Assembly (NCBI GenBank): GCA_017441945.1
Contig: JAFSBG010000181.1
Coordinates: 1-55,786, forward strand
Reading direction: 5' to 3'
Length of the DNA stretch: 55,786 bases
DNA from: Clostridia bacterium
GTDB taxonomy: Bacteria > Bacillota > Clostridia > Oscillospirales > Butyricicoccaceae
Part shown: positions 1-55,786 of the stretch, piece by piece
Layout of the letters: each line of letters opens with the position of its first letter
How positions within the stretch are numbered: the stretch's first letter is position 1
Made by a program: the position numbers and the translations under genes
The notes under the pieces: generated by a model
What the model saw: only the letters and a program-made list of their open reading frames with translations
Told to the model about the DNA's origin: nothing
Database searches by the model: none

Positions 1-8
1 ATATGGAT

Positions 9-398
9 TTATTCTTTTATTGCCTTTTTTCTGCCAAATGCAAAAGCCAGCGCCATAAGCAAGCCGCTTATCACAGCAACCACCGCCATGCTTTCGACAA
101 ACAGACCTGCAAGGTATGAAATGCCCAATGTCGGCCAGAAGAACAGGTAGGCGATTTCCGCCAGAGTGCCCTGTCCTGCTATGAGATATACTGCAAAAGC
201 CACAACTGTCGGAGCGTGAAGCAAGGCGAAGGTGGTTATTTTGTTTTCGCCTGCCAGCTTATAGCTGACCATTGCCCAGTAAAGGAGAAATCCCACGCTG
301 AGTATGATTCCCGCCATGTCTGATGCGATGTACGCCACAACTGTGCCCCATATCATCGGCGTAAAGCCCAGAAGCAAAGTTTTAAGATTATTATTCAT
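9..398 (-). CDS. Small integral membrane protein, unknown function
   Basis: A 129-residue protein that is almost entirely hydrophobic, with about four or five predicted membrane helices and a short basic tail (GRKKAIKE). The ATG at 398 is preferred over the in-frame ATG at 410 because the GGAGG inside the upstream codons sits 5 nt before it. I do not recognise a family; the spacing of helices resembles small four-helix membrane proteins of Firmicutes with no known role. It is transcribed leftwards out of the window and has no visible partner gene. Confidence 0.6.
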   Translation of the reverse strand: MNNNLKTLLLGFTPMIWGTVVAYIASDMAGIILSVGFLLYWAMVSYKLAGENKITTFALLHAPTVVAFAVYLIAGQGTLAEIAYLFFWPTLGISYLAGLFVESMAVVAVISGLLMALAFAFGRKKAIKE

Positions 399-500
399 AT
401 TATCCTCCATTTGTATGGTTTGTTTTTATCTTTTGGTTATTAGACAAATGGGGCGGGATAAAAGTTTCGTTTCGGAGAAAATTTTTTACTGAGCCGGGAA

Positions 501-527
501 AGATTCTTCACTTCGTTCAGAATGACA
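501..527. repeat. Extragenic GATTCTTC...GAATGACA repeat
   Basis: A short imperfect palindrome starting AGATTCTTC and ending GAATGACA. Related copies occur at 3689-3718, 15039-15066 (inverted), 51368-51395 and 54020-54047. The type is common between genes in gut Firmicutes. The rest of the gap 399-572 shows nothing else. Confidence 0.7.
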
Positions 528-572
528 TAAAGGAGTGAATAGCACAGAGGGAGGCAAGATATATCAATGCAC

Positions 573-603
573 AAAAAGACCGCCATAATGACGGTCTTTT
601 CAT
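573..603 (-). terminator. Terminator of the M20 peptidase gene
   Basis: AAAAGACCG and CGGTCTTTT form a stem with a 9-nt loop, followed by a T-run on the minus strand. It lies 14 bases past the peptidase stop codon. Confidence 0.75.
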
Positions 604-616
604 ATTAAACATTTTA

Positions 617-1954
617 TTACTTGCCGTATGCAAGGAGAAGTCTGATATAGAAGTCGACATTGTCAGCAATGATGCTTGTGTCGATATGCTCGTTAACCTG
701 ATGTGCGCCGCCTGTCTTGGATGTGTGACGCATACCTGTGAAGCGGTAAACGCTCTTTGTGGAGCAGATATCGCAGTAGAAGCGGGAGTCTGTGCCGCCT
801 GTGAGCATGGAAGGAATGAATGTGATGCCAGGATACTTTTCTTCAACAACCTTGACGATAGTCTTATAGCCTTCGGATTCTGTGGAAGAAACTGCAGGTG
901 GGTTATGGCCCTTAACGAGTCTTACCTTAACGCCTTCAGGAACGATGCTTTCGAAATACTTCATCATATTGTCGAGAGTTTCGCCCGGGAGGAGACGTGT
1001 ATTGATGATGAGGGAGGACTTTTCAGGGAGGATATTAGCCTGGTCAGAGCCCTTTGCCATTGTTACAGAAGTTGTTGTACGTGTGAGAGCGTTGAGCTGT
1101 CTGTCTTCTGCGCAGATGAGCTTGAGCATATCCCAGTACTTTTCTGGGTCAGCATACATCATGCCGAGAGGGCCTTCTGTGAATGGTGCACGAGCCTTGA
1201 ATTCCTTGATAACCGGCTCTGTAAGTGTCTGTGGGAAGAGCTTTTCTTCGAGGATACAAGCTGTCTTGCCGATGATGCCGAGGGAGCTGTGCTTGCCTGG
1301 GGAAGCAGCGTGACCGCCCTTATCTTCCATTGTAAATTCGAAGTCGCCGTAGCCCTTTTCACATGGGAAAATTGTAGCAACAGGCTTGCCGTTGATTTCG
1401 CCGATGCCGCCGCATTCGTCGATAACGAGACCGAGGTCGACATTTCTGCGCTTGAGTTCTTCAACGATGAGACCTGCAGCAGCTTCAGGACCGCCCATGA
1501 TTTCTTCATTGTAGCCGAAAGCGAGATAGAGGTCATAATCAGGAACGAAACCGTCAGCGATGAGAAGTTCAAGAGCGTCCATATATGCCTGAATGTTGCA
1601 CTTGGAGTCTGTTACGCCTCTGCCCCAAAGGATGCCGTCTTCATCAAGAGTACCAACGTATGGAGGATACTTCCACATAGAGTGGTCGCCTTCAGGAACA
1701 ACGTCCTGATGAGCTGTGAGGAGGAGAGGAAGGCTCTTGCTCTTGCCTGTACCCTTCCAATGATAGAGAAGACCGACACGACCGACGATAGCCTTATCGA
1801 ATGTTTTATGTACGAGAGGATATGTCTCTTCAAGATACTTGTGGAAATCGAGGAATGCCTGCTTGTTGATCTTGTCAGGGTCAACGCTGGAGACAGTTGG
1901 GAACTGGACCATGCCCTGCAGATGTTTTGTGAAAAGTTCGTTATTGAGTGTCAT
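617..1954 (-). CDS. M20 family metallopeptidase (dipeptidase/deacylase type)
   Basis: A 445-residue cytoplasmic zinc hydrolase of the M20/ArgE/CPG2 superfamily, which cleaves dipeptides or N-acyl amino acids. The metal-site motifs are in the expected order: AHQDVVP (His82), GRGVTDSK (Asp116), the catalytic NEE (Glu150/151), DECGG further on, and a late GGAHQVNEH histidine. There is no signal peptide. AAAGGAG lies 9 nt before the ATG, and a sigma-A-like promoter is seen upstream. The exact substrate cannot be told; the nearby peptide importer fits a role in peptide use, but that is inference. Confidence 0.88.
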   Translation of the reverse strand: MTLNNELFTKHLQGMVQFPTVSSVDPDKINKQAFLDFHKYLEETYPLVHKTFDKAIVGRVGLLYHWKGTGKSKSLPLLLTAHQDVVPEGDHSMWKYPPYVGTLDEDGILWGRGVTDSKCNIQAYMDALELLIADGFVPDYDLYLAFGYNEEIMGGPEAAAGLIVEELKRRNVDLGLVIDECGGIGEINGKPVATIFPCEKGYGDFEFTMEDKGGHAASPGKHSSLGIIGKTACILEEKLFPQTLTEPVIKEFKARAPFTEGPLGMMYADPEKYWDMLKLICAEDRQLNALTRTTTSVTMAKGSDQANILPEKSSLIINTRLLPGETLDNMMKYFESIVPEGVKVRLVKGHNPPAVSSTESEGYKTIVKVVEEKYPGITFIPSMLTGGTDSRFYCDICSTKSVYRFTGMRHTSKTGGAHQVNEHIDTSIIADNVDFYIRLLLAYGK

Positions 1955-1990
1955 AACAAAATCTCCTTTGAAATTTATTCGTCTGGTAAT

Positions 1991-2019
1991 ATTTTACCAC
2001 TTTATAAAAGGCTTTTCAA
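1991..2019 (-). promoter_or_regulatory. Promoter of the M20 peptidase
   Basis: TTGAAA (2014-2019 read on the minus strand), a 17-bp spacer and TAAAAT (1991-1996). It sits between the metallophosphoesterase stop and the peptidase start, so the peptidase can be transcribed alone. Confidence 0.65.
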
Positions 2020-2029
2020 TTGGTAAAAA

Positions 2030-2818
2030 CTACATAGATTTTGACTTCAAAATTGTATAATCAGGCGAAACAGCGTGCTGTGTAAAGCTTATTTCCTTTC
2101 CCTCAAGCTTACATTCATTCCACGCCATCTTTTCTGTGTAGACGTAGATGTTGTCCTTGATGCGAGGCTCGATGCCGAAGCACATCGACTCGCCTGTGAT
2201 GTGGATTCTGCCGTGGAAGAAGCTGACGCAGTTGATGTGGGCATGACCGTTGATGAAGCCGATGATGTCGCTTTTCTCGATGATTTCGCTCAGGTCATAT
2301 TCGGTTGTGAGGGCATTGCCGTCATTTTCCCACTTGAATGGATGATGTGTGATGACGATAGTGCCGCGGCCGTAGTTTTCAGCAAGGGTATTTTTCAAAA
2401 AGTCGCACTGCTCCTTGCACAGCCAGCCCTTCATGCCATAGTGGAATGCACTGTCGAGAGTGATGATACGCAGGTCATCGTGGTAGAAAACATCGTAATA
2501 AGGCTTGCCCGTCGGCTCCTTGCCGAGAAATCCGACACGGAAATTGTCAGCTCTGTCGTGGTTGCCCATCGTGCAGAATACAGGAACATCGGGATGATAT
2601 CTGTCGAAAATAGCTTTGAGCTTTGCATAATCCTCAGGCTCGCCCTCATGGACTGTGTCACCCGTGAACAAAATAAAGTCAGGTTTCGCCATATTATCCA
2701 ATACAAAATGCAATTTTTCAACAGGATTATACTTTTCGTTTACCTCTTTTACAAAATCACTGCTGCCTTCACAGCAAAAATGTGTGTCACTTATATGAGC
2801 AAATTTCAAATCTTTCAT
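2030..2818 (-). CDS. Calcineurin-like metallophosphoesterase
   Basis: A 262-residue cytoplasmic phosphoesterase with the full binuclear metal motif set: DTH at residues 11-13, GDTVHEG (Asp54), GNHD (Asn86-His87), THHP and a final GHAH. The size and motif spacing resemble the CpdA/Icc group, which hydrolyses cyclic nucleotides or other phosphodiesters; the substrate is not deducible. AAGGAG precedes the ATG. It is divergent from the cell-wall amidase gene at 2943 and followed closely by the M20 peptidase, with no terminator seen between them. Confidence 0.88.
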   Translation of the reverse strand: MKDLKFAHISDTHFCCEGSSDFVKEVNEKYNPVEKLHFVLDNMAKPDFILFTGDTVHEGEPEDYAKLKAIFDRYHPDVPVFCTMGNHDRADNFRVGFLGKEPTGKPYYDVFYHDDLRIITLDSAFHYGMKGWLCKEQCDFLKNTLAENYGRGTIVITHHPFKWENDGNALTTEYDLSEIIEKSDIIGFINGHAHINCVSFFHGRIHITGESMCFGIEPRIKDNIYVYTEKMAWNECKLEGKEISFTQHAVSPDYTILKSKSM

Positions 2819-2891
2819 GGTATCTCCTTTTTTCTTACATTTTTCTTAAAAGGTTATTATGTGAGATTTTTTGTGTTATAATTGAAACGTC

Positions 2892-2903
2892 AGGACAAGT
2901 CCT
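2892..2903. promoter_or_regulatory. Short dyad in the divergent promoter region
   Basis: AGGACAAGTCCT, a 12-bp dyad, lies between a TATAAT at about 2876-2881 and an AT-rich stretch before the amidase start. It may be an operator for either divergent gene; no regulator is identified. Confidence 0.3.
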
Positions 2904-2942
2904 TCCGTCTATAATTATAGTACAAATTATAGGAAATGTAAA

Positions 2943-3566
2943 ATGAAAAGAGTAAAATATTTGATTTTGGCGGCAATAATTCTTGCTACGGCAGTTTATT
3001 TTGTATATGTGAATATTTCCCTTGGGGAAATCAGGGTTATCATGCTCGACCCGGGACACGGTGCCACCGACAATGGGTGCAGTTACTTTGGTATCAATGA
3101 GAAAGATATAAATTATGATATTGCATTGCGCACCAAAGGTCAGCTTGAACGGCTTGGCTATAAAGTGATATTCACTCACGATGACAAGGAGTACATTTCA
3201 CCTCATGGACGGGCTAAACTTGCTAACCGTAAAGGTGCTGACCTTTACATAAGTGTTCACCAGAATGCGGCTGAAAACAGCGATGCAAAGGGCATTGAAA
3301 CCTGGTTTTCGGTGAGAAATCCCCACAGCAAGCGGTTGGCGGAAGCTATTCAGACTTCACTTGTTGACAACACGAAGTCCGAGGACAGAGGTGTGAAAGT
3401 CACGGCAAGTCTGGTTGTTGTGCGCGAAACGAAAATGCCATCCGTTCTTATTGAATGTGGATTTTTATCTAATCTGAGTGAGCGGGAGTTGCTTGCTAGT
3501 GAAAATTATCGACAGATTACAGCTGAAAGTATTGCACATGCTGTGAATGATTTTGCCCAGAATTAG
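2943..3566 (+). CDS. N-acetylmuramoyl-L-alanine amidase (Amidase_3)
   Basis: A 207-residue cell-wall hydrolase that cleaves the bond between N-acetylmuramic acid and L-alanine in peptidoglycan. One N-terminal membrane or signal segment (residues 4-24) places the catalytic domain outside the membrane. Zinc ligands are visible as LDPGHG (His39), NEKD (Glu53) and SVHQNA (His106), and the catalytic glutamate is in LIECGF (Glu171). There is no SH3, SPOR or other wall-binding domain, so this is a minimal membrane-anchored amidase, like the CwlD type linked to spore cortex in some Firmicutes. The CwlD assignment is only possible, not shown. Confidence 0.9.
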   Translation: MKRVKYLILAAIILATAVYFVYVNISLGEIRVIMLDPGHGATDNGCSYFGINEKDINYDIALRTKGQLERLGYKVIFTHDDKEYISPHGRAKLANRKGADLYISVHQNAAENSDAKGIETWFSVRNPHSKRLAEAIQTSLVDNTKSEDRGVKVTASLVVVRETKMPSVLIECGFLSNLSERELLASENYRQITAESIAHAVNDFAQN

Positions 3567-3590
3567 CCCCATTACAACTGCATATATATA

Positions 3591-3632
3591 GAAAAGGCGC
3601 GGAAATTTATGGTTTTCGTGCTTTTTCTTTGT
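3591..3632 (+). terminator. Terminator of the amidase gene
   Basis: A 15-bp stem with three G-T wobbles (3591-3605 with 3613-3627) and a 7-nt loop, ending in a T-rich tract. Confidence 0.65.
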
Positions 3633-3644
3633 AGATAATTTTAC

Positions 3645-3765
3645 GGGAGGGGCAAGCGGCCTCCCTACAGGATTGTACAGATGACGGGAGATTCTTCGGC
3701 TTTGCCTCAGAATGACATGATAAAATGAGATTATATTCGGGAGGGCGCGGAGACCCTCCCCTACG
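3645..3765. repeat. Cluster of GC-rich extragenic hairpins
   Basis: Three elements in a row: a GGGAGG...CCTCCC hairpin (3645-3669), a GATTCTTC...GAATGACA repeat (3689-3718), and a GGGAGGG...CCCTCCC hairpin ending CCCTACG (3738-3765). Close relatives of the last occur at 16792, 45543 and 54671. Confidence 0.75.
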
Positions 3766-3779
3766 GATTTAAGAAATGC

Positions 3780-3809
3780 AAAAAGGACACCCTTTCGGAT
3801 GTCCTTTTT
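3780..3809 (-). terminator. Terminator of the peptide transporter operon
   Basis: AAAAAGGACAyCC pairs with GGrTGTCCTTTTT around a 4-nt loop. It is symmetric, so it works on both strands; it lies 23 bases past the last ABC gene. Confidence 0.85.
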
Positions 3810-3832
3810 ATTTAATTCAAAAGATTGATGAA

Positions 3833-4774
3833 TTAGAAGAGGTGGCACATTACTTCGTGACCTGGTGCGATTTCCTTCATCTTTGGTTCTTCCTTGAAGC
3901 AAATATCCTTAGCATGGATACAACGTGGAGCAAAGCGGCACATTGGCTTTGGTTCGATTGGGGAAGTGATTTCACCCTTGAGGATAATTCTTTCACGCTT
4001 ATTGCCGAGCTTTGGAAGTGGAATAGCGGAGAGAAGAGCCTGTGTATATGGGTGAGATGGGTTAGCAAAGAGTTTTTCAGAAGGAGCCTTTTCGATCAAA
4101 CGACCGAGGTACATAACAGCGATATCATCAGAGAAGTAGTTAACAACAGACAAGTCGTGAGTGATAAAGATGTATGTAAGGCCACGCTGTTCCTGGAGTT
4201 CCTGGAGGAGGTTGAGGATCTGAGCCTGAATAGAAACGTCGAGAGCGGAAACTGGTTCGTCACAAACGATGAACTTTGGATCGAGTGCGAGAGCACGTGC
4301 GATACCGATACGCTGACGACGGCCACCGTCGAGTTCGTGTGGATAAGAGTTTGTGAGACGTTCAGCAAGACCAACTGTCTTCATGAGTTCCTGTGTATGA
4401 GCGTCAACTTCTGCCTTTGTAGCATACATCTTGTGGAGCTTCATTGGCTCTGCGATGATTTCGGAAACGGACATACGTGGGTTGATGGAAGAATATGGGT
4501 CCTGGAAAACGATCTGCATCTTACGGCGCATCTGACGAAGAGCTTCCTTATCGAGAGCTGTAACGTCCTGGCCGTCGAATACTACCTTACCAGCTGTTGG
4601 TTCGAGAAGACGGAGAACAGCACGGCCTGTTGTGGACTTACCACAGCCGGATTCACCTACGACACCGAGTGTCTTACCTTCTTCGATCTTGAAGGATACA
4701 TCGTCAACAGCATGAAGGTTGCCCTTTGGAGTCTTAAAATATTTTCTAAGATCAGTTACTTCTAATAATGCCAT
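3833..4774 (-). CDS. oppF: Oligopeptide/dipeptide ABC transporter ATPase F
   Basis: A 313-residue ATPase subunit of a peptide importer at the inner face of the membrane. It has Walker [11 protein letters not shown]-loop FQDPYSS, Walker B FIVCDEP and the H-loop THDLS. The C-terminal peptide-transporter extension carries the CRFAPRC cysteine motif. The signature region reads LDGGRRQR where LSGGQRQR is usual. The start at 4774 was chosen because GGAG lies 6 nt upstream and the ATG overlaps the oppD stop as TAATG; an upstream in-frame start at 4825 would run into oppD. Whether it is Opp or Dpp cannot be decided. Confidence 0.9.
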
Positions 4775-5778
4775 TATTTGCTCCATCCTTTCAATTTGAA
4801 GTTCTTGTCCTGGTATGCCAAGCAAGCAGCATAATGAGTATCGCTGTACTTAACAAGTGCAGGCTTTTCTGTCTTACACTGCTCTGTTGCATACTGGCAA
4901 CGTGGAGCAAATGCGCAGCCCTTAGGGAGCTTTGTTGGGTCAGGCATAAGACCTGGAATTGGCTTAAGCTTTGCAGCTCTGTTATCAACGTCTGGGAGGG
5001 AGTTGAAGAGACCTTCTGTGTATGGGTGCATTGTGTTGTTGAAGACGTCTTCGAGGTTACCTCTTTCAACGATAGAACCAGCATACATGATGGAAACTTC
5101 GTCACATGTTTCAGCAACGATACCAAGGTCATGAGTGATCATGATTGTGGATGTCTTGAACTGCTGCTTGAGGTTGTTCATGAGTTCGAGAACCTGAGCC
5201 TGGATTGTAACGTCGAGAGCTGTTGTTGGTTCGTCAGCGATGAGGAGCTTTGGAGAACATGCGAGAGCGATAGCGATAACAACACGCTGCTTCATGCCGC
5301 CGGAGAACTGGTGAGGATATTCTGTGTGTCTTTCACCTGGAATACCTACGACTTCGAGCATTTCCATAGCTCTCTTAACTGTGTCTTCCTTCTTCATCTG
5401 TGGGTTGTGGATAGCAACAACTTCTGCGATCTGATCACCAACAGTGAGAACTGGGTTAAGGGATGTCATTGGGTCCTGGAAGATCATGGAAACAACGTTA
5501 CCACGGATTTCACGCATTTCCTTTTCGGAAGCTGCCATGATATCAACGCCGTCGAGAATAATCTTACCGGACTTTACCTTTCCTGGTGGGTCTGGAACGA
5601 GGCGGAGGATGGAAAGAGCTGTTGTTGTCTTACCGCAACCTGTTTCACCTACGAGGCCCATTGTCTTGCCTTCAGCAAGCTTGATGTCGATGCCGTTAAC
5701 TGCTTCAACGATACCTTCGTCTGTTTCGTAGTGAACGACAACGTCAGTCATATCGAGCAAATACTTATTGTTTTCCAT
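4774..5778 (-). CDS. oppD: Oligopeptide/dipeptide ABC transporter ATPase D
   Basis: A 334-residue partner ATPase. Walker A is GETGCGKTT, the Q-loop [10 protein letters not shown], the signature FSGGMKQR, Walker B LLIADEPT, and the H-loop THDLG. It ends in the oligopeptide transporter C-terminal domain with a CAFAPRC-type motif. It is the third gene of the B-C-D-F operon, 11 bases after oppC and translationally coupled to oppF. Confidence 0.92.
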
Positions 5779-5789
5779 AATTTCTCTCC

Positions 5790-6662
5790 TTATCTCTTAA
5801 GTTTTGGGTCGAGAGCGTCACGGAGACCGTCACCGAGAAGGTTAAAGGCCAAGATTGTGATCATGATAGCGAGACCTGGGTACAATGTGATGTGCTGAGC
5901 ATCACGGAGATACATACGGCCGCCAGAAAGCATAGAGCCCCATTCTGGTGTTGGTGGGGAAATACCAAGACCGATAAATGAGAGAGAAGAAATAGAAAGA
6001 ATACAGGAAGCCATACGCATGGAAACCTGAACGATAACTGGGGAAAGGGAGTTAGGGATGATGTGTGTTGTGATGATGTGGGAGTCCTTAGCACCGATAG
6101 CACGAGCAGCTTCGATGAATTCCTGGTCCTTAACTGTAATAACCTGAGAACGGAGCATACGGGAGAAGGATGGAACAGAGGAAACACCAAGAGCGATCAT
6201 AAGACAGCCAATGGATGTACCGAAAGCTGCAACGAGTGTGATAGCAAGGAGCAGCTGTGGGATAGCCATAAATACGTCGAGAACACGCATGATGATCATG
6301 TCAACCTTGCCGCCGAAGTAACCAGCGGAGGAACCAAGGATAAGGCCGCAGACCATAGCGAGCATAGTTGCGAAGAAGCCTACGAGGAGGGAGATTCTGG
6401 AACCATGAACGATACGAGCGAACATATCACGGCCGAATTCGTCTGTGCCGAGGATGTGTTCTGCGGAAGGACCTTCAAGACGGATCTTAACATTCTGGAA
6501 AATAGCTTCGTCTTCGTAGTCGCAGATAAAGTCTGCGCAGATAGCGATGAGGATGAGTGATACAACGATAATACCACCGAGAACAGCCATGCGGTTCTTT
6601 GCGAGACGCTTAAGAACGTCGCCCCACATGCTGCGCTTTTTATTAGTTTTCTTAGCTTCCAT
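5790..6662 (-). CDS. oppC: Peptide ABC transporter permease C
   Basis: A 290-residue inner membrane permease with an N-terminal cytoplasmic tail rich in K/R, then six predicted helices. The binding-protein-dependent transport signature [21 protein letters not shown] that docks the ATPases is near residues 182-202. It forms the membrane channel with the B subunit. It lies 22 bases after oppB in the same operon. Confidence 0.92.
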
Positions 6663-6684
6663 TAAAATTTATCCTCCTTAAACC

Positions 6685-7611
6685 TTATTTGTACTCAGCC
6701 TTGATTCGTGGATCGATAAATGCATAAAGGATGTCAACGAAGAGGTTAACTACCGAGAAGATGATTGTTGTAACGATAAGACAACCAAGAATCATAGGTG
6801 TATCCTTCTGCTTGATACCATCAACGAGGAGACGGCCGCAACCTGGGATGGAGAAAACTGTTTCTGTAAGAACGGAACCACCGAGCATACCGCCGATCTG
6901 CATACCGATCATTGTAACAACTGGGATGAGGGCATTACGGAGTGCGTGCTTAAGAATAACTGTCTTCTGGTTAACGCCCTTAGCCTTAGCAGTTCTGATA
7001 TAGTCAGCACGAATAACTTCGAGCATGGAAGAACGAGTAAGACGTGTGATAGTAGCCATCGAGGATGTACCGAGGGAGATGGATGGAAGGATAAAGGACT
7101 TCCAGGAACCTACGCCGCCGGATGGAACCCAACCGAGGTTAAGTGCGAATGTGAGGATGAGGAGAAGACCAAGCCAGAAGGATGGCATGGAAATACCCAA
7201 GAGAGCACAAACCATCAGAACGTTATCGAAGATGGAGTACTGGTAAACAGCGGAGATGATACCGATTGGAAGAGCGAGGGAAACAGCAACCAACATGCCC
7301 CAGAATGTAAGTGTAATTGTTGGTGGGAACGCTGTGATGATTTCGCCCATAACGTCACGGCTCTTAGCCCATGACTTACCAAGGTCACCTCTACACAGCT
7401 TAGCCATGTAGTTGAGATACTGGATGATGAACGGTTTATCCAAACCGAGTTCCTTACGAACTTCCTGAATAGCTTCTTCTGTAGCTTCGATACCGAGGAT
7501 GATAGCAACTGGATCACCTGGTGCGAAGTCGAGGATGAAGTAAACCAAGAAAGTTACGCCGATGATAACAGGAATAAGCATAATCAATCTTTTGAAAATA
7601 TACTTGTACAT
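6685..7611 (-). CDS. oppB: Peptide ABC transporter permease B
   Basis: A 308-residue permease, first gene of the operon. It begins with the typical MYKYIFKRL start and FAPGDP motif and has the ATPase-coupling EAA-like loop (YIRTAKAKGVNQKTVILKHA) near residues 198-217. GGAGG lies just upstream of the ATG. No substrate-binding protein gene is in the operon; candidates are the two lipoproteins at 21777 and 23470. Confidence 0.92.
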   Translation of the reverse strand: MYKYIFKRLIMLIPVIIGVTFLVYFILDFAPGDPVAIILGIEATEEAIQEVRKELGLDKPFIIQYLNYMAKLCRGDLGKSWAKSRDVMGEIITAFPPTITLTFWGMLVAVSLALPIGIISAVYQYSIFDNVLMVCALLGISMPSFWLGLLLILTFALNLGWVPSGGVGSWKSFILPSISLGTSSMATITRLTRSSMLEVIRADYIRTAKAKGVNQKTVILKHALRNALIPVVTMIGMQIGGMLGGSVLTETVFSIPGCGRLLVDGIKQKDTPMILGCLIVTTIIFSVVNLFVDILYAFIDPRIKAEYK

Positions 7612-7690
7612 ACGACCTCCATTAAAAATGTTTAATTTTTGCCTGACTCAAATGTTCTGGGGGCATTTAAGCAGGGCTATTTATTGTAAA

Positions 7691-7719
7691 AGTATAGCAC
7701 GATTTTTTTTACCTGAACA
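7691..7719 (-). promoter_or_regulatory. Probable promoter of oppBCDF
   Basis: TATACT (7691-7696 on the minus strand) with a weak -35 TGTTCA 17 bp upstream. It predicts a leader of about 70 nt before oppB. Confidence 0.45.
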
Positions 7720-7801
7720 GTATGTAAAATAGCAAAAAAATCTGTCGAAATTTTGTGCAAAACTAACAAAACTCCGAAAAAAGTGTGTTTTTTTCGTGTT
7801 T

Positions 7802-8209
7802 TTATTCGATTTTCTGGTCGAAAATCAAACCAATCAAGCCCAAAGTTTTTTCGACAACTTCCAGACATCTTACATCTTCCTTGCGAAACTCAGCTTTGAT
7901 CTTTTCGCAGTCGGTGCTGTGGAACATGGTGCTGAACTCATTCATAAACGCTTTCATCTTCTCTCTTTGCTCTTCACATTTATGAAGACATCCATTGCCA
8001 TATTTCAGCCCGATGGCGGCCAGACCGCCGGCACAAGCGCCGCAAAGGTCTCCGACACCGCAGCCCCCGGCAAAGCTTCCGATGACTTTAACGAGATCCT
8101 CGCTCAATGGTAACTCATAAAGCCGGCATGCTCCTTTGAGAACTGCTTCGGCACAGCTGTTGTCCTGCTCTATGAACAACTGATATGCCGTTTCTTTGAC
8201 ACTATTCAT
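7802..8209 (-). CDS. C_GCAxxG_C_C family redox protein
   Basis: A 135-residue protein matching the family named for its cysteine pattern: DNSCAEAV, GGCGVGDLCGACAGG, then single cysteines in GCLHKC, TDCEK and VRCLEV. Members are small cytoplasmic proteins with a conserved Cys/Gly core, often near redox or metal genes; the function is unknown. The start at 8209 was chosen for the AAAGGAGGG site 6 nt upstream rather than the longer frame from 8317. It has its own promoter and is divergent from the decarboxylase gene at 8399. Confidence 0.8.
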   Translation of the reverse strand: MNSVKETAYQLFIEQDNSCAEAVLKGACRLYELPLSEDLVKVIGSFAGGCGVGDLCGACAGGLAAIGLKYGNGCLHKCEEQREKMKAFMNEFSTMFHSTDCEKIKAEFRKEDVRCLEVVEKTLGLIGLIFDQKIE

Positions 8210-8288
8210 TTTTATCCCTCCTTTGTCCATTGTTATGAACCTGAGAAATAAATTATTACTGTTCGTGCTCCAATAATAATTTGTAAAT

Positions 8289-8317
8289 ATTGTATCACAT
8301 TTTCTCGCATAATTCAA
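8289..8317 (-). promoter_or_regulatory. Promoter of the C_GCAxxG_C_C gene
   Basis: TTGAAT, a 17-bp spacer and TACAAT on the minus strand. It is back to back with the promoter at 8329. Confidence 0.6.
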
Positions 8318-8328
8318 TAAAAATTCGC

Positions 8329-8357
8329 TTTATTTACAATTATTTTTATGATATAAT
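8329..8357 (+). promoter_or_regulatory. Promoter of the decarboxylase and possibly darA-holB-ricT-trmL
   Basis: TATAAT at 8352-8357 with a TGn extended -10 and a weak -35 (TTTATT) 17 bp upstream. Confidence 0.55.
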
Positions 8358-8398
8358 GGTCTCGATCTGAAAAAAGCTGTTAAAAAAGGAAAAATTTG

Positions 8399-9730
8399 AT
8401 GGACTATACATTATATAATATAATAAAGGCTCTTGCAGAAAAGGGCAAAAAGCGTTTTCACATGCCGGGGCATAAAGGGCATCCGTTGGGCACTCTGCTT
8501 GACGGGGCGTATTTTATCGACTATACCGAAACGCCTGACACGGGCGATTTATACGGCGATGACCATGACTTCATCAATGAAGCCGAGGAGCGCGCGGCAA
8601 GATATTTCGGCGCCGAAAGCTGTCTTTTTCTCACCTGCGGCGCCACTCAGGGTATAAAGTCGGCACTTTATACCTTCACAAATGGCAAAAACAGCCTGCT
8701 TGTCGACAGAAACACCCACAAATCCATACTGGACACCTGCGTGCTGCTCGACATCATGCCGAAATATATCGTGCCTGAGTTTGATGGCGAATTGGGCATT
8801 ACAAAGGGCTTCAAGCTTGACGAACTGGATAGAATCCTGGCTGAAAATTCCGATATTTCGGCTTTTATCATCACAAGTCCAACTTATTACGGCTACTGCC
8901 ACGATGTGAAGGCTGTTGCTGATGTATGTCACAGCCACGATGTCAAGCTCATCGTTGATTCCGCTCACGGCAGCCATCTCAAGGCTTGCGGTGCTCCTGA
9001 CCCTGTGACAGACGGGGCTGACGCTGTCATTTTTTCGGCGCACAAGACCTTGCCGAGCCTTACTCAGGGGGCTTATCTCCTTCTTCGTGACGGCAATTAT
9101 GCCGAAAAGGCCCGCCGAGGCTGTATTATGTTCGGCACCACTTCCCCTTCCTACCCTATGATGGCTTCGCTTGATATAGGCAGGGAATTTATTGAAAAAC
9201 TGGACGAAAACACGAAGAACAACGTGATAAATGCCTGCGCTGATGTACGCAGACGGCTTGAAAACATGGGCTTCATCTCCCCTTGTCTGGGCGACCCTCT
9301 GCGTATTACAATATGCTGCAAGGGTCTTGGCTATGAGCTTTACGACCATTTTATGGCTCACGGAATCGTTGCCGAAATGGCTGACGACAACAATGTTGTC
9401 ATGATAGTGACTTTCTCCGATGAATTGGCTGATATAGCCCTGATTGCCGATATCGCCGCTTATTTTTCTCTTGAAAACGATAAAGGCCATGTAATCGCAG
9501 GCGGTATGCCGATGAGCGAGGCTGTGATTTCCCCGCGCGAGGCTTTCTTCGGTGATAAGATTAAGATGCCGCTTAAAAACGCCGTCGGAATGGTGGCGGG
9601 CGAAAATATTTATATCTATCCGCCTGGGGTGCCTATCATCGCACTTGGTGAAAAAATAGACGAAAAATCTCTTGAATATTTAACCGAAATACGATATAAT
9701 ATAGATAAGGAAATAGCAGTTGTAAAGTAA
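8399..9730 (+). CDS. Orn/Lys/Arg decarboxylase-family PLP enzyme
   Basis: A 443-residue fold-type I PLP enzyme of the SpeA/YaaO group, which decarboxylates basic amino acids in polyamine synthesis. The N-terminal FHMPGHKG motif, the GATQGI cofactor-phosphate loop and the Schiff-base lysine in FSAHKTLP are all present. It is shorter than the inducible 700-residue decarboxylases because the N-terminal wing domain is absent. ATG 8399 has AAGGA 8 nt upstream; a TTG directly before it is ignored. In B. subtilis the related yaaO also precedes darA-holB-ricT. Confidence 0.85.
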   Translation: MDYTLYNIIKALAEKGKKRFHMPGHKGHPLGTLLDGAYFIDYTETPDTGDLYGDDHDFINEAEERAARYFGAESCLFLTCGATQGIKSALYTFTNGKNSLLVDRNTHKSILDTCVLLDIMPKYIVPEFDGELGITKGFKLDELDRILAENSDISAFIITSPTYYGYCHDVKAVADVCHSHDVKLIVDSAHGSHLKACGAPDPVTDGADAVIFSAHKTLPSLTQGAYLLLRDGNYAEKARRGCIMFGTTSPSYPMMASLDIGREFIEKLDENTKNNVINACADVRRRLENMGFISPCLGDPLRITICCKGLGYELYDHFMAHGIVAEMADDNNVVMIVTFSDELADIALIADIAAYFSLENDKGHVIAGGMPMSEAVISPREAFFGDKIKMPLKNAVGMVAGENIYIYPPGVPIIALGEKIDEKSLEYLTEIRYNIDKEIAVVK

Positions 9731-9735
9731 TGCCG

Positions 9736-9870
9736 CAAGCAGCGCGATATGTTTGCTTTGCAAACGTTAATGTGTGATAAATCACATTTTATAATTGCTT
9801 ACCCTCTCCGTCAGTTCTCTGAACTGCCACCTCTCCCTGGCACAGGGCGAGGCATTATTCAAAGCTTATT
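9736..9870 (+). repeat. Composite palindromic element between the decarboxylase and darA
   Basis: A string of short hairpins: a TTTGC/GCAAA stem, TGTGAT-AA-ATCACA, then a CCACCTCTCCC...GGGCGAGGC module similar to those at 12583 and 51291. It leaves little room for a separate promoter for darA. Confidence 0.6.
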
Positions 9871-9908
9871 CAACCATTTATATATAACTTTACAAAGGAG
9901 GTACTGTT

Positions 9909-10238
9909 ATGAAAATGAAGATGATCATTGCTATCGTCAATTCTGACGATGCAGGCGTAGTTAATCAGAGCCTCATCAAAAACGGCTTCCGCATCACAAA
10001 GCTTCCTACTCAGGGCGGTTTCCTGAGAGCAGGCAACACAACATTCCTTATCGGCGTTGAAGAAGAAAAGGTTCAGGAAGCTATCGACATCATCCATGAA
10101 CATTCCAAGAGCCGCAAGCAGATTATTCCTACAACTGCCGAAATGGGCATCAACTTCTTCCCTGCAATCCCTGTTGAAGTTATGGTGGGCGGCGCAACTA
10201 TCTTCGTACTGGACGTAGACCGTTTTGAAAAAGTATAA
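9909..10238 (+). CDS. darA: Cyclic-di-AMP receptor (PII-like DarA/PstA)
   Basis: A 109-residue PII-like signalling protein that binds c-di-AMP as a trimer. The family-typical start KMIIAIVNSDDA, the TKLPTQGGFLRAGNTTFLIG stretch and the GGATIFVLDV C-terminus are all seen. It has a good AAAGGAGG site. Its last 14 bases overlap the start of holB, so the two are translationally coupled. Its downstream targets in this organism are unknown. Confidence 0.93.
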   Translation: MKMKMIIAIVNSDDAGVVNQSLIKNGFRITKLPTQGGFLRAGNTTFLIGVEEEKVQEAIDIIHEHSKSRKQIIPTTAEMGINFFPAIPVEVMVGGATIFVLDVDRFEKV

Positions 10239-10983
10239 TATCGACCATAAAACCTTCCCCCATTCCGCCATTATTGAAGGCGGAAGCAGGGAAAGCCGCA
10301 AGGAAGCGGCATTTGAAACTGCAACTAAACTTTTCTGTATTACAGGTGTCGGCTGCGGCACCTGTAATCAGTGTGTAAAAATAAAGGCAGGGTCTCACCC
10401 TGACTTTTTCTATATTGACGAGGACTCACTCAAGGTCGATATGGCGCGAAGCATCATCAAGAATGCCTACACCAAGCCGAGTGAGGCTGACTTCAAGTTT
10501 TTCATCATCGACAACGCTGACAATATGCGTGTCGAAGCGCAGAATGCCTTGCTCAAGGCTATCGAGGAGCCGCAGAATGCCTATTTTGTCTTTCTGTGCG
10601 AAAGTCACAGGTCGCTGCTCCAGACTATCAACTCACGCTGTCAGGTTTTTACCCTGCCCAATGAGGGCGACAGCATTGCAAACAAGCAGGTTGCCGATAT
10701 GGCTTCCTCCTTTGCCCCTGCATTTGCAGGCGAGCTTGCACTGTGCGAGTTTTTCGTAAAGGCAGGCGAGCTGCCGAGGAATATTTTCCCCGATTTTATT
10801 TTCATGTGCAAACAGGAAACATATAAGCTGATTCTCTCACAGCCACACAAGAGAGGCCAGTTTTTAATGATATATGACTACTTCGACAAGCTGCTCGAAC
10901 AGCTTGTATACAATCCCAACCTTTTCTCGCTGACACTGAGTGCGGCGGCTGAAATATGGGAAATCTACAATAAGGATATATAA
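10225..10983 (+). CDS. holB: DNA polymerase III delta' subunit
   Basis: A 252-residue clamp-loader subunit. The zinc module CITGVGCGTCNQC, the SHPDFF motif, the degenerate P-loop (GGSRESRKEA) typical of delta', the AAA+ IDNADNMRVEAQNALLKAIEEP stretch and the SRCQ arginine-finger region are visible. It is shorter than the usual 320 or so residues, with a brief C-terminal domain. It overlaps darA by 14 bases and ends 2 bases before ricT. Confidence 0.9.
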   Translation: MKKYNIDHKTFPHSAIIEGGSRESRKEAAFETATKLFCITGVGCGTCNQCVKIKAGSHPDFFYIDEDSLKVDMARSIIKNAYTKPSEADFKFFIIDNADNMRVEAQNALLKAIEEPQNAYFVFLCESHRSLLQTINSRCQVFTLPNEGDSIANKQVADMASSFAPAFAGELALCEFFVKAGELPRNIFPDFIFMCKQETYKLILSQPHKRGQFLMIYDYFDKLLEQLVYNPNLFSLTLSAAAEIWEIYNKDI

Positions 10984-10985
10984 AA

Positions 10986-11867
10986 ATGACAGAAATTATC
11001 GGTATAAGATTTAAAAAAGTGGGCAAGATATATTATTTTGACCCAAACGGCGTTCAGGCTGAAAAAGGCCAGCACGCCATCGTTGAAACGGCTCGCGGCA
11101 TTGAATGCGGTGAAATCGTCATTGCAAACAAGCAGGTCGACGATGATAAGATCGTAAAGCCTCTCAAGAGCCTTATCAGAATTGCTACAAAGGAAGATAT
11201 GGCAACAGTTGCCCAGAATATCGCTCTCGAAGATCAGGCGCTGAAAATCTGCGCTGAAAAGGTCAAGAATCACAAGCTTGACATGAAGCTTGTTGCCGCT
11301 GAATACACATTCGACCGCGGCAAGGTGCTTTTCTACTTTACTTCTGACGGCAGAGTTGACTTCCGCGAGCTTGTAAAGGACCTTGCAAGCGTTTTCCGCA
11401 CAAGAATCGAGCTTCGCCAGATTGGCGTGCGTGACGAGGCAAAGATGGTTGGCGGTCTCGGCGTCTGCGGCAATCCGCTTTGCTGCTCTACTTTCCTTGA
11501 CGATTTCCAGTCGGTTTCAATAAATATGGCAAAGGAACAGGGTCTTTCCCTCAATCCTACCAAGATTTCCGGCACTTGCGGCAGACTTATGTGCTGTCTC
11601 AAGTATGAAAACGAAGCTTATCAGGAGCTTACACGCAACACACCGCCTGTCGATTCCATCGTTGAAACTCCTGACGGCAGAGGTGTTGTAACCTCCATCA
11701 ATCTTCTCCGCGGCAAGTGTACTGTCCGCCTTGATTCCGCACCTGATGCTCTTGAAATCTACAACCGCGAGGATTTAAAAGTTCTCCGCACACCGAAGGA
11801 GCGTCATTCGATGACTCAGGAAGAAAAGGCAAATGCAAAAGAGCTGAGAAAGCTCATGGACAAGTAG
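10986..11867 (+). CDS. ricT: RicT/YaaT PSP1-domain regulatory protein
   Basis: A 293-residue PSP1-domain protein. In B. subtilis RicT joins RicA and RicF in an iron-sulfur complex that steers RNase Y mRNA processing and affects sporulation and competence. The conserved cysteine motifs GVCGNPLCCSTF and GTCGRLMCCLKYE are intact. Residues 1-85 carry the GxxxYFDP start and the final 25 residues are charged. It is co-transcribed with holB and trmL. The RNase Y link is relevant because this genome has many intergenic hairpins, but no direct connection is shown. Confidence 0.92.
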   Translation: MTEIIGIRFKKVGKIYYFDPNGVQAEKGQHAIVETARGIECGEIVIANKQVDDDKIVKPLKSLIRIATKEDMATVAQNIALEDQALKICAEKVKNHKLDMKLVAAEYTFDRGKVLFYFTSDGRVDFRELVKDLASVFRTRIELRQIGVRDEAKMVGGLGVCGNPLCCSTFLDDFQSVSINMAKEQGLSLNPTKISGTCGRLMCCLKYENEAYQELTRNTPPVDSIVETPDGRGVVTSINLLRGKCTVRLDSAPDALEIYNREDLKVLRTPKERHSMTQEEKANAKELRKLMDK

Positions 11868-11874
11868 GTGCAGT

Positions 11875-12330
11875 ATGCTCCATATTGTTCTTCATGAGCC
11901 TGAAATACCGCAGAACACAGGCAATATCGCCCGCACATGCGCTGCAACAGGGGCGAAATTACATATCATCAAGCCTATTCCTTTTGAGATTTCCGACCGT
12001 ACTGTAAAACGCGCAGGGCTCGATTACTGGCATCTTGTCGACATCACCATCTATGAAAATCTCCAGGAGTTTTACGACAAAAATCCGGGTGCTGTCATCT
12101 GGATGGCATCGACGAAGGCGAAGCAGTTCCACTACGATGTAAAATACAACGACGGCGATTATATCATGTTCGGCAAGGAGACAAAGGGCTTGCCTGAGGA
12201 TATGATTTTCGGCGACATCGACCACGCTGTACGCATTCCGATGAGAAAGGAAGCGCGAAGCCTTAACCTTTCCAATTCGGTGGCTGTCGTGCTGTATGAG
12301 GCCATAAGACAGCTTGACTTACAGTTGTAA
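11875..12330 (+). CDS. trmL: tRNA (cytidine(34)-2'-O)-methyltransferase
   Basis: A 151-residue SPOUT methyltransferase that 2'-O-methylates the wobble base of leucine tRNAs using SAM. All three SPOUT motifs are present: EIPQNTGNIARTC near residue 10, FGKETKGLP near 100 and IPMRKEARSLNLSNSVAVVLYE at 121-142. It is the last gene of the decarboxylase-darA-holB-ricT run, 7 bases after ricT, and is followed by a terminator. Confidence 0.93.
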   Translation: MLHIVLHEPEIPQNTGNIARTCAATGAKLHIIKPIPFEISDRTVKRAGLDYWHLVDITIYENLQEFYDKNPGAVIWMASTKAKQFHYDVKYNDGDYIMFGKETKGLPEDMIFGDIDHAVRIPMRKEARSLNLSNSVAVVLYEAIRQLDLQL

Positions 12331-12409
12331 TTGAATATTATTGAAAGCTCTCCGCATCCCCCCTCACCAGCCTCCCCTTGTGAGGGGAGTGGTAGTAAAT
12401 GAAGCATAT

Positions 12410-12440
12410 AAGCTCTCCGTATCGGGGAGCTTTTTTCTTT
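12410..12440 (+). terminator. Terminator after trmL
   Basis: AGCTCTCCG and CGGGGAGCT form a stem with a 3-nt loop followed by six T. Confidence 0.75.
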
Positions 12441-12661
12441 TGCACAAGCCTGTAGGGGACCGACGCCCTCGGCGTCCCGCATGATAATGTAGGGCGGGGG
12501 GCTTGCCCTCGCCGTTCCGTGTGAGAATAAATTGTTCCTGTGGAATATTGAGGTATCTGCGACAGGTTTGATAGGCGACAACCCCTCCGTCAATCTTTGA
12601 TTGACACCTCCCCTTGCACAGGGGAGGCAAGAAAAAGGAACGTAATTCTGAGGCGAAAAAC

Positions 12662-12690
12662 GGGGTCCCCGGCGAGCCTGCTCGCTGGGG
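12662..12690 (+). repeat. 29-bp covarying quasi-palindrome, copy 1
   Basis: GGGGTCCCC, variable arm GGCGAGC, centre CT, arm GCTCGCT, GGGG. The arms pair except for one G-T wobble. One of seven copies of identical length in the window. Confidence 0.85.
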
Positions 12691-12872
12691 CGAATAACAG
12701 GGGAGGCAAGGATAATTTTTCTGCGGATTACACAATTCATTGTTCACTTTTTCATCTCAAATTTTATCTTACATTTTCCGTAAAATTTCTGCATTTTTCG
12801 CCGTTTTTCAAAAAATATCTGCAAATGTTCAAATAATCCTATAAAATCGCTGTAAATTATTTGTTTTTTGTA

Positions 12873-12901
12873 TTGCATTATTTTGTTTTTTGGCATATAA
12901 T
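12873..12901 (+). promoter_or_regulatory. Promoter of the pgk-tpiA operon
   Basis: TTGCAT, a 17-bp spacer and a perfect TATAAT. It predicts a leader of about 58 nt. The glycolytic genes downstream have no other clear promoter. Confidence 0.65.
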
Positions 12902-12966
12902 AAAGGTGTATGGCGCTCGTGTATTTATGCGCACATCAAAATATTAATAATTTTTGTGGGTGAGTT

Positions 12967-14157
12967 ATGAATTACAACAAAAAATCAGTAACAGATGTTG
13001 ACGTAAACGGCAAGAGAGTTCTTATCCGCTGCGAGCTTAACGCTCCACAGGATGAACACGGCAATGTCACAGACGCAACACGCATTGTAACAGCTGTACC
13101 AACTGTAAAGTATCTTGCTGAAAATGGTGCAAAAGTCATCATTATTACTCATCTTGGCCGTCCAAAGGGCAAGGTTGTTCCATCACTTACCGTTGCTCCT
13201 ATAGCAAAGGAAATGGAAAAATATCTCGGCAGACCAATCAAGTATGTTCCTGACATCGTCGGCGAACAGGCTAAGAAGGCTGTTGCCGAGCTCAAAGATG
13301 GCGAAGTTATGATGCTTGAAAACATCCGCTTTGACCCTCGTGAAGAAAAGTGCGAACCAGAACTTTCCGAAGCTCTCGCTCAGTTCGGCGATATCTTCGT
13401 CAACGAAGCTTTCGGCACAGCACACAGAGCACACTGCTCCACAGCAGGTGTTGCCAACTATCTTCCAGGTTATGCAGGTTTCCTTATGGAAGCTGAACTC
13501 GATGCTTTCGGCAAGGCTCTCACAGATCCTAAGCGTCCATTCGTTGGTATCTTAGGCGGCTCCAAGGTTTCTGATAAGATCATGGCTATCGAAAACCTTC
13601 TCACAGTATGTGACTCCATCATCATCGGCGGTGCAATGGCTTACACATTTGCAAAGGCAAAGTGGGGCGATATCGGCGATTCCAGATATGAAGAAGACAA
13701 GATCGAATACGCACGTCAGGTCCTCGAGCGCGCTCAGAAGCTCCATGTGCCTTTCTATCTCCCTATCGACCATGTCTGCGCTGACAAGTTTTCACCTGAT
13801 GCTGATTACATATATGTAGACGGCGACCATATTCCAGAAGGCCGTATGGCTCTCGATATCGGTCCTAAGACTGTAGGTCTCTATACAGACGTTATCAACA
13901 AGGCAAAGACAATCGTCTGGAATGGTCCTATGGGCGTATTTGAATTTGACGAATTCAGTAAGGGTACAACTGCTGTTGCACAGGCTCTCGCTGAAAACCC
14001 AGGCCTCACAATCGTTGGCGGCGGCGACTCCACAGCTGCTATCAAGAAGGCAGGCGTTGAAGATAAGATCACACACATCAGTACAGGCGGCGGTGCTTCC
14101 CTCAAACTCTTGGAAGGAGCTAAGCTTCCGGGTATGGCATGCCTGCTCGACAAGTAA
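12967..14157 (+). CDS. pgk: Phosphoglycerate kinase
   Basis: A 396-residue cytoplasmic glycolytic enzyme that makes ATP and 3-phosphoglycerate from 1,3-bisphosphoglycerate. Substrate-site motifs RCELNAP, HLGRPKG and EAFGTAHR and the nucleotide-site GGSKVSDKI, WNGPMGVFE and GGGDSTAA are intact. The length is normal. The ribosome site is weak (GTGGGTGAG). It is first of the run pgk-tpiA-gpmI-eno; gapA is not in the window. Confidence 0.97.
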   Translation: MNYNKKSVTDVDVNGKRVLIRCELNAPQDEHGNVTDATRIVTAVPTVKYLAENGAKVIIITHLGRPKGKVVPSLTVAPIAKEMEKYLGRPIKYVPDIVGEQAKKAVAELKDGEVMMLENIRFDPREEKCEPELSEALAQFGDIFVNEAFGTAHRAHCSTAGVANYLPGYAGFLMEAELDAFGKALTDPKRPFVGILGGSKVSDKIMAIENLLTVCDSIIIGGAMAYTFAKAKWGDIGDSRYEEDKIEYARQVLERAQKLHVPFYLPIDHVCADKFSPDADYIYVDGDHIPEGRMALDIGPKTVGLYTDVINKAKTIVWNGPMGVFEFDEFSKGTTAVAQALAENPGLTIVGGGDSTAAIKKAGVEDKITHISTGGGASLKLLEGAKLPGMACLLDK

Positions 14158-14163
14158 TAAATC

Positions 14164-14946
14164 ATGGACAAGAGATACAGAAAAGCAATTATCGCCGGCA
14201 ACTGGAAAATGAACGGCGACAACACTTCGCTCAAGACATTTTTCAAGGAAGTCAAACAGAGCAAAACCCCAAAAAATATCACTAAAAACATCCTCTGCGT
14301 GCCTGCAACACTTATAACTGCGGCTCAGGGCTTAAGCAAGTCCTCCAAGTTCTCTGTCGGCACACAGAATATGCATTTCGAGCAGAGCGGCGCTTACACA
14401 GGCGAGCTTTCGGCTTCTATGATTATGGAGGCAGGCGCGGAATATGTCATCATCGGCCATTCTGAACGCAGAAAGTTCTTCGGTGAGACAGACGAGATCG
14501 TAGCTAAAAAGACAACTGCGGCTGTTCTCAGTGGCCTCAAGCCTATCATCTGTGTTGGCGAAACAAACTGCCAGAGAAACTTCGGCGTAACTTTAGAAGT
14601 TATCCGCAGACAGCTCAAGATAGCTCTTTCCAGCATCGACGCTGTTCAGCTCAAGAAGATCGTCATCGCTTATGAGCCTGTATGGGCAATAGGCACAGGC
14701 AGAACTGCAACTCCGGAACAGGCTCAGGAAGTCTGCAAGGAAATCAGAACATGCCTCCGCGAAATGTACGGCGCAAAGTCTGCCCGTGCAGTAAGCATTC
14801 TCTATGGCGGCTCTCTCAATGCAAACAATGCCCGTGAGATTTTTGAGCAGTATGACATCGACGGCGCTCTCGTCGGCGGTGCGTCTCTCAAGGCTCAGGA
14901 TTTCCTCAAGATTATCGAAATCGGCGCGGAAATCATCGGCAAATAA
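14164..14946 (+). CDS. tpiA: Triose-phosphate isomerase
   Basis: A 260-residue TIM barrel that interconverts dihydroxyacetone phosphate and glyceraldehyde 3-phosphate. Catalytic residues are Lys15 (AGNWKMNG), His99 (GHSERR) and Glu171 (AYEPVWAIGTG); the phosphate loop GGSLN and GALVGGASL are present. It starts 6 bases after pgk. No ribosome site is obvious, so coupling to pgk is likely. Confidence 0.97.
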   Translation: MDKRYRKAIIAGNWKMNGDNTSLKTFFKEVKQSKTPKNITKNILCVPATLITAAQGLSKSSKFSVGTQNMHFEQSGAYTGELSASMIMEAGAEYVIIGHSERRKFFGETDEIVAKKTTAAVLSGLKPIICVGETNCQRNFGVTLEVIRRQLKIALSSIDAVQLKKIVIAYEPVWAIGTGRTATPEQAQEVCKEIRTCLREMYGAKSARAVSILYGGSLNANNAREIFEQYDIDGALVGGASLKAQDFLKIIEIGAEIIGK

Positions 14947-15148
14947 ATAGTTGCCTTCGGCAGCGATATGTGCTTTGCACATTGAATAATAATCCTGTCG
15001 GGCTACACCTTCCCCTCAAGGGGAAGGCTCAAAAGTTTTGTCATTCTGAGCGAATGCGAAGAATCTCCTTCGGTTTGCAGATTTTTGACACCTCATCCAC
15101 CGCTTACGCGGTCCCCCTTCCCCTCAAGGGGAAGGCTTTAACTCTACA
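14947..15148 (+). repeat. Composite palindromic element between tpiA and gpmI
   Basis: Hairpins TGTGC-TTT-GCACA and CCTGTCGGG, then CTACACC, a CTTCCCC-TCAA-GGGGAAG stem (15009-15028), an inverted GATTCTTC/GAATGACA repeat (15039-15066), an ACCGC-TTAC-GCGGT stem (15097-15111) and a second CTTCCCC-TCAA-GGGGAAG stem. It fills the whole gap up to the gpmI ribosome site. Confidence 0.75.
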
Positions 15149-15168
15149 CAAGGAGTAAAACGAATTAA

Positions 15169-16674
15169 ATGAAAAAACCACTTGTATTAGTAATTCTCGA
15201 TGGCTACGGTGTGGGCGAATGCTGCTCCTGCAATGCCATCTCAAATGCCAATACACCATTCATGGACAAGCTCATGGCAGAGTTTCCAAACTCCTGCCTC
15301 AAGTGCTCAGGTTTAGACGTAGGTCTTCCTGACGGACAGATGGGCAACAGCGAAGTGGGCCACACAAACATGGGCGCAGGCCGCGTTGTTTATCAGGAGC
15401 TTTCCAGAATCACAAAGGACATCAAGGACGGCACATTCTTTAAGAATGAGGAGCTCCTTAACGCTATCGCCCATGTCAAGAAGACAGGCGGCAAGCTCCA
15501 TCTCTGGGGTCTTGTATCTGATGGCGGTGTCCACTCCCACTTCACACATCTTTTAGCACTCATCGACCTCTGCAAGAAGGAGGGCATCTCCCCATTCGTT
15601 CACTGCTTCACAGACGGACGTGACGTTTCCCCAACATCTGCAAAGGGCTTTATCGGTGATTTGCAGAACTATATGAAGGAGCAGGCTTGCGGCACAGTTG
15701 CTACTGTCATGGGCAGATTCTATGCTATGGACAGAGACAAGCGCTGGGAGCGTCTTCAGCTCGCTTATGACGCTATCACAAAGATGGAAGGCGAAAAGAC
15801 AGAAGACTTTATTCTTTCCATCGAAAAGAGCTACGAAGAAGGCGTAACAGATGAATTCCTCAAGCCAATGGTAAATCCAGGCTACACAGGTCTTAATTCT
15901 GACGACGCAGTTATCTTCTTCAACTTCCGTCCTGACAGAGCAAGAGAAATCACATCTGCTTTCACAGAGGACGAATGCGGCCTTAACCGCGACAGCGTTA
16001 TCAAGCCTTACTACGTCTGCTTCACACAGTATGACGAAAGCTTCAAGAATGTTCATATTGCATTCAAGCCAACACAGCTTACAAATATTTTCGGCGAATA
16101 CATTTCCAAGTGTGGCCTCAAGCAGCTCAGAATTGCTGAAACTGAAAAGTATGCCCATGTGACATTCTTCTTCAACGGCGGCGAAGAAAAGACATTTGAC
16201 GGCGAAAAGCGTGTGCTTATCCCTTCTCCAAAGGTCAAGACATACGACGAAAAGCCTGAAATGAGCGCATTTGAAGTTGCTGAAGCAGCAGTTAAGGAAA
16301 TCAAGTCGGGCGAGCACGATGTCATCATCCTCAACTTTGCAAACTGCGATATGGTCGGCCACACAGGCTGCTTTGAAGCTGCAGTAAATGCTGTTGAAGC
16401 TGTAGACAAATGCTCCGAAATGGTGTATAATAGTGTGGTTGAGATGGGCGGTCTCTGCCTCTTTACAGCTGACCACGGCAATGCCGATGTTATGGCTAAC
16501 GAAGACGGCACACCTTTCACAGCTCACACAACAAATGTCGTTCCTCTCGTTATCTGCGACAAGGACATCAATGTCAAGTGCGGCAGACTTTGCGACCTTG
16601 CTCCTACAATGCTGGAGCTTTTAGGTCTCGACAAGCCAGAGGAAATGACAGGCGAAAGCCTTATTGTGAAATAA
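15169..16674 (+). CDS. gpmI: 2,3-bisphosphoglycerate-independent phosphoglycerate mutase
   Basis: A 501-residue manganese enzyme converting 3- to 2-phosphoglycerate. It shows Asp11 (LDGYGVGE), the phospho-serine nucleophile Ser61 (MGNSEVGH), the HCFTDGRD and FNFRPDR motifs, and the late metal ligands NFANCDMVGHTG and TADHGNAD. The length is a little under the usual 510. AAGGAG lies about 13 nt upstream. It is separated from tpiA and eno by composite repeats. Confidence 0.97.
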   Translation: MKKPLVLVILDGYGVGECCSCNAISNANTPFMDKLMAEFPNSCLKCSGLDVGLPDGQMGNSEVGHTNMGAGRVVYQELSRITKDIKDGTFFKNEELLNAIAHVKKTGGKLHLWGLVSDGGVHSHFTHLLALIDLCKKEGISPFVHCFTDGRDVSPTSAKGFIGDLQNYMKEQACGTVATVMGRFYAMDRDKRWERLQLAYDAITKMEGEKTEDFILSIEKSYEEGVTDEFLKPMVNPGYTGLNSDDAVIFFNFRPDRAREITSAFTEDECGLNRDSVIKPYYVCFTQYDESFKNVHIAFKPTQLTNIFGEYISKCGLKQLRIAETEKYAHVTFFFNGGEEKTFDGEKRVLIPSPKVKTYDEKPEMSAFEVAEAAVKEIKSGEHDVIILNFANCDMVGHTGCFEAAVNAVEAVDKCSEMVYNSVVEMGGLCLFTADHGNADVMANEDGTPFTAHTTNVVPLVICDKDINVKCGRLCDLAPTMLELLGLDKPEEMTGESLIVK

Positions 16675-18236
<1,562 letters not shown>

Positions 18237-18251
18237 TTTAAGTTTCATCAT

Positions 18252-18282
18252 ATACGGGCAGTCCCACAAAGGCTGCCCGTAT
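18252..18282 (+). terminator. Stem-loop after eno
   Basis: A 10-bp perfect stem (ATACGGGCAG with CTGCCCGTAT) around an 11-nt loop, followed by TAACTT rather than a T-run. It is probably the enolase terminator or an mRNA 3'-end stabiliser. Confidence 0.55.
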
Positions 18283-18361
18283 TAACTTAAACTTTGCCGT
18301 TTGAGCTATATTTTTACAGGAAGTATAAAGATATATCTGAAATGGCAAAAATATCCGATTG

Positions 18362-18455
18362 AAACAACCCCTCAGTCAGCTTACGCTGACAGCTCCCATT
18401 ATTAAGGGGAGGGGGACCATTCGTCAGAATGGTGGAGGGGTGTAGCCGCAGGCGT
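18362..18455 (-). repeat. Composite palindromic element, inverted
   Basis: Read on the minus strand it runs GGCTACACC, CCTCCACC, an ACCATTC-TGAC-GAATGGT stem, CCCCTCCCC and GTCAGC-GTAA-GCTGAC, the same module order as the element at 40028-40090. It fills most of the gap 18237-18548 together with the eno stem-loop; 18290-18360 holds nothing recognisable. Confidence 0.65.
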
Positions 18456-18548
18456 CTATATAATTTAACTTCACTTTTATTTCGCAAAACATTCGCTTAT
18501 TGCATTTGAATATATCCAACACCAAATCGAAGGAACAGGAGAGTAAAA

Positions 18549-20033
18549 ATGAAAATAGGATTCGACACCGACATATACCTGCAGAAGCAGGCAAAGCACA
18601 TCGAAGAACGCATTGAACAGTTTGGCGGCAAGCTCTATCTTGAGTTTGGCGGCAAGCTCTTTGACGACTATCACGCTTCCCGCGTGCTTCCGGGCTTTGC
18701 GCCTGACGCAAAGATGCAGATGCTCAAGAAGCTGGCTGACAAGGCTGAAGTTGTCATTGTTCTCAACGCTGACGACATTGAAGAAGGCAAGATAAGAGGT
18801 GACCTCGGTATCACTTATGACCAGGAAACTCTCCGCCTTATCGACGCTTTCAGAGAGCTTGAAGTCTATGTCGGCTCGGTCTGCATCACTTGCTTCAAGG
18901 ACCAGCCTGCGGCTGTCGCTTTCAAGAACAAGCTTATAAGCCTCGGCGTTCCTGTATTCCTCCACTATCCTATCAAGGGTTATCCTTCCGACATCGACCA
19001 TGTCATCTCCGATGAAGGCTACGGCAAGAACGAATATATCGAAACAACCCGTCCTCTCGTTGTTGTTACAGCGCCCGGTCCTGGCTCGGGCAAGATGGCA
19101 ACCTGCCTTTCCCAGCTCTATCATGAGCACAAGAGAGGCACAAACGCAGGCTATGTGGAGTATGAGACCTTCCCTGTCTGGAATCTTCCGCTCAAGCACC
19201 CTGTAAACCTTGCTTACGAAGCAGCTACTGCAAACCTCAACGATGTCAATATGATCGACCCTTATCATCTTGAAGCTTACGGTGAAATCGCTGTCAACTA
19301 CAACCGTGATGTTGAGGTCTTCCCTGTTCTTTCGGCTATGTTTGAAAAGCTGATGAACTCCAACCCTTACAAGTCCCCGACAGATATGGGTGTCAACATG
19401 GCAGGCTTCGGCATTATCGATGATGAAGCTGTCAGAGAGGCTGCAAACGCTGAAATCATCCGCCGTTACTATCAGGCTCTTGCCGGTGTAAAGACCGGTA
19501 TTTATACAGAAGAATGTATCGAAAAGATCGAGCTTCTCATGAAGCAGGCGAAAATCTCCATCGAAGACCGCCCTGTTATAAAGAAGGCTCTCGATAAAGC
19601 TGAAGAAACAGGCGCACCTGCCGTTTCCATCCAGCTCGACGACGGTACACTCATCACAGGCAAGACTTCTCCGCTTCTCGGCTCCTGCTCTGCCGCTCTC
19701 CTCAATGCTATCAAGCATCACGCTGGCCTTGCAAAGGAAGTTCTGCTCATCTCCCCAGACGTTATCGAGCCTGTTCAGCGTCTCAAGATCAATGTTATGG
19801 GCAACAGAAATCCTCGACTCCATGCCGACGAAACTCTCATCGCCCTCTGCATAAGCGCCGAAAGCGACCCTGTTGCAAAGCTGGCTTACGAACAGCTTGA
19901 AAAGCTCAAGGGTGCTGAAGCTCATTCGACAGTTATGCTGGCTCAGGTCGACCTCGATGTTTACAGAAAGTTGGGCATCAACCTCACCTGCGAACCAAAA
20001 TACCAGGGCAAGAAATTGTATCATAAGAAGTAA
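18549..20033 (+). CDS. DUF1846 domain protein
   Basis: A 494-residue protein matching DUF1846, a conserved Firmicutes family of about 500 residues with solved structures but no agreed function. It begins IGFDTDIYLQKQAKHI, has a glycine-rich, nucleotide-loop-like APGPGSGKMATCLSQ at about residues 177-191, and ends LNLTCEPKYQGKKL-like. There are no membrane segments. AGGAG precedes the ATG and a strong terminator follows. It stands alone between enolase and the RdgB-like gene. Confidence 0.88.
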   Translation: MKIGFDTDIYLQKQAKHIEERIEQFGGKLYLEFGGKLFDDYHASRVLPGFAPDAKMQMLKKLADKAEVVIVLNADDIEEGKIRGDLGITYDQETLRLIDAFRELEVYVGSVCITCFKDQPAAVAFKNKLISLGVPVFLHYPIKGYPSDIDHVISDEGYGKNEYIETTRPLVVVTAPGPGSGKMATCLSQLYHEHKRGTNAGYVEYETFPVWNLPLKHPVNLAYEAATANLNDVNMIDPYHLEAYGEIAVNYNRDVEVFPVLSAMFEKLMNSNPYKSPTDMGVNMAGFGIIDDEAVREAANAEIIRRYYQALAGVKTGIYTEECIEKIELLMKQAKISIEDRPVIKKALDKAEETGAPAVSIQLDDGTLITGKTSPLLGSCSAALLNAIKHHAGLAKEVLLISPDVIEPVQRLKINVMGNRNPRLHADETLIALCISAESDPVAKLAYEQLEKLKGAEAHSTVMLAQVDLDVYRKLGINLTCEPKYQGKKLYHKK

Positions 20034-20042
20034 GATATATAG

Positions 20043-20070
20043 AAAGACCACTCGTTTGAGTGGTCTTTTT
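20043..20070. terminator. Bidirectional terminator
   Basis: AAAGACCACTC pairs with GAGTGGTCTTT around GTTT. It serves both the DUF1846 gene and the convergent RdgB-like gene. Confidence 0.85.
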
Positions 20071-20672
20071 CACTTCAAAATCTTTCCGAAAAAGTCTCTG
20101 ACACCGTCGTCAACAGATGTGCTGACATCTTTCACATCAAGGTCATAATAATATTTCCCTGTAGCAATATCAACAGATAGTGCATCGAGAGGAAAACCCT
20201 CAACTCGTTTCGTGTGAGGTTTCGATGCCAGAATAAACGGCTCTGTGGCAATCGCCATACTCATGCTTGAATAATGGCGATTTTCGTCAAGAATGAAATA
20301 TATGGCATTTCTGTACCGCCCTGTTATCCTTCCGCCGTATCGGTTGGCAAGAGCGGCATAATGCTCAATCATCTGCTCATCGGTAAGCTCAATGCCATTT
20401 ACTCTGCGTATATGAAGCCCCGGCTGGTCAGAATCTGCAACTTCATCGAAATAAAGTCCGCTGTCGCAGGAAAATACAGGGATACCAAAGGCTTTATAAT
20501 AAGCCCTCGCCTTGATCCGGGCATTTTCAAGCGGCGTGTTTCCGCTTTCGCTAATAACAGGAAGCTCTTTTTCAATATCATTCAGCCCTATAAGCTGTAT
20601 ATCCATATTCTTCAGGGCATTTTTCATAGCCTGCAGCTTGGCTTTGTTTGTTGTTCCGTATAAAATCTTCAT
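20070..20672 (-). CDS. RdgB/HAM1-like non-canonical purine NTP pyrophosphatase
   Basis: A 200-residue protein of the family that hydrolyses ITP, XTP and dITP to monophosphates, keeping deaminated purines out of nucleic acids. It has the GTTNKAK start motif, GNTPLENARIKA (usual form GxTFxENAxxKA) and FSCDSGLYFD (usual ADDSGL). It diverges enough that substrate choice may differ. The ATG at 20672 was preferred over a TTG at 20693; neither has a clear ribosome site. Confidence 0.75.
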   Translation of the reverse strand: MKILYGTTNKAKLQAMKNALKNMDIQLIGLNDIEKELPVISESGNTPLENARIKARAYYKAFGIPVFSCDSGLYFDEVADSDQPGLHIRRVNGIELTDEQMIEHYAALANRYGGRITGRYRNAIYFILDENRHYSSMSMAIATEPFILASKPHTKRVEGFPLDALSVDIATGKYYYDLDVKDVSTSVDDGVRDFFGKILK

Positions 20673-20685
20673 ATATAAAATATTT

Positions 20686-20714
20686 AAGGGCAATCGGAAA
20701 GATTGCCCTTTTTT
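20686..20714. terminator. Terminator between the Prx-VOC and RdgB-like genes
   Basis: A 10-bp stem (AAGGGCAATC with GATTGCCCTT), loop GGAAA. It has six T on the plus strand and an interrupted T-rich tract on the minus strand, the direction of both flanking genes, so some read-through into the RdgB-like gene is likely. Confidence 0.7.
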
Positions 20715-20717
20715 AAA

Positions 20718-21653
20718 TTACTTCTTTCTTGTAGGAACAACTTCGAGCCAGTAGCCGTCCGGGTCGCTGATGAAGTAGATGCCCATCTTAGGATTTTCGA
20801 AGCAGATGCAGCCCATTTCCTTATGCTTTGCATAAGCAGCGTCGAAATCGTCTGTGCGGAATGCAAGATGGATTTCGTTGTCGCCCAGGTTGTATGGTCT
20901 GTCCCAATCGCGGAGCCATGTAAGCTCGAGAAGGAAATCGGAAAGGCCGCCGTCGCCCATGTAAACGATGATAAAGCTGCCGTCAGCTGCTTCATTTCTC
21001 TTTACTTCCTTGAGACCGAGAGCTTCTTCATAGAACTTCATGGACTTTTCAAGGTCCTTGACGTTGTAGTTTTCGTGAACAAAACGGAAGGATGGCTTAT
21101 TTGGAATCTTTGCAAGCATTTCGTCAACTGTTGGGATGTCAGCGATGTGTTCGCCGTAGTGAGCCTCTGTGATAACCATATCCTTGTCAACTGCAAAGAA
21201 GCCAGGAAGCTGCATTTCGTTACCTTCGTAATCGCCGTGAACAAAGCCTTCAGCCTGAACACCTGCACGCTTTACAGCAAGACGAGCCTTTGCTTCGTCT
21301 GTTGGAGCCATCTGTTCCTTGGATTCAACAGAATTGAGCTCGAGAGCCTTGTAAAGCTCCTGATTTTCGTCGCAGATAAGGTGGAATGGAAGCACCTGAC
21401 CGTTAAGGTCACGCTGAACGATTTCAGGCTTGGACTGCATAACAACGATGACGTTGACGCCCTTCTTTACGAACTCATTGTATCTCTGAGCGAGTGTGTG
21501 AACGTCCCAGCGGCAGATTGTGCATCCGATGTAACGGAGGAACCAGAAAAATGTTGGCTTGCCATCAACAAGCTGTGAAATTTTTACGTTGGAGAGCACG
21601 TTTGTGTTGACTGTCATGTCAATAAACTTTTCCCCTGCTTTTACCTTTGCCAT
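20718..21653 (-). CDS. Peroxiredoxin-like / glyoxalase (VOC) fusion protein
   Basis: A 311-residue two-domain protein. Residues 1-190 are a thioredoxin-fold AhpC/TSA-like domain with a CTIC motif at residues 44-47 (FLRYIGCTICRWD). Residues 195-311 are a VOC domain like lactoylglutathione lyase, with candidate metal ligands in FVHENYNV, LLELT, EIHLAF and YWLEVV. Both domains look intact. The likely role is cytoplasmic detoxification of peroxide together with a reactive aldehyde, but no glutathione pathway is seen here, so the thiol cofactor is unknown. Confidence 0.8.
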   Translation of the reverse strand: MAKVKAGEKFIDMTVNTNVLSNVKISQLVDGKPTFFWFLRYIGCTICRWDVHTLAQRYNEFVKKGVNVIVVMQSKPEIVQRDLNGQVLPFHLICDENQELYKALELNSVESKEQMAPTDEAKARLAVKRAGVQAEGFVHGDYEGNEMQLPGFFAVDKDMVITEAHYGEHIADIPTVDEMLAKIPNKPSFRFVHENYNVKDLEKSMKFYEEALGLKEVKRNEAADGSFIIVYMGDGGLSDFLLELTWLRDWDRPYNLGDNEIHLAFRTDDFDAAYAKHKEMGCICFENPKMGIYFISDPDGYWLEVVPTRKK

Positions 21654-21689
21654 AGCGATTCTCCTTTATGTTTTATTTGGTTTAAAATC

Positions 21690-21718
21690 ATTATAACACA
21701 TTATATATAAAAAATCAA
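21690..21718 (-). promoter_or_regulatory. Promoter of the Prx-VOC gene
   Basis: TTGATT, a 17-bp spacer and a perfect TATAAT on the minus strand, 37 bases before the ATG. The divergent binding-protein gene must have its promoter in the same 120-bp gap. Confidence 0.65.
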
Positions 21719-21776
21719 TCATGTATAATTCTATCCTGTTGTGGAATGATAAAATCAAATAAAAGGAGATGAAACA

Positions 21777-23354
21777 ATGAAAAAAAGACCGATATCCCTG
21801 TTCATTCTCGTTGCTATGAGCCTTTCCCTATTTGCAGGCTGCTCAAACAACGAGGTTGTGGACACAGAAGGCGGCACAACCAATGCCGACAATACACAGG
21901 CTTCCGATGACGGTAAGATACGCACAGATATCACTATCGGCGTATCCTCCGATGTTGTCAGCCCCGACCCTCACGACCAGAATGACACCAATTCAAACCG
22001 TGTTATCCGTATGATGTTTGACTCTCTCGTATATTCCGATGTGGACGGCACTATAAAGCCTGCCCTTGCCGAAAGCTGGGAGGCGGTTTCCGACACAGAA
22101 TACCGCTTCAAGCTCCGCCAAGGGGTGAAATTTCACAACGGATACGATTTTACAGCCGAGGATGTGGTGTTTTCTCTTGAACGGCAGATGAATTCGCCCA
22201 AGGTGAAAACCTTTGTTTCTGCCATCGACACCGTCACAGCCGATGATGATTATACTGTCACAGTAAAGACAAAGGAGCCATTTGCCCCTCTTTTGTATAA
22301 TCTTTCGCTGCCTCAGTCGTCTATCGTGTGCTCACGGCATTTCAGCGAGCTGACAGCAGGGGGCAAAAAGTATGCCGACCAGCCTGTGGGCACAGGTCCT
22401 ATGAGATTTTCCTCATGGCTGCCTAACGACAATTTCAAGGTGACAGCCTTTGACGAATACTGGGGCGAAAAGCCGAAAGCCACAAGCATTTCTGTCCGTG
22501 TTATCCCCGAAAGCTCCTCCCGCACCATCGCCCTTGAAACGGGGGAAATTGATGTCATCGAGTCTGTCCCTGCCATAGATATTCCGCGAATTATGGACAA
22601 TAACAGCCTGAAAACCGTCTCCCAGACCTCTACTTCGGTGACTTATGTGTCATTCAACACGCGAAAAGCCCCCTTTGACAATGTGAAAGTCCGTCAGGCA
22701 CTTTCATGCGCTGTCGACAAGGAGGCAATCATTGATGTTATCTGTGAAGGCTATGCCGTGCAGATGAATACGGTTTATCCTCCTGCCATGCCTTCTTATG
22801 ACGAAAGCCTCGACCTTTATCCCTACGACATCGAGCGCGCCAAGACTCTTTTAAGCGAAGCGGGCTACCCTGATGGTTTTACTATAGAAATCGCAACCTC
22901 AGGCGACGAGCGAAACCGAATTGCCCAGCTTCTCCAGTCAGATTTTTCCAAAATCGGCGTAAATCTTGAGATAACCCTCCTTGAGTGGGGCGCATATCTC
23001 GATTATATCGGCGGCACAGACCACCAGATGTATATCGTCGGCTGGAGCTCGGGCATGGAGCCCGACGGCTCAACAACTCCGCTTTTTCATTCGGACAGCG
23101 TAGGCCCGACGGGCAATCGCTCGTGGTACCAGAATGAGGAATTGGACGCTCTTATCGACAAGGGCAAATCCACCCTCAATATGGACGACAGACTGGGCAT
23201 TTACAAGGAAATTCAGCGTATCGTAATGGAAGACGCCGTGTGGATTCCGCTTTTTGCCCGTGAAACTGTCATCGCAACCAATAAAAATCTCGAAGGAATG
23301 ATAGTTTCCCCGACCGATGCTCACATCTATGTCTATTCCTACGTGAGAGAGTAA
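21777..23354 (+). CDS. Lipoprotein peptide-binding protein of an ABC transporter (SBP_bac_5), copy 1
   Basis: A 525-residue extracytoplasmic solute receptor. The signal peptide ends in a lipobox (LFAGCSNN), so it should be a lipoprotein anchored by Cys22. It has the family 5 features: GVKFHNGYDFTAEDVVFSLER near residue 120, then the EYWGEKP and IALETGEIDV stretches and SYVRE at the end. No permease or ATPase is beside it, so it probably serves the oppBCDF transporter at 3.8-7.6 kb. It has its own terminator. Confidence 0.92.
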   Translation: MKKRPISLFILVAMSLSLFAGCSNNEVVDTEGGTTNADNTQASDDGKIRTDITIGVSSDVVSPDPHDQNDTNSNRVIRMMFDSLVYSDVDGTIKPALAESWEAVSDTEYRFKLRQGVKFHNGYDFTAEDVVFSLERQMNSPKVKTFVSAIDTVTADDDYTVTVKTKEPFAPLLYNLSLPQSSIVCSRHFSELTAGGKKYADQPVGTGPMRFSSWLPNDNFKVTAFDEYWGEKPKATSISVRVIPESSSRTIALETGEIDVIESVPAIDIPRIMDNNSLKTVSQTSTSVTYVSFNTRKAPFDNVKVRQALSCAVDKEAIIDVICEGYAVQMNTVYPPAMPSYDESLDLYPYDIERAKTLLSEAGYPDGFTIEIATSGDERNRIAQLLQSDFSKIGVNLEITLLEWGAYLDYIGGTDHQMYIVGWSSGMEPDGSTTPLFHSDSVGPTGNRSWYQNEELDALIDKGKSTLNMDDRLGIYKEIQRIVMEDAVWIPLFARETVIATNKNLEGMIVSPTDAHIYVYSYVRE

Positions 23355-23358
23355 AAAA

Positions 23359-23384
23359 TAAGACGATGGAAACATCGTCTTTAC
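23359..23384 (+). terminator. Terminator of binding protein 1
   Basis: AGACGATG-GAAA-CATCGTCT followed by a short T-run. Confidence 0.75.
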
Positions 23385-23409
23385 ATATTTAAACATACTA
23401 TGAATTTTC

Positions 23410-23438
23410 TTGACTTGACATACAAATAGGCTTATAAT
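23410..23438 (+). promoter_or_regulatory. Promoter of binding protein 2
   Basis: TTGACT, a 17-bp spacer and a perfect TATAAT. The second binding protein is therefore transcribed independently of the first. Confidence 0.75.
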
Positions 23439-23469
23439 ATTCTTTAGGACATTATTTCGGAGATTCTTT

Positions 23470-24981
23470 ATGAAACGATTATTCAGCTTGATTTTAATAA
23501 TGGCAACCCTGCTGGCAGGCTGCACGGCGAAAAGCATTGAGACCGAGCCGCTGACACAGGGGATGCCTCTCGACACCCGTACCGATATCGTCATCGCCAG
23601 CGGCTATGATATCGTCACTCTTGACCCGCATGAGGCAAGTGATACATACTCCATCGAAGTCATCAGCATGATTTATGAGCAGCTCATCGGAGTCGGCAAG
23701 GACGGCAAATACCGCCCTGAATTAGCTGAAAACTGGGAGATTGCCGACGATACTCAGTATGTTTTCCATCTTAAAAAGGGTGTACACTTCCACAACGGCA
23801 GGGAAATGACAGCGGAAGACGTTGTTTTCTCCCTAAAACGCGCCACACAGCACATAACCTCAAAAGCCGCTCTCGAAAATGTCCAGTCTATCGAGGCTCT
23901 CGATGAATACACAGTGAAAATCACGACAGACACTCCGTATTCGACGCTTATGCGTAACCTCACAACTTCCCACACTTCGATACTCTGCAAAACTGCTGTG
24001 GAAAATGACGATCTTGCCGAAGTAAGCGGCACAGGACCTATGATTTTCACACAGTACAAGCCAAATTATCAGACGATTCTCACACGAAATAATGAATATT
24101 GGGGTGAAAAAGCCACAGTTTCCACCCTTACGCGCCGCGTTATCCCTGATGACAGCGCACGCACAATCGCTCTTGAAAACGGCGAGATCGACTATGTTTC
24201 AAATCTGCCGTCTGTTGACATTGCCAGAGTTAAGGAAAATCCTGCTCTCAAGACTTTTGAGACGGTATCTTCCAATATAGCTTATCTCGGCTTCAACACT
24301 TCAAAGGCACCATTTAACGATACACGCGTCCGTCAGGCGCTCCATTTTGCAACTGATAAGCAGAAGATAATCGACAACATCTATGAAGGCTACGGCACAG
24401 CCTGCAAATCGGTTTTTCCGACAACTCTTGAAGGCTACAACGATGAGCTGGACCTCTATCCTTTCGATATGGAAAGAGCCCGCAAAACTCTTACGGCTTC
24501 GGGTTATCCTGATGGGTTTGATATGGAAATTGTGCTTTCTGCCGACGACAGAAGCCGTATTGCCCAGCTTCTGCAGGATGATTACAGAAAACTCGGCGTA
24601 AACATCACGATAAACCAGATGGAGTTTTCCTCTTTCCTTCAGTATCTTGAGCAGGACAAGCACGATGCATTCATCATGAGCTGGAGCGAAGGCTATAACC
24701 ACGACCTTTCTGCCACAACCAACTTCCATTCAAAGGGCGGAAACAAGATGCATTACCACAATATCACTGTCGACCAGATAATCGAGCGTGCCAGAGAAAC
24801 TCTCGATTGGGAAATGCGTGAGCCGCTTTATAAGGAGCTTCAGCATCTTGTAATGCGCGATTCTGTCTGGATACCGATAATTCAGCACACCTATGTTTCG
24901 GCAATGAACAAGGACCTTCGTTTTGATGAAAAGAAGGAAAATCCGCGAGGATATATCGACCTGATCGTAAAGAGCGAATAA
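23470..24981 (+). CDS. Lipoprotein peptide-binding protein (SBP_bac_5), copy 2
   Basis: A 503-residue paralogue of the preceding protein, with lipobox LLAGCTAK (Cys18) and the same family motifs (GVHFHNGREMTAEDVVFSLKR, NEYWGEKATV, IALENGEIDYVSNLPSVDI). The two align over their whole length and clearly arose by tandem duplication, yet each has its own promoter and terminator. They may tune one importer to different peptides; this is inference. Confidence 0.92.
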   Translation: MKRLFSLILIMATLLAGCTAKSIETEPLTQGMPLDTRTDIVIASGYDIVTLDPHEASDTYSIEVISMIYEQLIGVGKDGKYRPELAENWEIADDTQYVFHLKKGVHFHNGREMTAEDVVFSLKRATQHITSKAALENVQSIEALDEYTVKITTDTPYSTLMRNLTTSHTSILCKTAVENDDLAEVSGTGPMIFTQYKPNYQTILTRNNEYWGEKATVSTLTRRVIPDDSARTIALENGEIDYVSNLPSVDIARVKENPALKTFETVSSNIAYLGFNTSKAPFNDTRVRQALHFATDKQKIIDNIYEGYGTACKSVFPTTLEGYNDELDLYPFDMERARKTLTASGYPDGFDMEIVLSADDRSRIAQLLQDDYRKLGVNITINQMEFSSFLQYLEQDKHDAFIMSWSEGYNHDLSATTNFHSKGGNKMHYHNITVDQIIERARETLDWEMREPLYKELQHLVMRDSVWIPIIQHTYVSAMNKDLRFDEKKENPRGYIDLIVKSE

Positions 24982-24984
24982 TAT

Positions 24985-25016
24985 AAAAAAGACCACCTGT
25001 AAAAGGTGGTTTTTTA
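24985..25016 (+). terminator. Terminator copy flanking the RAYT gene (left)
   Basis: AAAGACCACCT-GTAA-AAGGTGGT with flanking A and T runs. It ends binding protein 2 and directly touches the RAYT stop codon. A near-identical copy is at 25523-25554. Confidence 0.85.
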
Positions 25017-25508
25017 TTCTATGTAAAAGCAGTCCTTCTGCCAACGGATAACATTAGTGTCGATATATTCCCATATTTGTTTGTAATCACGCTCGCCACG
25101 GATTATATGGTCGTGAAATGAGGTCTGAAATAAATGTTTGTCTTTCAAACCGGCTTTTCTACATTTTATGGTGGTTATCGACTTAAATGCACACACCACA
25201 TCTGATATTGTAGGGCGGGGACTTGCTCCCGCCGTACTAAGCGATATTATCGCGTGTATATGATTGGGCATTATAACATACTTATCAATTTTTACGCATT
25301 GATATCGTAGTTCAAGCAAATTTATCGGTTCGTCGGCAATTTTGCCGTAAACCGAAAGATTATTTTCGGCGAGGGCAAGCCCCCGCCCTACGGTTATGTT
25401 GCCTAAAAGCTGCATCATATCCTTAGTGCAAATCGTCACGAAATATGCACCTGGCATTGAATAATCAAACTGTTTTAGCCGTGGATTTTTCCTTTTCGGA
25501 AATTCCAT
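25014..25508 (-). CDS. REP-associated tyrosine transposase (RAYT), Y1 HUH family
   Basis: A 164-residue single-strand DNA transposase of the IS200/RAYT type. It has the HUH motif MPNHIHAII (His83, His85) and the C-terminal FHDHIIRGERDYKQIWEYID region with Tyr148 as the likely nucleophile (Tyr142 the alternative). RAYTs are single-copy domesticated relatives that act on genomic REP hairpins. Two GC-rich repeats of the local extragenic type are embedded in frame: residues 38-47 (TVGRGLA) and about 91-100 (TAGASPRPT). AAGGAGG precedes the ATG, but only 14 bases separate the gene from the purL terminator, so no promoter of its own is visible. Confidence 0.88.
   Translation of the reverse strand: MEFPKRKNPRLKQFDYSMPGAYFVTICTKDMMQLLGNITVGRGLALAENNLSVYGKIADEPINLLELRYQCVKIDKYVIMPNHIHAIISLSTAGASPRPTISDVVCAFKSITTIKCRKAGLKDKHLFQTSFHDHIIRGERDYKQIWEYIDTNVIRWQKDCFYIE
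25210..25237. repeat. REP-like repeat inside the RAYT gene, copy a
   Basis: A GTAGGGCGGG...CCCGCCGTAC palindromic repeat in the coding sequence, of the same type as the extragenic copy at 12489-12514. It is inverted relative to copy b. Confidence 0.8.
25367..25391. repeat. REP-like repeat inside the RAYT gene, copy b
   Basis: Read on the minus strand it equals the extragenic repeat at 12489-12514 apart from one missing G. Copies a and b could base-pair over about 25 bases in single-stranded DNA or mRNA. Confidence 0.85.
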
Positions 25509-25522
25509 ACTGCCTCCTTACT

Positions 25523-25554
25523 AAAAAGACCACCTGTAAAAGGTGGTCTTTTTA
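25523..25554 (-). terminator. Terminator of purL; second copy flanking the RAYT gene
   Basis: The same AAAGACCACCT-GTAA-AAGGTGGTCTTTTT hairpin as at 24985-25016. It lies 11 bases past the purL stop and 15 bases before the RAYT start. Confidence 0.85.
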
Positions 25555-25564
25555 TGTTTACCTA

Positions 25565-28500
25565 TTATTTGTAGTAGTCTACAGCACCCTTGAAGATGAG
25601 CTGTTCCTGTGTATCAGGTACATTCTTATAGAGGTGGAGACCGTTACGTTCTGTGTGGCCCATCTTACCGAATACACGTCCGTCTGGGGATGTGATACCT
25701 TCGATAGCCATTACAGAGTTGTTAGGGTTGAACAGGATATCGCTTGTTGCGTTGCCGTTAAGGTCGACATACTGAGTTGCGATCTGGCCATTCTTGATGA
25801 GCTTCTTGAGCTCCTTCTCGTTTGCGATGAAGCGGCCTTCACCGTGGGAGATAGCGATAGTATGGATGTCGCCAACATTAGTATGCATGAGCCATGGGGA
25901 CTTGTTGGAAGCGATTCTTGTATGAACAAGGCGGGACTGATGTCTGCCGATTGTGTTGAATGTGAGTGTTGGGTTGTTTTCGTTTGGCTCAACAATCTTG
26001 CCGTATGGAACGAGACCGAGCTTTACGAGTGCCTGGAAGCCGTTGCAGATACCGCACATAAGACCGTCACGCTTATTAAGGAGAGCACGGATTTCCTTTG
26101 CAACACGTGGGTTTCTGAGGAGGGAAACGATGAACTTTGCAGAGCCGTCTGGTTCGTCACCGCCAGAGAAGCCGCCAGGAAGAGCCACGATATGGCTGTT
26201 CTTGATAGCTGTTGCAAGACGCTTTGCGCTTTCCTGAACTTCTTCAGGAGTTCTGTTTCTTACAACAAAGATCTCTGTCTTTGCGCCGTACTTTTCAAAT
26301 GCGCGAGCTGTATCGTATTCACAGTTTGTGCCTGGGAATACAGGGATGAGAACGCTTGGCTGTGGAGCCTTGACAAGTGGAGAAAGAACCTTTTCAGCCT
26401 TGTAGGAAAGGTTTTCATAGATCTTGTTTTCTTCGCCGCCTGTTGTTGGATATACAGGTTCAAGTGTTTCTGCCCAGAGCTTTTCAAGCTTTTCGATGGA
26501 AAGAATGTTGCCGTGAACATAGATGTTGTAATCCTTAGTTGTAACACCGATCTTCTTGCCGAAACGAAGAACACCGTCTGTTTCAACTACGAATGCACCG
26601 TACTTCTTTTCAAAGAGCTCTTCCTGAGAAAGAGTATTGACAAGCTTTGCACCGATCTTGTTACCGAATGCCATCTTTGTGACAGCTTCTGCGATACCGC
26701 CTACGCCGACTGCATAAGCAGAAAGGATGCGCTTATCTTCGATAGCCTTCTGGACATTCTTGAATGTCTTGACGAGGGATTCCTTATTGTAAAGGCCGTT
26801 TTCATCCTTTTCAGGCTGGATGAGATAGAGGCTTGTGTCGTTTCTCTTGAATTCAGGAGAAATTACATTGTCAGCCTTAGTTGCGGAAGCAACGAAGGAG
26901 ATAAGTGTTGGTGGAACGTCGATGTCTTCGAAAGAGCCGGACATGGAGTCCTTACCGCCGATAGCGCCGAGACCGAGAGCGAGCTGAGCTTCAAAGCCGC
27001 CGAGGAGGGCTGCAAATGGCTTACCCCAACGCTTAGGGTCCTTACGGAGTCTTTCAAAGTATTCCTGGAAGGAGAGCCATGCATTCTTCATGTCGCCGCC
27101 TGCTGCAATCATCTTTGCAACAGAGGAAACAACTGCATAGTATGCGCCATAATATGGGCTCTGCTGTGCGAGGAATGGGTCATAGCCATAAGCCATGACG
27201 GAAGCTGTATTTGTATTGCCTTCACGGACAGGAATGAGAGCTGCCATAGCCTGTGCAGGTGTCATCTGGCGCTTGCCGCCGAATGGCATAAGCACTGTGC
27301 CTGCGCCGATAGTTGCGTCGAAGCGTTCAACAAGACCGCGCTGGGAAGCAACGTTGAGGCTTGCCATCATATATTCCCAAGCTTCGTCCAGCGGAGCATT
27401 TTCAACCTGCTGTGTAAGAGCATCATTGAGGATTTCAACCTGTGCAAACTTTGTTGCGCCTGCGGAGTTGAGGAAGTCACGGGAAAGGTCAACGATCTTT
27501 TCGCCTTCGTGGAAGATTTCAAGACGGTTTGTATCTGTAACTTCTGCAACAACAACTGCAGAGAGGTTTTCCTTGTTTGCTTCCTTTACGAATCTTTCAG
27601 CGTCCTTAGCTGCTACAACAACAGCCATTCTTTCCTGAGATTCGGAGATAGCAAGTTCTGTGCCTGTGAGACCGTCGTACTTCTTTGGTACTACGTCGAG
27701 GTTGATCTTGAGAGAGTCAGCAAGCTCGCCGATAGCAACAGAAACACCGCCTGCGCCGAAGTCGTTGCAGCGCTTGATCATACGTGTAACCTTGCCGTTA
27801 CGGAAGAGACGCTGGATCTTTCTTTCTTCAGGTGGATTACCCTTCTGAACTTCTGCGCCGCAGGATTCGAGAGATGTTACGTCGTGAGCCTTGGAGGAGC
27901 CGGAAGCACCGCCAACGCCGTCACGGCCTGTTGCGCCGCCGAGGAGGATAACTACGTCGCCGCATTCAGGGCTCTTGCGGATAACATTCTTTGCAGGAGC
28001 AGCACCGATAACAGCGCCGACTTCCATACGCTTTGCTACGAAGCCATCGTGGTAAACTTCAGCAACATGGCCTGTTGCAAGACCAATCTGGTTGCCGTAG
28101 GAGCTGTAACCTGCAGCAGCTGTCTGGCAGATCTTGCTCTGTGGGAGCTTGCCCTTGAGAGTGTCAGCTACAGGTGTGAGAGGATTGCCTGCACCTGTGA
28201 GACGCATTGCCTGATATACATAGCTTCTGCCGGAGAGCGGGTCACGGATTGCGCCGCCGAGGCATGTTGCTGCGCCGCCGAATGGTTCGATTTCTGTTGG
28301 GTGGTTATGTGTTTCGTTCTTGAACATCATGAGCCACTTCTGCTTCTTGCCGTCGACATCAACGTTGATCTTTACGGAGCAAGCATTGATTTCTTCAGAT
28401 TCGTCGAGGTTCTTCATGATGCCTGTTCTCTTGAGGTACTTTGCGCCCAGTGTTGCAAGGTCCATAAGAGTACATGGACGGTTCTTGTTAGGATAGAGCT

Positions 28501-29260
28501 GTTCCTTGATTTCGAGGTACTTGTCATAGGAAGCCTTTACCGCTGCGTGCTCGATCTTGATTTCGTCGATCTGTGTCATAAATGTTGTATGACGGCAGTG
28601 GTCGGACCAATAAGTGTCGATCATCTTAAGCTCTGTAAGGCTTGGGTCGCGCTTTTCTTCATTCTTGAAGTAGTTCTGGCAGAATGCTACGTCGTCTGTA
28701 TCCATAGCAAGGCCGTATTCCTTAATGAAACCAGCGAACTTGTCCTCTGTCATATTGATAAAGCCTTCAATATATGGAGTCTTTTCAGGAACAGGCTGGA
28801 TGTTTTCAAGTGTTTCAAACTTTTCAAGGGATGCTTCTCTCATTTCAACAGGGTTGATAATGTGAGCCTTGATGCGTGCAACTTCCTGTTCGGAAAGCTT
28901 ACCGTTAAGAACGATAACCTTTGCACAGCGGCAGATTGGACGAACGCCGCCTGTTACGAACTGGATGCACTGCTGAGCGGAGTCTGCTCTCTGGTCAAAC
29001 TGGCCAGGGAGGAACTCGATGCCGAAGATGATGCCTTCGTCATTTACTTCGAAGCATACATCGTCGACCTGTGGCTCGGAGAAGACACTCTTGATTGTCT
29101 TCTGGAATGTTTCTTCGTCGATGCCTTCGACGTCATATCTGTTGTAGATTTTGATATCCTCAAGGTTTACGATACCGAGATTCTTTCTGATATCGTTAAG
29201 CATTGAGCGCTCTTCGTTGGCAAACTCAGCCTTTTTGGATACATAAACTCTAAATACCAT
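25565..29260 (-). CDS. purL: Phosphoribosylformylglycinamidine synthase, single chain
   Basis: A 1231-residue large-type FGAM synthase (step 4 of purine synthesis), with a PurS-like N-terminus, two PurM-like ATP-binding halves and a C-terminal glutamine amidotransferase. The amidotransferase triad is Cys1072 (CGICNG), His1139 and Glu1141 (SHGEG). Separate purS and purQ genes are therefore not needed. The start at 29260 overlaps the end of purD by 11 bases, with GGGGG upstream. It is the last gene of the purine operon. An uninterrupted frame on the opposite strand is a codon-bias shadow. Confidence 0.96.
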   Translation of the reverse strand: MVFRVYVSKKAEFANEERSMLNDIRKNLGIVNLEDIKIYNRYDVEGIDEETFQKTIKSVFSEPQVDDVCFEVNDEGIIFGIEFLPGQFDQRADSAQQCIQFVTGGVRPICRCAKVIVLNGKLSEQEVARIKAHIINPVEMREASLEKFETLENIQPVPEKTPYIEGFINMTEDKFAGFIKEYGLAMDTDDVAFCQNYFKNEEKRDPSLTELKMIDTYWSDHCRHTTFMTQIDEIKIEHAAVKASYDKYLEIKEQLYPNKNRPCTLMDLATLGAKYLKRTGIMKNLDESEEINACSVKINVDVDGKKQKWLMMFKNETHNHPTEIEPFGGAATCLGGAIRDPLSGRSYVYQAMRLTGAGNPLTPVADTLKGKLPQSKICQTAAAGYSSYGNQIGLATGHVAEVYHDGFVAKRMEVGAVIGAAPAKNVIRKSPECGDVVILLGGATGRDGVGGASGSSKAHDVTSLESCGAEVQKGNPPEERKIQRLFRNGKVTRMIKRCNDFGAGGVSVAIGELADSLKINLDVVPKKYDGLTGTELAISESQERMAVVVAAKDAERFVKEANKENLSAVVVAEVTDTNRLEIFHEGEKIVDLSRDFLNSAGATKFAQVEILNDALTQQVENAPLDEAWEYMMASLNVASQRGLVERFDATIGAGTVLMPFGGKRQMTPAQAMAALIPVREGNTNTASVMAYGYDPFLAQQSPYYGAYYAVVSSVAKMIAAGGDMKNAWLSFQEYFERLRKDPKRWGKPFAALLGGFEAQLALGLGAIGGKDSMSGSFEDIDVPPTLISFVASATKADNVISPEFKRNDTSLYLIQPEKDENGLYNKESLVKTFKNVQKAIEDKRILSAYAVGVGGIAEAVTKMAFGNKIGAKLVNTLSQEELFEKKYGAFVVETDGVLRFGKKIGVTTKDYNIYVHGNILSIEKLEKLWAETLEPVYPTTGGEENKIYENLSYKAEKVLSPLVKAPQPSVLIPVFPGTNCEYDTARAFEKYGAKTEIFVVRNRTPEEVQESAKRLATAIKNSHIVALPGGFSGGDEPDGSAKFIVSLLRNPRVAKEIRALLNKRDGLMCGICNGFQALVKLGLVPYGKIVEPNENNPTLTFNTIGRHQSRLVHTRIASNKSPWLMHTNVGDIHTIAISHGEGRFIANEKELKKLIKNGQIATQYVDLNGNATSDILFNPNNSVMAIEGITSPDGRVFGKMGHTERNGLHLYKNVPDTQEQLIFKGAVDYYK

Positions 29261-30518
29261 CTCTTTTTCCCCCTATATCCTTTCTATAGAAGCTTTTTTC
29301 AAAGGAAATTTTATCTATATTTTTATATACATGGTCCTGAGCAGACTGCAAATCTTCACCGATATATGTGAGACCGAGCACTCTGCCGCCGTTTGTATAA
29401 TACTTGCCGTCCTTCATTGTTGTGCCGCTGTGGAACACATAGAAGTCTTCACACTGGCCGTTTTCATCGAGACCTTCAATCAGCTTGTTCTTTTCATAGC
29501 TGCCAGGATAGCCGCCCGAAACCATCATAACGCATACGCAGGCGCCGTCCTTTGTTTCGATTTCAACATCAGCCAGCTTTTCGTCGATGATTGCATTCAT
29601 AACGCTGAGCAGATCTGTCTTGAGAAGGGACAGGCAGACCTGAGCTTCTGGGTCGCCGAAGCGGCAGTTGTATTCGATGACCTTAGGGCCTTCTTCTGTG
29701 ATGATAAGGCCGAAGTAAAGCACGCCCTTGAATGTTCTGCCTTCCTTGTTCATGGCTTCCATTGTAGGAATCATGATTTCACGGACTGCTCTTTCTTCAA
29801 CTTCCTTTGTGTAAACAGGGTTTGGAGCGATAACGCCCATGCCGCCTGTGTTGAGACCCTTGTCGCCGTCTAAAGCTCTCTTGTGGTCCTTTGCGGAAGT
29901 AAGAGGCTTGATGCACTTGCCGTCTGTGAAAGCGAGGACAGAAACCTCTGTGCCTGTCAGGAACTCTTCGACAACGATTTTGGAGCTGCTTGCGCCGAAC
30001 ATACCGTTATCGATCATTTCATGGATAGCAGACTTTGCTTCTTCAAGGTTTTCAGCGATGATAACGCCCTTGCCGAGAGCAAGACCGGAAGCCTTGATTA
30101 CGACAGGGAATTTGTTCATCTTTTCAACATATTCAATGGCTTTTGCGCTTTCTGTGAAGATTTCGTAAGCGGCTGTAGGGATGCCGTACTTCTTCATAAG
30201 ATCCTTGGCGAAAGCCTTGGAGCCTTCGATGATAGCCGCGTCCTTCTTAGGACCGAAAGCGCGGATACCTGCTTCTTCCATAGCGTCGACCATGCCGAGC
30301 ACCAATGGATCGTCTGGGGAAACTACGCAAAGGTCGATATTTTCCTTCTTGCAGAAATCGACCATGCCTTCTATATCTGTGGCTTTGATCGGCACATTTG
30401 TTGCGAGCGCTCCGATACCGCCGTTACCGGGAGCGCAGAAGATTTCTCTGCCCTCGCCTGTAAGGCTTTTAATCGTAGCGTGCTCTCTGCCGCCGCCACC
30501 TACTACCAAAATTTTCAT
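29250..30518 (-). CDS. purD: Phosphoribosylamine-glycine ligase
   Basis: A 422-residue ATP-grasp enzyme that joins glycine to phosphoribosylamine (step 2). It shows the start KILVVGGGGREHA, the SPDDPLV motif, SGLALGKGVI, TGGMGVIAP, and YNCRFGDPEAQ. GGAGG is 5 nt upstream. It overlaps purL and is separated from the preceding membrane gene by a composite palindromic element. Confidence 0.97.
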   Translation of the reverse strand: MKILVVGGGGREHATIKSLTGEGREIFCAPGNGGIGALATNVPIKATDIEGMVDFCKKENIDLCVVSPDDPLVLGMVDAMEEAGIRAFGPKKDAAIIEGSKAFAKDLMKKYGIPTAAYEIFTESAKAIEYVEKMNKFPVVIKASGLALGKGVIIAENLEEAKSAIHEMIDNGMFGASSSKIVVEEFLTGTEVSVLAFTDGKCIKPLTSAKDHKRALDGDKGLNTGGMGVIAPNPVYTKEVEERAVREIMIPTMEAMNKEGRTFKGVLYFGLIITEEGPKVIEYNCRFGDPEAQVCLSLLKTDLLSVMNAIIDEKLADVEIETKDGACVCVMMVSGGYPGSYEKNKLIEGLDENGQCEDFYVFHSGTTMKDGKYYTNGGRVLGLTYIGEDLQSAQDHVYKNIDKISFEKSFYRKDIGGKRDGI

Positions 30519-30540
30519 TATTCCTCCGGAATGCGTTCTT

Positions 30541-30650
30541 TAATTCTCTCCCTCCACCATCGCAAAGCGATGGTCCCCCTCCCTCTAAACGGGGTCCCCG
30601 AACAGCCTGCTGTTTGGGGTGTCTCCAATAGGGAGGCAAGCAAAAGGGAA
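30541..30650 (+). repeat. Composite element between the membrane gene and purD
   Basis: CTCCCTCC, an ACCATCGC-AAA-GCGATGGT stem, CCCCCTCCC, then 29-bp covarying palindrome copy 2 at 30591-30619 (arms GAACAGC / GCTGTTT), and a closing GGGAGGC. It is oriented against transcription of the purine operon. Confidence 0.8.
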
Positions 30651-30654
30651 TCTC

Positions 30655-31200
30655 TCATATTTTTCTGATGTTCTGTCTTAAGCTCTGTATCATAAATGTA
30701 AATGACAGGCTGAAAAAGACCTCAAGCAGGCTTGTCACCATACCGATTTCTGTGAAAAACACGGCTGAAAGGGCGATATTCGCCCAGTTCCAGTAAAAAT
30801 ACCTGCGGTATTTTGCCCTGTCTCCCTTCCACAGCCTTATTATAATATGTGTCACGCACAAGTCAGCCATGACTGCCGCCATAAAGCAGCAGGCTGTGTG
30901 CAGCCACGCCATATTGGGCCATTTTTCTGGGAAATAGGGAAGGATTATCCCCGATATCAGCAGGAATACTGCCGATATCAGGGTGAGTTTTTCAAAAATC
31001 GTGCCAATGGTGTATTTTATTATGCCGCCCAGGGAAAGGCTTATAAAGCCTGCGAAAACCGCTCCCCATGTGAGAAACAGCTCCCGCCGCCCAAGGGCGT
31101 TGCCCAGCACTGTGAAATTGAGGTCTGTCATGCCGCTGCCCATTACAAAAAACAGAGTAAGGGCGGGAATTATCCCGTAGGCAAAAAGACAGGACAGCAT
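30655..31200 (-). CDS. Integral membrane protein of unknown function in the purine operon
   Basis: A 181-residue protein with about six predicted membrane helices and short loops; the most polar part is WKGDRAKYRR near residue 125, probably cytoplasmic. No family is recognised. It starts 6 bases after purH' without a clear ribosome site, so its translation is probably coupled. Its place between purine genes suggests a link to purine, folate or formate metabolism, but nothing in the sequence shows a substrate. Confidence 0.6.
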   Translation of the reverse strand: MLSCLFAYGIIPALTLFFVMGSGMTDLNFTVLGNALGRRELFLTWGAVFAGFISLSLGGIIKYTIGTIFEKLTLISAVFLLISGIILPYFPEKWPNMAWLHTACCFMAAVMADLCVTHIIIRLWKGDRAKYRRYFYWNWANIALSAVFFTEIGMVTSLLEVFFSLSFTFMIQSLRQNIRKI

Positions 31201-31206
31201 TTTATA

Positions 31207-32382
31207 TTAGTGGTGGAAAAGTCTGATGCCTGTGAAGGCCATTACCATATTGTACTTGTTGCAGACTTCGATAACATTGTCATCACGAACAGAGCCGCCT
31301 GGTTCAGCGATATACTGAACACCTGTCTTATATGCTCTTTCGATATTATCGCCGAATGGGAAGAATGCATCGGAACCGAGGGAAACGCCCTTGAGAGTAG
31401 AAAGCCATGCCTTCTTTTCTTCCATTGTGAATACTTCCGGCTTTTCTTCAAAGAGATTCTGCCATGTACCTTCACGGAGAACGTCATCGTGTTCTTCAGA
31501 GATGTAAACATCGATTGTGTTATCTCTGTCAGCGCGGCCAAGGCCCTTCTTGAACTTGAGGTTAAGAACCTTTTCGTGCTGGCGGAGATACCAGTTGTCT
31601 GCCTTCTGGCCTGCAAGACGTGTGCAGTGGATTCTCGACTGCTGACCTGCGCCGATACCGATTGCCTGACCATCCTTTACATAGCATACAGAGTTGGACT
31701 GTGTATACTTGAGAGTGATGAGAGCAACAGCAAGGTCACGCTTTGCGTTATCTGGAAGATCCTTGTTTTCTGTTACGATATTATTGAAGAAATCCTTGTC
31801 GATCTTGAGCTCGTTTCTGCCCTGTTCAAAAGTTACGCCGAAAACGTCCTTTGTTTCGATTGGAGCAGGAACATAGTTTGTATCGATCTTGATTACGTTA
31901 TAGCCGCCCTTCTTCTTTTCCTTGAGAATCTGGAGAGCTTCTTCTGTGAAGTCAGGAGCGATAACGCCGTCAGAAACTTCACGCTTGATGATGCGTGCTG
32001 TGCAAGCGTCGCAAGTATCGGAAAGAGCGATGAAATCGCCGAAAGAGGACATTCTGTCTGCGCCTCTTGCTCTTACATAAGCAGTAGCGATTGGTGTGAG
32101 CTCTTCGTTTGCTGGTGCAAAGTAGATCTGCTTTTCAACATCGTTGAGAGGAACTGCAACGGCTGCGCCTGCAGGAGAAACGTGCTTGAAGGATGTTGCA
32201 GCAGGAAGACCTGTTGCAATCTTGAGCTCACGGACAAGCTGCCATGCGTTGAATGCGTCGAGGAGGTTGATGTAACCAGGTCTGCCGTTTAATACTGTGA
32301 TTGGAAGGTTCCCTTCCTTCATAAAGATGCGGGATGGCTTCTGGTTAGGGTTACAACCATATTTAAGTTCAAGTTCTGTCAT
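31207..32382 (-). CDS. purH: Stand-alone AICAR transformylase
   Basis: A 391-residue protein corresponding only to the formyltransferase half of PurH. It formylates AICAR with 10-formyl-THF (step 9). The key motif SFKHVSPAGAA carries the catalytic Lys-His pair; RARGADRMSSFGDF, KYTQSNSVCY, GAGQQSRIHCTRLAG and DAFFPF follow, and it ends RLFHH. From memory these stretches resemble the vertebrate ATIC domain more than the E. coli PurH domain. The IMP cyclohydrolase (MGS-like) domain is absent; that activity is supplied by the upstream purO gene. Confidence 0.92.
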   Translation of the reverse strand: MTELELKYGCNPNQKPSRIFMKEGNLPITVLNGRPGYINLLDAFNAWQLVRELKIATGLPAATSFKHVSPAGAAVAVPLNDVEKQIYFAPANEELTPIATAYVRARGADRMSSFGDFIALSDTCDACTARIIKREVSDGVIAPDFTEEALQILKEKKKGGYNVIKIDTNYVPAPIETKDVFGVTFEQGRNELKIDKDFFNNIVTENKDLPDNAKRDLAVALITLKYTQSNSVCYVKDGQAIGIGAGQQSRIHCTRLAGQKADNWYLRQHEKVLNLKFKKGLGRADRDNTIDVYISEEHDDVLREGTWQNLFEEKPEVFTMEEKKAWLSTLKGVSLGSDAFFPFGDNIERAYKTGVQYIAEPGGSVRDDNVIEVCNKYNMVMAFTGIRLFHH

Positions 32383-32397
32383 TTTTCTAACTCCCGA

Positions 32398-33093
32398 TTA
32401 CTTATTTTTATTGATGATTGTTGTCTTTTCGCTGCCGTCCTTGAGGGAGATGTAGCGTACGAAAAGAGAAACCTTGTTGTCTTCGTTAAGGCTGTTCCAC
32501 AGCATATTTGTAAAGCCTTCCATATCGTCATTTACAGCAACCTTGCGTGGTTCGCCGACAAATGTTGGGATTGGGTTGCCGTCCTGCTCATAAGTGTGGA
32601 TGATTCTGCCTTCACCATTGACCGGTGCCATATATTCATAGAAATATCTGAGGCACTGAGCGTCATTGCCTTCGTCGCTCTTGAGAATGCTCATCTTGAA
32701 TGCGCCTGTCTTGTTATCGACAACTGCGGAGATACGAGGTGTCCAGTTTGGTGGGTCTGGTTCGAATTCACGAGTGCGGAGAGCTTCTTCAAAGCTCTTG
32801 CCTTCCTTCATGAAATCATAAACTGTATCTGTCTGGTCGCCGTTTGTAACGATTGTATGACCGTTGATTACGCGAACAGGGGCATAGATAACGAGGCTTG
32901 GGTCGGAAAGCTTGCTTTCATCAAATGCCTTTGTGCGGATGCCTTCTTCAAATGGAACGAAAACGCGGTTGCGGGAGTTTACGCTTCTGCCCATGATGAA
33001 GTAAGCGAGAACGATGTTTTCTTCTGTCTTGCCGACGAGAACACCGCGTCCCGGATATGTGTTATTCTTGAGATAATTTTCAAGGTTAATCAT
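32398..33093 (-). CDS. purO: IMP cyclohydrolase, PurO type
   Basis: A 231-residue protein of the PurO family (PF07826 type) first known from archaea, which closes FAICAR to IMP (step 10). Recognisable parts are the start NLENYLKNNTYPGRGVLVG, then YFIMGRSVNSRNRVF, and PPNWTPRISAV. The start at 33093 was chosen because AGAGG is 11 nt upstream; frames extending to 33222 run through repeat DNA. It lies 15 bases before the AICAR transformylase, and the two together replace PurH. Confidence 0.88.
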   Translation of the reverse strand: MINLENYLKNNTYPGRGVLVGKTEENIVLAYFIMGRSVNSRNRVFVPFEEGIRTKAFDESKLSDPSLVIYAPVRVINGHTIVTNGDQTDTVYDFMKEGKSFEEALRTREFEPDPPNWTPRISAVVDNKTGAFKMSILKSDEGNDAQCLRYFYEYMAPVNGEGRIIHTYEQDGNPIPTFVGEPRKVAVNDDMEGFTNMLWNSLNEDNKVSLFVRYISLKDGSEKTTIINKNK

Positions 33094-33135
33094 TTTTATC
33101 ATTTCCTCTCTTGTTTTTTGTGGATCAGTAAAGTT

Positions 33136-33268
33136 CATGCTGTGGCATGAAAATGAATTGACTTCGTCGTGAATTGCCTTTCGGCATGAATTGACTGCGT
33201 CATGAATTGAATTGCGGTGCAATTCATTAAGGTGCCTGCGGCGCTATTTAATAAAACGCCCGTCGGGC
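33136..33268 (+). repeat. Array of (A/G)TGAATT units alternating with mini-hairpins
   Basis: CATGC-TGTG-GCATG, then heptamers at 33153, 33169, 33186 and 33202, each followed by a different palindrome (GAC-TTC-GTC, GCC-TTTC-GGC, GAC-TGC-GTC, GAATTGC-GGT-GCAATTC). Next come ATTAAG, GTGCC-TGC-GGCGC, TATTTAATAAAA and GCCC-GTC-GGGC. It is the counterpart of the array at 16675-16790. Confidence 0.85.
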
Positions 33269-33412
33269 TACACCTCATCTGTCAGCCTTACGGCTGCCAC
33301 CTTCCCAAATGGGGTCCCCGGGCGGCCTGCCGTCTGGGGTATGAATCAAGGGGAAGGCTCTATCCCTCCGTCAATCTTTGATTGACACCTCCCCTTACAC
33401 AGGGGAGGCTTG
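33269..33412 (+). repeat. Composite element between purN and purO
   Basis: It continues the array: TACACCTCATC, CAGCC-TTAC-GGCTG, CTTCCC, 29-bp covarying palindrome copy 3 at 33311-33339 (arms GGGCGGC / GCCGTCT, two G-T wobbles), GGGGAAGG, then GTCAATC-TTT-GATTGAC and CCTCCCCTTACACAGGGGAGG. With the preceding array it fills the 323-bp gap 33094-33416. Confidence 0.85.
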
Positions 33413-33416
33413 ACCT

Positions 33417-34004
33417 TTACTGATTTGCAAGCTTATTGATGACTTCCGGCAGGATTATCCATTCTGCCTCTGTCATAACGCGCTTCTGGAGCACTTCAGG
33501 AGTGTCGCCTTCTTCGACATACACAGCCTTCTGTGCCAATATTTCGCCGCCGTCCACGATTTCATCGACATAGTGGACGGTTGCGCCTGTTACTTTTACA
33601 CCCTTTTTGAGAGCTTCCTCATGGACTTTAAGACCGTAATAGCCTTCGCCGCAGAAGGATGGGATGAGTGAAGGGTGGATATTTATGATTTTCTTTTCAA
33701 ACGCTCTGATGAACTTTGGAGAAAGAACGCTGAGGAAGCCTGCAAGGACGACAAGACCGCAGCCTTCGGCATTGATAGCATCTATCATTGCCTGTTCAGC
33801 ATCTTCCTTTGAAGCAAAGTCCTTCTTGCGGATAACGGCAGTTTTGATGCCGTGATTTTTAGCGCGTTCAAGAGCGTAAGCAGATGTTTTGTTTGCAATA
33901 ACGAGGGCAACCTCGGCATTTTTAATCTTGCCCGAATCAATGGCATCTAAAATTGCCTGAAGGTTTGTGCCGCCGCCCGAAACGAGAACAGCAAGTTTTA
34001 GCAT
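33417..34004 (-). CDS. purN: Phosphoribosylglycinamide formyltransferase
   Basis: A 195-residue 10-formyl-THF dependent GAR transformylase (step 3). It has the SGGGTNLQAI start, the catalytic NIHPSLIPSF stretch with the HPS histidine, and GATVHYVDEIVDGG ending in the catalytic Asp. Its ATG lies inside the last codons of purM (ATGCTAA), so the two are translationally coupled. Confidence 0.96.
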   Translation of the reverse strand: MLKLAVLVSGGGTNLQAILDAIDSGKIKNAEVALVIANKTSAYALERAKNHGIKTAVIRKKDFASKEDAEQAMIDAINAEGCGLVVLAGFLSVLSPKFIRAFEKKIINIHPSLIPSFCGEGYYGLKVHEEALKKGVKVTGATVHYVDEIVDGGEILAQKAVYVEEGDTPEVLQKRVMTEAEWIILPEVINKLANQ

Positions 34005-35029
34005 AATTCGATACCGTGTTCGCCGTCTTCTACATGGCCGATTACATAAGCGTCTTCGCCGTTTGCCTTGAGAATTTCGAGAGCCTTTTCCACGTCTTCC
34101 TTAGCTACGATTGTGATCATACCAACACCCATGTTGAATGTGGAGAACATATCAGGCATTGGAATGCCGCCACGTTCTGCGATGAGCTTGAAGATTGGGA
34201 GAATGCGTACGGAATCCTGCTGGATAACAGCCTTCTTGCCCTTTGGAAGAGCTCTTGGAATGTTTTCATAGAAGCCGCCGCCTGTGATGTGAGCGATGCT
34301 CTTTACCTTGATTTCATCGAGGAGAGCAAGAACAGGCTTTACATAAATCTTTGTAGGTGTGATGAGAGCTTCGCCAAGTGTCTTGCCGAGAGATTCTTCA
34401 TACTTGTTGAGGTCTGCGTTTTCAACGTCAAATACCTTACGAACGAGGGAGAAGCCGTTGGAATGAACGCCGCTGGATGGGATAGCGATAAGAACGTCGC
34501 CTGCGTTTACGTTATCGTTACTGAGAATGTTCTTCTTGTCAACGATACCGACAGCAAAGCCTGCGAGGTCATATTCTTCTTCCTTCATGAGACCAGGATG
34601 TTCTGCTGTTTCACCGCCGATGAGAGCGCAGCCTGCCTGTACACAGCCTTCTGCAACGCCAGAAACGAGAGCAGCTACCTTTTCAGGATAGTTCTTGCCG
34701 ATTGCGATGTAGTCGAGGAAGAAAAGTGGCTTTGCGCCGCCGCAGATAATGTCGTTTACGCACATAGCAACACAGTCGATGCCGAGAGTGTCATGCTTGT
34801 CCATAAGATAACCGAGCTTTACCTTTGTGCCGCAGCCGTCTGTGCCGGAAACGAGAACCGGTTCTTCATAGCCTGTTGGGAGAGCGATGAGACCGCCGAA
34901 ACCGCCGAGGCCGGAGAGAACGTGCTCTGTCATTGTGCGTGCAACGCTTGCCTTCATGAGTTCAACAGCCTTGTAGCCTGCTGTTACGTCAACGCCCGCT
35001 GCCTTGTAGCTATCGCTGAAATTTTTCAT
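33998..35029 (-). CDS. purM: Phosphoribosylaminoimidazole (AIR) synthetase
   Basis: A 343-residue ATP-dependent cyclo-ligase (step 5). The start SYKAAGVDVTAGYKAV, the VSGTDGCGTKVKLG loop, CVNDIICGGAKPLFFLDYIA, GGETAEHPGL and HITGGGFYENIPR are all typical. The start at 35029 has AAGGTG 8 nt upstream; longer frames to 35191 cross repeat DNA. It overlaps purN by 7 bases. Confidence 0.96.
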   Translation of the reverse strand: MKNFSDSYKAAGVDVTAGYKAVELMKASVARTMTEHVLSGLGGFGGLIALPTGYEEPVLVSGTDGCGTKVKLGYLMDKHDTLGIDCVAMCVNDIICGGAKPLFFLDYIAIGKNYPEKVAALVSGVAEGCVQAGCALIGGETAEHPGLMKEEEYDLAGFAVGIVDKKNILSNDNVNAGDVLIAIPSSGVHSNGFSLVRKVFDVENADLNKYEESLGKTLGEALITPTKIYVKPVLALLDEIKVKSIAHITGGGFYENIPRALPKGKKAVIQQDSVRILPIFKLIAERGGIPMPDMFSTFNMGVGMITIVAKEDVEKALEILKANGEDAYVIGHVEDGEHGIELC

Positions 35030-35075
35030 AGTGATCACCTTTATAGTTAAATATTTTTGTTTTCCATTTCTTTCT

Positions 35076-35226
35076 CGGCTCCCCTTGTCAGGGGAGCTGG
35101 ATTCGTCCATAGGACGAAGACTGAGGGGTAGTCGTCTCTCCCTCCGTCTTTTGCTTCGCAAAATCCACCTCCCAAACGGGGTCCCCGACAAGCTTGCTTG
35201 TTGGGGTGAATATCAGAGGGAGGCAA
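35076..35226 (+). repeat. Composite element between purF and purM
   Basis: CTCCCCTTGTCAGGGGAG, a GTCC-ATA-GGAC hairpin, CTGAGGGG, TTTTGC-TTC-GCAAAA, CCACCTCCC, then 29-bp covarying palindrome copy 4 at 35178-35206 (arms GACAAGC / GCTTGTT), and closing GAGGGAGGC. Confidence 0.8.
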
Positions 35227-35245
35227 GAATATTTAAAATAATATT

Positions 35246-36715
35246 TTAGATATCGAGCTTTTCGTCGAACTTATCCTTCATAGCGGCCTTTTCAACGCTG
35301 ATAGGATATTCGCCTGTGAAGCAGCCGAGGCAGAAGCCCTTTGCCTTGCAGCCCTTGGCTACGCACTTTGCATCTTCGATATTGAGGAAGCCGAGAGAGT
35401 CAGCACCGATCGACTCACGCATTTCTTCCATAGACATACGGCAGGCAATAAGATTCTTCTTATTGTCGATATCTGTGCCGAAGTAACATTCATTGATGAA
35501 TGGAGGGGAGGAAAGGCGGAGATGGATTTCCTTTGCGCCTGCTTCTCTGAGAAGTCTTACGATACGGGCAGATGTTGTACCTCTTACGATAGAGTCGTCA
35601 ACGAGAACAACGCGCTTGCCTCTTACTGTGTCAGCGATTGGGTTAAGCTTGATCTTAACAGAGTTTTCACGCTGGGACTGGAGAGGCTGGATAAATGTTC
35701 TGCCTATGTATCTGTTCTTGAGAAGGCCAACGCCGTAAGGGATGCCCGATTCTTCTGCATAACCCATAGCTGCGTCAAGACCGGAGTCAGGAACACCGCA
35801 GACGATGTCAGCATCGACAGGGTGGGATTTTGCAAGGAAGCGGCCTGCCTGCTTTCTTGCTTCGTGAACGCTTGCGCCTTCGATTACAGAGTCAGGACGT
35901 GCAAAGTATACATATTCAAATACGCAGAGACCGTCTGCAGGACCGGAGCTCTTCTTGTATACCTTGAGTTCGCCGTCTTCAACTTCAACGATTTCGCCAG
36001 GCTCAACATCACGGAGGAACTTTGCGCCGACAGAGTCGAGAGCGCATGTTTCGGATGCGAATACATAGCCTCCCTTAAGTGTACCGATGCAGAGAGGACG
36101 GAAGCCGTGAGGGTCACGGGCTGCGATCATCTTTCTTGGGGACATGATAAGGAGGGAGTAGGAGCCTTCAAGCTTTTCCATAGCTCTTTCGATAGCTTCT
36201 TCGATAGAGGAAGCTGTGAGACGTTCCTTTGCGATGAGATAGGAGATAACTTCTGTGTCGTTTGTTGTGTGGAAAATAACGCCCTGATTTCTCAGTTCTT
36301 CACGGATCTCAACGCCGTTTACAAGATTACCGTTGTGAGCGAGAACGAGAGTACCTTTAGCGTGTCTTACAACGAGAGGCTGTGCGTTTACAGGGCTGGA
36401 CTGTTCCTTCGGAGCATATCTTACGTGGCCGATAGCCATCTGGCCGAGAGGGAACTTTTCCATTACATCGAGTGTGAAAACTTCAGGGACAAGGCCGACA
36501 TCCTTTACAGTTGTCATAACGCCGCGGTCATTTACGCAGATACCGCAGGATTCCTGACCTCTGTGCTGGAGAGCATAAAGACCAAACTGAGTTTCACCTG
36601 CTACGTTGACGTCAGAGCCAGGCACTGTTGTGATGCCGAAAACACCGCACTCGTCATGGATAACGTCTTTTTCGAGTTCAAATTCTTCTTCTGTGAAAAT
36701 GTTGCTTGTAATCAT
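35246..36715 (-). CDS. purF: Amidophosphoribosyltransferase
   Basis: A 489-residue enzyme for the committed first step of purine synthesis. The nucleophile is Cys23 (DECGVFG) after a 22-residue propeptide that should be cleaved. PRPP is bound by VVLVDDSIVRGTTS. The cysteines in LCVFEY, LIACRMS and GFCLGCF match the 4Fe-4S ligands of the B. subtilis type. The start at 36715 has AGAAGG 7 nt upstream. It is flanked on both sides by composite repeats, so it is a separate segment of the operon. Confidence 0.96.
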   Translation of the reverse strand: MITSNIFTEEEFELEKDVIHDECGVFGITTVPGSDVNVAGETQFGLYALQHRGQESCGICVNDRGVMTTVKDVGLVPEVFTLDVMEKFPLGQMAIGHVRYAPKEQSSPVNAQPLVVRHAKGTLVLAHNGNLVNGVEIREELRNQGVIFHTTNDTEVISYLIAKERLTASSIEEAIERAMEKLEGSYSLLIMSPRKMIAARDPHGFRPLCIGTLKGGYVFASETCALDSVGAKFLRDVEPGEIVEVEDGELKVYKKSSGPADGLCVFEYVYFARPDSVIEGASVHEARKQAGRFLAKSHPVDADIVCGVPDSGLDAAMGYAEESGIPYGVGLLKNRYIGRTFIQPLQSQRENSVKIKLNPIADTVRGKRVVLVDDSIVRGTTSARIVRLLREAGAKEIHLRLSSPPFINECYFGTDIDNKKNLIACRMSMEEMRESIGADSLGFLNIEDAKCVAKGCKAKGFCLGCFTGEYPISVEKAAMKDKFDEKLDI

Positions 36716-36756
36716 AATTATACCTTCTTTCACATTTACGGATTTGTATATTTAAT

Positions 36757-36946
36757 TTATTTTATTAACTTGTCTTATTTTTACAACAATCCCTCCACCA
36801 TCCTACGGATGGTCCCCCTCCCTCAAGGTGAATTGACCGAAGGTCAAGAGAGGGTGGCCTGGGCCATTACACAAGGGAGGCAAAGAGTGGGGAGATTCTG
36901 ATTTGTCCGGCGGCTGCCTTTGTTTATTTTATTAACTTGTTTTATT
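36757..36946 (+). repeat. AT-rich direct repeat bracketing a composite element (purC/purF gap)
   Basis: A 24-base AT-rich sequence (TTTATTTTATTAACTTG...) occurs at 36756-36779 and 36923-36946 with one mismatch. Between them lies a composite element: ACCATCC-TAC-GGATGGT, CCCTCCC, GTGAATT, GACC-GAA-GGTC, GGCC-TG-GGCC and GGGAGGC. The right copy also contains a short tandem TTTATTAACTT. Confidence 0.7.
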
Positions 36947-36953
36947 AACTTAT

Positions 36954-37652
36954 TTATTTGCCGATAAGACGGTGATATGTTTCCTCTAAAATATCCACAT
37001 CATCAGTATTCCTTCTGAAGCGGTCTTTATCCAGCTTTTCGCCCGTCTTGCTGTCCCAGAGACGGCAGCTTTCAGGAGAAATCTCATCGGCAAGGAATAT
37101 ATTTCCGTCCTCGTCCTTGCCGAATTCCAGCTTGCAGTCGACAAGTGTGATGCCGATATTTTCCATATAGCCGGAAAGAATCTCATTGACCTTGAGGGCT
37201 GTTTTTTCCATGTACTCCAGCTCGCTTTCCGAGCAGATAGCCATGGCCGCGATGTGGTATTTATTTACATAAGGGTCGCCCAGCCGTTCATCCTTATAGG
37301 AAAACTCAAGGATGGTGCGGCTCAGCTTTTTGCCCTCCGCAAAGCCAAAACGCTTGACCAGCGAGCCTGCCGCCACATTTCTTATGATTATTTCAATCGG
37401 GAAAATACGGAGCTTTCTTATAATCGTTTCGTTGTCGGATACTTCTCTTATATAATGTGTGGCAATGCCCTTTTCTTCCAGCAGACGCATAAAGTGATTT
37501 GTCACCTTATTATTTATCATACCCTCTGAATATCTGCGTTCAATGCCGAAAACAGGCACATCGTCCTTATATTCTATAAGATACTCACTCTCATTTTCCG
37601 TCTTGAATATCCTTTTATACTTTCCTTCGTAGATCTGACCGAGCTTATCCAT
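36954..37652 (-). CDS. purC: SAICAR synthetase
   Basis: A 232-residue ligase joining CAIR and aspartate (step 7). It has the YEGKYKRIF start, the SEYLIEYKDD motif, IRNVAAGSL, and the metal-binding LVDCKLEFG and LADEISPESCRLWD motifs. It begins 3 bases after the purE stop and is probably translated from a ribosome site in the end of purE. Confidence 0.96.
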   Translation of the reverse strand: MDKLGQIYEGKYKRIFKTENESEYLIEYKDDVPVFGIERRYSEGMINNKVTNHFMRLLEEKGIATHYIREVSDNETIIRKLRIFPIEIIIRNVAAGSLVKRFGFAEGKKLSRTILEFSYKDERLGDPYVNKYHIAAMAICSESELEYMEKTALKVNEILSGYMENIGITLVDCKLEFGKDEDGNIFLADEISPESCRLWDSKTGEKLDKDRFRRNTDDVDILEETYHRLIGK

Positions 37653-37655
37653 AAT

Positions 37656-38153
37656 TTACTGAATACCTTCTGCCTGAAGCTTCTTGTCCTTTGCGATGAC
37701 TGTGTTTGTCATATCTTCCTTCATTGTGTCCAGCTTCTTTGCAAGATCTTCTTCGTAAACGCCGAGAATCTGTGCAGAGAGAATAGCTGCGTTTTCAGCG
37801 CCGTCGATAGCTACTGTAGCTACAGGAACGCCGGAAGGCATCTGAACTGTGGAAAGGAGAGCGTCAAGACCGTCAAGAGTAGAGGACTTGATTGGAACGC
37901 CGATGACAGGGAGTGTTGTGTGTGCTGCGAGAACGCCTGCAAGGTGAGCCGCCTTGCCTGCCGCTGCAACGATTGTACCGAAGCCGTTAGCCTTTGCATT
38001 GGATGCAAATTCACAGGCTTCCTTTGGTGTTCTGTGAGCGGACATAATTCTCATTTCCCATTCGATGCCAAAGGAGTCAAGCTTCTTTGCGCACTTCTTC
38101 ATGATTTCGAGATCGCTGTCACTGCCCATTACGATAGCAACTTTTTTACCCAT
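37656..38153 (-). CDS. purE: N5-carboxyaminoimidazole ribonucleotide mutase
   Basis: A 165-residue enzyme making CAIR (step 6). It has the VAIVMGSDSDLE nucleotide loop, SAHRTP and AAAGKAAHLAGVLAAHT. The start at 38153 has GGAGG 6 nt upstream. It is the first gene of the purine operon. purK is not in the window, so whether this is the class I or class II (CO2-using) form needs a tree. Confidence 0.94.
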   Translation of the reverse strand: MGKKVAIVMGSDSDLEIMKKCAKKLDSFGIEWEMRIMSAHRTPKEACEFASNAKANGFGTIVAAAGKAAHLAGVLAAHTTLPVIGVPIKSSTLDGLDALLSTVQMPSGVPVATVAIDGAENAAILSAQILGVYEEDLAKKLDTMKEDMTNTVIAKDKKLQAEGIQ

Positions 38154-38198
38154 TTTGAACCTCCGTATATAATTGAAATTTTCTTCATAAAACACAGT

Positions 38199-38225
38199 TA
38201 CTTGTGAGCATTGCACCCACAAGTA
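38199..38225 (-). terminator. Stem-loop between cyuA-like gene and purE
   Basis: An 8-bp perfect stem (TACTTGTG with CACAAGTA), extendable with wobbles, then ACTGTGTTTT on the minus strand. It may end the upstream gene or act as an attenuator of the purine operon; the gap is too short for a purine riboswitch. Confidence 0.45.
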
Positions 38226-38239
38226 GCCGAGAAAAACAC

Positions 38240-39508
38240 TTATTTATTTTTCATAATATCGAGAATATACTTCTCTGTAAGCTCCATACCAGGAGAGGAG
38301 ATATAAGCCATATTCTGCATTGTCTTTTCAGGTGTATTGCCGAGGATAGCGTGAACATTTTCAATGCTTACGCCCTTGAGAGCAAACTGAGCAGACTTGA
38401 TGGCAGAGCCGATACCTGCGAGAGCCTTCATGATACAGCCAGGGTTGCCGCCGTGGCAGATCATGCCGACAACGGAAGCCGCCATATTGTCGATAGTCTG
38501 GCAGAGCTGCTGGAAATTACCGCCGAGAAGGTGGCAGATAGCAACTGCAGAGCCTGTGCCGCCTGCAACTGCGCAGCCGCAGAGAGCGGAAAGCTTGCCG
38601 GAATAGGACTTGATATACATTGTTGTAAGGCAGGAAAGCATACCGGCACGCACGATTTCTTCATCTGTCTTGCCGAATGCCTTACCGATGGAGAATACAG
38701 GCATCATAGCGAGAATACCGTGAGAGCCCGAGCCTGTGAGGCTCATTGCAGGCTTAGCCGCACCGGAAAGGCGAGCTTCGATAGCGCCGCAGGATGCGAT
38801 TTCAGCATTCTTCTGCCAGTCGTCGGAAACTCTCTTGCCCGAGTTGTTTTCGATGAGGATTTTTGTCATTGGAACAACGTCCATTTCGATGCCTTCATCG
38901 AGAAGGGCTGTGTCCATAAGGAATGCTTCCTGAAGGAACATCATTTCTTCGATAGGACCGTTCATGCAGTAGTCATATATTTCTCTGAAAGTATAGTTAT
39001 TTACGCAATCGTCAGCCGCTGCAGCTGCTGCAGCTTCTTCGTTATTCTGGAAGATGACCTCGCCGTCCTTCTTCATTTCGACGATGTTTGTATGGCTGCT
39101 CTTTACTGTAACTTCGCCAATGCCCTTGTCTGTTGTAACCTTTGCATAGATGTAGATTTTGGAATCAATACCGGAAAGGTCTGTCTTTACCTTGCCTTCA
39201 GCGAGGAGCTGACGTGCCTTGACCATATCTTCTTCCTTGATGTCCTCGATAACGAGAAGACCCTTTGTGCTGTCGCCGGCTACTGCGCCGAGAGCTGCAG
39301 CAAAGTCCTTACCCATATCAGGTGTGCCAGGAATCGGGCATGTAAGAGCATTTTTATAGATACCGGAGTTAAGGCTCATTTCAACCTTAAGTACTGTGCC
39401 CGGAACGATGTCTCTTGCTTTTGCACAAGCGTAGGCGATAGCGCCCGGTTCTGTGCAGCCGAAAGCCGGCTTGATGTCATTCTTAACGAAAAGCGCTAAG
39501 TTTTTCAT
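38240..39508 (-). CDS. L-cysteine desulfidase / serine dehydratase alpha-like protein (UPF0597)
   Basis: A 422-residue protein of the CyuA/YhaM family, which degrades L-cysteine (or L-serine) through an oxygen-sensitive 4Fe-4S cluster. The expected cysteines are in FGCTEPG, CGCAVAGGTGSAVAICHLLGG and HGGNPGCIMKALAGIGSAI. The start at 39508 is preferred over a TTG at 39523. It has a strong promoter of its own and lies directly upstream of purE in the same direction, so read-through into the purine operon is possible. Confidence 0.88.
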   Translation of the reverse strand: MKNLALFVKNDIKPAFGCTEPGAIAYACAKARDIVPGTVLKVEMSLNSGIYKNALTCPIPGTPDMGKDFAAALGAVAGDSTKGLLVIEDIKEEDMVKARQLLAEGKVKTDLSGIDSKIYIYAKVTTDKGIGEVTVKSSHTNIVEMKKDGEVIFQNNEEAAAAAAADDCVNNYTFREIYDYCMNGPIEEMMFLQEAFLMDTALLDEGIEMDVVPMTKILIENNSGKRVSDDWQKNAEIASCGAIEARLSGAAKPAMSLTGSGSHGILAMMPVFSIGKAFGKTDEEIVRAGMLSCLTTMYIKSYSGKLSALCGCAVAGGTGSAVAICHLLGGNFQQLCQTIDNMAASVVGMICHGGNPGCIMKALAGIGSAIKSAQFALKGVSIENVHAILGNTPEKTMQNMAYISSPGMELTEKYILDIMKNK

Positions 39509-39548
39509 AACTTTACCCCACAATAATTTAAAATATTTTTGCCATTAT

Positions 39549-39577
39549 ATTATACCTTAAATTTCTTTCATTTGCAA
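39549..39577 (-). promoter_or_regulatory. Promoter of the cysteine desulfidase gene
   Basis: TTGCAA, a 17-bp spacer and TATAAT on the minus strand, with a second TATAAT directly downstream. Confidence 0.7.
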
Positions 39578-39768
39578 GGCAAAAACCGCATTTTTTGCAA
39601 TTTTTGCATAAAAAATACCACCTACATGGTTTTTGAGCTTTTCTCACACCACAAGTTCCCGACAAAAAGTAAAGATATATGCCTTTACAGTCAGCCATAT
39701 CATTTGTCAAGTAGAAAATTGCCCTGAAAATTTGTATATATTGCCATATTTATTCGGTGCTATTTCAC

Positions 39769-39797
39769 TTGACTTTTTCTTCATAAACCTCTACAAT
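39769..39797 (+). promoter_or_regulatory. Promoter of nrdJ
   Basis: TTGACT, a 17-bp spacer and TACAAT. It predicts a start near 39804 and an unusually long leader of about 310 nt. Confidence 0.7.
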
Positions 39798-39869
39798 ATA
39801 TAGTGCAGAGCAAAAACAAAATTACAATATTTTGTTTTTGTTCCGCTTCACGAACAATAGATATTGTGG
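39791..39869 (+). promoter_or_regulatory. Three phased NrdR-box-like sites at the nrdJ promoter
   Basis: 16-base sites at 39791, 39822 and 39854 match the NrdR consensus acaCwAtATaTwGtgt at about 13, 12 and 13 positions. They are spaced 31 and 32 bp, the spacing of paired NrdR boxes. The first overlaps the -10. The second lies in a perfect AT-rich 12-bp inverted repeat (39811-39822 with 39829-39840). Confidence 0.55.
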
Positions 39870-39889
39870 CGATACATGCCGACTTCCAA

Positions 39890-40090
39890 AAAAGGCTTCT
39901 CCTTGAGGAGAGGCTCCGCGACAGCGGTGGTGAGGTGGTGCGAAGCATATTCAATAAACGCCGCCATGCGGCTACACCTCATCCGTCACTTTCGGCTATG
40001 TTGAAGGCTTAATAAGACTATTCATTCACAACAACCCCTCCACCATTCTTACGAATGGTCCCCCTCCCCTTACACAGGGGAGGCTGATGT
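39890..40090 (+). repeat. Composite elements in the nrdJ leader
   Basis: GGCTTCTCC-TTGA-GGAGAGGC-like and CGCC-GCCATGCGGC-TACACCTCATC modules are followed by a complete CCTCCACC, ACCATT-CTTACG-AATGGT, CCTCCCCTTACACAGGGGAGG element (40031-40084). No cobalamin riboswitch signature was found in this leader. In the 609-bp gap 39509-40117, the stretch 39580-39765 shows nothing recognisable. Confidence 0.7.
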
Positions 40091-40117
40091 GGGAGAAGAT
40101 ACATAAAAGGAGATACT

Positions 40118-42391
40118 ATGAATATTGGAAACAGCGGTCTTTCCGTTTTGAAAAAGCGTTATCTCATCAAGGACGAGCAGGGCAACCCAACTGAAAATGT
40201 TGAGGATATGTTTAACCGCGTTGCAGACACTATCGCTTCTGCCGATGAAAAGTACGGCGGCGATGTGAAGGCAGCGGCAAAGACATTCTACGATATGATG
40301 ACAGACATGGAGTTTTTGCCTAACTCCCCTACTCTTATGAATGCCGGCAGAATGCTCGGTCAGCTTTCAGCCTGCTTCGTGCTTCCTGTTGACGACAGCA
40401 TGGAAGATATTTTTGAAGCTATCAAGAATGCCGCTCTTATCCATAAGTCGGGCGGCGGCACAGGCTTCTCCTTCACACGCCTTCGCCAGAAGGGCGCGCC
40501 CGTAAACTCCACAGGCGGTGTGGCAAGTGGTCCTGTCACATTTATGAAGGTTTTCAACTCTGCAACTGAGGCTGTCAAGCAGGGCGGCACACGCAGAGGC
40601 GCAAATATGGGTATGCTCCAGATAGACCATCCGGACATTCTGGAATTCATCGACTGCAAGGCAGACGGAAGCGAAATCACAAATTTCAATATTTCTGTCG
40701 CAGTTACAGAAAAGTTTATGGAAGCGGCTCTCAAGGGCGAAAATTATGACCTTATCGACCCTCGCACAGGCGAAGCTGTAGCACAGCTCAATGCAAAGGA
40801 AGTATTTGACAAGATTGTCACAGCGGCTCACAACAACGGCGAGCCGGGCATCGTATTCATCGACCGCTTAAACCGCGACAATGTTGTGCCGAATCAGGGC
40901 AAAATCGAGGCTACAAATCCTTGCGGCGAGCAGCCACTCCTCCCTTACGAAAGCTGTAATTTAGGCTCCATCAACCTTGTTGCAATGCTTAAAGAAACAG
41001 AAAAGGGCTTTGAAGTGGATTTCACTAAGCTTGAACGCGTCACACGCAATGCTGTCCACTTCCTCGACAATGTAATCGACGTAAACAACTACCCTCTCCC
41101 TGCCATCGACAAGACTACAAAGGACACACGCAAAATCGGTCTTGGCGTAATGGGCTTTGCTGATATGCTTCTCATGCTCGGCATTCCGTACAATTCCGAA
41201 GAAGGCGTTATGATGGCTGAAAAGGTGATGGGCTTTATCAATAACACAGCCAAGGACGAAAGCCGCAGACTTGCCGAAGTCAGAGGCGCATTCCCTCTCT
41301 TTAATGAGAGCATTTATGCAGGCGGCAAGCCGATAAGAAACGGCACAGTTACAACTATCGCCCCGACAGGCACACTTTCCATCATCGCAGGCGTTTCCTC
41401 CGGTGTAGAGCCTGTCTTCGCATACGTTTTCATCAGAAACGTTATGGATGGCACAGAGTTTATCGAGGTAAATCCTATTCTCAAGCGCACTCTTGAAAAG
41501 CGCGGGCTTTATTCCGATGCTCTTATGAAGAAGATTTCCCAGGAAGGCTCTCTCGCTCACATTGACGAGATTCCTGAGGACATCAAGCGTGTATTCGTTT
41601 CCGCTCACGATGTAAGCCCTATCTGGCACATCAGAATGCAGGCGGCTTTCCAGAATAATATTGACAACGCAGTCAGCAAGACTGTAAACTTCCAGAGCAC
41701 AGCTACAAAGGAAGATGTTCAGGAAGTTTACGAACTGGCTTATAAGCTGGGCTGTAAAGGTGTTACCATTTACCGTGACGGCAGCCGTATGGGTCAGGTG
41801 CTCAATGTTGGCAAGGTCAACAACGGCAAGGAAGAAAACGCTGACGAATCTCTCGTTTACGGCCACATCATGCCTCGTCCTCGCCCAACTATCACACAGG
41901 GCTTTACAGAAAAGGTGAAAATCGGCTGCGGCAACCTTTACATCACAGTAAATTACGATGAAAACGGCATCTGCGAGGTCTTTACAAGCACAGGCAGACA
42001 CGGCGGCTGTCCTTCCCAGTCGGAGGCTATCAGCCGACTGACTTCCATCGCGCTCCGCTCTGGTGTTGACATCAAGGAAATCCTTGAGCAGCTGAGAGGC
42101 ATCCGCTGTCCTTCCACAATCCGTCAGCAGGGTATGTGCGTAACAAGCTGTCCTGACGCCATTGCCAAGGCTATCGAAAAGGTTCTCAAAATGCAGGATT
42201 TCGGCAAGAAAACCGAGGTAAAGGCTGAAAAGTCTGCGCCTGCTCCAACACCTGCTCCTGTGCCAAAGCCACAGGCTAAAATCGACGAGGACAAGCACAG
42301 GATGAAGTTCTGTCCTGAATGCGGCGCAAAAATCGAGCACGCAGGCGGCTGCGTAATCTGCCCTAACTGCGGCTATTCCAAATGCGGATAA
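40118..42391 (+). CDS. nrdJ: Class II (adenosylcobalamin-dependent) ribonucleotide reductase
   Basis: A 757-residue enzyme reducing ribonucleotides to deoxyribonucleotides with a B12-generated thiyl radical. Cysteines are in the expected places: Cys86 (LSACFVLP), the thiyl Cys269 (NPCGEQ) and Cys280 (ESCNLGS). HKSGGGTGFSF and the APTGTLSIIAG motif are also typical. A proline-rich linker near residue 705 leads to a C-terminal zinc-ribbon-like CPECG...CPNCGYSKC. AAGGAG precedes the ATG. NrdR regulation is suggested by the promoter sites. Confidence 0.95.
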   Translation: MNIGNSGLSVLKKRYLIKDEQGNPTENVEDMFNRVADTIASADEKYGGDVKAAAKTFYDMMTDMEFLPNSPTLMNAGRMLGQLSACFVLPVDDSMEDIFEAIKNAALIHKSGGGTGFSFTRLRQKGAPVNSTGGVASGPVTFMKVFNSATEAVKQGGTRRGANMGMLQIDHPDILEFIDCKADGSEITNFNISVAVTEKFMEAALKGENYDLIDPRTGEAVAQLNAKEVFDKIVTAAHNNGEPGIVFIDRLNRDNVVPNQGKIEATNPCGEQPLLPYESCNLGSINLVAMLKETEKGFEVDFTKLERVTRNAVHFLDNVIDVNNYPLPAIDKTTKDTRKIGLGVMGFADMLLMLGIPYNSEEGVMMAEKVMGFINNTAKDESRRLAEVRGAFPLFNESIYAGGKPIRNGTVTTIAPTGTLSIIAGVSSGVEPVFAYVFIRNVMDGTEFIEVNPILKRTLEKRGLYSDALMKKISQEGSLAHIDEIPEDIKRVFVSAHDVSPIWHIRMQAAFQNNIDNAVSKTVNFQSTATKEDVQEVYELAYKLGCKGVTIYRDGSRMGQVLNVGKVNNGKEENADESLVYGHIMPRPRPTITQGFTEKVKIGCGNLYITVNYDENGICEVFTSTGRHGGCPSQSEAISRLTSIALRSGVDIKEILEQLRGIRCPSTIRQQGMCVTSCPDAIAKAIEKVLKMQDFGKKTEVKAEKSAPAPTPAPVPKPQAKIDEDKHRMKFCPECGAKIEHAGGCVICPNCGYSKCG

Positions 42392-42398
42392 GATATAG

Positions 42399-42431
42399 AA
42401 AAAGACTTGCCACAACGGCAAGTCTTTTTTT
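42399..42431 (+). terminator. Terminator of nrdJ
   Basis: AAAAAGACTTGCC-ACAAC-GGCAAGTCTTTTT. Confidence 0.9.
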
Positions 42432-42434
42432 ACA

Positions 42435-42500
42435 CGGGACGTCGAGGGCGCCGCCCCCTACAAATCGGATTAAAAGTAGGGGCGGGTTTCCACGCCCGCA
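42435..42500 (+). repeat. Two GC-rich extragenic hairpins after nrdJ
   Basis: A GGGACG...CGCCCCCTACA element (42435-42462) and a GTAGGGGCGGG...CGCCCGC element (42477-42500). The same types occur at 12451, 53969 and 54750, and at 54049 and 54586. Confidence 0.75.
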
Positions 42501-42594
42501 TTTTCGACAATTATAAGTAATATCTGTTTGATATATTACCATTTGTAATCTTAAATAAAAATATTTTACGATTTTTGTCCCCTACACAGACAAC

Positions 42595-42627
42595 ATAAAA
42601 GCCTCCATGATTTGTGGAGGCTTCGTT
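42595..42627 (-). terminator. Terminator of the LTA-synthase-like gene
   Basis: GAAGCCTCC and GGAGGCTTTT pair around a 9-nt loop on the minus strand. Confidence 0.75.
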
Positions 42628-44466
42628 TTATTTCATTGCGTCTTTTCTTAAATAGTATCTTACGATTCGGTTATCGTTAAGCATTTTTTCAGCTTCGTCT
42701 GAAACTTCGGAAACCAGCTTGCCGTTTTCGACGCGCTGACCTGATGTATGTGTCACAGGGAGGACCTCCTTCATTTCGCCAAGCATTTTATTATAGCTTG
42801 GGCCTTCCCAGCCGATGATTTCAAACAGCTCACTCATCAGGTAGCAAGGGCTGATAGGCTCGCCTTCACCCTTGATTTCGCCATACTGAGCCTTTGCCGC
42901 GTCATTCGCCCATATAATATAAGGTGTGGAATAGTAATTGAAGAAAGCCTCATCGCTGTCGCCCAAAATATCCATTCCCATCTCTTTATAGACCGAATTA
43001 TCGTCGCCAAGCCATGGATTATGGTCGCCGAAAAGCACCACGAAAATCGGCTCTTCATCCTCATTGAGAGTGTCCAGCATCTTTTTCAGCTCCTTCTGAG
43101 TGTCCTTTACGCCGCCCAGGTAATTATTGAGAATATCTCGGCTTGCATCCGAAATACCCTCGTTGAGAATATGACCTTCGCCGTAATATGTCTTGCCGAT
43201 TTCATAAGGACCGTGATTCTGGTATGTCACGCTGAAATTGAAATAAGGCGCTTCGTCCTTATGCTTTTCATAATTTGCGATAATATCAGGGAAAAGCACG
43301 CTGTCAGGGGCAACATTATTGTCATAAATGTCCTTGAAATGATTTTCTGTAAAGAAATAACGGTCAAAGCCGAGATTTTTATTGATATTGAGGCGGTTAT
43401 AGAACCATTCGTAGCCAGGGTGCGCGCCCTCTGTCACATAGCCGTTGTCACGGAGATAGTGGACATAGGACCATGACGGTGTTCTGAAAGAGCCGAGGGA
43501 GGAGAAGCCTGTCATAAAGCATCTTTCGGTGTCGATAGTGCCGCCTGCGAAGATGTTTGTCACCAGCTCACCGCTGTAATTTTCCTCTTTAAGCTGATGC
43601 CATACTTCATAGACCGAAGGCTCGATTTCAAGACTTTCAAACTTGCTCAGGTCGTTGAAGGCTTCCAGCATAATGCCGATGATATTGGGCTTTTTGTCCT
43701 CTGGAATTGTATCGTCAGCGTAGTTGGCAAGGAGAGCCTGAGCCGCTTCCTCGCTGTAGCCCTCTGGGGCAGGGTCACGCATTTTTGTGATGCTGTTGAA
43801 GAATGGATATACAAAGCCGCGGGAGACATAGCGCTGAGTGTCCGACCAGATATTGATAAGGTCATTGTTGGCTGTATTGAGATAAACAGTATCGCTGAGG
43901 TAATATTTTGGGAAGAAGGCAAAAGCAAGGGCAAGCATAAGAATGAGTGCAGCGGCTCTTGTTTTAAGCGCCTTCATTTTGCCCGGGCAGATGAAATAAA
44001 GCACGATTGTGCCGATGATAATGCAGGCGAAGAAAATTATAAGACGCGGCGCGAAATTGAGAGTGTCACCGCCGCCTGTTATATTGAAAACCTCGCTGAC
44101 AAGCTTGAGGTCCTCGAAATAAAACGGGTCATTTCTCATGGAAAGCTTATAATAATTGACCATCGTGCCGATGAAAATGACAGCTGACGGCACCAGAAAG
44201 CTTATCCACGCCCTGCCGATAAGAAGATAGGCAAAAAGGGTGATAAATATTACAGGCGTGATATTGAGAATTGCGATAAGGGGATTTTTAAAGTAGCTTA
44301 TAAGCATCGGCATACCGAAATTATGAACGGCAAGCGCCATTGAAAGCACGCCGACACAAGCAGCGGCGCAGATCATCATTACAATATGATATGCCCACAA
44401 AATCCCGGCTTTGCCCTTGTTTTGCTCAGGGTCAAGGGCCTTGATTTTCAGATTTTTAAGTTTCAT
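42628..44466 (-). CDS. LTA synthase family sulfatase-domain membrane protein
   Basis: A 612-residue polytopic protein. Residues 1-200 hold about five membrane helices, then an extracellular sulfatase-fold domain. The LtaS-type active site is visible as IGIMLEAFND (metal Glu), AGGTIDTE (nucleophile Thr), and VVLFGDHNPWLG (metal Asp-His). Such enzymes transfer glycerol phosphate from phosphatidylglycerol to make lipoteichoic acid or related polymers. The start at 44466 was chosen for the GGAG site; longer frames exist to 44529. It is a lone gene with its own terminator. Confidence 0.85.
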   Translation of the reverse strand: MKLKNLKIKALDPEQNKGKAGILWAYHIVMMICAAACVGVLSMALAVHNFGMPMLISYFKNPLIAILNITPVIFITLFAYLLIGRAWISFLVPSAVIFIGTMVNYYKLSMRNDPFYFEDLKLVSEVFNITGGGDTLNFAPRLIIFFACIIIGTIVLYFICPGKMKALKTRAAALILMLALAFAFFPKYYLSDTVYLNTANNDLINIWSDTQRYVSRGFVYPFFNSITKMRDPAPEGYSEEAAQALLANYADDTIPEDKKPNIIGIMLEAFNDLSKFESLEIEPSVYEVWHQLKEENYSGELVTNIFAGGTIDTERCFMTGFSSLGSFRTPSWSYVHYLRDNGYVTEGAHPGYEWFYNRLNINKNLGFDRYFFTENHFKDIYDNNVAPDSVLFPDIIANYEKHKDEAPYFNFSVTYQNHGPYEIGKTYYGEGHILNEGISDASRDILNNYLGGVKDTQKELKKMLDTLNEDEEPIFVVLFGDHNPWLGDDNSVYKEMGMDILGDSDEAFFNYYSTPYIIWANDAAKAQYGEIKGEGEPISPCYLMSELFEIIGWEGPSYNKMLGEMKEVLPVTHTSGQRVENGKLVSEVSDEAEKMLNDNRIVRYYLRKDAMK

Positions 44467-44576
44467 TTTATTATCATCTCCGTTTAATGTAAAAATACGC
44501 ATAAATACCATTATAATAAATAATACCATAAACCGACAGTTTTTTCAATACAGAAGCTTTTTGCAAGTCATTCTGA

Positions 44577-44605
44577 TTGACAGAAATGACGGCAGATGAT
44601 ATCAT
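44577..44605 (+). promoter_or_regulatory. Promoter of the GNAT gene
   Basis: Perfect TTGACA, a 17-bp spacer and TATCAT with a TGn extended -10. It predicts a structured leader of about 165 nt. Confidence 0.75.
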
Positions 44606-44637
44606 ATATACATAATTACATTTAAGGAGATTGCTGT

Positions 44638-44673
44638 TTGAGAAAAAACAACACCTTGGAGATTGTTGCATAG
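44638..44673 (+). promoter_or_regulatory. Possible leader peptide and attenuator in the GNAT leader
   Basis: AAGGAG (44624-44629) precedes a TTG-started frame encoding (M)RKNNTLEIVA and a TAG stop. GATTGTTG at 44661-44668 can pair either with CAACA upstream (44649-44653) or with CAACAATT at 44751-44758 just before the GNAT ribosome site. A 10-bp CGGGAGGCTT hairpin (44675-44713) lies between. This is the layout of a translation attenuator, but it is unproven. Confidence 0.35.
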
Positions 44674-44777
44674 CCGGGAGGCTTTGTAATAATTATTCCG
44701 CACAAGCCTCCCGCTGCAGACGATAAAATTATCTTATGCACATTGTCGGTCAACAATTATCAGGAGGAAAAATAAAG

Positions 44778-45401
44778 ATGAAAAATGACTATATTATCCG
44801 TCAGGAAAGAAAAGAAGACTATCGTGAAGTTGAAAACCTTGTCCGTGAGGCTTTCTGGAATACATTCCGCCCAGGCTGCTCTGAGCATTATCTTTTGCAC
44901 ATTCTCAGAGATAATGCAGATTTCATAGAGGAGCTTGACTTTGTCATGGAAAAGGACGGCAGAATCATCGGACAGAATATTTTCGTAAAGGCGAATATCA
45001 AGGCTGATGATGGCAGAAATATTCCTGTGCTTACCATGGGACCAATTTCTATCGCGCCCGATATGCAGAAGAAGGGCTATGGTAAGATTCTGCTCGATTA
45101 TTGCCTCGAAAAGGCAGCGGCGCTCGGCTACGGCGCAGTATGTCTTGACGGCAATATAAACTTCTACGGCAAAAGCGGTTTTGGCTATTCCCACGATTTC
45201 GGCATCGGCTATCACGGTATGCCGAAGGGCGAAAAGGTGCCGTTTTTCCTTTGCAAGGAGCTTAAAGAAGGCTATCTTGACGGCGTAACCGGGGAATATG
45301 CTCCGCCCGAGTGCTATTTTGTAAGCGACAGCGAAGTCAGTGAGTTTGACAAGGGCTTCCCGCCTAAGGAAAAGCTCAGACTTCCGGGGCAGATTTTCTA
45401 A
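44778..45401 (+). CDS. GNAT family N-acetyltransferase
   Basis: A 207-residue cytoplasmic acetyl-CoA dependent acyltransferase. It has the MGPISIAPDMQKKGYGKILLDYCLEKA stretch (motif A, acetyl-CoA loop) near residues 82-108, then GYGAVCLDG and FYGKSGFGYS. The substrate is unknown. The start at 44778 has AGGAGG 10 nt upstream. The structured leader suggests translational control, as seen for some antibiotic-modifying enzymes, but no such role is shown. Confidence 0.85.
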   Translation: MKNDYIIRQERKEDYREVENLVREAFWNTFRPGCSEHYLLHILRDNADFIEELDFVMEKDGRIIGQNIFVKANIKADDGRNIPVLTMGPISIAPDMQKKGYGKILLDYCLEKAAALGYGAVCLDGNINFYGKSGFGYSHDFGIGYHGMPKGEKVPFFLCKELKEGYLDGVTGEYAPPECYFVSDSEVSEFDKGFPPKEKLRLPGQIF

Positions 45402-45410
45402 TTAACAGAG

Positions 45411-45445
45411 AAACAGGCATGGCGCAAAGCTGTGCCTGTTTTTTA
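45411..45445 (+). terminator. Terminator of the GNAT gene
   Basis: AAACAGGCA and TGCCTGTTT form a stem ending in a T-run. Confidence 0.8.
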
Positions 45446-45465
45446 TGTAAAATTTAAGTTTTATC

Positions 45466-45494
45466 TTTACTATTTGGCGATAAGATGATATTAT
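45466..45494 (+). promoter_or_regulatory. Promoter of the cyclophilin gene
   Basis: TTTACT, a 17-bp spacer and TATTAT with an extended TGn. The transcript would begin just before the hairpin pair at 45543. Confidence 0.5.
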
Positions 45495-45542
45495 ATTTAT
45501 ATATGCGATGAAAACGCAGTCGTTTATAACAAACGACCTTTT

Positions 45543-45622
45543 CGGGAGGGCACAGAGACCCTCCCCTACAATATTCTTTTAAAGATTTGTTGTAGGGGCG
45601 GTGGTTCCATCCCCTCCCGCCG
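45543..45622 (+). repeat. GC-rich hairpin pair before the cyclophilin gene
   Basis: GGGAGGG...CCCTCCC (45543-45570) followed by GTAGGGGCGG...CCTCCCGCC (45592-45622), the same pair and order as before enolase (16792-16872). Confidence 0.75.
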
Positions 45623-45666
45623 GCATATATTACCTTGCAAAATATAATTTTAAGGAGAAATATAAA

Positions 45667-46137
45667 ATGGCAAATCCAATCGTAAAGATGCACATTCAGG
45701 ATATGGGCGTTATCGAAATCGAGCTTTACCCTGAAATCGCACCTATTTCTGTTGAAAACTTCCTCAAGCTCTGCAAGAGCGGCTTCTATAACGGCACATT
45801 CTTCCACCGTGTTATCCGCGGCTTTGTTATTCAGGGCGGCGACCCAACAGGCACAGGTATGGGCGGCCCAGGCTGGAATATCAAGGGCGAATTCGCTTCC
45901 AACGGCGTAAAGAATGACCTCAAGCACACACGCGGCGTGCTTTCCATGGCTCGCGCAGGTCATCCTGACTCTGCAGGCAGCCAGTTCTTCATCATGCACG
46001 ATGACGCTCCGCACCTTGACGGCGATTACGCTGCTTTCGGCAAGGTTACAAGCGGTATGGATGTTGTAGACTCCATCGTTTCCGCTTACTATGTCGGTAT
46101 GCGCGGCACTATCGAAAAGGTAGACGTAGAAGAATAA
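45667..46137 (+). CDS. Cyclophilin-type peptidyl-prolyl isomerase
   Basis: A 156-residue protein-folding enzyme with the active-site stretches FFHRVIRGFVIQGGDPTGTG (arginine and phenylalanine present), MARAGHPDSAGSQFFI and FGKVTSGMDVVDSI. It has no signal peptide, so it should be cytoplasmic. The start at 45667 has AAGGAG 9 nt upstream. It is a single gene. Confidence 0.95.
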   Translation: MANPIVKMHIQDMGVIEIELYPEIAPISVENFLKLCKSGFYNGTFFHRVIRGFVIQGGDPTGTGMGGPGWNIKGEFASNGVKNDLKHTRGVLSMARAGHPDSAGSQFFIMHDDAPHLDGDYAAFGKVTSGMDVVDSIVSAYYVGMRGTIEKVDVEE

Positions 46138-46145
46138 TTTTAATA

Positions 46146-46300
46146 GTGAATTGTCCCTTCGGGACATTAAGGTGCCTGCGGCGCTATCTGTTAAACGGTC
46201 TGCGACCTACACCTCATCCACCACCAAAGGTGGTCTCCCTTCCCCAATGGGGTCCCCGGCAAGCCTGCTTGCTGGGGTGCGAATCGAGGGGAAGGCTTCA
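46146..46300 (+). repeat. Composite palindromic element between cyclophilin and dsdA
   Basis: GTGAATT, GTCCC-TTC-GGGAC, ATTAAG, GTGCC-TGC-GGCGC, GGTC-TGC-GACC, TACACCTCATCC, ACCACC-AAA-GGTGGT, CTTCCCC, 29-bp covarying palindrome copy 5 at 46249-46277 (arms GGCAAGC / GCTTGCT), and GGGGAAGG. This is the most complete copy of the modular element in the window. Confidence 0.85.
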
Positions 46301-46344
46301 GAAATTGTTTATTTTTCAATTACATATTATAAAGGATTACAACA

Positions 46345-47670
46345 ATGGACACCCGATTACAAAAATTGATTTTTGAAAATCCCGCTGTTTTTAAAGTTTC
46401 AAAAGGCGAAGAAACTCTCTGGCTCAATCCGCTCAAAGAGCCTTTTGAGCTTATCAGGGACGAACTCTCCGTTACAAAGGAGCAGATTCGTGATGCAAGC
46501 GAGCGTCTTGACCGCTTCGCCCCTTTCATCGAGGAGGCTTTCCCCGAAACAAAGGAAAGTGACGGCATTATCGAATCTCCGCTGCGCGAAATCGAAAATA
46601 TGAAGGAGCTTCTCTCCCAGAAATTTTCCATCGAAATCGCAGGCAGACTGCTTCTCAAAATGGACTCCGACCTTCCTATTGCAGGCTCTGTCAAGGCGAG
46701 AGGCGGCATTTATGAAGTGCTTCACTACACAGAAAAGCTGGCTCTTGAAAACGGCATCATCACAGAGGATGACAACTACAGAGAGCTTGTAAATCACAAG
46801 GATTTCTTCAATAAATACGCAATCCACGTTGGCTCCACAGGCAATTTAGGTCTTTCTATCGGCATTATGTCGGCTGTCATCGGCTACCGCGTAACTGTGC
46901 ATATGTCGAGAGAGGCAAAGCAGTGGAAGAAGGATAAGCTTCGCTCATACGGCGTAAACGTTATCGAATACGACGGCGACTTTACAGAAGCTGTCCATCA
47001 GGGCAGAGCCCTTTCTGACACCGACCCTATGAGCTATTTTGTCGACGACGAAAACTCCATCAATCTTTTTATGGGCTATGCTGTTGCGGCAGAGCGTCTT
47101 GAAAGACAGCTTGAGGAAATGGATATCACAATCGATGAAGAGCATCCGCTCTTTGTCTATCTTCCATGCGGCGTAGGCGGCGCTCCGGGCGGCATTACAT
47201 TTGGTCTCAAGCACATTTTCGGCGACAATGTCCATTGTTTCTTTGTTGAGCCGACAAACTGTCCGTCAATGCTTCTCGGCATGGCGTCGGAGCTTCACAA
47301 CGATGTTTCGGTTTACGATATCGGGCTCTCCGGCATCACTCACGCCGACGGTCTTGCTGTCGGCAGACCGTCAAAGCTTGTTGGCAAGCTGATGGAAAAG
47401 CTGCTTTCGGGCGTTTTCACCATTGATGATTACAGGCTTTACGATTTCCTCCGCGACCTGGACAAGAGCGAAGGCATTTTCATCGAACCTTCTGCCTGCG
47501 CGGCATTCAAGGGTGTTCTCGGTCTTGAAGAATATCTTGACGGCAGAGCTTATGTTGAGGACAACGAGCTGACCGAGCTTATGGACAACGCTGTGCATAT
47601 CGCATGGGCAACAGGCGGCGCACTTGTACCAAGCAAGGAACGCGGCGAGTTTATGGAAACTTATTTGTAA
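46345..47670 (+). CDS. dsdA: D-serine ammonia-lyase
   Basis: A 441-residue PLP enzyme that turns D-serine into pyruvate and ammonia. It has the LPIAGSVKARGG lysine loop, the VGSTGNLGLSIG motif, PCGVGGAPGGITFGLK phosphate loop and FIEPSACAAF. The length is normal. No dsdX or dsdC partner is nearby; the downstream TSUP permease is separated by 500 bp of repeats. Confidence 0.95.
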   Translation: MDTRLQKLIFENPAVFKVSKGEETLWLNPLKEPFELIRDELSVTKEQIRDASERLDRFAPFIEEAFPETKESDGIIESPLREIENMKELLSQKFSIEIAGRLLLKMDSDLPIAGSVKARGGIYEVLHYTEKLALENGIITEDDNYRELVNHKDFFNKYAIHVGSTGNLGLSIGIMSAVIGYRVTVHMSREAKQWKKDKLRSYGVNVIEYDGDFTEAVHQGRALSDTDPMSYFVDDENSINLFMGYAVAAERLERQLEEMDITIDEEHPLFVYLPCGVGGAPGGITFGLKHIFGDNVHCFFVEPTNCPSMLLGMASELHNDVSVYDIGLSGITHADGLAVGRPSKLVGKLMEKLLSGVFTIDDYRLYDFLRDLDKSEGIFIEPSACAAFKGVLGLEEYLDGRAYVEDNELTELMDNAVHIAWATGGALVPSKERGEFMETYL

Positions 47671-47677
47671 TATGTAA

Positions 47678-47713
47678 AAGTTCTCTTCCTCAAAGGAAAC
47701 CAAGAGAATTTTA
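47678..47713 (+). terminator. Probable terminator of dsdA
   Basis: TTCTC-TTCC pairs with GGAA and GAGAA (with a bulge), followed by TTTTA. Confidence 0.5.
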
Positions 47714-47729
47714 TGGTAATCTTGCGATT

Positions 47730-48118
47730 TAATCGAAGTTCCCCCCAGAAATGTAACCCACCCCAGTCTGTCGATATGTGAGGAACGAACACACAAGGAG
47801 TCCAGAGTGCTCTCTGGTCCCGTGATCAAACTGCGTGTAATTTCACCCCGAGCGACAGGTCGCCCGGGGACCCCGTTTTCGTTTGGGCATTTTGCTTCTC
47901 CGACGCCGAGTGGCGGCGTGCCTATTTAATCACTTGGGGTCCCCACAAAACAAGTTTTGTGGGGTAAATCGCATAAAGAAGTCGTCGAAGACGCCCCACG
48001 CCTTGCGCGTGGCGGGAAGTTTGATTTAAGCAAAGATTGAAATTATGCACAGTGATTTACAACAACCCCTCCACCATTCTGCCGAATGGTCCCCCTCCCC
48101 TTGCACAGGGGAGGCAGG
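47730..48118. repeat. Hairpin-dense region between dsdA and the TSUP gene
   Basis: The gap 47671-48168 has a CCAGAG-TGCT-CTCTGG stem near 47805. The 29-bp covarying palindrome is present as inverted copy 6 (47846-47874, arms GGGCGAC / GTCGCTC) and copy 7 (47936-47964, arms ACAAAAC / GTTTTGT). Also seen are ACGCCG-AGTGG-CGGCGT, CGTC-GAA-GACG and CCACGC-CTTGC-GCGTGG, then a full CCTCCACC, ACCATTC-TGCC-GAATGGT, CCTCCCCTTGCACAGGGGAGG element (48065-48115). The stretch 47735-47840 matches no other part of the window. Confidence 0.75.
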
Positions 48119-48168
48119 GTAGTTCTTCTCAATATAACATTATAAAATAATATAAAGGAGTGTTTAAA

Positions 48169-48939
48169 ATGCCTGAGATCAGCCTTAATATGCTGCTCAT
48201 TTTATGTCCGCTCATCTTCCTCTCCTGCTTTGTCGATGCAGTTGCAGGCGGCGGCGGTGTTATCTCCCTTCCGGCTTACCTTTTCATCGGTCTGCCATCC
48301 CATTATGCTCTGGCGAGCAATAAATTCTCCGCTTTTGTCGGCGGTATTTCGGCAACATTAAAGTACATCACAAGCGGTAAAATCAACTTCTCCGCTGCAA
48401 TCTGGTCGGCTGTCGGCGCTCTCATCGGCGCAAGCATAGGCTCCGGCTTTGCCCTTTTCATCGCGTCCGAAACTCTCAAGACAATCATGCTCATCGCTCT
48501 GCCAATCGTTGCGGTTTTTCTCGTCTGGCAGAAGGACAAAATGATTTCTCCAAAGCCTGTTGAACGCACAAACATCCAGAAAATCGTCATCAGCTTCCTC
48601 ATCGGTCTCGGCATGGGCATCTATGACGGTCTTATCGGCCCGGGCACAGGCACATTTATGATAATGCTTTTCTCTGCCCTCCTCGGCTACGATTTGCTGA
48701 CATCGAGCGGCTGTGCAAAGCTTTCCAATCTTGCAAGTAACATGGCGAGCGTTGTAATCTTCCTTTTCAGCGGCAAAATCGTATATATCCTTGCAATTCC
48801 TGCCGCTGTCTGCGGCGCATTGGGCGCATATTTCGGCGCAAAGTACGCAATCAAGGGCGGCAGCAAAAAGGTGCAGTACTTCATGTTCGTCGTGCTCATT
48901 ATGCTGTTCGTAAAGTTCGCATTCGACCTTTTTGCATAA
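48169..48939 (+). CDS. TSUP family permease (TauE/SafE-like)
   Basis: A 256-residue membrane protein with about eight helices in two related halves; each half has the family's glycine-rich stretch (DAVAGGGGVISLPAYL near residue 24 and YDGLIGPGTGTFMIM near 152). TSUP proteins export sulfite, sulfoacetate or related anions; the substrate is not predictable. AAGGAG is 8 nt before the ATG at 48169. Confidence 0.88.
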   Translation: MPEISLNMLLILCPLIFLSCFVDAVAGGGGVISLPAYLFIGLPSHYALASNKFSAFVGGISATLKYITSGKINFSAAIWSAVGALIGASIGSGFALFIASETLKTIMLIALPIVAVFLVWQKDKMISPKPVERTNIQKIVISFLIGLGMGIYDGLIGPGTGTFMIMLFSALLGYDLLTSSGCAKLSNLASNMASVVIFLFSGKIVYILAIPAAVCGALGAYFGAKYAIKGGSKKVQYFMFVVLIMLFVKFAFDLFA

Positions 48940-48957
48940 AAAATCCACATAAAAATC

Positions 48958-48987
48958 AAGACTTCCCCCAGGGGAAGTCTTTTTTTG
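48958..48987 (+). terminator. Terminator of the TSUP gene
   Basis: AAGACTTCCCC and GGGGAAGTCTT with seven T. Confidence 0.9.
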
Positions 48988-49002
48988 AAGGGCAAAACGC
49001 AC

Positions 49003-49031
49003 TTGTTAATATGGCTTTGGTATGATATGAT
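49003..49031 (+). promoter_or_regulatory. Promoter of the XRE-TPR regulator
   Basis: TTGTTA, a 17-bp spacer and TATGAT, 35 bases before the ATG. Confidence 0.55.
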
Positions 49032-49065
49032 TAAGGTATATAAAATATTCTCAAAGGAGGATATT

Positions 49066-49986
49066 ATGGACAATATTTTATTTGGCGAAATAATTAAAAA
49101 CCGACGCGAAGAACTGAATATAAGTCAGGACGAATTGTGCGAGGGCATTCTCGACCGCACGGCCCTGTCGCGAATTGAAAACGGCAAGGCAGAATGCAGA
49201 AAATATGTGGCGGAAGTATTGCTCGAAAGATTAAATCTGCCAATGGAGTTTTATTATGCTTCATACAGTAAAAAAGGTATTGAGCAAATCAAAATCAAAA
49301 ATCAAATTAAAGATGCTATTCGTATGAAGGAATACGGCAAACTTTCTGAATTACTTGATATTGCAGAAGATGTTTCATCTGACAATATTCTGTTCAGTCA
49401 ATTTATTCTCCGCTGTAAGGCTATTTACACTTCCCATGTAGAAAAAGATAAACTTAAGGCGAGAGAAATGCTTTTTAATGCTATGTCACTTCTCCATAAG
49501 GATTTTTCTATCGAAAAAACAGATAAGTTGCTTCTCACAACGGAAGAGCTATATATCCTGAACTCCATAGCCAATTCTTATAGCGAGGAAAATGACCAGC
49601 TTACTGCCATAAAAATTTATCAAAGCTTAGTTGATAGAATTAAATCCAATAAAAATAATCAAGATAATGAAGAAATGATGCGAATTCTTATCATGCTGTA
49701 TTACAATCTTTCACGAGCTTTAGGCAGAGCCGATTACTTCAAAGAATGTCTTGAAATTACAGAAGAAGCTCTTCCGCTTTGTGAACGCTTCGGCAGACCT
49801 TTACAGTTGGCTCAATTACTTATGAATAAAGGTTATGCCCTGTGCGCAACTTTCAAAAAAGAAGAAGGCACCCTTATACTCAAGGATGCCATCATTCTTA
49901 ACCGTAGATTAGGTTTCAATGATAATGTTGAAATTATCAAACGTGATTCCAAAAAGCTTTTTGGAATTAATTTAGATAAGGTTTAA
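49066..49986 (+). CDS. XRE-family regulator with TPR-like C-terminus (RRNPP-like)
   Basis: A 306-residue protein. Residues 8-62 are a helix-turn-helix (LNISQDELCEGILDRTALSRIENGK); the rest is all-helical with TPR-like repeats (for example YNLSRALGRADYFKECLEITEEALPLCE). This is the build of Rgg/PlcR/NprR-type regulators, which bind short secreted peptides. AAAGGAGG is 5 nt before the ATG. Codon use is more AT-rich than in the neighbours, which suggests acquisition. Its stop codon overlaps that of the convergent secreted-peptide gene by 4 bases. Confidence 0.8.
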   Translation: MDNILFGEIIKNRREELNISQDELCEGILDRTALSRIENGKAECRKYVAEVLLERLNLPMEFYYASYSKKGIEQIKIKNQIKDAIRMKEYGKLSELLDIAEDVSSDNILFSQFILRCKAIYTSHVEKDKLKAREMLFNAMSLLHKDFSIEKTDKLLLTTEELYILNSIANSYSEENDQLTAIKIYQSLVDRIKSNKNNQDNEEMMRILIMLYYNLSRALGRADYFKECLEITEEALPLCERFGRPLQLAQLLMNKGYALCATFKKEEGTLILKDAIILNRRLGFNDNVEIIKRDSKKLFGINLDKV

Positions 49987-50183
49987 CCCTCGTCTACTCC
50001 ACCGCCCCAGTTTGGCTCAACTGTGCAAGCCGGGCAGTGACATTCAAGACCTTTGTCTTTCACGCAGACCATGCACTTTTCACAGGTGCAGTCGTCTGGG
50101 TGTTTTTGTGCTGCAAAGCTGAAACCTGCAAACATCGTAAACAGTACACTAAGCAGACATATCGTTGCGATTATTTTTTTCAC
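49983..50183 (-). CDS. Secreted small cysteine-rich peptide
   Basis: A 66-residue precursor with a clear signal peptide (residues 1-24, ending GFSFAA) and a mature part with seven cysteines in the pattern C-x-C-x2-C-x2-C-x7-C-x-C-x2-C and a glycine-rich acidic tail (WGGGVDEG). The two CxCxxC blocks resemble metal-binding or metallothionein-like peptides. The start is GTG with AAGGAG rather far (14 nt) upstream. It lies 22 bases after the 258-residue secreted protein gene and is convergent with the TPR regulator, so it may be its signal or target. No known family is recognised. Confidence 0.6.
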   Translation of the reverse strand: MKKIIATICLLSVLFTMFAGFSFAAQKHPDDCTCEKCMVCVKDKGLECHCPACTVEPNWGGGVDEG

Positions 50184-50204
50184 TATAATATCTTACACTC
50201 CTTT

Positions 50205-50981
50205 TTAGTAAGCTTTTTGATGCGAATCACCCAATATATCGCACCAACCATCAAAAGACATACTAGCACCTTTAAAATTTACTGTAAGTCCAGTAACTCC
50301 CTTATTGTAAGCATAGTTGTAAGCTATTTCACATACTCCTGAAGCTGGAGCTGAATCTTTAGGTTCTAACTTAAACTGTATTTGCCATTTAGGAACACTA
50401 CCTGCATATGGCAAATTTACACCAAACCCCTGCAAATCAGTTTTTCCTCTATCTACAGAAGTATAATCAAGAATCCACGAGTTGCTGGAAAGCTCTTTAT
50501 AATAGCCATTCAATTGAAATGAACTATTTCTGTACGCAAAGTCATTAGACCATGATACGGCAAATGCATCGGCAGTAGTCATACCAGGCGCAGTCAACCA
50601 CTCATAACTGATGATATAAAGAATATATGCAAATTCCCCATATTCTTCTACAGTTGTAGCAAAAACTGTACATCTTACATCTGCAGAAGAAATTCTTGCA
50701 TTGGATGAAATTTCCTCAAGTTCGCCTTCCATATTTACACTATAGAAGTCTGTCGTGGTATTTTCTTCAAATGAATGTGTTCCCGCAAGAATCTGACGAG
50801 CCATTGTAGCCTTATCCGCAATATCAATAGCTTCTATTGCTTCTGCAGAAAAACCATGATTAGACAAAATATCGTTTACCTCTTCTTCTGTCAAATCGTT
50901 TGCAAGTGCTGTCATACCGAATGACAATAACATTGCCATAGCCATTGTCATGGCTGTAATTTTTTTGAACATCTTCTTCAT
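50205..50981 (-). CDS. Secreted protein of unknown function
   Basis: A 258-residue protein with a standard signal peptide (cut near residue 27, MTALA-ND). The mature N-terminus is acidic and helical (LTEEEVNDILSNHGFSAEAIEAIDIADKATMARQIL), and the rest looks beta-rich with many aromatic residues. No family is recognised. It has AAGGAGGG before the ATG, its own sigma-A promoter and a large palindrome over the -35. It forms an operon with the Cys-rich peptide. Confidence 0.65.
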   Translation of the reverse strand: MKKMFKKITAMTMAMAMLLSFGMTALANDLTEEEVNDILSNHGFSAEAIEAIDIADKATMARQILAGTHSFEENTTTDFYSVNMEGELEEISSNARISSADVRCTVFATTVEEYGEFAYILYIISYEWLTAPGMTTADAFAVSWSNDFAYRNSSFQLNGYYKELSSNSWILDYTSVDRGKTDLQGFGVNLPYAGSVPKWQIQFKLEPKDSAPASGVCEIAYNYAYNKGVTGLTVNFKGASMSFDGWCDILGDSHQKAY

Positions 50982-51032
50982 TGAGATGCCCTCCTTTTTG
51001 AATTATTTCAAACAGGCCTGGTTGATGATTTC

Positions 51033-51062
51033 ATTATACAACATATTTTTACACCAAAACAA
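51033..51062 (-). promoter_or_regulatory. Promoter of the secreted-protein operon
   Basis: TTGTTT, an 18-bp spacer and a perfect TATAAT on the minus strand. The -35 touches the palindrome at 51061. Confidence 0.65.
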
Positions 51063-51114
51063 GAGGAGTTTGTTGCACAAAAATCCACCTGAATTTGTGC
51101 GTGAAACTCCTCTT
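51061..51114. promoter_or_regulatory. 54-bp double palindrome upstream of the secreted-protein operon
   Basis: Outer arms AAGAGGAGTTT (51061-51071) and AAACTCCTCTT (51104-51114) match perfectly; inner arms GCACAAA (51075-51081) and TTTGTGC (51094-51100) also match perfectly. The left end overlaps the -35. It may be an operator for the TPR regulator, or a transcript-end hairpin. From 51118 to 51290 nothing else is recognised. Confidence 0.6.
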
Positions 51115-51290
51115 GACTTTTGATTTCTTTGAAAGTTTTCCACAGAAAAACAGCATTTTTCTATACTTATCGACGGATTTTTTATGAATAAATCGTAAAC
51201 TCAATCATTTTCGCCCGTTACCCCCCGATTTATTTTTTCCAGTTTATGAGCGATAAAAAGGACAGTAAACTGGGGGTTTGGCGGTGTCAT

Positions 51291-51395
51291 TTACAACCCC
51301 TCCGACCTCGCTACGCTCAGCCACCTCCCCTTGCACAGGGGAGGCTGGGGGATTTTGCAAATCGCGTGAGATCCTTCACTGTGTTCAGGATGACA
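51291..51395 (+). repeat. Extragenic repeats upstream of feoA
   Basis: A CCCCTCCGACC...CCTCCCCTTGCACAGGGGAGG element (51297-51346) and a GATCCTTC...GGATGACA repeat (51368-51395). With the palindrome and the feo promoter they account for most of the gap 50982-51545. Confidence 0.75.
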
Positions 51396-51443
51396 GAATG
51401 TTGCACAAAGACAAAATGCGAGTAAATTTACGCTAACTGTCTA

Positions 51444-51477
51444 TTGACATAATGAGTTAGTTATGGTAAACTATAAT
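51444..51477 (+). promoter_or_regulatory. Promoter of feoAB
   Basis: Perfect TTGACA with TAAACT at 17 bp (51467-51472); a TATAAT at 51472-51477 is too far from this -35 but may be used alone. Confidence 0.65.
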
Positions 51478-51478
51478 T

Positions 51479-51527
51479 GTTAGCAGGAGCTAACTACTTT
51501 TTAAGACATAGGTTAGGAAATCCTAAC
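51479..51527 (+). promoter_or_regulatory. Two DtxR-like operators in the feo leader
   Basis: GTTAGC-AGGA-GCTAAC (51479-51494) and GTTAGGA-AA-TCCTAAC (51512-51527) are perfect dyads. Another GCTAAC...GTTAG pair flanks the -35 (51432-51460). The half-site GTTAGG/CCTAAC is that of iron- or manganese-sensing DtxR/IdeR-type repressors, fitting iron-repressed feoAB. Confidence 0.65.
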
Positions 51528-51545
51528 TTTCAGGAGGTTTTAATT

Positions 51546-51770
51546 ATGACAAACACTCTGGATAAAATCAAGCCTGGTCAGACAGTCCGCGTTACAAAGC
51601 TTGGCGGCGAAGGCGCTGTCCGCAGACGCATTATGGATATGGGACTGACAAAGGGCACTAACGTTTATGTTGAACGCATGGCGCCGCTGGGCGACCCTAT
51701 GGAGCTTCGTCTCCGTGGCTACAGCCTGAGCATCCGCAAGGCTGACGCCGAATTTATTGAAGTTGTATAG
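51546..51770 (+). CDS. feoA: Ferrous iron transport protein A
   Basis: A 74-residue cytoplasmic SH3-like protein that supports FeoB. It has the VRRRIMDMGLTKGTNVYVERMAPLGDPMELRLRGYSLSIRKADAEFIEV core. The ATG at 51546 has AGGAGG 8 nt upstream; a longer frame from 51477 would run through the operators. It is 11 bases before feoB. Confidence 0.95.
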   Translation: MTNTLDKIKPGQTVRVTKLGGEGAVRRRIMDMGLTKGTNVYVERMAPLGDPMELRLRGYSLSIRKADAEFIEVV

Positions 51771-51781
51771 GAGGAAAAGCC

Positions 51782-53761
51782 ATGAAGATAGCACTCGCAG
51801 GCAACCCGAACAGCGGTAAAACCACTCTGTTCAACGGGCTGACCGGCTCTAACCAGTACGTCGGCAACTGGCCGGGCGTTACTGTTGAAAAGAAGGAAGG
51901 CAAGCTGCTTGCCGACAAAAGCATTACGCTGACCGACCTTCCGGGCATTTACTCCCTTTCGCCATACACAAACGAGGAGATTGTTGCCCGTAATTATCTC
52001 ATCAACGAGCATCCTGATGTTATCATCAACATCGTCGATGCCACAAATCTTGAAAGAAATCTCTATCTCACAACACAGCTCCGCGAAATCGGCATTCCTG
52101 TCGTTGTAGCTCTCAATATGATGGACGTTGTTCGAAAGCAGGGCACTTTCATCTGCGTCAAGTCTCTCGAGGAGGCTTACGGCTGTCCTTTCGTCGAGAT
52201 TTCCGCACTGAGAAGCGAAGGTTTTACAGATTTGCTCAACAAGGTTTACTCTGTCAAGGGTACTGAGCCGCAGAAGCGCCTTATTTTCGACCACCACATC
52301 GAGGAGCACGTCAACGAGCTGGAAAACACTCTTGGTGACCTGAATTACAAGCGTTATTACGCAGTTCGTCTGCTGGAAAATGACCAGCGTCTCGGCATTG
52401 AGGTTTCCAAAGAAACTCTGGAAACTGCCGAAAGAGTCCGCAAGGAGCTTGAAGGCATTTTCGATGACGATATCGAAAGCATCTTCGCAACAGAACGCTA
52501 TGAATACATCGAAAAGTCGATGAAAACCTGCCACAAGTGCGGTTTGAAAAAGACTTTTAACCCTGACACAATCCTGATGAACAAATATCTGGCTCTGCCG
52601 ATTTTTGCCTTCGTCATGTTCTGCGTATATTATATCTCTGTCACAACTATCGGCACTATCGCCACCGACTGGGTGAATGACACTCTCATCGGCGAAATCA
52701 TCATTCCTGGCGCACAGAATCTGCTGGCATCCATCGGCACAAGCGAATGGCTCATCGCCCTCATCACAGACGGTGTTATCGGCGGTGTCGGCGCTGTACT
52801 CGGCTTCCTGCCGCAGCTCGCCCTTTTGTTCTTCCTGCTCTCTCTCCTTGAAGACAGCGGCTATATGGCGCGAATCGCATTTTTGCTCGATAAGATTTTC
52901 AGAAAATTCGGTCTTTCGGGCAAGAGCTTCATTCCGATTCTCATCGGCACAGGCTGTTCTGTTCCCGGCATTATGGCTTCCCGTACTATCGAAAGCGAAT
53001 CTGACCGTAAGATGACAGTTATCACAACATCGTTTATGCCTTGCTCGGCGAAACTCCCTGTAATCGCAATGATTTCGGGCGCAATGTTCGGCGGCGCAAG
53101 CTGGGTGGCACCAAGTGCCTACTTCATCGGCATTGTTGCTATCCTCATTTCCGGTCTTGTTCTCAAGAAGACAAAGCCTTTCAAGTCGGAAGAAGCGCCG
53201 TTTATCATGGAACTTCCTGCATATCATATGCCAAAGGCAAGCAATGTTTTCAAGCACACATGGGAACGCGTCCGCTCCTTCGCTGTCAAGGCAGGTACTG
53301 TAATTTTCGTTGCATGCATCGTCATCTGGCTGCTGAGCAACTTCAACTTTGCATTTGAAATGGTGGACAGCAACGAATCCATGCTGGCTGATATCGGCTC
53401 TGTTATCGCGCCTGTGTTCAAGCCTCTCGGCTTCGGCACATGGGAAGCTTCTGTTGCAACCCTCACAGGTCTTGCCGCAAAGGAAAACATCGTCGGCACA
53501 TTCGGCGTACTCTACGGCACAGCCGAAGTTGCTGAAGACGGCATGGAAATCTGGGCAAATCTCCAGCAGGCTTTCACACCGCTTTCCGCTTACTGCTTCC
53601 TGATTTTCAATCTGCTGTGCGCTCCATGTATCGGCGCTCTCGGCGCAATCAAGCGTGAAATCGGCAAGGGCAAAATTGCGGTTTTCGCTCTTACATACCA
53701 GACAATTTTCGCATATATCGTCACATTTATCATGTATAATGTGGGAAAGGTATTCTTCTAA
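51782..53761 (+). CDS. feoB: Ferrous iron transporter B
   Basis: A 659-residue membrane Fe(II) importer. The N-terminal G domain has GNPNSGKTT (G1), DLPGIYS (G3) and NMMD (G4), then a helical switch-linked region, a small Cys pair (TCHKCG) before the membrane part, and Gate motifs including IGTGCSVPGIMASR and SFMPCSAKLPVI. The last bases overlap the small feoX-type gene as TAATG. Confidence 0.96.
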   Translation: MKIALAGNPNSGKTTLFNGLTGSNQYVGNWPGVTVEKKEGKLLADKSITLTDLPGIYSLSPYTNEEIVARNYLINEHPDVIINIVDATNLERNLYLTTQLREIGIPVVVALNMMDVVRKQGTFICVKSLEEAYGCPFVEISALRSEGFTDLLNKVYSVKGTEPQKRLIFDHHIEEHVNELENTLGDLNYKRYYAVRLLENDQRLGIEVSKETLETAERVRKELEGIFDDDIESIFATERYEYIEKSMKTCHKCGLKKTFNPDTILMNKYLALPIFAFVMFCVYYISVTTIGTIATDWVNDTLIGEIIIPGAQNLLASIGTSEWLIALITDGVIGGVGAVLGFLPQLALLFFLLSLLEDSGYMARIAFLLDKIFRKFGLSGKSFIPILIGTGCSVPGIMASRTIESESDRKMTVITTSFMPCSAKLPVIAMISGAMFGGASWVAPSAYFIGIVAILISGLVLKKTKPFKSEEAPFIMELPAYHMPKASNVFKHTWERVRSFAVKAGTVIFVACIVIWLLSNFNFAFEMVDSNESMLADIGSVIAPVFKPLGFGTWEASVATLTGLAAKENIVGTFGVLYGTAEVAEDGMEIWANLQQAFTPLSAYCFLIFNLLCAPCIGALGAIKREIGKGKIAVFALTYQTIFAYIVTFIMYNVGKVFF

Positions 53762-53904
53762 TGGAACTTTTTGCAAATATTCTCGTAGTTGGCATAATCG
53801 CGCTGATGATGATAAAGGCTGTAAAGCACATCAAGAAAAACGGCGTGTGCGAAGGCGGCTGTGCAGGCTGCCCTAATGCCTGCAACTGCGGAAAGAAGCA
53901 GTAA
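53761..53904 (+). CDS. FeoB-associated Cys-rich membrane protein
   Basis: A 47-residue protein. One N-terminal membrane helix (LFANILVVGIIALMMI) is followed by a basic stretch and a Cys-rich tail with the pattern C-x3-C-x2-C-x3-C-x-C. This matches the small FeoB-associated family found after feoB in many Clostridia, proposed to help or gate iron passage. It starts within the feoB stop codon and is followed by a terminator. Confidence 0.88.
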   Translation: MELFANILVVGIIALMMIKAVKHIKKNGVCEGGCAGCPNACNCGKKQ

Positions 53905-53907
53905 AAT

Positions 53908-53938
53908 AAAAGCCACTCAATCGAGTGGCTTTTATTTT
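53908..53938 (+). terminator. Terminator of the feo operon
   Basis: AAAAGCCACTC-AATC-GAGTGGCTTTT followed by ATTTT. Confidence 0.88.
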
Positions 53939-53947
53939 ATATTGCAG

Positions 53948-54075
53948 GGTGCATTCACGAATGCACCGCGGGACGCCGAGGGCGTCGTCCCCTACAGAAT
54001 TTCTGCGAACCGCTGGAAAGATCCTTCACATTCGTTCAGGATGACATTGTAGGGGCGGGTTTCCATGCCCGCCCG
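53948..54075 (+). repeat. Extragenic repeat cluster after the feo operon
   Basis: GGTGCATTC-ACG-AATGCACC (53948-53967), a GGGACGCC...GTCCCCTACA element (53969-53997), a GATCCTTC...GGATGACA repeat (54020-54047) and a GTAGGGGCGGG...CCCGCCCG element (54049-54075). Confidence 0.75.
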
Positions 54076-54098
54076 ATATCGTGTATGTAACACCATTC

Positions 54099-54127
54099 TT
54101 GACTTATGTATGTTTATGATGTATAAT
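54099..54127 (+). promoter_or_regulatory. Promoter of the 2-TM zinc-ribbon gene
   Basis: TTGACT, a 17-bp spacer and a perfect TATAAT, 29 bases before the ATG. Confidence 0.75.
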
Positions 54128-54155
54128 GAAAACATTAAAGAACAAGAGGTAAAAT

Positions 54156-54545
54156 ATGAAAAGACGTTACACGTTAAAGGAAATCGAGCACAAAAGCAAC
54201 ATCGTGCAGACTCTTTTCACCATATATATAATTTGTATGGTGCTTCTGATTGCAACAGGCATCGGCGACCATGGAATTGAGGTCGGTGCACATAAGACAA
54301 ACAATATCGGTAATGGATTTTTCTATCTGATGATTGCTGTCGTCGGCATACTGTCAGCCATTTTCTACGGAATCTATTACTATCTGATGGACGAAAAATG
54401 GGGTATCACAATAAAATGTCCGTATTGCGGAAAATCAATGGATACTGCAAAAATCTCAATCTCTCCTGCCGATGGATTTTTAGGCACACAAACCTGCCAG
54501 AAATGCGGTGAGAAGTTCACTCCAACCTTTAAAGATGCAGAATAA
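54156..54545 (+). CDS. Two-helix membrane protein with C-terminal zinc ribbon
   Basis: A 129-residue protein: a short charged N-terminus, two membrane helices (about residues 18-38 and 54-76), then a cytoplasmic zinc-ribbon-like domain with CPYCGKS and CQKCGEK. No specific family is recognised and the role is unknown. It has its own strong promoter and a terminator. Confidence 0.65.
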   Translation: MKRRYTLKEIEHKSNIVQTLFTIYIICMVLLIATGIGDHGIEVGAHKTNNIGNGFFYLMIAVVGILSAIFYGIYYYLMDEKWGITIKCPYCGKSMDTAKISISPADGFLGTQTCQKCGEKFTPTFKDAE

Positions 54546-54548
54546 ACC

Positions 54549-54575
54549 AAAAGCCACTCGTTTGAGTGGCTTTTA
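54549..54575 (+). terminator. Terminator of the zinc-ribbon gene
   Basis: AAAAGCCACTC-GTTT-GAGTGGCTTTT, nearly the same hairpin as after the feo operon. Confidence 0.8.
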
Positions 54576-54585
54576 TATATTATAT

Positions 54586-54780
54586 TGTAGGGGCGGGTTT
54601 CCATGCCCGCCCGTTGATTTTACATAGCAAGATGTGACAAGCCAAATTGAACAGGCGTTCTGTTTCTTTTCGGGAGGGCGCAGAGACCCTCCCCTACAAA
54701 GATTACATAAATCGGGCGGAAGATTCTTCGGTGCATTCACAAATGTTCCGCGGGATGCCGAGGGCGTCGCCCCTGCGAAT
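54586..54780 (+). repeat. Extragenic repeat cluster before the sigma fragment
   Basis: GTAGGGGCGGG...CCCGCCCG (54586-54613), GGGAGGG...CCCTCCC (54671-54698) and GGGATGCC...GCGTCGCCCC (54750-54775). It reaches the stop codon of the sigma gene fragment. Confidence 0.75.
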
Positions 54781-54783
54781 GCC

Positions 54784-55150
54784 CTACATCACCTTCTGCA
54801 TATCCCTGCGCAGGCGTGTGATGATTTTCTTTTCAAGCCGTGAGATATACGACTGGCTTATGCCCAGCTTTTCGGCAACCTCCTTCTGCGTCAGCCCGTC
54901 GCTGCCGTCAAGCCCATATCGCATACAGATTATCTCACGCTCGCGGGGAGAGAGGGTTTCAAGAGAAGCGTGGAGAATCTCCCTGTCGGTCATATCCTCA
55001 AGAGGACGGCTTACGCTGTCAGGCTCGGTGCCAAGCACATCGGACAGCGAAAGCTCGCCCCCTTCGCCGTCTGTCGTCAGCGGCTCATCTATCGAAATCT
55101 CTGTCCGTGAGTTGCTCGTTCTGCGGAGGTACATTAAAATCTCATTTGCT
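54784..55150 (-). CDS. sigE: 3' part of a sporulation-type sigma factor gene (SigE/SigK-like), interrupted
   Basis: Homology to sigma-70 begins at about ANEILMYLRRT and continues through region 3 and region 4 (LSPREREIICMRYGL, then the helix-turn-helix GLTQKEVAEKLGISQSYISRLEKK) to a normal C-terminus. Regions 1-2 are missing; upstream the frame runs into the end of a serine recombinase gene. The wording (DEPL, GELSLSDVLGT, ISQSYISRLEK) is nearer to mother-cell SigE than SigK from memory. As it stands it encodes only the C-terminal part; excision of the element could restore the gene. No start codon of its own is convincing. Confidence 0.8.
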
Positions 55151-55786
55151 ATCCTCCCCCCAATGCGTTTTTGATGCACTGAGGGGTTCAGTTTTTCCCA
55201 GGCGGTCATCCTCCATATCGTCATCATCGTAATCTACGTCAGAAAAGTCCACCAATTCCTCGGTTTCTTCATCATCTTCAGTATTACCGGATGCTACAGC
55301 TGCAATTTCCGGGTACTCGATTTCATCATCTTTGACGCCAAACAGAATCACATGGGCGTTGACACCATCCCATACTACCTTACGCACGATGGTACGAATG
55401 GCAGCACGTTTCTGTTCAACGGTCATTTCATCAATGCCATCCTTGAAGATGGTCAGTAACTGACGCAACAGATCAAATTCAATATCGCTGAGAGCGTGCT
55501 GTGAAGTCAATCCTTCCAGTTCCTGAATACGCTGTTCAAGGGACTGGTATTCTTGGTTCAACTGTTCAATTCGTTTGGTTACATGAGCTTTGGCAGGGCT
55601 GTCACCCATATCTACAAGGGAGTCTACCAGAGAATTGATTTTCTTTTCTGTCTCTGACTTTTCTTTTCGCATATCATCCAGTCGCTGTTCGTAGTCCATG
55701 CGATTTCCGGTATAAAATCTGCGGCTCTGTTCCAATTGTGCAATGAAAGTATCCTTGTCCTCTGCAAGCATTTTAATCTGCTCAAT
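55142..55786 (-). CDS. Large serine recombinase, C-terminal part (runs off the window)
   Basis: The last 214 or so residues of a site-specific recombinase. A long coiled coil (TEKKINSLVDSLVDM, EQLNQEYQSLEQRIQELE) is followed by MTVEQKRAAIRTIVRKVVWDGVNAHVILFG and a very acidic tail (DYDDDDMEDD), as in large serine integrases of Firmicutes. The catalytic domain lies beyond the window. Its TGA stop falls inside the sigma-factor homology (AATGAG), so the attachment site must be at or very near the end of this gene. Confidence 0.82.
   Translation of the reverse strand: MEQIKMLAEDKDTFIAQLEQSRRFYTGNRMDYEQRLDDMRKEKSETEKKINSLVDSLVDMGDSPAKAHVTKRIEQLNQEYQSLEQRIQELEGLTSQHALSDIEFDLLRQLLTIFKDGIDEMTVEQKRAAIRTIVRKVVWDGVNAHVILFGVKDDEIEYPEIAAVASGNTEDDEETEELVDFSDVDYDDDDMEDDRLGKTEPLSASKTHWGEDSK

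Follow-up and report, generated by a model that had tools for sequence, protein, structure and literature searches.

The TnpA-REP protein of E. coli cleaves single-stranded REP and requires its GTAG tag (PMC8266576). Passages of Di Nocera et al. (2013) report that GTAG-REPs occur in ORFs and propose that RAYTs are expressed by read-through (PMC3733652), and, according to the main text of a 2018 report, tnpA-REP genes of subclass 2.4 contain in-frame REPs, in general located from HUH to Y (PMC6006769). The usual view of RAYTs is that they are domesticated transposases that do not move, and what keeps such an enzyme together with its REP family is an open question. We analyzed a stretch of 55,786 nucleotides from a Clostridia bacterium (the window; contig JAFSBG010000181.1) in which a RAYT gene is bracketed by two near-identical hairpins, hp1 and hp2. 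The best explanation, to which we give a probability of about 0.68, is that the hairpins are ordinary terminators derived from an ancestral single hairpin by local copying and that the RAYT recognizes GTAG-REPs rather than these hairpins.

The open reading frame at 25014-25508 is matched by both Pfam Y1_Tnp and NCBIfam REP_Tyr_transpos, the latter at 61.6 bits, under its curated cut-off of 80; the same NCBIfam profile matches 39/39 aligned homologues at E <= 0.001. A profile search matched the protein to the E. coli RAYT 4er8 at 1.4e-11, and its predicted structure (pLDDT 85.7) matched 4er8 with a TM of 0.62 as well as IS200/IS605 transposases. It has the HUH motif and downstream tyrosine of a RAYT in a Y1 fold, with H83, H85, and Y148 invariant. 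Profile searches identified its neighborhood as purL and two genes for family-5 solute-binding proteins (Table 1). The gene is fitted closely between the hairpins, its stop codon (25014-25016) overlapping the tail of hp1 and its start codon, preceded by a good Shine-Dalgarno sequence, lying 14 nt from hp2.

Table 1. Features of the RAYT locus, in window coordinates
Feature	Position	Strand	Basis
hp0, related GACCAC-type terminator (predicted), between a 494-aa gene (18549-20033, +) and a 207-aa gene (20070-20693, -)	20044..20067	.	sequence
SBP2, family-5 solute-binding protein gene, convergent with the RAYT	23470..24981	+	profile search
hp1, predicted bidirectional intrinsic terminator common to the binding-protein gene (+) and the RAYT (-)	24986..25015	.	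sequence, folding
RAYT / TnpA-REP gene, 164 aa, HUH-Y1 nuclease	25014..25508	-	profile searches, predicted fold
Codon of invariant tyrosine Y148, putatively catalytic	25065..25067	-	alignment
3' intragenic REP, inverted, GTAGGGCGGGGACTTGCTCCCGCC, encoding about residues 92-100 (TAGASPRPT), loop after HUH strand	25210..25233	+	sequence, predicted structure
HUH codons (H83-I-H85), with an intragenic REP on either side	25254..25262	-	invariant alignment columns H83, H85
5' intragenic REP, GTAGGGCGGGGGCTTGCCCTCGCC, encoding residues 40-47 (VGRGLALA), loop before HUH strand	25368..25391	-	sequence, predicted structure
Shine-Dalgarno AAGGAGG of the RAYT	25513..25519	-	sequence
hp2, second copy of the predicted terminator, lying between purL and the RAYT	25523..25552	.	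sequence, folding
purL (FGAM synthase), upstream of the RAYT, co-directional	25565..29260	-	profile search

The two 30-nt hairpin units are 29/30 identical and lie in the same orientation, with the RAYT gene as the only content between them. They share AAAAAGACCACCTGTAAAAGGTGGT without mismatch (24986-25010 and 25523-25547), and the sole difference is T/C at the foot of the 3' arm. An earlier, sequence-only reading had recognized the same hairpin at both ends of the RAYT and located both sites correctly; the exact ends that it gave were off by 1-2 bases and are now 24986-25015 and 25523-25552. No such match appeared in 100 dinucleotide shuffles of the window, and the exact sequence has no further copy anywhere in the 2.26-Mb genome that contains the window (G000, a draft bin of 184 contigs). 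A pattern with a free loop and up to 2 mismatches found a single additional site in this genome, a related hairpin at C48:32313. The 40-nt flanks of hp1 and hp2 are ~20% identical, with homology confined to the hairpin, which rules out segmental duplication as the source of the pair.

RNA folding of the two strands gave -16.1 and -12.3 kcal/mol for hp1 and -20.9 and -20.0 kcal/mol for hp2, with z-scores on both strands of -4.1 to -6.8, and this good folding on either strand gives the pair the appearance of bidirectional terminators. Each is a GC-rich hairpin followed by a T tract at gene 3' ends, as in intrinsic terminators, and we predict that both are ordinary bidirectional intrinsic terminators that would end transcription in the cell. 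They belong to a recurrent GACCAC type of terminator, for which we found nine hairpin sites in G000, nine in G001, and two in G002, compared with 0 for a reversed-pattern control.

G001 and G002 are the two genomes of the same-genus comparison; both are draft assemblies whose contigs break within the block under comparison. In G002, SBP1 and purL converge on a single bidirectional GACCAC-type hairpin, AAAAGACCACCCCGTTGGAGTGGTCTTTTTT, and the RAYT is absent there; this one terminator copy downstream of purL in a RAYT-free relative supports the earlier proposal that purL and the binding-protein gene were convergent on one shared bidirectional terminator. Family-level relatives have no RAYT at purL and different terminators. 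G001 carries an orthologous RAYT (87% aa) convergent with an orthologous SBP2, and upstream of it stands the 494-aa gene whose end in the window is at 20033. This RAYT has two hairpins, GACCACTCGTATGAGTGGTC, a diverged form on the SBP2 side, and GGCACTCACAATGAGTGCC, which is unrelated, on the other side. The purL gene of G001 is accompanied by a second RAYT (60%), which is encoded on the other strand and has a different terminator. The gene order of the window is collinear with that of G002, and therefore it is probably G001 that carries an inversion of this block, to judge from contigs that break within it. Because the RAYT-SBP2 pair of G001 has a different hairpin, the history of the locus was not one simple insertion. 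The identity of hp1 and hp2 looks younger than the pairing of RAYT and SBP2, since the SBP2-side hairpin differs between G000 and G001 and the G000 copies are near-identical; it must stem from later copying or homogenization, or from a lineage-specific event tied to the inversion. As a separate observation, G002 has two near-identical RAYTs (L104 6948-7445 and L102 3-245) with a contig gap between them, one adjoining the 207-aa gene and one behind a peroxiredoxin-like gene, and these possibly flank the 207-aa gene.

The main proposal of the sequence-only reading was that arrival of the RAYT duplicated the shared terminator, much as in a target duplication, and we consider this possible at somewhat less than even odds. 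The single hairpin of the RAYT-free G002 speaks for it, as do two further unlinked RAYT loci from other Clostridia with doubled terminators of other sequence (L159 and L197). Of 80 RAYT loci with usable flanks, 7 are flanked by direct repeats 16 nt or longer; three of these repeats are terminators (window, L159, and L197), and the rest are REPs or fell outside the terminator class. At L159, from a goat-rumen Clostridia bin, a 31-nt exact repeat is found in the order gene, hairpin, RAYT, hairpin, convergent binding-protein gene, as in the window, and the 20-nt terminator repeat of L197 is present too at the orthologous L196 locus. Terminator-type flanking repeats occur at 3/80 RAYTs compared with ~1/925 other genes of similar size (Fisher P 0.0018), but the terminator class was defined after the data had been seen, and the enrichment drops to P 0.06 when all non-REP flanking repeats are counted; as a feature of RAYTs, terminator doubling at this frequency is suggestive only. 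Duplication on arrival also has to contend with G001, where the RAYT adjoins the corresponding binding-protein gene and has no twin hairpin, and with L159, for which an empty site was not found and no examined relative keeps the same gene pair. Furthermore, IS200/IS605-type enzymes are not known to produce target duplications.

A second account, which we hold tentatively and rate a little below an even chance, is that the twin is unlinked to the RAYT and that this lineage copies terminators between neighboring genes, for example by template switching from one palindrome to another close by, or by gene conversion. Terminator statistics for G000 were gathered from 804 kb, divided into 610 kb (the window, L124-L143, and L205-L223) and a 194-kb hold-out (L264-L283). 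In the 610 kb, 21/129 pairs of adjacent terminators reach 80% similarity or more where ~2 are expected, an excess that decays with distance; the stems of neighbors are often near-identical, and their flanks are unrelated. An identical pair also surrounds a non-RAYT gene, at C134 of G000, where identical 26-nt GACCAC terminators at 1814 and 4341 (L119, L121) follow a glycerol-kinase-like gene and the next gene, with no RAYT between. The effect is nevertheless uneven, the hold-out giving 1/37 like pairs compared with 0.44 expected; the excess is borderline in G001 (P 0.05), and none was seen in G002 or in another genome, G007. We do not claim a general habit of like neighboring terminators, as the 610-kb signal failed in the 194-kb hold-out. 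Two other repeat arrangements were recorded: at L214 (860-1900), a VanW-like gene is bracketed by two ~60-nt copies of a terminator plus promoter-like stretch, and at L304, downstream of the query gene, there are tandem repeats whose unit contains a terminator and a promoter-like stretch.

According to the explanation that we favor, that of ordinary terminators and local copying, one bidirectional hairpin would ancestrally have served purL and the convergent binding-protein gene, and its twin would have been made by local copying, whether as the RAYT inserted or through homogenization at a later time. The RAYT would now lie between two copies, with hp2 ending most purL transcripts and hp1 ending those of both the RAYT and the binding-protein gene; it would use its own ribosome-binding site and probably depend on read-through of hp2 for its transcription. 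RAYT transcripts most likely arise when transcription of the upstream gene continues into the RAYT, because a promoter scan found no sigma-70-like promoter upstream of the RAYT and a co-directional gene precedes the RAYT in 73/78 cases, often with an overlap at its stop or within a few nt, compared with a background of 69% among other genes of similar size (Fisher P 1e-6). The suggestion that the RAYT may depend on read-through past the purL terminator is plausible in light of this placement.

The coding sequence of the window RAYT holds two GTAG-tagged palindromes, mutually inverted, on either side of the HUH codons. Among 82 RAYTs, intragenic REPs occupy fixed sites, the 5' site in 60, the 3' site in 65, and both in 53. 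The 5' REP is in frame 0 in 60/60 and nearly always lies 114-135 nt before the HUH codons, and several homologues without it are shorter at that site. REP sequences vary widely from gene to gene, yet the two REPs of one RAYT match: their similarity inside one gene is 0.912 compared with 0.670 after shuffling (P<5e-5, a value that treats genes as unrelated and ignores kinship), and their identity is 0.907 compared with 0.598 after synonymous codon randomization of the same peptides, which argues for a DNA-level constraint on the pair. Hairpin-based REP detection biases the stem statistic and leaves the 5'/3' identity unaffected. A variant of the 5' site was seen at L188 (3001-3555), where the RAYT has four tandem 30-nt REPs encoding an in-frame 10-residue repeat.

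Outside RAYTs, the REP of the window RAYT is present in 8-9 copies in 804 kb of G000 and in none in 400 kb of G007, and is thus a cognate palindrome dispersed in its host genome. Most G000 RAYTs have cognate REPs dispersed in G000, with up to 42 copies per 804 kb, one RAYT having only 0-1; these dispersed REPs are absent from 400 kb of G007 and, in the reverse case, the REP of a G007 RAYT occurs in G007 but in none of the G000 stretches. The anatomy, fixed sites, reading frame, matching inside each gene, and match to dispersed genomic REPs are all evident from sequence; the RAYT carries a cognate inverted GTAG-REP pair (REPIN) inside its own coding sequence, and GTAG-REPs are its likely substrates, which it would bind and cleave.

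That hp1 and hp2 are ends recognized by the RAYT in the style of an insertion sequence, the alternative in the sequence-only reading, is highly improbable: their position alone favors it, but the exact hairpin is confined to this locus, other RAYT places in G000 lack it and adjoin different terminators, the orthologous RAYT of G001 has different hairpins, and hp1 and hp2 have no GTAG tag, the RAYT holding GTAG-REPs instead. RAYT copies elsewhere without the hairpin had been named as what would speak against transposase ends, and such copies were found in G000. The same ends do not recur at other copies as they would in an insertion sequence, and with too few copies, missing at other RAYTs, the hairpins were rejected both as RAYT ends and as a REP family.

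A matched REP pair in the coding sequence of the enzyme, conserved in DNA and shared with genomic REPs, would tie the enzyme to its target and allow their co-evolution to be read from single genes. The doubled terminators at three unlinked RAYT loci could be a trace left by movement of the RAYT gene. The more far-reaching proposition, that in gut Clostridia RAYTs are mobile units of one gene each that enter intrinsic terminators and double them, and carry their own intragenic REPIN as a built-in, co-evolving source or address inseparable from the enzyme, is speculative and in our estimate unlikely.

Like the REPtron/REPIN of E. coli and Pseudomonas, the locus has a RAYT whose cognate GTAG-tagged palindromes are scattered through the host genome; in those systems the gene has REPs at its flanks, whereas here they are intragenic and the flanking hairpins are predicted terminators (PMC3116915, PMC8266576). 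The GTAG-tagged palindromic repeats of Di Nocera et al. have in common with those described here the GTAG tag, the GC-rich stem, and the occurrence of REPs in ORFs; the text available from that work has no mention of Clostridia, and its passages do not describe terminator doubling (PMC3733652). Another related system is TnpA-REP subclass 2.4, which in its main-text description shares the HUH-Y1 protein, the NHIH motif, in-frame GTAG-REPs in the coding sequence, and a variable loop from HUH to Y (PMC6006769). The window RAYT has NHIH and intragenic REPs, and the YIxNNP motif of the subclass reads YIDTNV in the window and YIDxNP in the family consensus. In contrast to subclass 2.4 as described there, the genes reported here are clostridial and usually have two fixed sites flanking the HUH codons with a matched inverted pair; the main text of that report, supplementary figure S10 apart, gives no description of a matched REP pair (PMC6006769). 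As far as the accessible text of these reports goes, a fixed, matched REP pair around the HUH codons in Clostridia appears to be new, part of which the supplement of PMC6006769 may already show. Within the same body of text, the apparent DNA-level constraint on this pair and its match to the dispersed REPs of the host also seem to be new, as do the three cases of terminator doubling at RAYT loci.

Follow-up and report, generated by a model that had tools for sequence, protein, structure and literature searches.

The inverted pair of REPs that normally flanks a RAYT lies, in a transposase gene of a Clostridia bacterium and in most of its homologues, inside the reading frame. From comparisons of these sequences we infer that the internal REPs are probably kept as working recognition sites. 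The gene was found in a DNA stretch of 55,786 nucleotides, which we call the window.

A RAYT gene with two REPs in its reading frame

The gene (25014..25508, minus strand) encodes a protein of 164 amino acids (P0001), which we characterised by its open reading frame, protein profiles and fold. It matches the Pfam profile of the Y1_Tnp domain (PF01797) with 27.5 bits (cut-off 23, E = 3.6e-6), which places it in the Y1 HUH superfamily. The NCBIfam profile REP_Tyr_transpos (NF047646) also matches it (E = 7.2e-17), yet below the curated cut-off of the model (80 bits), with 51-65 bits for four paralogues. Possibly, these scores are low because the model was tuned to other subgroups. The HUH motif is H83-I-H85 (25254..25262, minus strand), with both histidines invariant in A1 and A2. 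The candidate catalytic tyrosine is Y142 (25083..25085, minus strand), near-invariant in A1 and A2; this assignment rests on its position relative to other Y1 transposases, because Y148 is invariant. Both sites were read from their codons. The closest sequence match in the PDB is the TnpAREP-REP complex 4er8 (E = 2.5e-9, the next match having E = 0.0077). The fold closest to that of the AlphaFold model (mean pLDDT 88) is also 4er8 (Z 12.9, rmsd 3.2 over 129 residues), by a small margin over IS608 (Z 11.7). In both sequence and fold the protein is closer to TnpAREP than to the TnpA of IS200, and the gene is a RAYT/TnpAREP-type HUH transposase gene.

Two REPs are read in frame within this gene, as established from repeat matches, frame and the structural model. 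The REP of slot 1 (25367..25391, minus strand, GTAGGGCGGGGGCTTGCCCTCGCCG) lies on the sense strand of the gene and encodes V40-E48, i.e., V40-GRGLALA-E48. The REP of slot 2 (25210..25234, plus strand, GTAGGGCGGGGACTTGCTCCCGCCG) is inverted relative to the first, lies on the antisense strand and encodes T92-T100, i.e., T92-AGASPRP-T100. They have respectively one and two mismatches to a common 25-mer, which should not be matched anywhere in the window by chance, and the HUH motif lies between them. Each consists of a GTAG foot followed by its own hairpin, the hallmark of GTAG REPs (PMC3733652). Coordinates, frame and 25-mer matches thus confirm the original prediction that the gene contains, in frame and on either side of the HUH motif, an inverted pair of the genome's own REP type. 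Of the interval first proposed for slot 2 (25210-25237), the part up to 25234 is repeat and the trailing TAC is not. The single-base difference predicted between an extragenic REP of the same type (12489..12514, plus strand) and an internal copy was borne out: it has one extra G relative to the copy in slot 1. In the AlphaFold model, slot 1 (residues 40-48) is a turn between strands 36-39 and 48-51, upstream of the HUH motif, and slot 2 (residues 92-100) is a loop between the HUH strand (83-90) and the helix 101-118. Since both slots are loops, REPs can be tolerated there.

REPs in the window and in the genome

The genome (2.26 Mb) contains 17 near copies of the 25-mer (none for the control), two of which are those of the RAYT slots. 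In 1.19 Mb (approximately 53% of the genome), we counted 228 GTAGGG hairpins vs 2-13 for permuted 6-mers, an abundance of the kind that is looked for in genomes with RAYT/TnpAREP. A census of the same 1.19 Mb at a slightly lower threshold gave 270 REPs in about 29 crude clusters. There is no general insertion of REPs into the genes of this genome: 208 of the 270 REPs are outside ORFs of at least 100 amino acids. Another 37 lie well inside an ORF, six of them in ORFs with a HUH motif. The RAYT genes are the convincing cases, and the remaining ORFs with internal REPs may be spurious.

In the canonical REPtron the two inverted REPs lie outside the ORF, one on each flank, and here the inverted pair is inside. 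Neither GTAG nor CTAC occurs in the 300 bp below the RAYT ORF, and above it they are found only at 25571 and 25579, where no hairpin was scored. None of the REPs detected in the window is within 200 bp outside the ORF. Further GC-rich repeats accompany the extragenic REP at 12360-12680, e.g., GTAGGGGACCGACGCCCTCGGCGTCCCG near 12451-12480 and CCTCCCCTTGTGAGGGGAG near 12372. A cluster of four GTAG REPs from three families is found near the end of the window (53970-54697).

The internal pair in homologues

The source genome encodes no fewer than five further paralogues or fragments of RAYTs. In the intact paralogues a pair of REPs occupies these two codon positions, with a different hairpin family in each paralogue. 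We gathered homologues from relatives, from genomes across the class and from named genomes, and removed near-duplicates, which left 135 distinct genes. Both slots are filled in 97 of these, slot 1 in 105 and slot 2 in 117, with GTAG pointing outward; the searches were seeded with slot-bearing proteins, which may have raised these fractions. The control search for the reversed orientation found only two and four REPs in the two slots of the 135 genes. Some homologues have one filled slot or none. Homologues were present in 55 of 291 genomes of the class. The internal pair is not an artefact of metagenome assembly, because isolates and complete genomes are included (Gemmiger formicilis, Flavonifractor An10, Geosporobacter ferrireducens and Chakrabartyella piscis). 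Among the sequences sampled, it is the rule of the clade and not an oddity. Collections of plasmids, phages and viruses gave few or only distant homologues. Two contigs filed as viral, which may be bacterial DNA, contain RAYT genes with the internal pair (L282 in MT839559.1, and L283 in IMG/VR).

The outer distance between the two REPs ranges from 161 to 251 bp. The REP of slot 1 is read in the GTA frame in 96 of 98 genes, whereas that of slot 2 is read in three frames (83, 22 and two genes); slot 2 was therefore filled or shifted more than once. Homologues with short slots free of REPs exist (L082, L281), which supports the view that the two segments are insertions. The slots may also be much longer. 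In L264 (G067:C53, 359-725) slot 1 is swollen to an in-frame tandem array of 8.7 copies with a period of 42 bp, and in L259 (G281:C50, 355-488) slot 2 has grown into an in-frame array of 2.6 copies of 51 bp. One open frame (L274, G067:C14) joins two RAYT genes of unlike REP type, each with its own pair of slots, and could be a fusion or an effect of assembly.

Selection on the DNA of the slots

When the slots were recoded with synonymous codons, the mean hairpin score was 1.9 per slot, vs the observed 6.1 in slot 1 and 6.6 in slot 2 (first set, 118 genes). The valine of slot 1 is encoded by GTA in 106 of 107 genes, vs 27% of valines elsewhere in the same genes. The original prediction was open to challenge from homologues encoding the same peptides without the repeat. 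Such cases are not what we found, the Val-Gly of slot 1 being written GTAGGG or GTAGGA in 106 of 107 genes.

There are dozens of REP sequences across the genes, and within a gene those of the two slots match. The similarity between slots 1 and 2 within genes is 0.892, vs 0.536 when the pairs were permuted (sd 0.014; the maximum of 10,000 permutations was 0.590). At the stem positions where the two REPs of a gene differ, we counted 38 compensatory double changes vs 23 one-sided ones. In REPs with a loop of type C, stem positions 7-9 show three to four types of Watson-Crick pairs with 95-100% pairing, and a nearby G.A/A.G mismatch stays unpaired in about nine of ten sequences. The loop types (A-G), which we assigned with motif rules written by hand and in a few cases manually, track the protein tree built on 141 columns with the slots masked (16 changes vs 66.6 when shuffled). 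REPs near a gene also resemble its internal REP (0.765 vs 0.581 permuted, maximum 0.657). If internal and extragenic REPs are exchanged, the covariation of the internal copies could partly be inherited from the latter. Recognition by TnpAREP has been shown by test to depend on GTAG plus a loop or a bulge (PMC8266576), and the conserved foot, loop type and mismatch match this biochemistry. On the evidence of codons and covariation, the internal REPs are selected at the DNA level.

Probably one pair, inside or outside the gene

RAYTs were described as always flanked by two inverted REPs (Nunvar 2010, PMC2817692). We found a REP in the same (plus) orientation within 200 bp upstream in 15 of the 28 genes with an empty slot 1, vs 10 of the 102 with a filled one (Fisher p = 2e-6, the genes being unweighted for relatedness). 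A REP just upstream is also found in 14 of the 102 genes with a filled slot 1. When slot 1 is empty, the upstream REP is usually of the family of slot 2, and the two are identical in, e.g., L094, L113, L144, L149 and L152. All three layouts occur: both REPs are external in L099, one is external and the other internal in L113, and both are internal in most genes. We read this pattern of sequences as one inverted pair that may be located in the flank or within the reading frame; the tree is unrooted and implies no direction.

The site of the gene in the window suggests movement. A terminator-like inverted repeat lies downstream of the gene (24984..25015, no strand assigned) and shares a core of 25 bp with a second copy upstream (25523..25556, no strand assigned). 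A 20-mer core of both copies has only these two occurrences in 1.19 Mb of the source genome. In a relative (G001), a single terminator and no RAYT lie between the gene of an ABC-type substrate-binding protein and purL (putative names, from translations), which are the neighbours of the RAYT gene in the source genome (G000). In another relative (G002), a different RAYT (60% identical) adjoins purL and an 87% homologue adjoins the ABC gene. This suggests that the gene moved at this site, in one case that proves nothing on the mechanism. In G002 the ABC gene and purL are separated, each ending at a different RAYT (L278, L032), possibly by rearrangement at RAYT loci or by an effect of binning. We also considered a shuffling of modules between paralogues at the REP slots. 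It was hinted at by protein segments, and we rejected it since no pair of genes had high DNA identity on one side of a slot and low identity on the other.

How the internal REPs may work

The two REPs lie in permissive loops before and after the HUH motif, with their GTAG feet outward, so that each DNA strand of the gene presents one REP. The protein would bind and cleave the slot hairpins as single-stranded DNA, by analogy with TnpAREP of E. coli. The gene would then form a REPIN-like unit by itself and, through linkage, act as a donor for the REPs of the genome, so that enzyme and substrate would stay matched through duplications or moves of the gene. The internal pair brackets just the central part of the gene, and hence cannot mobilise all of it in the manner of a transposon. 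More tentatively, and at a little less than an even chance, the pair may be working element ends overlaid on the coding sequence. The loops of the enzyme would then be translated from its own recognition sites, and the genes would be linked source copies that seed and re-match the REP families of each genome.

REPs spread by RAYTs might instead have landed passively in two tolerant surface loops and been kept similar by recombination with other copies, the internal ones having no role. Both slots are loops in our model, slot 2 was filled or shifted repeatedly (frames 83/22/2), and the slots of L264 and L259 could grow into in-frame arrays. The main text of Quentin 2018 (PMC6006769) takes this view of the intragenic REPs of TnpAREP subclass 2.4, seeing them as peripheral loops of little consequence. 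Idle copies are, however, not expected to show the near-fixed outward orientation, nor the GTA frame of slot 1 in 96 of 98 genes. Matched families, compensatory stems and exchange with upstream REPs are not expected of them either. We therefore regard passive insertion as unlikely, if still the best of the alternatives to working recognition sites.

Control of the gene by its own RNA is more doubtful still. The original prediction included a long-range hairpin of 25 bp that might limit expression. By pairing in the mRNA, the two repeats could limit translation or stabilise the message, as could the hairpin of slot 1 by itself. The long stem is predicted by folding the mRNA segment (-88.5 vs -54.4 kcal/mol for shuffles, z = -8.3), and in 91 of 92 genes the predicted cross duplex is stronger than the local hairpins of both slots taken together. 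Yet evolution does not conserve it. The compensatory changes (38, vs 23 one-sided) occur within each slot, where they preserve the local hairpin and break the cross stem, which contradicts the long stem as a conserved structure, and we treat it as a consequence of two matching inverted REPs. The long stem may have an effect on expression. Besides, the GTAG foot, the loop type and the mismatch are conserved, although a mere stem does not need them, and where slot 1 lacks a REP, another that lies upstream of the ORF takes its place.

Finally, it is extremely improbable that the repeats in the DNA are a by-product of loop peptides required for their amino acids. This idea, prompted by recurring peptides such as VGxG..P and G.SP.PT, was rejected on the recoding and codon tests: synonymous recoding destroys the hairpins, codon choice in slot 1 is fixed with REP codons at 106 of 107 Val-Gly sites, the peptides vary widely between REP families, and the slots are short or empty in some homologues.

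These genes bear on how REPs spread and how RAYTs stay matched to them, for here the enzyme and its presumed substrate form a single sequence. Numbering well over a hundred, mostly from gut Clostridia and with dozens of REP variants, the genes make a ready set of matched enzyme-substrate pairs, in which natural covariation has already separated the candidate specificity features (foot, loop and mismatch) from the freely varying stem. They also warn that what looks like a loop peptide in an annotated transposase can be a disguised DNA element.

Comparison with known systems

In-frame REPs inside tnpAREP genes have been described as predominant in, and unique to, TnpAREP subclass 2.4, which the main text of Quentin 2018 (PMC6006769) maps to RAYT group 4 of Bertels 2017. 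According to that text, the insertions are generally between HuH and Y, and the taxa are mainly Cyanobacteria and Bacteroidetes. As far as the main text goes, it already covers slot 2 in kind. The genes described here resemble subclass 2.4, or RAYT group 4, in having REPs in frame. They differ from subclass 2.4 as described there by the matched inverted pair, the slot upstream of the HUH motif, the matching gene by gene and the exchange with flanking REPs. In openly available main texts we found no prior description of the upstream slot, of the matched inverted pair, of the codon and covariation evidence or of the exchange between inside and outside. Our searches for literature on these repeats or on RAYTs in Clostridia returned nothing relevant.

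The system shares with the canonical REPtron (Nunvar 2010, PMC2817692; E. coli TnpAREP, 4er8) the Y1 HUH transposase, the fold, the inverted pair of GTAG REPs and the REPs scattered in the genome, but in the REPtron the pair flanks the ORF and here both REPs are inside. As in REPINs or BIMEs (Bertels and Rainey 2011, PMC3116915), two inverted REPs form a unit, but what separates them here is the catalytic core of a transposase. The intragenic GTAG REPs of Di Nocera 2013 (PMC3733652) are likewise read in frame; they lie at varied sites of unrelated genes (uvrA, dnaE), whereas those described here occupy fixed slots of the cognate transposase.
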